Of a stretch of 64,000 bases of DNA, positions 1 to 64,000 are shown piece after piece. This DNA is from Neelides folsomi. Taxonomy: Eukaryota > Arthropoda > Collembola > Neelipleona > Neelidae. Under the pieces are notes generated by a model that was not told the DNA's origin, did not search any database, and saw only the letters and a program-made list of their open reading frames with translations. Position 1 is the stretch's first letter, and every line of letters starts with the position of its first letter. The stretch lies in the NCBI GenBank assembly GCA_034687125.1, contig JAQGBZ010000122.1:62001-126000 (forward strand). Reading direction: 5' to 3'. The translations under genes were made by a program, and so were the position numbers.

Positions 1-1554
1 AAATTTCAAATATTTCCACATGGTTTATGAAATCAATTGTCCATATTTAAATTTATGTCCTGGGTAATTAAAACGTTGTACATATTTAATGAATTCATAA
101 AGACCAATTAAAAGTTTAGAATCAATCTCTTTTTAATTACATCCATAGCTTGAGTAAATGACAAATCTGATCATTGGGTGTATTTTATTTGTCCTTAAAT
201 TAAGAGAGAATGAAGAGAAACTTTAATCTGGACAGATTTGATTAAATTGGTCTTGCTCGTAAAAAAGGAGAAAAGAGAAAGCAGCTTGTAATTCATTGGG
301 AATTATAAAGGAGAAATCTCTTGGAGTGTCTCCAAAAATTTAAATTCAAGAGACCTGGATGAAACTAAAGTTATTTCTTTGTAGGGAAGACTGTTAAAAT
401 GTTCCTCTATAAATGGGCATTATATGAAATTGATATACCCTATTAGGTCTTTCCAAGAAAATTCCCCACATTTTGAAAGAAAGTGAGCTGAAGGTCTTCT
501 ACAACTTGAATTACAATCAGTTGGATCGTGAGAGTCTTGGACATTGTTGGTCTTCGCTTCCTACCAATCATCCGTGATCAGACATGCATCAACAATTTGC
601 GAAGCTTCTTGAAACAAATCCCTTTGGAACTCATTTTCACTTTATTCGCTCTTCCGAACCACTAAAGTGACACTTTCAACTAAACAATCAATGGGGGTCT
701 TTTCTCCATTGCAAATATTCACTTAAATAAATATATGTATTATACTTTAAGGTATACTTACAGATATTATAAATTTATGTTGTCTATACTAGCTTGTATT
801 TAACCTCAACTTAATAAACTGTCTTATTTTATAAATATGTTTAAACGGTATTAATACTGTATACTTCATACATATGGATAACTACATATAAACTTCTTAT
901 GCCTGCTTATTATATTTACATAAACAATGTACTTTACAATGTAGGTTATTTTAAGTGGTTTGTTTTGGTTTTAAATAATCCAACTAATTTACATATGTAA
1001 TTAAATAAATAAATAGATTAATATCTTTGCATCATTGAAATAAGGATGAATGATATTTATAATTACCTAATACCCCAATTTAAATAAAAGCCATTTTGTT
1101 CATTTAATTTCATTTCTTCACTTTTATGTGAATATAATTTATCACTTGTAATTGTTAATATGATAAATGCCTGCTATACCTATACTACCATATGTATAGA
1201 AACTATAGATAGGTAATAACAAACTTATATTAATAGATAAAATACTCTTATAATAATTTTTGAGTATTTTATTGATTTAAAATGAATTCCAATAGTGATT
1301 TTATATCATAAAAAGTAATGTTCTTTTTCTTTTATCTATACCTGTGAATTTATATGGTACAATTTATATTTATCTGTACTAGTACAGTTTAAGTGACAAG
1401 AAACATATGGCTCTCACATATCGAAATTAAAAATTAAAAAAATATTCTTTCACACTAAGGACCAAGGAGATGCTATAAAAGTGTGAAAGGTAAAATGTAA
1501 AAATTGGCAATGGGTCTGAGAAACTTTTCTACTTTGGGATCCTGGGCATTAAAT
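1..1554. other. AT-rich non-coding sequence, no gene seen
   Basis: Open frames are short, and I see no splice-bounded, protein-like reading frame on either strand. The sequence is dominated by A/T runs and ta/at-rich stretches. It may be intergenic or lie upstream of the channel gene that begins further right. Confidence 0.5.
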
Positions 1555-2790
1555 GTGAAAGTGTGAGGGCGGGTGGGGAGGAGGTCAGTTGGGAGACGAA
1601 ACTTCCCATTGCCAGCTGGTCGAGTGGCCAAACAAATCATGTCATTTTGTCAGCCAATTTCCTCGCTCTCTCCGATTCAAATATTCCCAGCCACGATTGT
1701 CCTCAACGACCGGACCGGGCCTTCTTTTTTAATCTTTGTCTGTCTGGAGTGGGAGGAGGGAGTTGTTCCAATGTCGCCCATGAGGAAAATCACATCACAT
1801 CATTCTTGTCATCATTAAAATCACATCATTCTTGTCAGTGTCCCAGGTTTCATTTGGGAAGGACCCTTGTTCCATTTTTTCCTCCCCGAGAGAGGAAAAG
1901 GAGGGAGTTGGGCCGGTTGTTATCAAGTGAGTGAGCCATTACATACATTAGCAGGCGAGGAATTGTTTAAATATTTGATAAGAACGAGGGAAGACGGAGG
2001 AAACACGGATGAAGCCGAGAGTGAAAAACAAAAATAAATGATCCAACTTTATTTCAAGAGGAATGAAATTCCTGGAAAGAAAGGGATAAAATGTTTATCA
2101 GGTCAGGGCTGGAGGTAAATCCCGAATTTTTCCCCTTTAAGGCAAACCCTTTTAAATTCCCAATTTCTCTTCAAAGGACGATGGAGAGGTGAAGGAGTGG
2201 AAGTCCGATTTGATCAGCCCCTTTTTAAAATAAATATCGTGGATTCATAATAAATAAAAGAGCTCCTTGGCGGAGGTTTCTCCCTTCGGAGGGAAATTGT
2301 GCTTCCGGAGAAACCATGCGGTTCATTTCACTCTCATCGGCGGATTTCCCTCGGACGACGACGTGTACCTCTAACCATATGTCGGCCCTCCTCACAATAC
2401 ATACATTTATATAGCCAATTACTTCCTCCGGAATCGGCGGGCACATACACCTTCGGAGACTCGGATGGCTCAATTTTGACTTGGGGGTATTTGGGAGAGG
2501 GTTTGGACCAACGGATTGTATTTAAGGCTGCGCGAGGGAAAGAAGAGCAGCTGCCTTCCGTAACACTCTCCCAGACCCCAAAATGAATTCATACTCAGAG
2601 TCTCACCCGACCGCAATCGACCTCTATTTACATTTCCACCATTATCATATTAATATGGATTTCTCGGGGGTCGGGTCGGAGGTCAGAATTCGCGTCCCTC
2701 CTGCAGTCCCCTGATAAATCCCCTGAGTCCGAATCGGAGTTTCTTCCTCGTCAGTCTATCGCTCTTTCTCACTCTTCCCCTTTTGCTCAA
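1555..2790. other. GC-richer non-coding block, possible regulatory or untranslated region
   Basis: This block is visibly richer in G/C and in CG dinucleotides than its AT-rich surroundings, but no frame looks like a known protein. It has a TATTTAAG-like box near 2520 followed by a CG-bearing stretch, and an 18-bp direct repeat (ATCACATCATTCTTGTCA) occurs twice around 1795-1835. It could be a promoter or 5'-UTR region, for example of the channel gene, but nothing in the sequence proves that. Confidence 0.25.
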
Positions 2791-5700
2791 TTCACCCACG
2801 CTCCACCGGCCCAAGAGAAAGTGACTCTTAAAGTAAAGTGTGGTTTAAAGTGAGGAAATGTGTAAGAAGATACATCCAATGACAAGTTGAAATAATACCA
2901 AAGTCTAAAAATACAGTGGATGTATATAAGGACGTTTTGGTGTAAACATCTAAACGAGACTTCTTCACTAAATACAAACATGCAAAGTTAAAGAAACAAA
3001 ATTTCCCAACTTTGTCTAAATGGAATGCAAATAGTTTCGTCTTCATTTACAATTGGAATTGAGGGGTTGTTTGAGACTTTTAATTATTGAATTAAAAGTA
3101 TTTGGAGGATTTCTCGACTGCATAAATGTAAATTTTGTATTTTTAGTGAATTGAATTCCCATAATTTCCAATTATTTACTTCATTATGATTCTTTTAACT
3201 TGCCCAATAGTTCTATTGTCAGTTTTTGTGAATGAATTAAAAGAAGAATGGTGGTTGGAACAACTGGGAAAGACGTTCAATTTCCTTCGGAAAAGATAAG
3301 GAGAAATGGAGAAAACTTCACATTTTAATTAATTCTTGAGATTTATTCTCATGTCAGTTAAATTGAGAAGCAGTGGTTTGGTTTGAAGTGAATATGAATG
3401 TACTTCGACTCAAAAGATATTTTTGATGTCAAAAGAAATTACTTCGGAGGATTTTTTTAAAAAGTAAACCATTCCTGGAGTGGGAATGACAAAGCCATAT
3501 TTGCAAATGGACCTTAAGGGCCTCTTAATTATGAATAATGAAAATTTAAAAGATATGAGGTCATTTTTAACTTGAAACTTTTTATAATAATGAATACTAA
3601 CTAAAAACTATCTGTATATGCTATGTGTGTACTATATCTGTATTAAAAGTAGACCCAAAAAATTGGAATTTGGGAAGACAGGTTTAATAAATGGAATCAT
3701 TAGACCGATACTAACCCTTCTCCTCATTTTCCACTCACTCCGAGACTAGGGTGATCAATTACATAAGAATAAAAAGGTTCGAGTTACAATCTGAATCAAT
3801 AAATTTCCCCCCATTGTTTCTATTATATTATTAAAATGAGTCAATCTTTTTCCCATTGGAAATTACTCCCAGTCGAACCCAACTACTATTTTTTATTTAT
3901 TATCCAAAGCTATTTCCTTACAGGTAAATGCCAATTATTTCAACATTGCAATTATATGAATTCTTAATAAATATAATGTTGAGCCTAGACATGATCCATA
4001 TATACGAATAAGCATATATTTAATTATAGTTATGTATATAATTTTGTTATAGTATAAAATGTCAGTATAACATGTTAAGTAGCTAATCAATGTATTTATG
4101 TATGTCTAACATTAAGTAATATTTATTATTTTGTGTGTAAAGAGGTTGAGTATAATAATTTGTTATAAATGAAAGGTTTCTTAATGAGATTGAGTTTGGC
4201 AGGTCTTTGTTTTATTTTTCCTCCACAAAGGTATTAAATTCTCGTCTTAATTTCTCTTTACTGAACCTTGGGAGTGAAATTGAGAATCGAATCACATAAA
4301 AGTTCTTTTGTTTGTTCTCCACCGTTGAAATGGAGCTCAATTTTGGTGCGGTGTGGTTGTAGGTAACCAACGAGTCCACCTCTCGGTTCCATCTGATCCT
4401 TCTCGCTCCAAAAACTTTCCAATATCGCCTCGATTTTGACAATTCGGGAAGATTAGACCACTTGTAATTTGAGTCAGGGAGGATGAGTTCATTTAAATTC
4501 ATAGAGAAATGTTTTTCCTCGTGTTGGAACCAAACGATGGCTCACTTTCGGCTTGAGCTCTCTTATAAAATTTTCCACACAATTTAGAAAACAGTAAATA
4601 AACCCAAGCTTACTTTCTCTCATGCTCACAATGTTGTGGATCCCACAAAGAGTTTAAAATGGCTCTTTTGTGGAATATATATATTTATATCTACTTATAT
4701 TTATATGTTCAAATGGTGGAAAAACACACATATGTGAATGATATATGAAGGAATGTATGGGAGACATTTCTTTAACTTTGAGTTAAATGGAGTATGACGA
4801 TTTAACTTTTCTTTTTCTAAGCCCTTCTTCTTTTTCTGTACCTAACAATAACTAGGTACCATAAGATATTTATAGTGAAGTATAAGTATAACTACCTATA
4901 CATATGTACTTTTATATAAATATTATACTATTTATATAAAAATACTTATTATTCTCACATCTGCATACATTATGTAACTATTGTACCTATCATTAGTATT
5001 TACCTAGTATGTGTGTATTTATTTATGATGCAATATTCAAGTGTCGTCTGATCTTATTTATTAATGTCTCCTTTTTGCCATTAATAAATAAAAATCTTGT
5101 TGAGATTATAATTGCCAGATTTAAACTATTAATTATTATAAATAAAAATTACATATCAATTTATGAAACGTTCAAGCATTTATGTACTTGTTTATTTTAA
5201 AGTTTTATTTTGGATTTAATCTTATTTTATTCAATTTAATGACATTGAATATTCGTTTACATGAATTATTTAAAATCCTTTCGACCCTTTCCCAACCTGT
5301 ATTATATGTGATGTGTATCGCTAATTGAATTAGGGGAAAGGAAGAGAGAAATTAAGTAATAATAAACAAAAGGAGAAATGGATAAATGTGTCATTTGAGT
5401 TTCATTAAGACAGACTTTTCCTATTAAAAGTTTAATGATTCGTTCCTTTGAATTGTTGATGTGCTGGAATGGATGAACGGCGAGGGTTCCAATTCAATTC
5501 ACTGAGTGTTGGAAGAATCAATTGAACGTACGTCCTCCTTTTATCTCTCGACTCTCCTTAAACGTTCCTTGTCAAGAAACTTTTTCTCCATCTCTTGCAA
5601 TTTCTGAAGATAAGTAGAGTTTCTTCTCCACTCTTAAATGCTTGTTGATGGGGAAACTCAATTAATGGTATCGTGCAGTGGAGAATTTGTGAGGAATTTG

Positions 5701-6103
5701 AAAACTTTCATACTCAAAAAGGTTGAGGCTTCACAAAGTTTCTTTCTCCGATTCTCCAATGACTTTTAGATCTTGTTGGTTTTTTGAGATCCTCAGTTTT
5801 TATTTCTACTTGACCTCTTTGTTCAATGTTCTTCATACGTGTTATTTATTTATTTCAACATTCTTGCTTTGGTTCGGAAGAATCTGACAAACTATTTGTA
5901 TTACATTTAAAGAAATTCATCTTCTCAATTCCAACCTTCACTCTTTCACTTTGCATGTTAAGGAACAAATTAAAGAAGTTCAATCAACTCTCAAATGACT
6001 CTTGTTGAATAAACAATGTCCACAGGATTTGTAAAGTTTTGTGATCAAAGTGAGAAAAGAGGAACAATTTGACCAATTGTTTCACTTTAATTTAAATTCG
6101 CTT
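2791..6103. other. Non-coding sequence, no gene seen
   Basis: Mixed AT-rich sequence. The longest open frame (96 codons on the minus strand at 4212-4502) has no recognisable motif, and I treat it as chance. No inverted-repeat element was noticed. Confidence 0.45.
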
Positions 6104-6172
6104 ATGGCGTCCAACTTTCAAAGAGGAAGAAGAAGAACCAGATATAGATACTTGCCAGTTACGCTTAAACCG
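6104..6172 (+). CDS. Candidate first coding exon of the Cngl-type channel
   Basis: A start codon with G at +4 opens a 23-codon basic peptide (MASNFQRGRRRTRYRY then LPVTLKP). It ends at a strong donor (CCG|GTAAGC) in phase 0. The first secure channel exon, at 13741, also begins in phase 0 after a good acceptor (TTGTTTCAG), so the two would join in frame across a 7.6-kb intron. It is the first ATG after an in-frame stop. The link rests only on phase, donor quality and position. The true start could be another exon, in or outside the window. RNA evidence would decide. Confidence 0.33.
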
Positions 6173-9100
6173 GTAAGCTCAAATTCATTTGTTTTTTCAC
6201 GACGTTCACGATGGGCTCAGCCATTGTCAGTTAAATTGAAACTCATTCTTTACCCAATTCTCTAATTCTACACCATTTGTAATTAACTTGAAAACTTAAA
6301 GAATTAAGACATTACTGTATTATCCTGGGAAAACCAACCTTCAATCCTCACCGATAATACACAATACAATACACACAGTAAAGTACATACAAATAAGTAG
6401 GTATACATACCAATATATATAAAACATTACGTTTACAGAAATGTATTATTATCATTTATCATCACTAATACCAAATAATGGCTAATTATTTGTACCATTT
6501 ATTACTAATTATGTACTTATTGTATTAATAAGTATATAATGTGTACACAGGATGTTATTGATATCGTGTTGAATGCTTTCTTTATTTCTCTCGTTATCGG
6601 AAAGTTTGAAATATGATATTTGCAAAAGTAGGAGTTGAAAAGGTTGGCGAAAAGTTTGCAGAGGGCACGAGAGTTTCTCTTGTTGGGAAAACGTTCGCTC
6701 TTTGAAGTTTCTTTTATGTTTTAACATTATTGTAAGCTACCTAAACTTTCCCCTTCAGTTCACTACTTCTTTATCATTATTTAGCAAGCATTTATTTAAT
6801 TCGTAATTTCAATTAAATAATATTTTATTAAAATCATTACTAATTGACAATTTGAAGATAAATATTTAACAATTATGGGGAAAGTATATGTAAATGTACA
6901 CCTTACTTATCCATACATAAATATATGTATGCTTCTATTTATACAATAAACCATAGTAAATATTATGATTATAAAGTAAAAATAAGAGAATTTAAAAAAT
7001 ATATATATGTTTTATCTTATTTACATGGTGCCTAAATACATGTAGGTATACGTATATATCCTTATGTATACAATATAATACAACATTGAGAGTATTGAGA
7101 GTTAACATAATATCGGCATTTATTTCCTATTCAAGAAAGAATCCTGATCAATTTTGTGAATTTGAATCTCATGTTACATTTTGGCAGTACCTTGATAAAA
7201 TAAGTAAAAAAAATAGCTAGAGGCTTCTTATGGTTTCTTTCTTCTTCCATTTGGCTCATCCTTCTTTGAGTGAGTTGGAGGAGTTTGGGGGATGTTGAGA
7301 CGGAATGTCGGATACCGTTTCTTTTTGGAAGGCTTCGGAACGACGCTTGCGTTGAGTTTTCAGCGCCGAAGAAACCTCGGTCGAGATGAAGGCAGTTGGA
7401 TGGGAAGTTCGTTAGCGACTGGAACAAAATCATCAGCTCATCTCTCAAACATTTCCTCCAGCTTGAATAAATGCCACCTCAACTATTCAATTAGTTATCA
7501 ATTGGCTCCCGGCCTCAGGAAGTTTCTTCTTCTTGTTTAAATGAACACGTTTCCCCACTTCAATTCCTCCAATCCCTTTCATCCCGGTCAAAATATTTAA
7601 CTTCTCTTTCCCCCATTAACTTACAAATATTTACAAAACAATTTTAACTATTCCTAACAATTCTTGTGGACGCGACAGTTTGTGTCATATATTTAATGAA
7701 CAGTTTTTATTATTAGTTAGTAGGTGAGTTATATGGACAGAGAATGGGGTGCGAGAGAAATCGAGCTTTTTGACTTGAAATTCGTAAGTTGTCCTATTTT
7801 ATCTCAATGACTTGATGAAAAGCGTAGTCAAATTATCAACATTTTCTCTCTCTCTCAATTTCCTAAAATTTACAATGTTATAAAAGCATGAAAATAAAAT
7901 CATTTTTGAATTTTAATTAACATCTACATGCATGCATTCCCCCAATTGAATTGTTTTCGTTCAGGTTTGGGGATTGAGGAAATCAATCTTTGATATATAA
8001 AGCAAATGACTATATGTGATATTATGGAATAAAATGGGTAAGAATTTTAAAGCTTATTTAAATTTATCTATCTTGTGTGTGTTTCTCGCATGTGTATTTT
8101 ATATACTATATACTTTTATATAAATGTGTAAATATTGAGAAGGATTCATGTTGATTATTATGCTTTTGTAATACAAACTTAGAAAAAACGAATGAAAAGA
8201 AATTTCTGGCTCAAATTGTTATCACAACTTCCATTTATCGAAAATAAGCAGAAAAACATTAAAAAAAGTTTTTTACCTTTTGTATACATTTTCATTGTTA
8301 GACCAAATTGGCCCTTTTTAAAAATCATGAATATTTTAACCATGATTCATTTTTACGAGTACAGAAACTAGTTTTAGAATAAATTAAAATAACAAACTTT
8401 TCCATATCACTTTTGCGGTAATTTCATTAATTAATAAATTGATAACTAACTACTTTACATTTAGGTACTCAAGTTGAAATAGTTAAACTTGGCCCTCATA
8501 AGGTTAAATATTGATGAGATAGGAAGAGAAGTTGGGAAAGCTCTTTATGAAAATTGGAAAATTAAACATTAATCAATGATATGTAGATTTAGGTAAAAGG
8601 TCCTGAATTCATTCATCTAATTGAGGCGGAAAGGTCCCGAAAAGAATTCAAGACTCAATTGAGGTTCCAGATGAGTTGATTGGAAAATTGGAATAAGTCT
8701 TTTCAACCCATACATTATTACATATATATAATACATTATATATATATTATATTCCTAAATTTTATAACCAAGTTTCAATCATCCCTCAAGTTCCATGGCT
8801 TCACTTTTTAAAAATTGAAATTCCTATGGCCATGGAGCGAATACAAATTAGAAGTCACCAAATTTTGGTATCCTTCGAGTGTTGATGGAACAACTTTCTC
8901 AAAATTCCCCCATTCTTCTCATTTCCATCCACTTGAAACTCTCAACATCAAAGTGGAAGCACACTTGGTTTTATTAACGATATCATATTTATGCTATTAG
9001 CCATTAAGTAATATAACTATAATAATATATAAATCCATTAGCTTATAATGTACAATATAGTATAAGGAGATGGTCTCAAGAGTCTCACTTGGGATTTAAA

Positions 9101-11690
9101 CAGATTCTTGAATTATTCAATCTTGACTCGAGTGACTTTCCAAGATGGTAAATGAATAGCTTTTATCTTCTCTGATGCCTATAATGGGTCAACACCAACG
9201 AGGAATTTCCACATTATTTCCAAACTCAGTCAGTGAGAAGTTGAATGGGAGAAGGGTGAAAAAGGTTTTGGATCCCCCTTTGGGATCTTTATTATACAAA
9301 TATGGTGAAGATTGTTCTTCAACTTTCTCTAATCCAAACGAATTGTCGTCGAGTCTTGAGCTATTTTGAAGAATTAAAAGAAGGAAGTTGATGTTGGAAA
9401 GTCTTTGGGTCTGACAACATATTTCACTTTTAATGTCTCTCTCGTTTCACTCGTTTTAATACTTATTAAGAAACCAAAGGCAAACGTCACTATTCCCAAG
9501 TCTCCTCTTCTTTCAGCCAACTCTTTATTAAATTTGATCTTCGTCATAGGAAAAGATTTGAGGGAATTTATAAACTTAATGATCCCATTTAATAATAAGA
9601 CTCTAATTTAAACGAGCAAACTTTCTAAGATTTCTTCCTAATCTTTTATTTCCTCTTTCTTGTCCTTTTTTTACATTCGACTCAATTATCCATTCAGGAT
9701 TCAAAAATAGAACCAAGATTGAACTTTAATTGAAGTTGAATTTCATTCATACGTAGTGTAATACCGATATGAAGAGAAATAACATTTTCAACATATATGT
9801 ACTTATTGTAATGTGTACAACACATATGATATAAGTTTATTACATAAGTATTACATTACATACATTACAATACTTTTGTTCATTTATTTAGAGATTATGT
9901 TTAATATAATATAACTAATTTTAGAAACTCATTTTTACCATTGATTTTTTTACATTAAAGTATCATTTTATATAAAAATCAATATTCACATCTGAATAAA
10001 TATATTTTAATGAAAACTATCTTTGAACTTTTAGTAAATTATGAAACACATTAGGTATTTAGATATTAACATTAGCAAGCATAATTAATTATAATGGAAC
10101 AATGTACAAATGAGTAGTTAGGTATTTTGTTAATTTTTGTTAATTTTAATATCTAAAACGCTCTCATGCTAAAATCAAATCCTTGGAGATTTCATTTGTA
10201 AAACTTTACTTTTTGGAACCCATTTAAGTTCATTTTAAGGATCGTTTCGCGACTTTCTTTTAACTCGAAATTTCAAAAGCAATTATATTCATTTATCAAA
10301 TTGAATTAGGATTTGTTTAATAACAATAATTTTAACTAATTCTACGTATCATGATGTAATAATTGCTTTAAAGTTTGATCCACAGAGTCTAATCGTTGAA
10401 ATTTGTTCAATAAATATTAATTAACTATATACTATAAATAAACATATAGTACTTATATACCAAGTAGGTTAAATTCATTTTCTTTTGATGTTTCAATTAG
10501 TTTTCAACTAGCCATTTTCTTTGCTCTTTTGGAATCCTTCAACAAATTACTAAAATTAATCGTTTCATAATCGAGGCAATTTTCTCAAAATTTGACATTC
10601 TCTTTAAAATCCCTGACATATTGCAAATAAATGTTCATTTAATCCCCCTGCCGCAACGGATTAAAACGGAGTTTGAGTCAACAAAAAATATTTTTCTTTG
10701 AGCCTCGTAAACCCCAAATGGTGAAGTTTTAATCGTGATAGTTAGGAGGAGTTGGTGAATTGGGAATGGTTAAGCTGCATAAATGGAATCGAAAGGGCTG
10801 GACAATTTAATGTTGATTGGAGTTGAGAGAAGATTAGAAGAAGTGAAAGAGAGAAACTCTTCAGTTATTTATTTTCATAACCTTCCTTTTGACATTATAG
10901 CAATTTCCGTCCTACTCGTTGCGGAGACAATAATGAGAAGGGATCTGATCTTTACTTGGCATAAATTGCCCCATTCCATTACAAATGTAGGATTATTTTC
11001 TTCTCCCTCTCGCACAAATATGAAGGAGAAAGGAGCTTAAGAAATATGGAGAAAGATAGGATTAAATGATTTGGGATCTCTCAATTGTGACATTGTGAGT
11101 GAAGTGGCTTGAGGACCAAAGATTAAAAATATTAAAGGGATTTGCACATCCAATTTTTAAATTCTCATTATCTAAAGATATATGCTTATCTTAAATACAT
11201 ATCTAATATGTCTACCTATATATCGATATTATTTCCTAAATGGTGTGAATGTACATTTTAGTATATTACATACAGATAAGAATATAATGGAACATAAAAT
11301 TTAAATAAATTGCACAAGTATTAAAACATTGGTTAATGCACCGAACTTTAAACTAATCACAGGTCATAAATTCATATAAAATATCTAACTCATCATCATA
11401 TCATATAAATTTATAAGTTTAATACAGTATTTTATAATTACAGGCCAATGGATACATGGTATAAAAATAAATACTTAATTAGTACATAGTTACATAATAT
11501 GTAAATGCATACATAATGTTATGAAAAATGTTAAGTAAATATTTTGGAGGGAAATAGATTTTTTTGAGTTAAATAAACATTAAACTTGTTTGCCCATTTT
11601 AATAAAGTTTAAGGATTTCGTTGGTGAAATTTGTTGAAATTTATTTCATCACAATTTCACAACGGCGAAAGACTTACGTGAAAGTATGTA

Positions 11691-12029
11691 CTCTAAAATC
11701 TCTATTAGAGACCCGCGCTCTATTCGTAAATCTAAAATTCTACAATTAATTTTTACAATTTACTTTGGAAAACTTAACTATTTCATGTTTAAATTTTGCA
11801 AAATATGAATGATTTTCATTTAAATATTTTTATAGAGTCTATTTCACTTAATTTATCAATGCTCACACCTCAAAAAGGCGTTAGTTTTATTATAAAGACC
11901 CGCGCACTAATTGAGACCCGCGTTTTAATAGAGACCCACGTTCTATTTGAAAATTTTAAATCAACCCCCGCGTTCTAATAAAGACCCGCGTTCTAATGGA
12001 GACCCCACGTTCTAATGGAGATTTTAGAG
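11691..12029. mobile_element. Small inverted-repeat (MITE-like) element with internal GACCCGCG repeats
   Basis: The left end reads CTCTAAAATCTCTATTAGA and the right end is its inverted copy with one or two changes (CTCTAAAATCTCCATTAGA on the minus strand). A TA dinucleotide sits directly outside each end, fitting a TA target duplication. Inside are about seven degenerate copies of a GACCCGCGTTCTAATgGA-like unit, one at the left end and the rest clustered at 11895-12020. There is no coding frame. The size (339 bp) and structure fit a non-autonomous DNA transposon, but the superfamily is unknown. Confidence 0.6.
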
Positions 12030-13597
12030 TATATTTATCTTATGTCAAGAGCAATTAGTGGAGGAATGTTCAGATCTTAATTATATTTAGAACTCTTCTG
12101 TCTTCTGCTTTCGTGCTTTTAACTTCAATGATCAGCTTTATTATTTAATTTATTCTTCAATGTACATAACATATAATATTTTTATATGTAAACTGTTTAT
12201 TTACTATACATTGCATAAATTACAATCGATAAAATTAACATATAAAGCAGAACTGTTCATTTTATATTTTGCCCTTATAAATTAAATATGTGTAATCCTC
12301 CTAATTAAATATTAACGACAGTTTAAAACAAGTGAAAATATTTCTCTCTTTTCTCACTAAATGTTTTGAAAGTTTGGGGAGGAAAATATTGGTTGTGTTG
12401 TTGGAGGTTTCCCAATTAAAATTATAGAACAGATGAAAAACAAACTTTTGTAAGTTTCATTATATAGCATGTCTTTATTAGCACCACAACTCGATCTCTT
12501 TCCAATAGTACATGTATGTAGTATGTACTAGGTAATATATCTAGGAAGTGTTTCCCAAGCCACCTATTCACAAAAGGATATCCCATTCAATTTACAATCA
12601 CTTTTCACTCAAAATCCCCATAGTTCCCCTTTTATTGCTTCATAGAAAAGATGAAGGGGACTGTCGGTTCCACGCGAATCTTTTTATTCCTCGTTTTATT
12701 TTCCCCAGTTTACCTTTATCTTATTCGTTCCACACATGCTAGGAGACCCCAGAAAGAAAACACAAATGTCAATTCTTTTAAAACTTCTCACTTTGCTCAT
12801 TTCAATTATTCCAGATATTTAGTTTTAAATTCCCTTTGATTACACCAAATCTTTAATCTAGTATAGTAATTTTCCATGGAATTAAATTAAATTTAAATTG
12901 TTAGTTTCACAAATGAAATTACGATTGTATACATGAATGTAATACGTAGATGGTATTTAATAAAAGGCATTGTGTGCATAATTTCAAAAAATATTATTTC
13001 GAACTCAATGTGTATTATATAAATGCATATATTCAATACTATGTAGCTAAACAGCTATAGGGAAAAGATGGCTGACATTTATTTCAAATTAATACTTGTC
13101 ATATATGGACATTATAGAGGTCATCGTTAGAAACAACTTTTGCATTGAAGCTTGAAGCCAAGAAAATTCTAATGTACATGTGTATGTATCTGTATGTAAT
13201 GTACTACATATGCCATATGCTCTACATATATGTCTACTTGACTACATCCTGTAAAATTTCTATTGTATCTATACTTTAATTTTTTCGATAATTTTTCTAT
13301 AATTTATCGTTTCTCGATAATTTATCTTTATGTAGACTTTTATAATTCCCTTCTGTACATACGCCCAGTTTCCGACAGCCGGTACTCCCCGCATCCTGGT
13401 CCATATACATGAGTGTATATATCACATTTCATATCACATTTCATACATACATTTTTAAGTGTCTGTATGATTATTGTCATAGTGTACACAAGTATTCAAT
13501 ATACATAGCATCTATACCTTATACATATCTATTTGTACCATTTATATAAATATATATATGTGTTATGTAAGTACTAGATAATATGTATGTGTAATAT

Positions 13598-13619
13598 GTA
13601 TATATATATATATATATAT
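13598..13619. repeat. (TA)n microsatellite
   Basis: An almost pure run of TA dinucleotides, about 120 bp upstream of the first secure channel exon. Confidence 0.85.
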
Positions 13620-13740
13620 GCATAGTATACTTACTTACACTTACCATAGTTATGTACGCATTAATGATGATCATTTAATGGGATTTTGCATATCATCTTT
13701 TCCCACCTTGAATAAATCAGAACGTGTGGATTTGTTTCAG

Positions 13741-16700
13741 GTGGAGGAAATAGAAGGAAAAGGATCACCGAACGAGAATGCGGAGTCAGACACTGAGGGA
13801 GGCTCATCAGCGACGCTGCATGGCTTTCAAAGACTTCACGGACTGCTCGAGAATGTGAGGTCAGGAGGACATGAGGGAGGGTCTCGTCACACGAGTAGTT
13901 CGAGTCATTCTGATATTCAGCCTGACAGGACCAGCGAGTCAACGAAAACTCGCGATTCGTCACGATCACCGTCGGAAAGCCCTGCTCATCGGTAACCTCT
14001 TCCTCTCACTAATGACCATCTCCCAGAGGATCAAACGTAGTCTTTGGATTACGACGACAATGTATTTAATCATTTCTTAACCCCAACCACTTTAAATGCC
14101 CCACTTTAATATCAATCCAATAAAATGTTAATGTGGAGGCTCAAGTTGACTATCAAGTGCTTTCCAATCTCAAACTTCCACAAAAAACTTTTTCACTTTC
14201 AAAACCATATATCTAAAGCCCATATTTTAACTCCGTCAATTTTTCACCCCCGGGTTCAATTTTGGGCTGATGAGAAAACCAATGTTCCATTTGATAAATA
14301 AAATGTGATTAGGGCGACAAATGGACAGATCATTTGAAAGGGTATTCTTTTAATCTAAATCAATTGGAAGTGCCACTTTCACACTTTGAGTCCTTTCTGG
14401 ATGAAGAAATTAACTTGAATTATGAACCTCCTTCTCGTGACAATCATTTCCTTTGAGAGGAGTTATATTAAATATCTACTCTATATAGATATTTGACAAT
14501 TTTCCCGATTGAGAGAAGGTGGAAGTGGAATTTCATAGTTAATTAGGGGAAAGTCACCAGAGAAGCCCAAACACCCTGCGTTGTTTGAAGTGCTCTCTTG
14601 ATTTATTATATTATATTCTGGCTAATGACCCTTTATCTAATTTTAATACAATGCGAAGCGGTAAATTAAGTTCAAATGGAAGAACCATATGAACCTTTTG
14701 GAACTGTCGTCCATTAGAGCTCAGAGAGTTGGTTGAGTCTTTTTTTACTTCTCCCTTGAGCGTCTCTCACGTCATGATTGAATAAAAAGGAGTTGAAAAG
14801 GCAGGAGAGCACTTTTATGTAATCCACAATATCCACCCGAGTTGGGATGAGCCAAGATCAATTTCTCCTCAATTGTCTCTCCATTTTGTTCCTCCACTCG
14901 TTTTCTCCTCCCCTAATGGAATCGATACTTCAATTCGAGAGGAAGAACAAAGAAAGGCTTTCCTAATTTATAAGGTAGGAACTTAAAATTGAAAATCATC
15001 TTTTGTTTACCTTCATCATGTTAGGAAAAATTGTTGAATGGGAAAGCACATCATATAGAAATTCCAACCCTTGCGGCTGGGGAAAGTAAACGACTTTTAT
15101 ATTCCGTCACTGAGTGGAAGGCTTGGAAGAAGTAATATCTGAGTTTTGAAACTCAGGAGAAGAATCATGAGATTATCATGAGAGACTTTTATAACTAACT
15201 TCGACCTAATAAACGAGAGTGAGAGATGAAAGCAAGTTGATCCCTTGAGGTGGAAGCCTAAGGGAGAATCCTACACCGTTTCATCTAATAATTGATTTCT
15301 GTTTGATTTTCCGGATTTGGATAAAAGACTTAAACTTAGTTTGGAGGCTTGAGATTTGGATTAGAACCGAAGGCCTCCATTACGCCCTTCGCTACTCTTT
15401 CCTTCAAACTTGAGTCACATTCATTCATCATTCGAGTCCTTTGGAGAAGAAACCTCTCACTTCTGCTTTTCCTCCACCATCCTTCCAATTGAACTTGACT
15501 TGGGATCCTTGGACGATTAGGCCTGAATCGCATTACACGACTATCAGCCTCACATCGATGGGAACAAATTTCTCCCTAAATTTTATATATTCTTCATTTA
15601 CCAAAGAACAAAGAGTCTTTAAGGGATTAAAATTTTAAAGGGTAATAATGAGTTCTACGTGTGGTATTTATCCAAGGTGGTAGAATATCTTCTCATGGTT
15701 TCCCATTTGGACAACTTCATATATAATATATACATATATACCAAACACTACTGGTGGCAGAGTTAAGTTTAATATTCCAAGTTGGGAAGAGGAGTAAATA
15801 AATTAAGAGGAAGAGTTTCAGGTTGGAAATCACTTGATTAAAACTTCCTTTACGGTCGACACTCAAAACCGAGTGAGAATTTGTTGTGTTAATCAACTTC
15901 TTCTTTGGCTCCTCATGCTGCGGCGGGATCGAGTTCCCAATTGAGATAGGCCCAATAGGGGAATCCCTCTCACCACTAATTGCCATCCAATTCCCCATCT
16001 CGATGCATCCCCTTATAACTCAAAGTCGTTCCTCAATAATTCATAAGTGCAATGGGCGAAAGGATTGGAAAGGGCTTCCGAGTGAGGGTTCATTTCAAAG
16101 ACCTTCATCCTCTTCCCTCTCTTTTTCAGACTAGAAGGGAGATCTAGATCAAAAAGTGTCGGGGAGCAACAATGGACGAATCTGCGAGCCGTAATGGCTT
16201 GGTATGCTCGGCTTAGAAGGATTAAGAGGTCGGTAAAATTTTGTCCCACCAGCCATCCTCAATATTTCCTTCATTTTTCGCTTCCTCGTCACTCAACCTC
16301 CTTTCTTATTACACATACAATTCCCTTCATTTAACACTCTTTATAGAAATTTATAAAAATTTACACGTGACATATATTATAATGATAAATATAATGTGAG
16401 CCTTTTAGTAAAAGTCAAAGTTTAAAAAAACGTGCCGAATTTTATTTTCTCCTTCTTTTATTTCTCACACTTTAACTCTTAATTGAGAGAGGAGGAGCGT
16501 TGAAGCGAGGAAGCGAGTTTCCCCTTTTAAATTTATCATCTTTCCCTTCTTTCCAGAGACACATTTGATGTTCTATTAAACAGATTTTGTTGTTTGTGCC
16601 CCTTCTTTATTAATTGAAAAAGCTATATACGTTACATTACTTCTTATATCTACACCTCTATGAGTAAATATTAGATTCCCCATTTCTGCCTCCATTTCCA

Positions 16701-19700
16701 TGCTCCGCAATTCCCCGTCGCCTTGCCCATCCATTAAGCCGTGACAGTTTAATAATCAATTAAAGACTTAGGTCAGTTCGAAATTTATTAAAAAAGTAAA
16801 TTAATCATTTTTATTAAAAACTTAAACTTCAAGGTAAAATGAGACAAGTACTATTACAAGATTCATTGCAAGACTTCAAAAAAGGAAAATGTTGTTAAAT
16901 TGTAAATTAAAAGTAGCGATCTCAACACGAAATTCCAATTTTCCATTTTAAAAATTTTAATTAAATTCTCCAATCTCCATTTTAACTTCCAATTATAATA
17001 TTAATAATTATAGTTCAGCTAATATTTATTTAATTTTATTGATAATTATGTGAGTTCGGGATTCGGATAAGGATCGCTACTATTGAGAAATTATGTATTG
17101 TATTGTACTGTAATGCTTGTTATCTTTTTAAGTATTTTATATAATTTTATAAATTTCTTTACGCTTTCATTAATAAAATGTGCTTAAAGATGTGGAAAGC
17201 ATGAGAATATTTTAAATTAAAGGAAATAATTAAATTATTACATTGTTCAATAATTATAATCTTTTCACGCTCATTCTTTGGTGTTAAATATTCCAACTAA
17301 TAAATTTGCCTTGTGGTAAAGCTTGCAGAATTTTCGAGAAGATATTTTGGGAATATTCTCTTGGGATTAATCTCGGCATGTCTATTAATACATTAGTAGT
17401 TACATAATACAACATTGATATTTTATTAATTTTACTTTTATGCATGTATTCTATGTAAATAGTAATATGGTGTTTCTTATATTCATTATAATGCTAAATA
17501 ACTCAATTTCTCATGTATTGTCGTGAAATAGATATAATAACTATAGATAATTTTAATGAATATATGAAGAAAATATTTCTATATGAAGCAAGTCCTATAA
17601 TTACATAATTTTAAATGCATAATTTAAGCACATGTTGGTAGTATAGGTATTATGAGTTTTATAATATGCAATATAAGATGTAATTGGGGACTAATTATGG
17701 GTTTTGTGGACGAGGTTCTCGTTGAGTATTTGATTCATTTTCTAACCAGGATGAAATAATTGATATTTCTTCCTAATCACTATGCAAATAAACTTCAATT
17801 ACTTTCTGGCATTTATTCCGCTTCTCTCATTGAATCAATTGAGGTCTTCAACTGAGCGAGTGAGTGAGGATTTGATATTCAAAGGAATCCACTTTGACGT
17901 ATTTCCTTTTATACTTCAATAATGGAAAGTTGTGAATTTGAGGAAAAAAGTGGAATAATAATTTCATGGCACATGGAATATTTCTGCCCCAATTTCCAAA
18001 TGATCCGCCAAGAGTGTGAAGTTGGTTTATTTTGTGGAGGTTCTTAAAAGAGAACATTCACAGCTTAAGCATTATAAATTTATACGTCCAGAGTTTGGGG
18101 CAACTCCGAAAGACGGAGGTTCATCCAATACAATTTATTCCCCGGGTGTTTATGGGGAAGGTAAAGTTTTGTATGTGTGTGATAAGGGATGGGTGCTGAG
18201 GGTCCTTTGGGTTCCATCCTGTAAACGACTATGGAAATGACCCTTTGGACCTCCCCTCAGTGAATAATGTCTTGTTGGGACCTCGGGATAATCCCGGGGT
18301 GGTCGCACTGCTAACCCATGTCTGCACTTCGACCCCGATCTGTGGAGTTAATGAAGTAAATCGCTGGTGTCGTGTCTGTGTCCTCCTCCTGTGACTCACT
18401 CACCCGTCGAGTCCATAAGGTTTCCTTGTCAAGTGGCCGGAACTCATTTTGTTTGTTTTATGCTCCTCAGAACAAAGTCCAACCAACGTTGGATGAAATT
18501 GAGAACCACGGTGCAATTATCCGGTGCAATTTCGTCGACTATCCAGAAAAAACCTCCTTTGAAGCGGGAAGATTCTTTCCTCAAGAGATTCTCCACGCGC
18601 CAGCAGGTTCCTGAAACTCAGGTATGTGTTTTATCAAAACAATTCCCTTTATTTCCATAAATTTGGTCTTTGGAAGTCGGAAGGATTTGGCCCTTATGGG
18701 GAAGGTTATTGACAGACTGTTGGCAAAGTCTCACACGCCCTCACAGGCCCCTTCATGAATATCAAATTAGAGGGTTTGATGGGATCGGACAGGGAACATG
18801 TCTGGTGGTTGAATACTCTTCTGGTCACTCCTCTTATTGTTAGTCTTCCCAGACAAAGAGAGAATGCCAATTTTATAGCTCTTATAAAACCTTCCTTGTT
18901 TTTCCTCCAACTTCCCTTCATTTTCCAAACACAATTTCCACAATCTACTACAATATATATTACACCAATAGGTATATAAGCTCTTATACATATATGTAAG
19001 TATGGTGTATGTGCTTATAGAGCTAAGCCTTTTATTTACTCGACCACATTCACATCTTTCGTTTGCATTTCCTTCCTCGGTGTATAAATCCATTTCGGGG
19101 TCTATTTCCTCTCCTAATGTCTCTTCTTTCTGGGCCTTGTAATCGGGAGAAACTTTGCGGTCGCCGAGCAGAGGAGAAATTTTCACTTTGTATCAAATAA
19201 CTTTCACGTATCATTCGGAATGAGGAGCCTTCGAGGCATTAACCTTTCGGAGAAGAAGAATAGCCCAACCGGTTGGTGGAAAATGGACAATTTCTCACAT
19301 GACCCGCAGATGAAATGGAGTGATTCCCACTTTTCTTCACCATGCCCAATTCCCTTGGATGATTGAGCGGATTAAATATTGGCCCTTCGTGATCTCCGAC
19401 TCATGATTACTTATATCTTATTATCCACTTCTCCTCGCTCGACCATCCTGATTTCTCCTGTTTCAGCCACCTGGAACAAGAGGCAGAGATGAATCTCGGC
19501 CGGGGGCGAACCAAATCGATTAAATTAAATAAACCTCACCAGAATTTTGATGGAAAATTCGATCGCTAATAGAAGCCTTTGAGGATCATTCTATCAAAAA
19601 TTTCCCCGTAAACCTCTTCTTCCACAGTTCTTAATGATGGATTATTGTAGATCTATACTTCAAAACACTTTAATCGTTCAATCAAACTTATGATACAAAG

Positions 19701-22700
19701 AATTCCTCTAAGTCTCGATCTATGACATTAATTAAAATAATATACCTAATAGCTAAACCAATAATTATGTGTAAAACAAATTTAAACGTTTTATATGTAA
19801 TATTTTTATATTTTATAAATACCCCAATGAAAGCATATATCTGTCTATAGTATATTGATGGTTGATGGTTTATGCAACAAGGGGTATAGAAAAGCTTTGT
19901 ATAATAACGCGAGAGAAGCTGCTGTTCATAAGTCGTAAGGACTGGTTAGGCTGTGATTAATCGCACAAAATTCAATGCAATTCAAATTAGTGATTTCAAT
20001 AGATAAGGTATTTATTACAATAACCAAGGTTAATCAAAATGTCGATGTGACAATTTCTCATTTAAAAATCAAACGTATCTATATTTATACTAATAAATGA
20101 ATACTTGGACGAATTTATGAATATATATGTGGGTTTGAAATTTAAAACGGGGTATCTCAAAATTTTAAATCGTTACTTAAGTTATATTTAAATTGAATTT
20201 TAGAAAAATTTTTATTAATAGTTGTTATTCGGATACTAAAACAAATATGGACTTAATGAGTTAATTGCGGATGTGTACCAATTACAAAATGCGATACTCT
20301 TTGTTTAGCTCTTGAGAAAAATTTCAATTTTCACATCTTTTATTTCCTATTCTCATCCTTTTTAATACATGTTAAATATTCAACTATTAAACTAATCAAA
20401 TGGTTTTTCAACGTTTAATGAGTACATAGGGTTAAAGATAAATGTAAACCCTATAAATATGCAGTTTATATGTTCTAAAAGATTGGCAAATTGATCATAA
20501 TTGGGTTTAAACACATCATTAAATTGCTGTACTATAGTATTTAATAAAAATATAACTTTAGTAAAATTCAAATCGTTAGTAACTGAAAACAAATTCTAAT
20601 TTTGAGATACCCCTTTTTAAATTGCAAACACACATATTTTATTCAATTGAATATTTTTGAGTGAATTCCAATCGAGCGAGTTTAATCGAGTCAAATTTAA
20701 GGAGAAAGTTTTAAAAGATAAAGTCGTGAAGGTGATAAGGTTGAAACGATTAAGAAAACCTAACCAAGTGCGTGAAGGAGCATTAAATGAAAAGGAAGAA
20801 AATGAATGGAATATTCCTATCAAGATCTCTGAAATACTGTTGGGGAATCCTCGTGAACAACTCCGAGCCTAAACCAGGAAATGAAGTCTTTCTCAAAGAC
20901 TCATTTTAATATACCGAAGTGTGAATCGATTTTGTAGCGTGGGTTTGAGAAGATCTTGAGTCGTTTAGGTAAAGAAATTCATATAATTCCCACAATCCGC
21001 AGAGGGTCCTTAAATTGCACGTAATGATAAGAAAAGACTTGAAAGAGGTGGCGAGTGAGACTTTGATTAAGTCTTTAATTTGTCTCTTCCTAGCCACAGA
21101 TTGTTTGAGAATGAGATCGATTTTGTTCTTGAGCATGAGAGTTCCTGAGTTCAGTCGGCCTTCTTGGTGTTGAAGGACCAAAGTGAAGTGATTTCACTTC
21201 TCATCATTTTCCATTTCTCCTTCTCGCCCTTCCCCACAAAGGACGGGAAAGGCCTTTAAAATTCGTATCCTAAATGAGTTGTTCTCCACATTTGGAATAA
21301 TGACATATAAAGAGTCTGTTTTTCTCAGGAGACCTTTGAGATCGGAGATGAGGAAGACGGCGTGGGCGGTGGCGGCAAGGGCCAAAAGAAAAAGAGGAGA
21401 AGGAATAAACTCCCTCGGACCGTCGTCAATCCGGACGGGAGCTTTTTCTTCTATTGGCTCATGATACTCACTTTCTGTGTTCTCTACAACCTATGGACTC
21501 TCATTGTCCGACAGAGTTTTCCCGAGCTTCAGGTCAGTCTTTTAATCTCTCCACAATGAAATCAAATCAATCCAGTGAATCCACTCCGATTCACAATCTT
21601 CCTGTTAAATAATCCTTGGTGGGATCTCTCAAGTGTCGACGTCTTAAACATCAGTAATTCTTCTCTATTTAGAAATACATTGAACTTTGAAAAGCTCCTT
21701 TGTTCTGTCACGGACAGATTGTTCAGACTTCCCCCCATATTTGAAAAAGTTTAAAATGCGGAAGGACGCCAAAATGTTGTTCAATAGATCTTTACATGTC
21801 TTTTTACTTTCTTCCTTGTTTCACATTTTCACGTTTTGATGAATTTCTTTTATCTCCACGCCCTCACGTCTCCGGAACACAATAATGAATGATTTTTATA
21901 AATGTTATCTAACAACTTTTTATGTCTTTTGTTCCAAACTTTTTCCCCTTTTATTCTCTTTCCATTCATTTGCAAAAGTAGGAGAGAATAAATACTTAAA
22001 TGTACGTAACATCAATTCTTACTATATGATACTTCTTTTATGTACCTATAAGTATAGGTATCTTACGTATCTTATTCACATGAATATAAAAATTTATCGC
22101 AATACCTACAGAATACTATATGGTATTTATTTGTACTGTGAACATAACGATGTACTTGTGTAGTGAGTAGGTATGTATTATTTATAAATTAATGAAACTC
22201 ATATAATTTAATTAACTTTCTCTTTGAAATTCAATTTATATACTCAAAAGGGAAAATTGACAATTATTGTGAAATTAACAGAAGTACTTTTATTTTATAT
22301 ATATTACAAAAACGAATAAAGCACAAATATACGATAATTTAATTAAATACTAATTGTAAGTTAGTAAGTAAATTACTATTTATAGAATATAATGTATACT
22401 TTAAATGCTAGATTATTTAAATATAGTAATTATGAATTTAAAGGTAATTTCAATGTTAATTAACTTTTCAGGAGGAGGTTAAAATTTTTTGGTATGCAGC
22501 CGATGCATTCTGTGACCTTGTATTTCTCTCCGACATCGCCGTCCAATTCCGAACCGGCTACTTAGAGCAAGGACTTATGGTTTACAAGACGAAGAAGTTA
22601 GCAAAACATTATGTTGGTTCAAAACCTTTCTTCTTCGACATATTTAGTCTTCTTCCCACGGATCTCTTCCAGCTTTACTTTGGGTCAAATCCACTTTTCA

Positions 22701-25700
22701 GGTAGAAATTATTCCTTCATTATAATCATAACTATTAAGTATCACTGAAGATCATAATCATAAGGTCATACATTTCGGGACTTTCTCCGCTTAAATATAA
22801 CATTTGCATATAGAGTATATTATATGTACTACTATTAGATTTGCATTATTTAATATACTTAAATATTTTTATATAAATTATTATAGAATATACAATATTT
22901 TGTTACGGAATATGAATATTGTTATAGAGTAAGTTCGTGCTGTATATGTTATAGTACAAGGTTGTATATTGCAACCCTTTTTACTTGAAAGTTTGAATTT
23001 CATATTAGATATGGACGTATGGGATTAGTATAGTATGGGTATATCCCAGATGATTTATTTGTCTGACTTTGAGAGTTTAAGTCGCGTTTGAATAATTTCT
23101 AAGATATTTGTGAGACTGGAATGGGAAACTAAGACCTCATGTCTTGGACTCGAAAAGGATCTTTAAATTGAAGCACTGGGAGAGTGAAAAGACTAGTGAT
23201 ATTTTGTCCCTACCTTTCTCTACTCTTTTGGAAGAATGCAGTCTGATAAAGTGAATCATTAATGAGATCTCGATGTCGTTCAATTTCCCTTTTTGGATTT
23301 ACATTCATGTTTTTCTTTCGCAGATTCCCTCGGTTCCTGAAAGTGTATCGGATCTACAACTATTATTATATGGTAGAAAGCAGGACGGTGTTTCCGAATG
23401 TATGGCGGGTTGTGAATTTAATTCACATTCTCCTACTTCTTGCTCACTGGTTCGGGTGTTTCTACTATCTTCTCTCGGAGGCGGAGGGGTTCCGGGGCCC
23501 TTGGGTTTATCCCGATCCCGAAGAGAACGATGATTTTGCTCCATTAACTCGGAAGTACCTTGGATCACTTTACTGGTCAACTCTGACACTCACAACTATT
23601 GGAGACCTCCCAACACCTTACTCCAATTGGCAGTAAGGAAAAATATAAACTATTATTTAAATTATGGACTCTCCGGAACAAGTTTGAAGGAATCTCGACG
23701 AGCTTTTCATCTCAACCATCTCATTTATTATTTGTAATTAAAAGATCCTCGTATAACATAACAACATGTCAGATGGCATTTAGAATTACAAATTTGTAGA
23801 TGGACCTGGAGCTGCATACGAATTACATTATTTGGTCAACTTTCAAAATCCTGTAGATGGTGAAGGTATATTTTGAAAGATTTTAAAGCTATTATGTTGA
23901 GGTTGGGGGAGATTCTGCTTTCTTCTCCTCTTTTTCCAATATTGGGATGACAATAACTCCGTAGGGGAACGTTTTCTTCTCCCGTAATTTATTGCTCCTT
24001 TCCTTCCTTGGGCCCGGAGAGTCTTTGGTTGTTTGGGTCGATCTTGTGAAAGTTGATGGAACAAATGTGAGGGATATGTTGAATGATAAGGCTCGAGCAA
24101 AGGGGCCTTGCCAGTCTTCTCAAGAACCATAGCGAGAGCCAATGTGCGGCCTGTGCCTTTGGGTCAAACCACACATTTAAGGCCTTTGACCCAGATGACA
24201 CTTCGTATCGAGACCAACCGCACAAGTCAAGACTCCTCCACATGTCCAGCAATAAAGGGTTCGTGAGTATTCCAGGAAGAAGAGTTGAAGGTTTCAAAGC
24301 CTGTCTTGGCTCCCATTCCTCTCTCAATTAATTATCAGACAACATTCCCCATCTAATTAATGGGGCTATGTCGGCAGAAGGCCATTAAGACATTTCCTTG
24401 CCCTCAACAGATGCAAAAACATGGAGATTTATCTCTTCATTATCACCGGTTCATTCACTATTGAGTTTCTCGGTTTGTCCACTACTTTGGAGGCTGTTCG
24501 TTTTCTCCCATCCTCATTGTATTTCTTTAGTATTTAGGAGAATGTTTCATTTTCCAAATCATAAGGTTCATTTCACCACATGGTTGACATGAGACGAACC
24601 GCTCGGGATTCCACAAACTTATTTTTCTTTCTCACAAAAGTTCTACAATTTTTGAGTTTGGGGAGAAGAAGTGAGATGTGAAGTCTCAGAGATTTTCTCT
24701 GTCTTCCCAGGATTGAGAAAAGAATAATAGATATGTTTTATTATTATATATCAATTGATCATATCGGTATCTAGTAATGTTGTTTTCTTTCAATAGACTC
24801 AATTTTGAGAGAGATCTTCAAAGTTTTCGAACAGCCTTCAATTTGTAGGATCAGATTTTCCCCCAATACTTCATTAAAACTCACGTTTTGCTTTCGAGCA
24901 TTAACGAGGAATGGTCGCCAAGACTCATTGGATGATTCTATTTGAAATACTTTTCAAAATATGTCTGTTCGAAGGCTTCGAAGCTTTAATTCTCTTTTTA
25001 TTGTGATTAAGTCAAACAATTGTTTTAAAACCTTAAAACTTATTTTAAATACTTTTTCACAATTTTCCGACTTTTGAACTAGCAAATTTAATTAGTGTTT
25101 TCCGAAGTAATCCAAAGATATAAAATTTTACAACTTTTTTATTCATAATATTTTGTTGAGTTCTTAATCGTCATGATTTTTTGCAGGTATTTGTTCACAA
25201 TTGTCAGCTATCTCATTGGAGTTTTCATTTTTGCAACAATCGTTGGTGAGTGGTCAAGTCTATCGTTTTAATATTGTTAAGTTTGAGTAAATTAAATATT
25301 CTTAATTATATGTATAATATAAGACTAGATATTATAATTAATAACTCTTTGTAACTACAAAAAGGTTCTTGAATTTATTATAAATAAATTTTGCGGTATT
25401 TTGACTAGTGTTGATATTTGGGAAGAAGGAGGTTTGAAGTAATCTCATTTGAGTGAAAAGTGGAGATGCCCAAGAGACTTCCTGTCTCTCACTACTCTTT
25501 CCATTAAAGGAGAAAAATTTTACATTGAAAAAATCAATATATTTAGTTGGGCGGATTAGCATATTACCCTTATACATATAATACACGTAGTATATAATAG
25601 GATGACCGTATTTATGGGCCCTGTAGTCTCATTTAAATAACTTTTTTTATTAGTAAACCAATTGACATGAAATTTGGATCTGGTATGTACAGTCGTATGT

Positions 25701-28700
25701 AGTATAAGGCAAAAAATGTTAGGTGTCAAAAGTCACCCCGTGACCTTTGGTGCATTGTTGAATTAAGGTCAACTTTTTACCATTTTTTCCTATCTTCTCA
25801 CTTGATTCACCTTTGAAGCAGTGTTTTGGATATTTTGTTGATATCATTTAAGGATCGAATTACCATAAAACGTTCTTAATCAAATTTTAATGTTCAAGAA
25901 TAAAAGACGTATTTTATCATTAAAAATGAAAAGAAATCTGGCTTTACCAATACCACTCATCTCAATTTCTCCTAGACAAACAATATGGTGAACCCACATT
26001 AAAGTAAATATCATAATTTGAACATTTCTCACCATTTAATTCATAATGATCTTAAATATAAATATAAACGTTAACTATTTAAATTAAAGATGAGCGAGAA
26101 AGGGGTAAGACCGATTATCGCCCGTCTTTCCTAGGACTTGAAACAACAGTTTGACCGAAATCCTGCCAGTTCCATTAGTAAACATTCAAAGGAAATTAAA
26201 ATCTCTAAACTCCAGATTTTCGGGAGGTTCATGATATTCTTGGATATCGTCCCTTCAAAATATCAAAAACTCGTATTTCAGAAGTGAATCAAGTGAGGAG
26301 AAAGGAAAAAGTGTAGAAAGTTGATCTTAATTCAACAATACACCAAAGGTCACGGGATGACTTTTGACACCTGACATTTTTTGCCTTATACTACATACGA
26401 CTGTCCATATTAGGTCCAAATTTCATTTCGATTGATAAATAAAAAAAGTTATTTAAATGAGACTACAGGGCCCATAAATACGGTCATCCTATTATATCTG
26501 ATCAACGTCATATTTTTATAGTAATCGACATCTCTGTTCTTATTATATGCGATGTTGATGTATAATATTTATGAAAATCTTTATGATAGTACATAGTTCA
26601 AAGAATAAATATCATAGAAAAGAGTTTTCATCTCTCAATCGACATCAAAATACAGTATTTTAACATAAGGATAATCAACTATATAATCTTATGTAGTATA
26701 CATTTATATAACTAGGTATATTACATATATAGTATATGGTACATTGATTTAAAATAAATAAGTAAATGAAAATACTTATGTAACTACTCTTACAATAAAC
26801 ACTCCCCAAAATGACATGGAATTACATATGTTAAGCATTTGGTAATTTGAAATAAGTGATTCGCTTATGCTAAGATATATACATAAGTAGGTAATTAATA
26901 AGGTTATGAGTACATAAGGTATGATTTAAAATATTCTCATGGTACTTAAATTGCTTTCAAATAATTCTTTCCAGGTCAAGTTGGGAACGTTATAACGAAT
27001 CGTAATGCGAACCGACTGGAGTTCGAAAGACTCCTTGTAAGTTTTCCAATCTCTCATTCATTATCTCATTCAATTTGGTGAAAGGGTTTAATTCTTATGA
27101 AAACTATGAGTGGAATTCTCCTTCAACTAAACTAATAAATAAAACTGTCAAAATCCCACCATTTTTAAAATATCATAAATTAATGATTTCCCATTATTAA
27201 AAATTCAAAGGAATTATTGTTTTTAATCATTTTGGTTAAACAACCTGCAAATATGTCAATAAACATTATAATAAGAAAGTTTAATATACTTGCATACATA
27301 TACTATAAATTCTTTTAATTCTGTTTTAGGACGGTGCTAAAATGTATATGAGGCATCACAAAGTAAGTTATGGTTTTTCAATTCATCTTTCCCTATTTAT
27401 TATCCAGGGAATTGTTTTTAACTCTTTTGGTTAATATGCATATACATATTTTGAACATAATATAATATAGGTGCCGCGTGATATGCAACGAAGAGTTTTA
27501 AGGTGGTATGACTACTCGTGGTCCAGGTAAATTCATTATTTCTTTCTACTGAAATCGTGCCAAAATGCAATTATATGGTACTTATGATTATTGATTGTTT
27601 GGTGGTGAATGTTTTTTTTGCTTTCTGCAGAGGAAGGATTCAAGGAGGGGGTGATATAAACACGGCCTTAGGTCTTCTACCTGACAAGCTCAAAACAGAG
27701 TTGGCCCTTCATGTCAACTTAAGTGTCCTGAGGAAGGTTAGCTTTTAATCACATACAGAACACAATATCGGTCAAGTGAGACATCAGAGGTTGGGAAACA
27801 ATTGGAAAAAATATATGTAATGGGCATATAATAATCTATATTCCACATGTTATTGGTTGAAATTCCTATATTATTGCATGTACTATAATACTTCACTATA
27901 GGGTTTTAATTATCTAAATATGGATTTCTCTATACACTAAAACTGTATTAAAGACAAAGACTACTTATATATGTAATAATATTAGAAATCACCAATAAAG
28001 AATAATGTATATTACATATGGGAATGAGCAAGCTAAAACGATATGATTCGGAAATTAATTTTATTTTGGGCGTTTCTAGAGATTTTAAAAAATGATTCAT
28101 TAATTTAAATTATCGTAATCAAGTTACCAATGTTCATAGGACAAATAATGGGGAAAGTTGAGTAAAATACAATTAGAGGAAAATACATAATGCGACAACT
28201 ACTTTGTTCATCATTCGTTGTGAACTTCATTTGCATTTTCAAAACTTCCATTTACTCATTTTGCGCTTTTCGCTATTCCTAATTTTATTACGATTAATCT
28301 TAATTTTAAATACAGAATATATAAAAATACGTAAATACTCAACCATTATTTTACTGTGAATAAAATTGAATTGTCATTAAAGAGTATTCAAAGTAGAAAT
28401 ATAATTAAGAAAAATAAAGATAAAGTATTTAACAATAACAGAGTGAGGTATAAGATTTAATTATAATTTAAAAATATTCAATTATTAATTAGCGTACTCC
28501 AGATATAACATTAAAATTGTTACGTTTAATAAATTTAAAAATCTCGGAAATCTCTAGAAACGCCCAAAATTAATTTCCAAATCATATCGTTTTAGTTTGT
28601 TCAATCCCATATGTGTAAATTTTAAGGACAGAAGCACTAACTAAACAAATTTCAAGATTTATACGAAAACGAAAGGAACTGTCTTTATATGATTTTCCCA

Positions 28701-31700
28701 TGAGTAGTTTGGATTTTAAAATTTAATATAATTTTACTTTTTATTTAAAGTGTATGTATGGGAAGTACCGAGTGTTTTTTTAAGGACATTGGTATGTACT
28801 TTACATTTGTACATATTAGATATAAAGGGAAACAATTAAATCTTCTCGAGGGCTGGATAACGTATAGTGAGAATTTAATGAATGGTTGAGTATTTCTGCG
28901 GTCAAAGTCGTTTAATTAATTCTTCCATTTGAAGGGGTTTCTATTAGCTTCCCTTTAAAGCTCATATTTTAATTATATAATGACTATTCTGGCTTCATGG
29001 TCGGGCTTATGAGAACTCTGAGCTTGTAATGTACAAAATGGGCCAGGGGGTTTTCATGGAGAGTATTGATGAATTGTCCTAATATTGAAATGAAAAATGG
29101 GGAATGTTCCCACAGAGTGAGTTGAGGTTCCATTGTTTCCCAACGACTGATTACCAAAGAATAAGATGAAGTGGAGTTCTAAGACGCTTCAAATGTCATG
29201 TGTCAGGTGACGATTTTTCAAGAATGCCAGCCCGAGTTTCTCCACGACCTCGTGCTAAAGATGAAAGCGTACATTTTTACTCCAGGGGACTTAATTTGTC
29301 GGAAGGGAGAAGTTGCAAGAGAAATGTTCATTATCGCCGACGGCATCTTGGAAGTTATCAGGTGAGAAAATTATATTTTTACTGCTTTCTTCGCATTATG
29401 AAACCATCAAATCATTTGAGCATAAAAGTGGAAAATATTAAAGCTACTCATACAATAAGTACAATGTAGGATAATATACCATACTGGTATAAGTAGTAAA
29501 AATGTCAAATATCAATAGTATAGAATCTTACACAGTATCACTACCTATATTAGTGAGTAACTTGAGGTATACCAATATGTATAATGGTATAATGGTAATA
29601 ATGAAAGTAATATGAATATATGTGAATAGTGAAAGGAGTTTAGCATAAAAAGGAAGGGTTATTTATTCGGAGCATTTTATTGATCAGTTCCAAAGTACCA
29701 TATTGATAGATTTATTGAAGGTTCATTTCATTTCCTAAACATCCAATATTTGGGGAGAAGTACAAATAAAGGATGAGCCATTATTCAGCGCATGAAGCTC
29801 ACCCGGATCCATTCCAGGGATTCCCCCGACTTCAAAGAGATCATCAAAAGAAGTATCTTGTCCACTTTTGTTACAACCATTTCGCCCTTTCTTGACAAAT
29901 ACATTCAATTCCCAGATTCTAACTTTTTCTCAAACTTTTTACTTTTGCTTAGGTATACGTAAAAATTAAACTTTTTCTACATAGATATAAAATACATCCC
30001 CAACATTAAAGATGTACATTCATTGGATCATAGGAAAAATTATCAACCCAACAATGCAGAACATATAATATGTATGAATTTTCCTTTTGTGTTCACATTA
30101 TTGAGATACAAATATTTTAAAACCATCTATTAATTAACATAAGTAATACTAACAATAACTATGTGAATATAAAGGTAAATAAAATCATTAATTGAACATT
30201 AGTCATTAATTATAGTTTAATGAGATTAATGACTGTAAAAGGGAATCATTCTCTCTAACTAATTACATGCCGTCAAATTTAAATATTCATACGAAACAAT
30301 AATTATGATATAATAATAGTGTAAAGTTAAACATTTCTTGTTAACATGCTTTAATATCAAAATTTATAGATCAAGTTTTGTTAATAATTATTCTTTATGA
30401 TCTCAAATCTATGTTAGATTTGGGTATATACCTATTATTTAGCCACCTCAAAAATTTTCGTATTATATGCCACCGTAACATTTACACCCAAAATTAAAAA
30501 ACTATATTAGGTATGCAACAATTGTTTTAATATTTAATGAAAGTAATATATTGTAATATTTTTTACCAATCAAAATGGTTTGATATCATTAACATATTCT
30601 TATGGAATTGTAAGGTATGTCCTATGTCCTCTCCTGTCCTTGTTACTTATCTTATCATTAACATATTCTTATGGTTTACCTATACACTATTGCTCTCAAA
30701 ATAACTTCAAGAATAGCTCTTTAAATGTAAGTTTAAGTCTCAGCTGGACTATTCACTTAAACGTACTTTTTACGGTGGCCAATAATATTCTTTAAGGTGG
30801 CTAATTGTATGGTGAATGTGTTTAATTTTTTTACTGTGGCTTCCTTATTTTTTAAGGTGGCGAATTAAATGGTATCCGTTAAATATATACTTATATCTTA
30901 CAAAATTTTTTTATGTAAAGGATTAATTTAGAAAATATTTATTTAATATAAATTCTGATATAATATAATAAATGATCTACATATACAATTTATAATCATA
31001 GGGTTTAGGTGTACATTTAAGCCCATGCTTAATGGTAGATTCAAAATATAAGTTTTATTCCCAAAGATATATTATACTTACATAGATAATAAAATTGATG
31101 ATAAATGAAATCTATAAAAGAGAAAAATCCATGTTGGGTGAGAATCTCATCCATGGACATATTAGTTGAGGAACTCCGATTTATGTCAAAGGCTTTTCAA
31201 TAAAGTTTATCGAATACTAAACAAAGTATTTACAAAAAACATCCAAACTTTCATTTTTAGCGATGCAGGAAAAGTGTTGACGACGATGCAAGCAGGAGAT
31301 TTTTTTGGTGAAATTGGAATCCTCAACCTCGACGGATTGAATAAGTGAGTTAAGAAAGGTGTATTACTTTTACGTATAGTTAAGATAGGAAAATGGATGT
31401 AATGGGATTTGATTTGATTTAAATGTTCAGGCGAACCGCTGATGTCCGATCTGTGGGTTATTCGGAGCTCTTTAGCCTTTCACGAGAAGATGTTTTGGCT
31501 GCAATGAAGGATTACCCAGAAGCTCAAGTGAGTCAATAGTAATTCAATTGGAGGAAAAATTAAAAACAAAGGGTGATCAAAGATGAAGATTCGCTAGAGA
31601 CTTGGTCTTTGATGCGGATCAAAAGGATGATTTTTTCTTTCTAATCTCATTTGTAACATTACAATAAGTTCACCAAGTTGTGTTTGGATAGGAAATCCTT

Positions 31701-34700
31701 CAAACTTTGGGAAGAAAGCGGTTGATGGAAGCTCGTAAGGCAAATGCCCCACCTCCGAAGAAAGAACTGCCCGGTGTTGTTCCGCCGCAAAAGGGTTCGC
31801 CACTCCTGGTGGGCCTCAAGGGGTCCGAAACTCCAGAGAGTGACACGACCGGGAAGAGGATCGTTGAGAAACTGAGGAGTGACGTGAAAGGATTAAGAAA
31901 CGCGATCCGAAGGAGCCGAAAAAGCAATTCCAGGTCTTATCTCACCCCCCAACCCTTATGAATATTTCCCCTTTAATCCCCATAATGCATCGTCACAAAG
32001 TGTCCCTTCTGAGCTGGATCTCACGGTTGACTCGCTATTAATTCCACTTCTTTTGGTAGATGGGAAAACAGGAATATAATTGAGGGGCATGTCCCTATAG
32101 ACCTGCTAGTTATTAGGAACCAGGAAAAAATTAGTTCTTTCCCTATTTGTTCAGGCACTCACGTCCTCAACCTCGATCTTCCCGGATGGCTCAAACTTTT
32201 CTCTAGAGAAACTTGACAAATACGATAATGGGCCCCACTCATTCATATTTCCGACCCAATTCTTCTCACAGTTCTCCCTTCCCACTTTATCCCTCTCCCA
32301 CATGGATTAACCCACTCCCAGTGAGTCTCGCCACTCTGGGCCATAATGAGGACAAAATATTCATTTGCTTTCTATTCAAACCCATTTCCATTCTGAAAGG
32401 AAAGTTTGGTTCAAAGGTGTTGAAAAGTCCTTAAATTCTTTCTATCTCTCTCTACATAACATATACATTCTGCTGAATACAGATATATATCATTTATTAA
32501 GTGTATGGGTGGGATGGAGTTTGGGTCTCCTTCCCAATTCATAAAGCCCACCATTATCGTTCATTTAACTGAGGTCGGGCGGAAGATTCTATTACTCATC
32601 TTGTCCATTGATCCTTGGTGTTTGTTTGCTGAGAGCACGCGAGCCCTCCATTTGCACATTGTATTAAAACTCAAGATGATGATGATGATTTGTGGGGAAT
32701 GTAATGGTAAGGTTTGAGAAGCAGAGTGTCGGTCGGAGACATGAAAAATGTTAGAGATCTTTCTTCTTAACATAACACTTTTCTCTTCTACTATTATATG
32801 TAACTTTTATATATTAGACGAACCGTTCGAGTCCATTGTGAGAGTTTTGTAGGAAGGAGATTTTAGTATTCTTCTGTCTCCTCACTTCCTACTTTCAAAT
32901 TTACAAATAATCTATCTAATATCATATCCAATGACTCAAATATGGATCGAAAAGTTGAGAACTTGGGAAGAATGCAAAAGCGGGTTGAGATGGCAGGCGG
33001 AGGAAAAATCCCTTCATTCCAGTACAATGGAAAATTGTTGTGATGAACAGATGAGGATGAAGGAAAAATATTATTGTTCCTGTCCTCCATCCTAAATTTT
33101 ATTCTTACATAATTTTATAATCCTCTTGGTCCAATGAAGACTCGAAGATTCTTCAAATTTCATTTTGAGAAACCATCTGGATAAAATGAGTTAATATTTA
33201 ACGAACCCTCGAGGAAAGAGTAATTAAAAAGAAGAACATTTTACAGAGAGCTTTGCCCAGGAATGCTAATCACCAAATGACAACTTGACTCTCTTTATAA
33301 TTCACGCCGTTTCATTGAGGAAATGAGGAAAGTTGGCCATGGCTGTATTTAGCCCCATATGATGAGCGGATTTAAACAATTATGTTGGCATTTGAAGAAT
33401 TATAGGACAGGAGATTAAGGGAACCAAGTGATGTACCTACATATAGTTTTATTCCCAAAGTTGGATTAGATAATTGGAGGAAAGTTATTAATTGAATTTC
33501 CCCTGCAGTAAGGAAGACTCAAGTGAGCCTGAATCGGGCAAAGACAAGGAGAGCGGAAGCGGACGGAGTCGGAAAGAAAGCAGCGGGAGCGATCGGAAAG
33601 GACGCGGAGTCCTCAAAAGAATGCACCACGTGATCAGTGACGAGAAGGAACGGGAGCCGTCAACGACGCCATCAACCTCAACTTCCTCGCCGCTTCCGGT
33701 CCCAAAGAAAGTGACACTTTTCCCGTCCTCGCCCCCGAAGGAAGAAGAGGGAAAGAAGGCGGGCGAACCGAAGGAAATTACTTCAAAATCTCGGCCAATG
33801 ACCGTTTTAACACTCCACCTGGGAGTCTTCTCTTGAGTTCATCCCGACACCCCACTTCCTTTTTATTTCCTCTTCAAAACAAATGGCCCCCATCACCCAA
33901 TTCCATCTACGTAGTAAAGTCAGGAGAACTAAACCTATTAGGATATTATTCTAGTTAAACATTTTTGAGGCCGTTTCTAGGCCAACTGACGACCTCTTAA
34001 CATCAACATTTTCAAACATCCGAACAAAAAACCCCTTTCGACTAAATTCAAAGGATCAATGTCAATAGGCTCAGCGTCAAAATGTCTTTTAAACTTTCTT
34101 TTTTGGATTTACCAACCAATGGCTTAACTTTACTTTTAACTTCATCGCCCCCAAAATTTATTTTCAACACATAAACATATTTATAATAAACCATACTTAT
34201 AGTTATGTTATAACAATAATACATATTATAAAGAATGATAACACACTTATTTAATATATATGCACACACTTATTTACTATATATATAGGTACATATTATT
34301 TTTAACCTTAAAACCTCATGTCTTGATAAAATCCTTTTTTACAACTTTTGCTCAATTGTTACATACAGTTGTACTTAGGATTAAATAGAATAGAAGAATG
34401 TTCAAACTTTCTTCTATTCAAATCCTATGCATTTATATGATACAATTGAGAATTCTTATCAATCTAATCCCAAAGTCTTTTATTGTCTTTTGAGAAGATT
34501 CCCAAAAGAGTTACAAGAATTCTCTCTAATGAGATTTCACACCTAAAGTGACGGAGTGTTATTGATTTCACAGGTGATTGGTGCGGGACTTCCGCTCATG
34601 CAGCGACTTCGACTCCTCAAGCAAAAAGAAGACAAGGAAAAGGCTGAAGTGACGAGTGTGAAAATCCAAACAACGACTGTTTTAGTCGAATCCCGACCCA

Positions 34701-37700
34701 AATCTCTACCATCCGATGGACCACCATCTTCCGTCCATTTCACACTCCCCGTTCCCGAGGTGGTCGAAGAAGAAAAAGAGGAACCGGCGGTTTCTATCCA
34801 AAAAGACCCATTGGTTTCAGGGCCGAGTTCCTCAACCCGCCGACCTTCCATTCTGGACATTAAAAATAAAAATGGCAAGGCCTATGGGTCAGTTGATGAC
34901 TTGTCCCCAGAGTTTTCCCGATTGCCATTTATCAAAAAGCTCCAGATCCTCAACGAGCGCCAGAAAATCGCCCAATTGCTCAAAAGTAAAAACTCTAATG
35001 CGGTGTTGACCCGAAGTACGAGCGAAGGATCGAGCGAGCCGAATTTGCCACCTCCGGACGACGAGCTTCATTCGATGGCCAAGGGACGGAGAACTCAGTC
35101 GAGCAGTGAGCAGTTCCTCATCCCCGACCTGTCAGGAGAGGACGAGTCGGAGGTCAAATGGGCTGACCCCACTCCGCCCCACTCCCCTGAAAGTAATGAC
35201 AATGAAACGGCTGAGCGAAGAAATTTGAAAAGTATTCTGAAACGATTGAACCAGAATATCCCTCTCATCTCTTCTCCTTTAGGGTCGCCTGCGTCCCAAG
35301 TGGGAAGAGCCGAAGAGGCAAAACTCCTCAGAGCTCCCACCGTTGAAGGATATGCGGCCAGACACAGAAAATATGCCAAAAACGTGACTTTCCAACGACA
35401 GGCGGTCAAGGCCATCTCGCCCGATTCTCCCCAACAACTCACAAGTGACAAACGGCCGGAATCGCCTTTGGTAAGAAATCATTAAATTTTAATTAAAGTC
35501 TCTTCTTAAATTAAATCTATCACCTTTATTGCTTTCCTTTTAAAACTTTCACTTCAATTCTCATCCATCAATTTTTTGAATTTATAGCTATTTTTGCATA
35601 ACAAAACTTTAAATGCCACTTTGGGATTTTAATTAATTTTCACACCTTTATAAATTATAATTAATAAATGTTAAAATTAATTACAACAAATTAAGGATCC
35701 AAATAATGACAATGGACTTTGTATAACATTGAACATTAAATTAATCATTAATTAAATTAACAATAGCTTAGATATACTAATTTATTTATTCTAAGGGTAA
35801 GTAAATATGGTAATGTATTGATGGAAAATGTATTAATTTGATTTAATATTCCTTTCAGTTCTACGAAAAATAGTCTGGGAATTATTTTAAAATTGCCAAT
35901 TGCATGCATTAATTGTAGATACAATGATATCTCTAGCACACTTACTGTTCCACTTTCCATTTTAATTATATTTTTCCAATAGTCAAAAAAATATTTTATA
36001 AACATGGAACAATTTATTAATGGGGATAATTGAGAAATCACTCAAATTATTTAGGTACTTTCAAATCGGTTTTAACAGTAAGTGTGGGAGAGTGAAAGGG
36101 ACAGTAGAATTTATATTTATATAAGTATGTATTTGTTTAAATCATTTAATTACGTAGATTTGCATTATTACCTTTATATGAATTATGACAAATAGTATAA
36201 AATTCTATATACATAAATTCCTCAAAATTAATTTTTGATTAAAAATAATCAGAATTAATTAATTTTAATAAAATATTATTTTAATTATTGTTGGCTTATT
36301 GTGTTATTGTACAAATACGAATATTCCGCAATTATCATTTATTAGATTTTTAGTGAATTTTTACTATTAAATCAACATACTAATAACATCAATATTGGGG
36401 CCGACCAGTTTGGCTTTGAGGGAGAGATAGTATTCACGAGTTGCCTTGTTAAGCAATTTTTGGCCCTGAGCTTGCCTGGATGGGTGAACGGGGGTGACCC
36501 GTTACACTGATCAGGAGGAGCCGGGGTTCGAAGTTGGCGGTGAGGGGTTCACTTTGGCGAAAGGGCCAGAGCTCACCAAGAGGTGAAGCCGGGTCGGCCA
36601 GTGGCCCCTACCAGGTCAGTTGAGGACTAAGTCCAAAGGTCTTCCCATTTCTCTCCCTCAGAGCACATAGCGGTAGCGGCCGCAACCATTGCACACACAC
36701 GGTCATAATTAAGTATCCCCCATGGAAGCATACAAATTAGTCTAATACCAATAGCGTATACAACACGGGGGTAAATTTCTCACCACTAATCAATCTAATA
36801 TTGATAATGTGTGCCATACGGAGTAAAGAAATGCTTGTAAATAGGCTGAGACAGACTGCAATGGGCCTCTAGGCCTGCGCGGCTGTGATGGTAACATCAA
36901 AATCTCTCTAATATACATACATACAACATCAATATTGTTCTTATATCAAAATAATAGATTAACAAATTAATATTTTCAAATAAAATATTTTTAACACATC
37001 CCATATATTACATATATGTTAATTATTTTTATCTGCAAAATATATAAATTTTCAGCTTTATAAAAATATTCAGCTTCTGTTTTAAATGCACGTTTTAAAA
37101 TCACAAATGAAGCTTAAATGTCTATGAAATTTAAACCCACTTTGCTCCGCATGTGTAAAATTTTTGTAAAAGTAGTTAGTACATAAGTAAAAAATATAAA
37201 ACATTGTGGATCTTGTTCCTCCATTGCCTTTTTCTATGACCCAATGTAAAGAATGAGGAGTGAAAAAATATTTTTTAACTCACAGTTTGATCCTCGTAAC
37301 GAAGAGAGACAAAGGACGACGATTACGTACAAAACAAGAGACGTGGAAATGAGCGAAACTTTTGCTCTCAACATGGGCCTTGGTTCAATTCAGGACGAGT
37401 ACATTGGAGGAGTCTTTCTCGGAATCAAAAATATCATGCAATCAAAGATGGTCGAGCTCCAGAACAAATTCCAAGACAAGTATGAAATCCTCGAAGAGAA
37501 GTTGCGTGAACGTGAAGAAATCATCTCAGTCCTTCACCGTCGCATCATCGAATTGGAAACAGGAGTCGAAGGTGAGGAACTGCGACCAAATGAGATTCGA
37601 AGAAGGCGAATGCGAACTCATTCCCTACATTCCAACGGCGACTCCGACTCCGACGTGGAGGACGATGATGACGAGGAGGAGGAGCATTTCTTTAGGAGAC

Positions 37701-39034
37701 CTTACCATGCCGGGAGTTCGTATCTGTTCAGTCGGGGGGATTCCATCGATACGGTGATCAGCAACCAGGACACAATCGATGATGAAGTTTTCGCCTCTCT
37801 TAATGTTGAACTCCGACCAGAGAGGCAAATCGAGTCGCCCCCTGGGCCTCAAATTCACCCGCTCTCGCTTTCCAACCTCGATCAGAGAAACGAGGGCTCA
37901 ATTGAGAGAGAAAACTTGACAGAAGGCGAGAGGCCGCTTTGGGAATTTGAGTTTCATTGTGAGGAGTTTGGAAATGCCAGACGTCGTCGATCCGCCCAGA
38001 CCTCTACCCCTCAAGGACCAAGTGGAGAAAGGCCGGGAGAAGTCCGGGTCGAGTCAGTTGCCCTCGACATTGAGAGTTCCTCTGAGGAGGAGAGCGAACA
38101 AGAGCGAGTCAAACCCCAACCGCTCAAAGAAACGTCAAGTGAGTCAGGGGAGTCGGACAGCACGGACGGAGACGACCTGGACAATAAAAACTGGGAAGTG
38201 AAGTTGCTAGCAAAGGAAATGCATCGAATCGAAGAGGAAACTGACCGGGCCAACGATGAAGAAGTAAAGAAAATGGTCACGCTCTCAAACCAAATCTCCA
38301 ATCTTACAAGTGTTGTCAACGAGGGAGCTCTTTCTCCAAATGAGCTCGACATGCTCGAGTCCGTCCTCGCCAATAAGTCAAAGAAGGTCCGGTCGCTGTG
38401 CAAAGCATTCAGTGTCGAGTCGGAAGCTTCGACCTCGGCGACGGCAGTCCGAAGAGGTCGACGAAGTTTTGATACCCGGATAGAGGTCAAGAGTCCGACC
38501 GAGCCGGGTAGTTCCCTCGGGACCAAGAAATTGAGTCCTGGAGAGCGTCTGGAGTTACAAAGGCTTTCCTGCGAACGGAAATTCCCTTCCACGATGAGAC
38601 GGCAAACGAGTCTTCGCGAGTCCCATGGACAGGAAATGATGCGACTCGGTGAGTTGGGTCAAATCGAAGGCGGAGGTCGAAGGAAAAGCACCGCAGAACC
38701 AAAGTCATTTCTCAACCGATTCAACTTCCTCAGACAACTGACGACCAAGTCCAAGGAGGAGGACTCGACCACGTCTGTGGCCACGACCTCGTCCATGGCC
38801 ACGACTTCGTTCTCGACCAATGCTAGTGTGAAGAGCGAGTCAGCCCCAAGACGGAATTCTGTCGGAGGTCTTTTGCCGTCCTTCATCTCCTCAGCTCTCT
38901 TCAGTCGGGAAGAGGAAATTGATGGGGGCGGGACGGAAGCGGGAATTTACACGTTGCCTCTTCCAGGACCTTCGGGGTCGCCTTCTGAGCAGCCAAAGTC
39001 AAGTGGAGAGAATCAGCCACTTCTGAAAAAATAA
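13741..39034 (+). CDS. Cngl: Cngl-type cyclic-nucleotide-gated cation channel subunit (17 secure exons)
   Basis: Plasma-membrane cation channel gated by cyclic nucleotides. Exons joined in phase: 13741-13991, 18471-18621, 21329-21532, 22472-22701, 23324-23632, 25187-25245, 26975-27036, 27330-27362, 27471-27526, 27631-27736, 29207-29361, 31261-31344, 31431-31527, 31692-31933, 33509-~33803, 34574-35470, 37286-39034; about 1,659 residues. The first two exons encode a charged N-terminus. S1 (SFFFYWLMILTFCVLYNLW) lies in 21329-21532, S2-S3 with RTGYLEQGLMVY in 22472-22701, and S4 to the pore in 23324-23632 with filter TTIGDLPTP. S6 and C-linker follow (GQVGNVITNRNANRLEFERL). The nucleotide pocket (FFGEIGILNLDGLNK, then RTADV) lies in 31261-31527. 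The last exon starts with a coiled coil, as in CNGA tails, then a long acidic, Ser-rich tail. The 3' border of the 33.5-kb exon is uncertain (33717, 33803 or 33826 would all be in phase). The start is not proven (see 6104). Confidence 0.93.
13992..18470. other. Channel intron, no gene seen
   Basis: Intron between the first two secure exons. It alternates AT-rich and moderately GC-rich patches. A 10-bp inverted match (AGTAGCGATC) bounds 16912-17083 but is too short to call an element. No exon-like frame was recognised. Confidence 0.55.
18622..21328. other. Channel intron carrying an inverted-repeat element
   Basis: Contains the element at 20126-20636. Long minus-strand frames here (for example 18767-19186) show no family motif and are treated as chance. 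Confidence 0.55.
20126..20636. mobile_element. MITE-like element with GGGGTATCTCAAAATT inverted repeats
   Basis: The left arm (TATGTGGGTTTGAAATTTAA, then GGGGTATCTCAAAATT) reappears inverted at 20596-20636 with few mismatches, giving arms of about 40 bp around a 510-bp AT-rich unit. No transposase frame is present. Weaker similarity continues inward in both arms. Exact ends and target duplication are uncertain. Confidence 0.55.
21533..22471. other. Channel intron, no gene seen
   Basis: AT-rich intron between the S1 and S2-S3 exons. Nothing recognisable. Confidence 0.55.
22702..23323. other. Channel intron, no gene seen
   Basis: AT-rich intron separating the S3/S4 exon from the S4-pore exon. 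It splits an arginine codon (AG|A). Nothing else recognised. Confidence 0.55.
23633..25186. other. Channel intron, no gene confirmed
   Basis: The intron follows the pore exon. Overlapping frames at 23989-24331 on both strands are open for 80-110 codons in a GC-richer patch, but they show no motif and are not splice-bounded in a convincing way. Confidence 0.5.
25246..26974. other. Channel intron filled largely by an inverted-repeat transposon
   Basis: About half of this intron is the 900-bp element at 25595-26494. The flanks are AT-rich and featureless. Confidence 0.6.
25595..26494. mobile_element. Foldback/MITE-type DNA transposon with arms of about 250 bp
   Basis: The left end (TAATAGGATGACCGTATTTA) is repeated inverted at the right end. 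The two arms then stay similar for roughly 250 bp, including the GGGCCCTGTAGTCTCATTTA and AGGTGTCAAAAGTCA stretches. TA lies outside both ends (25593-25594 and 26495-26496), fitting a TA duplication. The centre (about 25900-26220) shows no transposase. The arms are very similar, so the copy may be fairly young. The superfamily cannot be told from the sequence alone. Confidence 0.75.
27737..29206. other. Channel intron carrying an inverted-repeat element
   Basis: Holds the element at about 28014-28618. Otherwise AT-rich with no exon-like frame. Confidence 0.55.
28014..28618. mobile_element. MITE-like element with arms of about 70 bp
   Basis: The left arm (CATATGGGAATGAGCAAGC, then TAAAACGATATGATTCGGAA and GGGCGTTTCTAGAGATTT) returns inverted at 28540-28616 with a handful of substitutions. 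The interior is AT-rich with no coding frame. TA dinucleotides sit near both ends, but the exact termini are uncertain by a few bases. Confidence 0.65.
29362..31260. other. Channel intron within the cyclic-nucleotide-binding domain
   Basis: Interrupts the binding-domain code at a serine codon (AG|C). Contains the inverted-repeat unit at 30438-30866 and a 21-bp direct repeat (ATCATTAACATATTCTTATGG at about 30585 and 30652). No gene seen. Confidence 0.55.
30438..30866. mobile_element. Inverted-repeat element with GCCACCT...GCCACCGTAA arms
   Basis: The left arm has TTTAGCCACCT followed about 25 bp later by GCCACCGTAA. The same pair returns inverted at 30765-30804 (TACGGTGGCC, then AAGGTGGCTAA) and again, more diverged, at 30831-30866 (ACTGTGGC, then AAGGTGGCGAA). 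This gives one left arm and two right arms. Either an insertion or a duplication of the right end could explain it. No transposase is present. Confidence 0.5.
31934..33508. other. Channel intron, no gene seen
   Basis: Mixed-composition intron with no recognisable exon, repeat or RNA gene. Confidence 0.5.
33804..34573. other. Channel intron with an uncertain 5' border
   Basis: The upstream exon frame stays open to a stop at 33834-33836, and none of its possible donors is strong. The acceptor at 34573 (TTTCACAG) is good and demands phase 0. The intron is AT-rich and otherwise empty. Confidence 0.45.
36385..36397. repeat. Left target-site duplication of the SINE-like element
   Basis: AACATCAATATTG directly precedes the GC-rich insert and is repeated exactly at 36925-36937. 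Confidence 0.75.
36398..36924 (+). mobile_element. SINE-like retroposon with 5S rRNA promoter motifs (SINE3-like)
   Basis: A GC-rich insert in an AT-rich intron, bounded by identical 13-bp direct repeats (AACATCAATATTG) and ending in an ATACATACATAC tail; both are hallmarks of retroposition. Near its 5' end GTTAAGCAA (36448-36456) is followed 21 bp later by GGATGGGTGA (36478-36487). These are the 5S rRNA internal control region box A and box C sequences, at the spacing of a real 5S gene. The start (GCCGACCA) also resembles the start of 5S rRNA (GCC..CGACCA) at about the right distance. 5S-derived SINEs are known as SINE3. The origin of the body and tail is not recognised. No protein frame. 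Confidence 0.72.
36925..36937. repeat. Right target-site duplication of the SINE-like element
   Basis: Exact copy of the 13-mer at 36385-36397, directly after the ATAC-repeat tail. Confidence 0.75.
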
Positions 39035-40739
39035 ATTCCAGTCCAGTCATCCAAGGATAAAAAAACCATCATTTTACATTCTCTCTCGACATTACCAATT
39101 TTTGTTGTTCACTCTGAGGAACCCAGCCAATTGATAGCAATTCCAATATAGCAAGTATAACATTTATCAACAAAATTAATTTAAAACAACTTTCCAAATA
39201 CTCAATTTTTAAAAGTGTCTTCAAATTACCCACAACTCATTTTACAGAGAAGTTAGTCAAAATTAAAGCTAAGCTAAACAATAATAATTAATGTTCATAC
39301 CATTTTATGAAATTAGATACTTTATTAGAGATTAGAAACATATTTTAACTGGCCTTTTAGAAATTATTAAAAATGGATGTTTATTACATAATAATTACTA
39401 AATTAGTTAATATTCTTAAAGTCTTAAGCATACTAATATATCCTTATATGTATGTATGTACTTTAATGTATAATACTTACATAGAATATAGTTGATATTA
39501 TTTGAATACATATGGGTAAATATGTTAGTAAACAATTAAACATATACTCGTTTTATATTTAATTTTACTTATTTACAATCGAAATTTTCTTTGGTATTTT
39601 ATAAATCCACACGTGTTTATTTAATTATTTATATTCCACATACCATATGACTTTTAATTATGCCCATTTAAATAATTGAAACTACAGTTGTTTTAACTCC
39701 ATATATGGTATAAAGCTCATAATTGGCAGATAATAAAACTAATAGTTATAAAACTGTATTTAACTGATCAGACGAACGAATTTTTTGAAATATGTTAAAT
39801 TCTCAATTATGTTAAAGCAATCTTGTAAAATCTAATACCTATATAAATATATTTAAGTAAGGTACCTTATGTAATATTATGTTAAATTTGTGTGCAATAA
39901 ACGCACAACGAGTCAATTATCAAATTGTTAGGTTCTCATGTCAATAAATTAAAAACACCTTCACCAACTAATATACAGGTATAAATATGTATAAATATTA
40001 AGTACATGAATAATATAAATGCATGAATGATAATAAATATTTATCAAATATATTGGTAATATAAAGAGATTTGCTTCTAACTATCATATACTTATTAAAC
40101 CTATTAATATTAAAGAGGGGTAACAATATACATTATTGCCATAAAGTAATTACACAGATGCATAACGTATCTGCGTAATTGCTAAGTAAAAATAAATTTA
40201 AAATAAATATTGAGAAGATGTTTATGTAATATTTACTACTAATTAATACATAATTTAAAGTATATAACAAACAATGCTACAAATTTTGAAATTTTTCCTA
40301 TTTGTTACATTTATATATTAAGTACCTCTTTATTAATTAAATTAATTGTGTACCTATATTGGATTGGCAAGGCAAGGTGGTGACTATTATTTATTCATTA
40401 AGGTTGAAAATTATATCATGATTATTATTATTTGATAAACAATCCAATAGTTATTGAGGGCTATCGGCTCTCCATAGAATTCCTTAAAGTAAAGATTATT
40501 TGATTCATTAATCATTTTATGACTTGTTTGTAAAATATATCGATTTTGATTATAATCCGAATGTTTAGATTTTAAAAATGTTTATCATCTTTTTATATTA
40601 TGTATATTATAAAAATATAAATAAAATGGAACAACGAAAGGAGGAATTATTTGACCATTCTATGTATTTGATAAATTTAATTATTTAATTACAACCATTA
40701 CATGATATCAAATTAAAGAAAGTTATCAAAATATAGGTA
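39035..40739. other. Channel 3' flank, very AT-rich, no gene seen
   Basis: Probably includes the channel 3' UTR. AATAAA motifs occur at 39732-39737 and 39896-39901, but in sequence this AT-rich they are weak evidence for a poly(A) site. No open frame of interest. Confidence 0.5.
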
Positions 40740-41952
40740 ACAATAGGTTGCCCACAGTGTCGCACACCTCTCAACGCCGCGTTTATAGTTAAAAGTTGGA
40801 GGTTTTGTTAATTACTTAACACTTAATAATTAAGGTAGCTAGGTAGTTAGGTAGCTCGCCTACCTCAGAAACAAATCTATTTTAAAAGGATTAACTTTAA
40901 ACTCAAACTCGCAACTCTCACAGAGTTTTAGTTTTTACAATGCAATGCTGAAGTTTATTACACATTCAATATTCAATAAAAATATGATCAGATTTAACGA
41001 AAATGAATTCTTTATTAAATTTTACCAACTATTGAGGATAATTTAAATCAACAATGCTTCCTGGCCCTCTTCCTCTCCCTCTTACAAATCTTTTCGGCAT
41101 TCACGTTCTTTTTATTAAATGCCTTTACACGATTTAAGCTTATTGCATATGGTTTATGTATTGCAAGCTCTAGATGACGTTTCATAAATCCTTGAAGCTA
41201 CTAAAATTAAATTAGAATTATTTAGTAAAGGGAAGAAAATTTTCTATAAAGTGAATTATTAAGATTTATAATATAAAATTACTTTATTTCCTGCTAATCC
41301 ATTATTATAAAACGGATGCTTAATTCCATTTATTTCGGCTAATTCAAATGTCAATGAGAATAAATCTCTTGTTATCCCATAGAATTTTTCGCATATAACT
41401 TTCTAGTGATCTACTAAACATTTCTCTTGTTCGATATTGAATATTGGACGACCTTTATATGCTTCAATTGGGACTTCATTTTTTAATCTTCTTTGTAAAG
41501 ATCTTGCTGAAATATTAAATGTTTGGGCCTGTCTTCGTGACATACCATTTTGGACAATGTCAATCGCATTATTATAAAATTGTATTCTTTTATAACGTTC
41601 TCCCATACTATTAAACTTTAAAATGGTCTTAATAAAACTTAATTTCGCTATAATTGTTTAATTTGAATATTGTAAATATTCAATAAAGAAACATTATCAC
41701 TTTAGTTCTGATGAAAAAAGACGTGAGTGAGTAATGTAATAAACCTTTAGCATTGCATTGGATAAACTAAAACTCTGTGAGAGTTGCGAGTTTGAGTTTA
41801 AAGTTAATCCTTTTAAAATAGATTTTTCTGAGGTAGGCGAGCTAGCTAACTACCTACCTTAATTAGTAAGTGTTATGTAATTAACAAAACCTCCAACTTT
41901 TAAGTATAAGCGCGGCTTTGAGAGGTGTGCGACACTGTGGGCAATTTATTGT
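40740..41952 (-). mobile_element. Decayed pogo/Tigger-like DNA transposon with long inverted repeats
   Basis: Inverted repeats of about 225 bp (40740-40968 and 41733-41952) begin ACAATA and contain TTGCCCACAGTGTCGCACAC. TA dinucleotides flank both ends, as expected for the pogo/Tc1 superfamily. Between them, on the minus strand, is a broken transposase N-terminus (41055-41606). The catalytic DDE half is missing, so this is an internally deleted, inactive copy. Confidence 0.75.
41055..41606 (-). pseudogene. Pogo/Tigger-like transposase N-terminal fragment
   Basis: The reading frame starts at 41606 with a psq-type helix-turn-helix (MSRRQAQTFNISARSLQRRL) and the following KGRPIFNIEQEKCLVDH. A stop interrupts at 41403. 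The same frame then continues through a CENP-B-like second helix-turn-helix region (FYGITRDLFSLTFELAE, NGIKHPF). A GT..AG intron (41201-41282, 82 bp) fits before LQGFMKRHLELAIHKP and SLNRVKAFNKKNVN. A second stop stands where the family normally has tryptophan, just before LQGFMKRH. No DDE domain follows. Both stops mark it as dead. The assignment is from family motifs. Confidence 0.7.
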
Positions 41953-42312
41953 TACTAATCGTAAATAAGTAAGTATATACCTAGGTTCTACGAAATATTA
42001 ATAAATATCATATATAATACGAATTCATGACGATATTGATTTGAAAAAATAAATAATTTAATATTATTAAATATATGTTTTATTCAATCAAGGAAACATC
42101 ATGAAATATTTATAAAGTTTTAATTTTATATTAAATGATAAGATAAAGACTTTTGAATGAAGAGGATCGGAATAACATACCATACATAGCATACTATTAT
42201 TTATGTAATTATACATATTAACCTAAAAATGCATTTAAATAGGGTAAGTTATTATAGATATATATGTAACAAAATTGTAACATTTAAGAATTTCTTCATA
42301 GGCTCCTAGACG

Positions 42313-43216
42313 TTCTGAAAAACAAAATAAAATATTAAAAATTACTCAATAAAAATTGTACTTAACAATATCGTAATTGTATTCATATATAAATATTTCA
42401 AATTACATTCTTCTTGACTTCTCCTTACACATCGGGCCACTTTTCTCTTGAATTCGGTGTAATTTTCTCTCCACTCTTTCTGCAAACGAAATGAAGATAT
42501 GAATATAAAAAATTAATTAAATGTAGAAATTATCGATTAAAAAACTTATAATTGAAGAATAACTCACAGCAGCGTCTACATTAGCGGGACTTTCGTCGTT
42601 GGGATCTGCTAACATGGATATGACTGAGATAAGTATTGTTTCGACAGTATGGACAGGAAGCCAGCGTTCAGACGCTTTCTCATATCCCCATTTGTCATCT
42701 CCTGGCTCATGAAGGATGGAAATGCAAACATCTCCGCTCTTATCAACTGGAAAAATCATCCACAGCATTAAATCCTCATCCATCTTTATAAAATGCCCAT
42801 CGGTGATGTAAATCCAAAATAATTATTATGCTTACTATTAGGATGCCAAATTTCCGTAATGAATTTCATTTTGGGGGGACGAAGAGGGTACTCTCTTGGG
42901 AAATTCAAATGAGCTTTGAAAAAACCTCCCTCGCTGGAAAAAAACCAAATTTAAATTAAAATCTCGTTGAGATAAATTTCATAAATTTGAATTATATTAA
43001 GCTTGAATCATACTAAAGGGTATCTGGAGGTCCAATAATCAACACTTCCCATCGGTAAATATCATTATCATCGATAAGGCCAGCAGAGAAACCTTCGACT
43101 GGGTTCTTGTTCAATTCTGAAAAATGGGAAAAAAGTTTAATTTTGTGTTTAGCCAATGGCGGTCCGTTACCAGTCAGTTGCTTTCGGAGGAGGAGAGACG
43201 ACTGAGGTTCCGACAT
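42313..43216 (-). CDS. UBE2G1: UBE2G1-type ubiquitin-conjugating enzyme E2 (6 exons)
   Basis: Accepts ubiquitin from E1 on a cysteine and passes it to substrates, typically making Lys48 chains. Exons in minus-strand order, all in phase: 43216-43171, 43116-43014, 42933-42836, 42746-42568, 42479-42407, 42314-42313. The product is 166 residues (human UBE2G1 has 170). It starts [20 protein letters not shown], includes [18 protein letters not shown] and the HPN motif (EIWHPN). The catalytic Cys falls at residue 90 in [19 protein letters not shown], whose acidic insert is typical of the UBE2G/UBE2R class. The preferred model ends at SQEE, with TAA split across the last intron. Reading through the weak donor at 42406 would instead add 21 residues and stop at 42342. 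Divergent neighbour: org-1. Confidence 0.92.
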
Positions 43217-45112
43217 TTGATCAGGAAGTCGGGTTTGGGGGTTTTCCGGGCTTCGTCCAACTTGATGATTTTAAAGATTTGAGTCTGACCTGGGAAAATC
43301 GGTGGAGTCAGACGGAGGAGAATGAAGGAGGAATGAGCGAGGTTGTAAATGCACTAACCGCCTCAATGTCCATCTCGACGATTCCCCTACAACACAACCA
43401 AGAGGCCAAATGGAATTCAAAAGATGGCCTCCTCGACTCCTTCAAAACACATCGACACAAACAAACCAAAACGGACAAAAATCATTTTTCCTTCACAACT
43501 TTCCTCCTACTTTATAAAGCAAAAGATTTAGCAAAAAAGCAAAGGCACAAAGCAAACCACAACTACTCAAACGACAATCATACTTATGACTTATGAGATG
43601 AGACCAATTCATTTAAATTATTATCATTTACGTGTTGGTCTGGATGGGAATGACGGGAGGTAAACACTTTCACGTAAATAAGGTGATTGACACAAGTGAA
43701 AATGGGGCATTTTATTGTTTAATGGAATAAGCTTACTTTTAGGTAAAGGTAAACGGTTAATAAACATATTACTTGGCTTTTCTATTGTTGATTTTCTATT
43801 CAATTAGTAAAAATTATAAAAAATATAGTAATGGTTATTTGATATTATAAATTTGGCTATGAATTTGTGTAAATACTTTTACCATTTTAACGACTTAGTT
43901 TAACCATCAAAATTATATATTTATCAAATTTCCGCGGTTAAAAGGATAGATATAATTAAGTTGATTTTTACAAATAATTTTTATAATTCATAATGTTATT
44001 GGATCTTCAATTCAATGACAGTGAGTGTAAAATTCTGTGTAAATATTCTATACAGGTAGACTTATAAGAATATTAATAATGTTAGAGTTTAATTAATTCA
44101 TTTAGAATTGTTCTAATGACGACTCCTATATGCTATGTTAGTACACTTATTAATGTTAATGAATGAGAATAATGTCTGTTGTTATAATGGAAGATCTGAT
44201 TCGATCATTAAATTAAAGTAGAATTTCCACCATGAGCAATTCGCTCATTATATTGAGTGAGTGATATTGATGTTGAGGCCCACGTCCAAGCCCATTTTTT
44301 TCGATAGGATTGCTTTTGAAATTCTTCCTTATTATTCAATTCAATTCAATTAGCTCTATTCGCATTATAAGATGTCATAAATAAAAAATTAGCGATTTTA
44401 CAAGTGTCATAATATTCACTAAAGTGACCTTTCATATTAGACGCTTACTTAACATTAATTCTCTAAATTAGAATAACAATTCCAATTAAAAGTCCATGCA
44501 AAAAACAATAAGAGTTAAAACCATATAAAATCAGAAAGGCTATTTTGTAGCAACCAAGTCTTAAACAGATTATGTTGTATTGATTATATGAAAATGTATC
44601 AAGGAACCAATTCTTGGGTAGAGCGGAACATAATATTCCTACTCGATATCTCAAAGATATAAAGATAAATATATATGTATAATGTAATTAGAACTTTTAG
44701 TATAATGCAAGTAGAAATTAATCCCTTCGCCCTCCACAAAATTTTAATGTATTATTCAATGCTTCGGAGTTCATCAAATTTTAATTTTCGTTTATAAGAT
44801 TTGGAATATAACATTAACTTATTATTAGTCCATTTTAAAAATAATTAAATAATATTCTCAACTATTATTAAAATTATATTGTTAATAATATATATATAGC
44901 AGTAGATATATTTTTGTCATTTTTTAAGCTTAAATATTTCCATCTCATATGAGTGAATATTCTTGATCACATCTTTTATAATGGCTTTGCTCTTGGTGTG
45001 ATTTAAATGAATAGTATTGAATATAAAACTTCTTATTTGATAAATCCCTAATTTTGTGTGGTTTGGGTGAAATTGTATTTTAGCTTATGTAATCTAATAA
45101 TAGTGGAGGGGG
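43217..45112. other. Shared upstream region of divergent UBE2G1-type and org-1 genes
   Basis: About 1.9 kb between the two start codons. It should hold promoter elements for at least the E2 gene, but no clear TATA box or CpG-rich core is apparent. The 146-codon plus-strand frame at 43156-43596 overlaps E2 exon 1 antisense and is not considered a gene. Confidence 0.45.
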
Positions 45113-51083
<5,971 letters not shown>

Positions 51084-54000
51084 GAGATTTAAAATTCTAA
51101 ATCATTTTTAGCCTTTGAACAATTCTTGGAACTTTCATTGGTCCAGGAGTGAGACTGGTCAACAAAATTAAAAAGAGCTTCGGAAACGACCATTAATTGC
51201 TAATATTTAACTAATTGTAATACATCAACATTTAAATTAGGATTTTCAGAAACATTCTTAATAATCAATCAATAATCAATTGAAAAATCTAATGGAGATT
51301 AAGCTATTTGTGTTGGTATGTTACTTATAAATACATAGCAAATATAAGGATAAAAACCTTAGGAAATAAAAATTATTCGTAATTAATATTTTCCCATTTT
51401 CACCCAATCACTACTTAAATACTTACCATTAGTATATACCAATACATACTTAATACATGTACCATAATATAGACTAAAGTTTCATCATCTTGAATATGTT
51501 TAAGTTGACAACTTTTGATTAATTACTGTTACTGAGTATTTAAATGCCATATTATAGAGTATATTACATATATAATAAATACATCTCCGAGTACTTGTAT
51601 ATATGTATTTAATTATTAATTTAATTACATATTCCTTACTAATAAGATTAATAAATAAATATTTAAATCTAATTAATATCTTTTTACACAACCATTGATC
51701 TTTTGAAATCAAGGCATGTGTAGATTATAGTTATGTACATGTGTACTTAACCAATTCGGATTAATTAATACCAAAATACCTACCCGATTTGAAAATTATT
51801 CTTTTTGATTTATTTGTATATAAAATGTAATATTCGTATAATAAGTGTGTAAATGTATACATAAATATATACAATTACACATCTTTATATATACATTAGT
51901 ATATTAGATTATAAAACTTGTATTGGGTTAGTTGAGGAAAAAATTTATATGCATTTAGACCATGCATACCATATATTGTCGATTATACATAGTAAATATG
52001 TGCAATGAAAAGTATTGAAAATGGTAAATACAAGTTTTTTTAGTTTTATTATTAGTTTAATCAACATTGGGATCGGGTTTTTAAAGCTGGGAACAAATGA
52101 AGGTCTGAATTACTTTAAATGGACAAAATTGTAATGTTATATTACAACGCAAGTTTAAGTGAACTTACTATACAAGTACTTTATATCTATAATAATATAA
52201 AGGATATTCAATAAGGAAATTAAATAACTTATTTTGTATTTCAACATTTTCCGAATATAATACATGTACAGGTAGTACATAAATACCTATAAGTGCATTA
52301 TAAAAATACTTACTTTTGTGAAAGATTTATAATTCTTCGACATCTTTGTACGTATTTATAATCGAATTTATGATAAAATGTGAGTGTGAATTGTAAAGTT
52401 TATAAAAATTTGAACAAAAGTTAATATGAAATTACCTTTGTAATTTACTTGTATTTATTTGTGTTTAAAAGTAGATTTAAAAGGCATGCAATGAAATTCC
52501 TTAATTTTATTACAATTAAAACTTGTACAATATAGAATATGAATATAAATGAAATGAAGATTGTTAATAAATGTAAATGTACAATAAAGAATACATAATT
52601 TGTCAAACTACGATGACGCATTCAAATAAAGAGCTTTCTATGTCTTGTAATTTTCACCTTCAAATTTCCATTCTCATCCATAGTATCTATAGTATCCATC
52701 CATAGTATCTAAAACAATTTCATTTTTATATAATAATAATTATAATTTATTATAGTTTTGTTAAACCGTCGTCTAATGAGAGATTCATAAGTGATGTTGA
52801 GATTTGTGAAATTTGACAATTCCTTGGTGTGAAGATAAGACAAAGGATTTGCAACGGTTGAGTTGGCTCGTTAGACGGATAGTAAAAGCTTAGTTGTTGG
52901 GTTTGCCAAGGATTCTCCCCACATTATATACTTATTATGCTCTCTGAAGAGATAGTGAGGTGGAATAGTTAAAATTAGAAACCCTGCATTCCACCACCAG
53001 AGTAATCCTCATTTAGAACATTACACTCTCATTCTATCTTCCCTACTAATGACTCTATTATGGGCTACATCTGTGACTCCCTTCGTCCGCATTAAGGACC
53101 ACAATGAAGAGCGACAGCTCATCAATTACATTCAAATCACGATTATTCCAAATACATTTGATAGGACAAACGAAACCAAAAAGCGACCAATACAATTCTT
53201 CACACAAATTGAAACATTAATCATACACTCATCATGATACAGAAAACTGAATATGTTAATTCTGAAACTTTCCATGTTTAACAATTGAATGGAATTGCAT
53301 TCAGGGCAATTAACATATCTTTTTTGTCAAAAATTAGAATTTATTTTGTATTTATGGAATATGTGTAATTTCTATATGCTTGGATGTATTTTATTTAGTT
53401 GAAGTGTAAAGGGGTTTGGTTTGGTTTTTATGAGTTTCTCTCACCCTCCGTCGATGGTTGAGGAGGTCTTAATAAAATAATGTTTTTCTAAGAGAAGTCT
53501 GGAGGTTGGTGAAGGAGGGGCAAAGACACGTGGATCATTTCCTTTCACCTAAGTACACAATTTAGACGGGATCCTGGCAATAAATTGGCCAAAAGTAAAT
53601 ATCCTGAGAAGGGCGAGGAAAACGATATAAAACTTTGTGTTTTTTTCAACGGAAAACCGCATAAATTTCGGCTTCAGAATGATGAATAAGAAGATCTCTA
53701 CACCGCAATTGTATCTTTTATTTCCGGACTCATTTCCAAAAGAAACACCTTCAAACTCCCGACTCCCCTTTTCTTCTTACAATTGTGGATTCATGGAGTG
53801 AGGGCTTTAAAAGTTAAGAAATTATGTTAAACTTTATGGTCCATCTCCTTTCCACAAACCCAAAGCGAAACATCCTCCCTTGTCCCATTCATACATTCAT
53901 AATACATCAGACAGGCTTAAATTTGTATGTATACAATATATCTAACATGTCACTGGTTAAGCGTCATGATTTGAAAATATAAAAGTAGGCATAAGGTATA

Positions 54001-57000
54001 ATTGTATATGTAATACATATTATTATGTATAAGTTAATGTATAGTTTTTAGTTCCATTTGGATAAAAATGAATCATAATTATGAAATTACCTTTAGAACA
54101 TTAATCCAATTATTTGAACTTTTAAGAAAATGAAAAGAAAATGAAAAAAGGGTGTTTTAACTTGTTGGGTATAAAAAATATATGCAAGCTGAGGGTTTAT
54201 TTTCTCCAGCAAGGAAGTTTGACAGTGAGACACTGACGGAGAATGATTAGGAAAAATCCCCGACTCCCCATTTCTACTCACAAACTTAAAAGTAAGTCCG
54301 AAATCAGATATGTTCTCAACTTCTTCTCACAACCACTCAGGACAAATCAATCAAGTAATATTTATATTCACTTCATGAAATGAACACCATAAGGAAAACG
54401 AGTTTATAAAATAATATAAGAAAAATCTATATACAAACCATTAGTACATATTATCATACTATTCTTGTTTAAAGTGTAATTAATAAAGAATATTCCAATA
54501 AAGAACCGTCACATTTACTTTCTCACCCTGAAGTCATTGAGAAGGATGTGAATGTAAAGAAATAAGGATGGAGTAATAGATATATTAACTAAGGGTGTTT
54601 GTGGGGCGGATCGGTTGAAGGGCCATTGAAAGTGTAAGGAAGGGAGAGTTAACTAATAGCTTCCACATTTTCATCCCAAGATTGGAACCAAAGTGAAGGA
54701 GAATGGCAGGAGCCGGAGAACCGATGGACCGGAGCGAACATATATGTAAGATCATAAAATATATTAAGAGAAATTAATATGATCCACATTGACTCATTGT
54801 GAGATCTATTTATGTAGATCTATCTATTTAAAATAATATAGCGTGTGTGTAATATTTAAATACTAATGGTAATAATTTGCTTAAGTAGATCTTTGAATAA
54901 ATCAATTTTGGTATATTAGGTTAACTTGAGGAAGTAAAGGGTCTTTTAAGGAAGTGTTTTTAGGTTTAGCCGTGTGAGGAGAGTCATTAGAATAGGCACA
55001 CGCAGGTTTTGGTGGGTCATTTGAGAACCCCCCACTGGGCTTCTACTCACACACTACCCATTTCATACAACTTTGGGGTAAAGTTACAAAGATACATTTC
55101 TCCTTCTTCTATTACAATGGGCATGTCTTAATGAAAACATTAGTTTAACATGGATTAGTCAGGAAATTGTCCCTCATTCATCAAAGGGAACATTGGGGTG
55201 GAACAATCATTTTCTTTCTTACTTATTTACAGCCTTTAAATGTTCTGGTATTTATTTCTGAACCTCGTTTTATTACAGATTCAACATGTGTTCCGTATTG
55301 GGCTCTACATATGAAGAGAACGAGGAGAATGAAAATTGATCTCAACATACAAAAGATATTTAATGATTTCTAAACAACGATAAAAATTCATAAAATATTG
55401 ATTGGAATCCGAGGGAGAATATTTTAGAGCGACATTTGGATTTTTAAACAATTTGTCAATGAATATTTTATAAGGAGGATTTTGAAAGCTTGACATTTAA
55501 GAAAGACAAATTAAATTTTTGAAAGAGGGAGGAAGCAAGGAATTGTGTCCATTTCGACATTTGGGTTTCAAGTTAAGTCAACAGAGTCAGACGTAAGTAA
55601 ATTACTCTTTGGGAGTTTGGGATGATTATTGGAGTTACACAGGATGTCCAATGAAAATGGCTTCGCAACCATATTCAACATCTCACTCGACAAGTTCAGA
55701 GTTCATTCAAAGTTTCCTTTAGCTCCATTATTATTCAGCTCCTATTTACTTAAACAAAAGGCGTAAGAGGAGAACCAAATAACCAAGATATATGTAAAAT
55801 GTAGGATGTGTGCGATGTAATGCAAGAACGTCTCACATGATTAATACAGATATTTAAATACACAAACATGCTTTTTAAATTTATATTGAATATAAAAATA
55901 TTGTAGTGCACATATTCACTATAATACATAAAAATTTCTATGGATTTCCATATCATTGTTCAGTTATTAAGTGAATAGTTTGTATATGAAGTAATTTAAA
56001 ACTCACTTGAGATTAAATGTAAAATTCAAAGACTGCATTAAAAGGAGTTAAGAATTTAAATTTTAATCGGATGTTTGAAATTTAAATGATTAAATTGTCC
56101 ATAAATCAATAAGTGAAAATTAATGGCCTATAAATTTTAAAGATAAATTAGTTGTAAATACCATTTTTCTCATTAGTTGATGAGAGTAGTAGCGAGTTGT
56201 TATTTCCAACTACAGAATTTTGTTTATTGTCTCAGAGCATTTCAAAGCCAGATCGGATACTTCTGCTTTTTGTTGAACTTTTACCCTTACGAATAAATAA
56301 AAGAGACAAGGAGAAACTAATTAATCATGTCAGGGATTTTGAGGAAAAATCTTTTAGAAATAATTTCTGGAATATTCTCAGAAGCATTGTAAATAAGTAT
56401 GTAGTTAAAGTTATAATCGACAACTCTAGAAATCAACATTAATAGAAAGAATAAAAGTATCAATGCCGTGTTTACATAATATTATAGGTATGGTCATCTT
56501 TCTGGTATATTTCACTTGAAAGAGATAGGAAGACGATTAAGACGCAGAACATTGCATTATCCCAAGGAAAACATTTCCATTTGTGAATCCATATGACCAC
56601 TCAATGAAAAACTATTTTATTTTTAATGGAATTGAGTTGTAAATTGAAGGTGTGACTTTGGTAGTAGAACTCGTTTATCTTTCATCGTTGGCGTAATTCA
56701 TCAGTCAGGGATAGTCAAGCCGGTCATAATTTATCATGAAAAAGCACAGGATAAGTACAACTGGTACAACCAGGCTCATATTTTCCATCCCCCCATACGA
56801 AACACTTGAAACTCAACTAAATATATGAAATATATTTTATACATGTACACATATATACATACAATACATGTTAATATAATCTTAAATAATGTTAAATATA
56901 TATTAAATGTGTAGTTATGTAAGTAGGTATGTTTATATGTTACGTATGTTGTATTTCTGGTTAAACACTAGTTATATAATATTATGTAACCATCGTTGTT

Positions 57001-57439
57001 GATATTGGTGTATGTAATAGGTATATGTAATATATATTTAAATGTTTCTTTTTCTGTGGAAATCTTATCTTCTTTCCCGGATCGTTTTCTTTTTTAAAAG
57101 AATATATCTGTTGGATGTTGTTGTCATCGCCTCGGAAGTCCGGCCACCAAATCCCAGTTGCTTTCCCACCCTCAAACATTAAGTTAAAATCCACAGTCAA
57201 TGAAGGGGATTTCTTTCCCTTTGACCCGCCTTCCTCATCGCTCATCCAAATCTCACAATTTTCATGTAAAATCACAAATCTTAACCAAACCACGAACTCA
57301 CTCAAAACGGTTAAAAAACAACCATCTCACAATTTTTCACAATTTCACAATTTATTTTCATCTGACTCACTTTTATATTATTTTTTACTATAGATTATAG
57401 TTTCATTAATACCTTATAGGTATATACGTAGAGTACATA
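51084..57439. other. Gene-poor intergenic sequence
   Basis: Very AT-rich to about 52.7 kb (probably including the org-1 3' UTR), then mixed composition. No open frame matches a family I recognise. A short ATG-to-donor stretch near 54703 (MAGAGEPMDRSEH, then GTAAGA) could be a first exon, but no partner exon was found. Confidence 0.45.
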
Positions 57440-58016
57440 CATGTAGGGCCATAAGTATCTTTCCTTTTTTAATCAGCTCGTATCTCTTTTAATCTTTAAC
57501 CAATTTTTCTAACATTTGTCAATGGTAATGCTTATATATTATATAATATATTCAATAATATTATTTTGGCACTCGAGCTCCATCAGCTTCGAGGCAGCGT
57601 TGCAAACGCAAACAAATGGCAGCTTCACATCCACGTTTGCACATAGCAACCTGAATTTATGCAAACGCTTCGACTATTCCAGCCTGATTTCATCAAGTGT
57701 TGATGGAATCTTGGCGTAAACCTTGCTTTTGACAAAACCCCATAAAAAGAAGTCCAAGAGAGTGAGATCTGGAGAGCGTGGAGGACATGGAAAAGCGCCT
57801 CGTCGGACCCCGTCCTATCCATCGCGTTCCAAACTTCGCGCTTTCTCAAAGAAAAGTAGCTGTCGTTTATTTGGGCTTTGACCAAAACAGTCTTTAGTTT
57901 GCTTCATTGTTGATGAATATATTTAACACAAATCGCCGATGTTTAAAGATTTTTATCTTTAATCGCATTAAAATGGTTGCCCATTAAAAAAAGAAAGATA
58001 CTTATGGCCCTCCCTG
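57440..58016 (-). mobile_element. Internally deleted Tc1/mariner-like transposon
   Basis: Inverted ends share AGGGCCATAAGTATCTTTC (left start CATGTAGGGCC, right start CAGGGAGGGCC on the minus strand), with TA directly outside each end (57438-57439 and 58017-58018). Total length is 577 bp, less than half of a full mariner. The interior keeps only the transposase C-terminal part on the minus strand. Confidence 0.8.
57571..57892 (-). pseudogene. Mariner-like transposase C-terminal fragment
   Basis: One minus-strand frame reads PPRSPDLTLLDFFLWG followed by FVKSKVYAKIPSTLDEIRLE, the conserved region around the last catalytic acid of Tc1/mariner transposases. Further on, in another frame, RLQRCLEADGAR matches the family's C-terminus. 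Stops and frame changes break it, and the N-terminal DNA-binding and first catalytic parts are gone. Confidence 0.72.
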
Positions 58017-60425
58017 TACATAACATACATTTAACAACAATATGTATCCTATTAACATAAATTTAACATATACTATATATGTTACATATTAATTACAGTT
58101 TATAATTAAATATTAGTAATTTTAATAGATTATATGATAGAACATAAACGTATTGAGAAATGAAACGAATAGTATGATAATGATAATATATGAAATGTTC
58201 CTATTATATTAGGGGAATAAGAAACTAAAAAAATATTTTGAGAAAATGGTGTTATGTAATTGGATAATTTTAAGTATCCATATTTTCCGAACGATTAATT
58301 TTGAAGAGGAAGGGAGGGGATTGTGGTCATTTGTTTTGGGTTGAGGAAAAGGTTCTTGGCCACCCAAATGGATCTTGAAGTGAATTTGAACTAGGAGGAT
58401 TTTCCTCGTTTTTCAAATAGAACAAATTCTCTTCCAGATCTTCTTTCCTTCCTTATTTTTGAACGGAAGTTTGTGAAAAATTTTCGAGTCCTTCAATTGA
58501 TTCATTTCCGAGTCCAAGCCCACTTCTCCCATAAATAGTAACGAGGTTATGATAATAAAAAAGAATTTCCCTCTCCCATCTTGGAATCTCGGAACGTGAT
58601 GGGAATGGGTGAGGAAATTGAGATGTCCTCAAATCATATAGAACTCCTTGTAGTATTTATTTCCTGGCATCCGAGGTAAAATCAGGGATTGGGTCTTGGA
58701 ATTTACGACTCCCTGATGGAAATAATGAGAACTGTGTAAAATAATAGATTTGGGAAACTTTGGAGTTCTGTCCTACGTGTGTGTATAATGTAGGATTTAC
58801 GATGGGTTAGTTATGGGTTCCTACTAATGGTTTACAACTCTTCGTCTCTCCCTCTCAGGTTTCACTCACATTTGAAGGGTTGGTTGGATGATGAAGAGGG
58901 TCTCTACCAATAATCGGGAAATAGTAATAATGGCCACCCATTTAATACAAAAAAACTCCGTTCCCATCCGATTCCTCAAATATCCATTTCCAGATGAACA
59001 AGTGGCGATAAATTAAAAGCCTTCTGTAAACATAAAATTCTGTTTAGATCTCCTTCCATTCTCCTCCACCCAACCCACCCAGATTGTACAAATTAGTTGT
59101 TTATCCTTTCCCCATCCCACCCATGTCCTAATTGCAAGAACACTATATTTGGATTCAATTGGAGTCCTCTTCAGGGTGTCTGTGGTGTGTCCCAAGCTGG
59201 GTGAGGAGTTTGAGGAAATTCTCTTCGACCTCCTTGAGAGGAGTTGAGAAAGAGTGTGTTCGGCCTATTAGAGATCCCCTTTGGGCTTGAGCAAAGAAAA
59301 CCCTCATGAATCTGTCGTCGAAAAAGATATTGAGTTGGGAACTCGGAGTAACGACAGATTATTTCATCGCGAGCAAGCAACTGAGAAAACTTGCGCTGGT
59401 CGCTCAAGTTTACTCCACCAAGAGAAAAAGACAGCTGTTTACACTGCCCAGGTTTTTTTCACCTAAAGGCACTTTTACGGATCCTCCAAGGGCTTCAGGA
59501 TCCTTACCAAATTCACAATAAACCCAATCGGCACAACACACACTTCAACATTCACACTTAAAAATCGAAATACCATGATACTTATTTTATTATTCTCATT
59601 CTTAATCAGTAATTAAATACATAATGCTGGGATTAAGTTGACGCTTATTGTTAGTAAACTTGTAAACCAATTGTAGAGTACCTATTCGATTTCTTGGGTA
59701 TTTATTTGTATTTTAGTATAAGATGAGAAAAATGCAATCAAGTTAGATAAACATTTGATGGATGATTAAAAGTAACCAGAAATTGATATAAGATATATAT
59801 ATACAATTCATTCTCATAAACATGTAATAAAAATTGGCTTATTAAAAGTAATGACTACATGCATATGTGAGTACTTTGATTTGATGTAACGTTGAATAAT
59901 TTGAAAATAAAAAACCATTTAGACATCGTGGCCTCTTATGGATTTGTCCAGCAATGCCTATGTTATGCTTCTTTGTTAATTATAATACAAATTGCTTCAA
60001 TGTCAGTTCTTATGTACTGCAATTACAGTTTGCAAAAAACCGCAATCCTATCTGTGTACTTTAATAATGTAACTATCTATGTATTATATTATAAGTGAGA
60101 ATTGGGGTGAATTTAAGCAATGCAATGAAGTAATAGGGAAATGCAAATGCATTGAAAGTTCTATGGAATGGAAAAAACCGCTGTGCTTGCCACCTATTGT
60201 CACAAAATACAAATAATTATAAAAGTTGAAATGAACAGCGCTGAATTCAACATCGGATGGAGAAAATATTCGAACGAAAGATTTTTGAAACTCAAAACTT
60301 AAACTTTCTGCAAACTTTCGCTGAAAAGGAGAACCCAATAAAGTTCTCGTGTTAATTGCAATTAAAACTTATCAAATAGTATATTTTAATACAATTAAAT
60401 TAGTTAACTCGAATCTACTTTAATT
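58017..60425. other. Intergenic sequence upstream of ESS2
   Basis: No recognised gene. A GC-richer patch (59010-59520) is open in several frames on both strands without any family motif. AT-rich sequence directly precedes the ESS2 start. Confidence 0.45.
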
Positions 60426-62535
60426 ATGTCGGACATTGGTGAAGATAGATCGAAGAGTTTGGCTCTTGTTGAAGACGACAGAACAAAAGTTGCAATATTC
60501 AAAAGAAATCTCAAAGACGATGGTGAATTTAAAAAACCGAATCCTTCCAAGAGAAAGAAAGTTGTTTTAGATGAAGACAAATACGCATCGGTGAGCTTAT
60601 TAACTTTAAATAAGAATTAATTTTGTTGCAAATAATAAAATTTTTAAACGAAAGCTAAAATAATATAATAATATTTAGATTTATTAGTTTTTATATTTTA
60701 TTATAGGATTTGGACAAGATCATCCAACGAGAATTTTTCCCAGATTTGGAAAAACTTAAAGCTCAAAATGCTTATTTGCAAGCTGTTGAAAATAATGATT
60801 TCCACATGCTCAGAGAACTCTATTCAAAATTTGGATTTGGTAAAAATACTCCACGAGGAGGTAAAAACTAAATTATTAATATTAAATATTTAACTTACAT
60901 ATCTTCCAATTATACGATTTTATAACTATATTTTTATTATTTAATGTTAAAGTTGTGGAGACTCCATTAACATTCGAAACTCCGACTGACCCTGGCGAGC
61001 GTATGAGCAGTAGTCGAAATTTGGGTCTTGAAACTCCTGACTTCACTCCAACGCATCTTCCAATGGAATCTCCAAGAAAATTTGATCCGACTGAGATAAA
61101 AGAAAAGAATCCCAAAGAAAGAGAAATATCTCTCAATGAGTATCTTGATAAGTATACCAGCGAAGACAACCAGAGCTTTCAAGACATTTCAGACGAAGCT
61201 GAACGGAAGCACCGAAACAAGGTTTAAACATTAAATTATATCTTAAATATATATTTTTTATTATAACAATTTACATTCAATAATTCATTAATAATTTATT
61301 AATTTTTTAGTTTTCGTGGCTTTATGAATCAGAAAAATCTCATAACGAGAGACAAAGAAAGTCATTGGGACTTCCCTCAATTGAAGAGCAAGCAGCTGAG
61401 TACAAAAGACCTTTGGATATCGATACCTGGAATTATAAAAACAAAAATTATATCATGTTTGTACCTGATGGTAAGTCAAAGTTCAAATCTTCCAAATATG
61501 AAATCATTATCAATTAAAATTTTTAAATTATTCATAAAAATTATATTTATTACAGGCGTTCCATTTACTGCTGAAGAAGAAGTGGAAATGGCCAAAAAGA
61601 AACAAGAAGTTGTTCTTGAAAATACGCGATTTGCCACAAATCCTTTTAAAGACCCAATTGCTCCCGAAAAACCAATTCCAAACACAAAGGTTCTTGAAAA
61701 TAAATATAATGGCAAAAAAGATTCGGAAGGGAAGTTTGGATTTGATGGAAAAGAAGTTGAAAAGACTGAGACTCCAAAAGTAAATGGTTTTAGTTTCGTA
61801 AGAACTCCTGACATCAATCCGGGTATTTTTTAAATATCAAATAACTTAAAATAATAAATTTTCACAATACTACATAGAGTAGTGGTATTACTAATGACAA
61901 ATATTTTTTAATTTCTTTAGGAGTTGAAGATTCGCCATTTATGACATGGGGAGAAATCGAAGGAACTCCATTTCGCTTAGACGCTGGGGACACACCAATT
62001 CCTTCCAATCCGATTAAACCATTTAGAATTCTCGAAGAGTCCAAAAGAGAAAAGTTGGCCATTGAGCTTGCAGATAAAGTGAGCCAACGATACAGAGATA
62101 AGAAACAAAAAGCAATGGACCAAGCAAGGACTAGTCTTGGAACGTAAGTCAACTCATTTAATAAATAATCTCCATATTACTTAAAATTATACCTTTAGCA
62201 TTTAATTTTAAATTTTTTAATACAGACCAAGTCCAAGACCTGGAACAATGGACAGATTGAGCTCAATTTCTCCAGCAGCTCGGAATTTTGCTCTTAAGCG
62301 ACTTCAATCAGGAGATTTATCTTTGAGATCTTCATACACTCCAAAGAGATCGGCAACTCCTTTGGCTTCTCCTTTTGTTGCAACTCCCAAATCTACGTTT
62401 CGTGCTTACAGCACTCCTTCAACAACTCCAACTGCAACTGCAACATCAAGTTCTAATTTGACTGACAACCTTCTTCGATTACCTAAAAGGAAAGAAAGCA
62501 ATTTGGTTAAGGGTCCAAAAATGCCCCCATTTTAA
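60426..62535 (+). CDS. Ess2: ESS2/DGCR14-family spliceosome-associated nuclear protein (7 exons)
   Basis: Nuclear protein found in catalytic-stage spliceosomes in other animals. Exons: 60426-60590, 60707-60860, 60953-61221, 61311-61470, 61556-61822, 61921-62143, 62226-62535; all phases agree, 515 residues (human 476). Family landmarks in order: KKVVLDEDKYAS and IIQREFFPDLEKLKAQNAYL near the N-terminus, TFETP, LDKYTSEDNQSFQDI, WLYESEK, NTRFATNPF, GFSFVRTPDINPGVEDSPFM, then MTWGEIEGTPFRLDAGDTP, and the C-terminal LTDNLLRLPKRK. The start is the first ATG of the frame. Introns are only about 80-120 bp, unlike the kilobase introns of the channel gene. It converges on an unknown minus-strand gene downstream. 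Confidence 0.94.
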
Positions 62536-63611
62536 TTAGTATTATTTTAATTGGTATCGCAAAAATTATATTGGATCTACCAAAAAATTTAAAAGTGATA
62601 TCATATTGTATTCATTATACACTAGTTGTAAATATTTTAGTCTTTAATATTAACAAACGTTTTGGTAATATTGTTATCTATTCAAAAATAGCATCGTTGT
62701 AAATTAATATATTTCGAAAAGGCATTGGAAAATTAAGATGATAAACTTAAGTATTATTACTCTATTGTTTCGATATTAAGTCTTTAATACTCGTGTTATT
62801 TATAATTATAATCATATAACCCAAATTATGTAATATCAGGTTCTATATTTTTTAACTCTGATAATATTAGGTAAGATGATAATTTGACTTTATTTGCATT
62901 TTAATTCTAAATTATTTGTTTCAACTCATTTATTTAAGACAGGTAGCTTTATTTCATTAATGTTTAATTTATTTGTATTTTGACCTTAATGTTGTGCCTG
63001 GGATAAATGTATTTGGACTGATTTTAACTATAAATGTTTAACTTCGGATTCGATCAATTACAAATGTATTTGACAGTTTTATGAAATCTACTTAAATTTA
63101 AATTTTGATCTTCCTCGAAACAAAAATTAAAAAGTATTCCTAACCGTTTTGTAATTGATTAAAATTGTAATAATATTTGTAATTTTTATTCATTGGTAAA
63201 AGATTTACATATTTTGTATTAGCACAGGTAATTTTAATATCTACATATTAGATATATTTAACGTTTCCACACATGCAGAAATATCTCATTTAATTCCCAA
63301 TGCTCTCAACTGTTCTTCACAGGAATTTGATTCAATCGAGAATTAATGCTTTAATAAATATATTATGTTATACGAACCTTCTGTACTTTGTATATGACAA
63401 TAATAAATTGTCTATAATGTGAATTGAAGTAAATTTAACAGTTTTATAACAAAGACATCTCGTTACAAGAACTTTGCTTTATTTTTTTTTATTAAGAAGT
63501 AAACATTTTGGCTATTTAATCAACTAAAATAATATTGAGTTATTCTTGTGAGACAGCTACATACTTGACACGTGAACTAATATGTGAATATTTCTGTATG
63601 ATCCCTGGCCT
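62536..63611. other. Convergent intergenic region (3' UTRs of two genes)
   Basis: AT-rich sequence between the stop codons of ESS2 (+) and the minus-strand gene. It should hold both poly(A) sites. AATAAA on the plus strand at 63402-63407 is one possible ESS2 signal but is far from the stop. Confidence 0.5.
63478..63483 (-). terminator. Putative poly(A) signal of the right-edge minus-strand gene
   Basis: AATAAA on the minus strand (TTTATT on plus), about 130 bp past the stop codon of the unknown gene. Confidence 0.5.
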
Positions 63612-63934
63612 TTAAACTCCTCCAATAAGTCCAAAAACATTGTCGAAGATTGAGACGAGGAATTCATTGACCCCGGTCAGCATGTTGGGAAGGAATCGTG
63701 TAATTGGCCCAAAGAGGTTTTCTTGAATTCCGCTTTCTTGTGATTGTCTCACGAGTGTCACAACATTGTCGATGGAGCTGTTGACATCGCTTGGAACTCT
63801 GACTTGTTGATTTCTCATCAACCTCAAGACCTCAACGAATTGAGTTGGAAGATCGAGGAGGAGAAGTCGCGGCATATAGCCGACAACGGTAGCCAAGTCA
63901 AAGGTGTTTGTGATTACGGCTCTGGTCAAAGTGT
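63612..63934 (-). CDS. Last exon of an unrecognised gene (partial, continues off the right edge)
   Basis: A 107-codon minus-strand frame begins after a good acceptor (AATTTTTCAG) in phase 1 and ends at TAA. The product part starts TLTRAVITNTFDLATVVGYM and ends FDNVFGLIGGV. It is rich in aliphatic residues and looks like amphipathic helices, with few charges. I do not recognise the family. Codon use and GC content are higher than the flanking DNA, and a poly(A) signal lies downstream, so it is probably real. Upstream exons must be beyond the window or in its last 66 bases. Confidence 0.6.
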
Positions 63935-64000
63935 CTGAAAAATTCATTTCGGAAACCAATTAACAAAATTAATTAATTAAATATTTTAATATTTTTATTA

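Follow-up and report, generated by a model that had tools for sequence, protein, structure and literature searches.

A low-copy SINE family with a probable 5S-type promoter in the genome of the collembolan Neelides folsomi

The analysed window is a stretch of 64,000 nucleotides from the genome of Neelides folsomi (assembly GCA_034687125.1, contig JAQGBZ010000122.1, positions 62,001 to 126,000 of the forward strand). An insert of 527 bp lies on its plus strand at 36398-36924 and is bracketed by exact 13-bp direct repeats, AACATCAATATTG, at 36385-36397 and 36925-36937. The G+C fraction of the insert is 0.497, whereas the 1-kb flanks have values of 0.243 and 0.391. Its 3′ end is formed by three ATAC units (36913-36924). 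The initial annotation had described a GC-rich insert of this length with a perfect duplication and an ATAC-repeat end, and the letters of the window bear this out. Two long open frames on the plus strand, 34547-35485 and 37250-39034, flank the insert. A cyclic-nucleotide-binding fragment was detected upstream, at about 29276-29362 (E-value 8.7e-6; 26.1 bits, slightly below the Pfam cut-off of 27.5). The Pfam search of six frames in the immediate surroundings of the insert (approximately 34.5-39.4 kb) returned no family, and no relative with a solved structure was found for the neighbouring open frame. It is plausible that the insert lies in a possible cyclic-nucleotide-gated channel gene, probably within an intron.

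The copy in the window comprises a head, a body, and a 3′ tail module. The first 50 bases of the head (36398-36447) are followed by a 5S-like internal control region (36448-36490), which includes GTTAAGCAA at 36448-36456 (element positions 51-59) and GGATGGGTGA at 36478-36487 (element positions 81-90); we take these motifs to be the cores of box A and box C, respectively. A run of five T residues (36457-36461) lies between the boxes. The left and right arms of a 15-nt inverted repeat (93%) are located at 36413-36427 and 36650-36664. The body (36491-36788) is family-specific and matches no Rfam family. The tail module, on which the counting of copies was based, occupies 36789-36924 and includes a short hairpin of the GATG-GTAA-CATC type (36885-36900) near the 3′ end.

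The host assembly searched has 840 contigs and a total length of 75.1 Mb. It contains TTAGG arrays on four contigs (19 overlapping hits of the pattern); the cuticle-type domain PF00379 was matched 39 times and the odorant-binding-protein domain PF01395 only twice. TTAGG arrays and cuticle-type PF00379 domains are arthropod marks. In total, 29 copies of the element were found, a number that is a lower bound, of which 14 have the 5′ head and 15 lack it. The whole insert used as a query produced 34 matches, the head 15 (14 copies, one of them split), and the tail 29, corresponding to 29 copies; all 14 head copies and all 34 whole-insert matches fall within the same 29. Thus, 28 copies exist besides that of the window, and the family proposed initially is a real one. 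The head, body, and tail follow each other without a large interruption in 10 of the 14 head copies, including L016, which has no 3′ end, and L018, from which about 50 bases are deleted. The four other head copies (L017, L019, L024, and L025) are interrupted or chimeric. The majority consensus, built from 16 of the 29 copies in 18 rows (two copies were represented by two pieces each), has a length of 536 bp. Its longest stop-to-stop frame is 102 codons, and the other five range from 39 to 63 codons. The family consists of short dispersed copies without coding capacity.

The substitution level relative to the consensus varied from 0.5% to 5.9% among the rows, except for L018 (11.2%). The copy in the window differs by 3.4% and six indel events, and another full copy by 0.6%. 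This range of divergence indicates that the SINE family has been active over some time and that the copy in the window is middle-aged within it. The copy had been called young; its duplication is perfect, as expected, but its divergence places it among the copies that are not especially young. The first 50 bases of the head are conserved, with 8 substitutions in 492 sites across the 10 copies compared (1.63%). The corresponding values for the 5S-like block and the tail were 2.95% and 2.43%, so that the block is less conserved than either of these parts.

Exact duplications of 9-15 bp were detected for 17 of the 28 copies tested, compared with 6 of 756 mismatched flank pairs; for lengths of at least 10 bp, the numbers were 15 of 28 and 0 of 756. 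The test searched for an exact common word in the two flanks, with L016 left out as having no 3′ end and with several ends set by hand. Duplications of at least 9 bp were present in 11 of 13 copies with the head and 6 of 15 without it, and 11 of the 28 copies had no 9-bp duplication. The duplicated sequences differ between the copies, which are dispersed. All the headless copies (15 of 29) retain the 3′ module, whole or partial. Target duplications together with a fixed 3′ end and 5′ truncation are the signature of target-primed reverse transcription by LINE machinery, and we infer that the copies were inserted by this LINE-type route.

Several copies have an unusual structure. In L024 (1002-1299), head positions 1-58 are followed by 107 bp of foreign sequence with internal repeats and then by the tail, and the whole has its own 14-bp duplication; its chimeric structure suggests template switching or a later exchange. 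In L025 (1001-2530), the middle is swapped for about 1.24 kb of another repeat, while the outer 15-bp duplication is intact. Counting L025 itself, 77 pieces of the genome match the repeat that fills it. This repeat has inverted parts, and a transposase-like fragment was named by eye only. Four headless copies (L020, L021, L022, and L023) start within 9 bp of each other, at element positions 309-317, which could reflect a stop of reverse transcription, a second start, or a sub-element. The tails of L071 and L067, located on different contigs, have an identical sequence in their 3′ flanks and therefore both lie within, or carry, another repeat. At approximately 5925-6142, L065 contains a diverged sequence related to the tail (identity about 75%) and, as judged by eye, to part of the body, with no recognisable head; it is possibly an older subfamily.

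Eight near-identical 5S rRNA genes of the host were used as the reference; a ninth, partial match on contig C650 was left out. Head positions 51-93 of the window copy align with positions 51-93 of the host 5S rRNA without gaps, with 32 of 43 positions identical, and this block covers both boxes. The best ungapped diagonal between the insert and 5S has an offset of 0 and a score of 21, the next one scoring 8. The box A and box C motifs, previously noted at the 5S spacing, indeed occupy element positions 51-59 and 81-90, identical to those in the host 5S genes. With box limits as we presume them, 11 of 15 bases of box A and 14 of 18 bases of box C are identical in the window copy, as are 4 of 6 bases of the intermediate element (IE), the limits of which are likewise presumed. 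Outside the block, ungapped identity reaches 13 of 50 positions before it and 7 of 26 at positions 94-119, and the match to 5S is at the chance level. The likeness to 5S claimed for the first bases of the insert fails accordingly; the likeness holds over about 43 nt of the promoter and is lost elsewhere.

A chance origin of the match was rejected by comparisons with shuffled sequences and with real genomic stretches. After dinucleotide shuffling of the insert, the local alignment score was reached in 0 of 2000 shuffles under 2/-3 scoring and in 1 of 2000 under 1/-1, and the same counts (0 of 2000 and 1 of 2000) were obtained when the 5S gene was shuffled instead. Shuffles of the consensus reached its 5S score in 1 of 5000 cases with both strands considered. 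None of the 794 scores calculated for real sequences (397 stretches drawn from the window and 30 fetched loci, each scored on both strands) reached that of the block, the best being 26 versus 33. The pattern GTTAAGCA-N17-26-GGATGGGTGA occurs 19 times in the whole genome, namely in the 8 full-length 5S genes and in 11 of the 14 head copies, and not once in the reversed control. The spacing between the boxes includes one extra base in 8 of these 11 copies and is that of 5S in 3, including the copy in the window. With cmscan at E ≤ 10, the Rfam 5S model RF00001 matched none of 13 head copies, among them L018 (the fourteenth, L024, with only 58 head bases, was left out), and the Rfam search of the window at the gathering score gave no match to the insert. 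When the 5S gene served as a blastn query at E ≤ 10, the matches were to the 5S genes and to the fragment on C650, with no SINE copy among them.

The assembly contains 18 matches to the reverse transcriptase (RT) domain PF00078, 15 of which are above the cut-off. One side observation concerns locus L037 (G000:C180:72296), a Gypsy-type element whose long open frame (1630 aa) contains a match to an OTU-type protease. Contig C3 is the only one among the PF00078 contigs that also bears a head or tail match. It has one tail copy near an RT fragment. The C3 RT was ruled out as the partner LINE, since an 11-bp duplication around this tail, ATATAGTAAAA, marks it as a separate insertion and a frame judged Harbinger-like by eye lies between the two. 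The tail was compared with 19 RT-bearing loci on both strands, using 20 simple shuffles each, and two small excesses over the shuffles were recorded, in L040 and L050. In L040, a minus-strand match with one gap covers 18 of the final 19 bases of the tail, about 220 bases 5′ of the RT match; this may be a chance match or the remnant of another 3′ end. In L050, a gapped 45-base match lies about 400 bases 3′ of the RT match and stops short of the 3′ end of the tail. Both matches are weak, and neither occupies a 3′ end, as would be needed for a partner LINE. A 22-base pattern from the region of the 3′ hairpin, searched with up to three mismatches, was found at 25 sites, all in known copies, with one site in the reversed control. 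Thus, no LINE with the SINE tail was found among the RT loci of the assembly, and the comparison of the 3′ end with the LINE tails of the same genome yielded no partner. The partner LINE may have diverged too far or be absent from the assembly. A shared LINE tail is common among SINEs and is not required, and some SINEs for which no LINE was identified are also described in the available part of PMC8010984.

The RNA of copy L011, the one copy folded, had a predicted energy of −190.7 kcal/mol (z = −4.33 relative to 100 shuffles). In this predicted fold, the right arm of the repeat (bases 236-250) is paired with bases 16-30. The 3′ hairpin was not more stable than its shuffles in the three copies considered (z = −1.12, −0.64, and −0.33), and nearly no paired changes were seen by eye in the 28-row alignment. 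The consensus contains a single run of at least four T residues, at positions 61-64 between the boxes, which is extended to five in the window copy. Within 31 bases downstream of the host 5S genes, T5 or longer was found in seven of eight; the remaining gene, L032, has only TTTT there. Since the host 5S genes are mostly followed by T5 or longer, the run between the boxes may hamper RNA polymerase III (Pol III), and the copy in the window would be the most affected; the TTTT or TTTTT is a possible Pol III pause or stop.

Taken together, it is probable that the insert belongs to a non-autonomous, low-copy family of the SINE3 type, with a type-1 (5S-type) Pol III promoter in its head. The SINE3 assignment made initially is supported with corrections, the likeness to 5S being that of a promoter block of about 43 nt. 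Judging by its sequence, the family would be transcribed by Pol III and mobilized by a helper LINE. TFIIIA, TFIIIC, and Pol III would use the internal boxes A and C, and transcription would start at the first base of the element. The transcript would have about 536 nt and end in ATAC repeats, and the LINE reverse transcriptase would prime on this 3′ end at a staggered nick. A target duplication of 9-15 bp would come to flank each new copy, and incomplete reverse transcription would give rise to the 5′-truncated copies. Several observations weigh against this reading, namely the failure of the Rfam 5S model, the lower conservation of the block, the T run between the boxes, the lack of a LINE with this tail among the RT loci, and the 11 of 28 copies in which no 9-bp duplication was detected.

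Three other explanations were weighed. The head could belong to a tRNA-derived SINE (SINE2) with A and B boxes, its 5S match having arisen by chance, and TGGCTTTGAGG at consensus position 14 and GGTTCGAAGTT at position 128 do resemble the A and B boxes in the form that we assume for them. An equal or better pair was present in 165 of 500 shuffles, no tRNA was called by ARAGORN (bacterial code) in the window or by cmscan in 13 of the 14 head copies, and the 5S match exceeds its controls; a tRNA head was rejected on these grounds, and this origin is very improbable. An internally deleted LINE derivative, with the head as the 5′ UTR, the tail as the 3′ UTR, and the 5S-like block as the promoter of the LINE, would account for L024 and L025, in which the same head and tail, with their own 14- and 15-bp duplications, enclose other sequence; their ends were therefore able to travel without the body. 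The tail copy near the RT fragment on C3 also fits. Against this, no other PF00078 contig has a head or tail match, the C3 tail has the separate duplication and intervening Harbinger-like frame described above, and the filling of L025 belongs to another repeat with its 77 genome pieces. Membership of a larger RT-bearing coding transposon was rejected, as none of the 18 RT matches is joined to a head or tail, and we regard a LINE derivative as improbable. The 5′ end fits neither a tRNA nor an RT-bearing element better than it fits 5S rRNA.

The block could also have evolved toward a TFIIIA-type promoter by convergence, instead of stemming from a 5S transcript. Consistent with this, the 5S likeness is limited to the promoter, the Rfam 5S model fails on the head copies, and the older copy L018 is no nearer to 5S over the whole block, where both L018 and the window copy are identical to it at 32 of 43 positions (13 versus 14 of 18 in box C). 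The blastn search, in which no SINE copy was recovered, and the lower conservation of the block among the 10 copies likewise speak against descent from 5S. On the other hand, the bases between the boxes (TTGGGCCC in the consensus) match 5S too, and L018, the most diverged copy compared, is identical to the host 5S at 18 of 19 positions from box A onward, because of which descent from 5S was favoured over convergence. According to the available part of PMC10886601, published SINE3 families likewise retain mainly the promoter and diverge upstream too, so the likeness beyond the promoter was not treated as defining. Convergence is accordingly given a low probability, and the block appears to stem from a 5S gene. 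A further-reaching version of the SINE3 reading is rather unlikely, namely that this is an independent 5S-type SINE that kept only the TFIIIA block at its original distance from the start, acquired an otherwise new RNA predicted to be strongly structured, and has outlived or lost its LINE, leaving about 29 copies and no visible helper.

5S-type SINEs are known from fish, mammals, and some insects. SINE3 of zebrafish, reportedly described by Kapitonov and Jurka in 2003, is said to have a 5S-type head, and its likeness to the N. folsomi family is one of class only. No description recognisable as this family was met in the literature searched, and the family is probably undescribed, judging from the literature and not from repeat databases. 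The suggestion of a possibly undescribed family is therefore probable for the family itself, but 5S-derived SINEs as such are already known in insects, having been published in moths and one beetle (PMC3272025, PMC8010984, and PMC10886601, as far as their available parts extend). General knowledge of mobile elements is unchanged by the N. folsomi family. Being compact, set in a genome of 75 Mb, and having divergences from 0.6% to 11% and clean duplications, it offers a suitable case in which to ask what minimal part of 5S suffices for a mobile promoter. In the accessible text of the cited sources, tRNA-derived SINEs far outnumber the 5S-derived ones (PMC10886601), whose promoters are considered weak in view of the reliance of type-1 promoters on upstream signals (PMC3272025 and PMC8010984).

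The lepidopteran families PxSE4, PxSE5, LaSE2, and CsSE2 also have a 5S-type head with boxes A, IE, and C, and short tandem-repeat tails are found among them too, (ATGT)n in PxSE5 and (TGA)n in PxSE4 and CsSE2 (PMC8010984). They are 294-389 bp long and have 532-4415 copies (Table 1 of PMC8010984), compared with about 536 bp and the 29 copies found here, the N. folsomi family being longer and, by these counts, rarer. The last 43 bp of PxSE5 are common to a named LINE with 84% identity (PMC8010984), whereas none was found for the N. folsomi family. HaSE3 of Helicoverpa armigera likewise has a 5S-derived head that matches best in boxes A, IE, and C, and its low abundance, suggested by its authors, is like that of the N. 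folsomi family (PMC3272025). Its body and tail are common to a tRNA-type SINE, and the tail is very similar to that of the LINE HaRTE1.1 (PMC3272025), neither of which was seen here. The N. folsomi family was set apart from HaSE3 and the four lepidopteran families above by their descriptions in these sources, not by their sequences. SINE3-1_TC of Tribolium castaneum, mentioned in PMC3272025, is also a 5S-derived insect SINE, likened here by class alone. Ajax, a nemertean TRIM with a 5S promoter, likewise retains only the box A-IE-box C portion of 5S according to the available text of PMC10886601; it is an LTR element with 5-bp duplications, whereas the N. folsomi family has duplications of 9-15 bp, 3′ repeats, and 5′ truncation.
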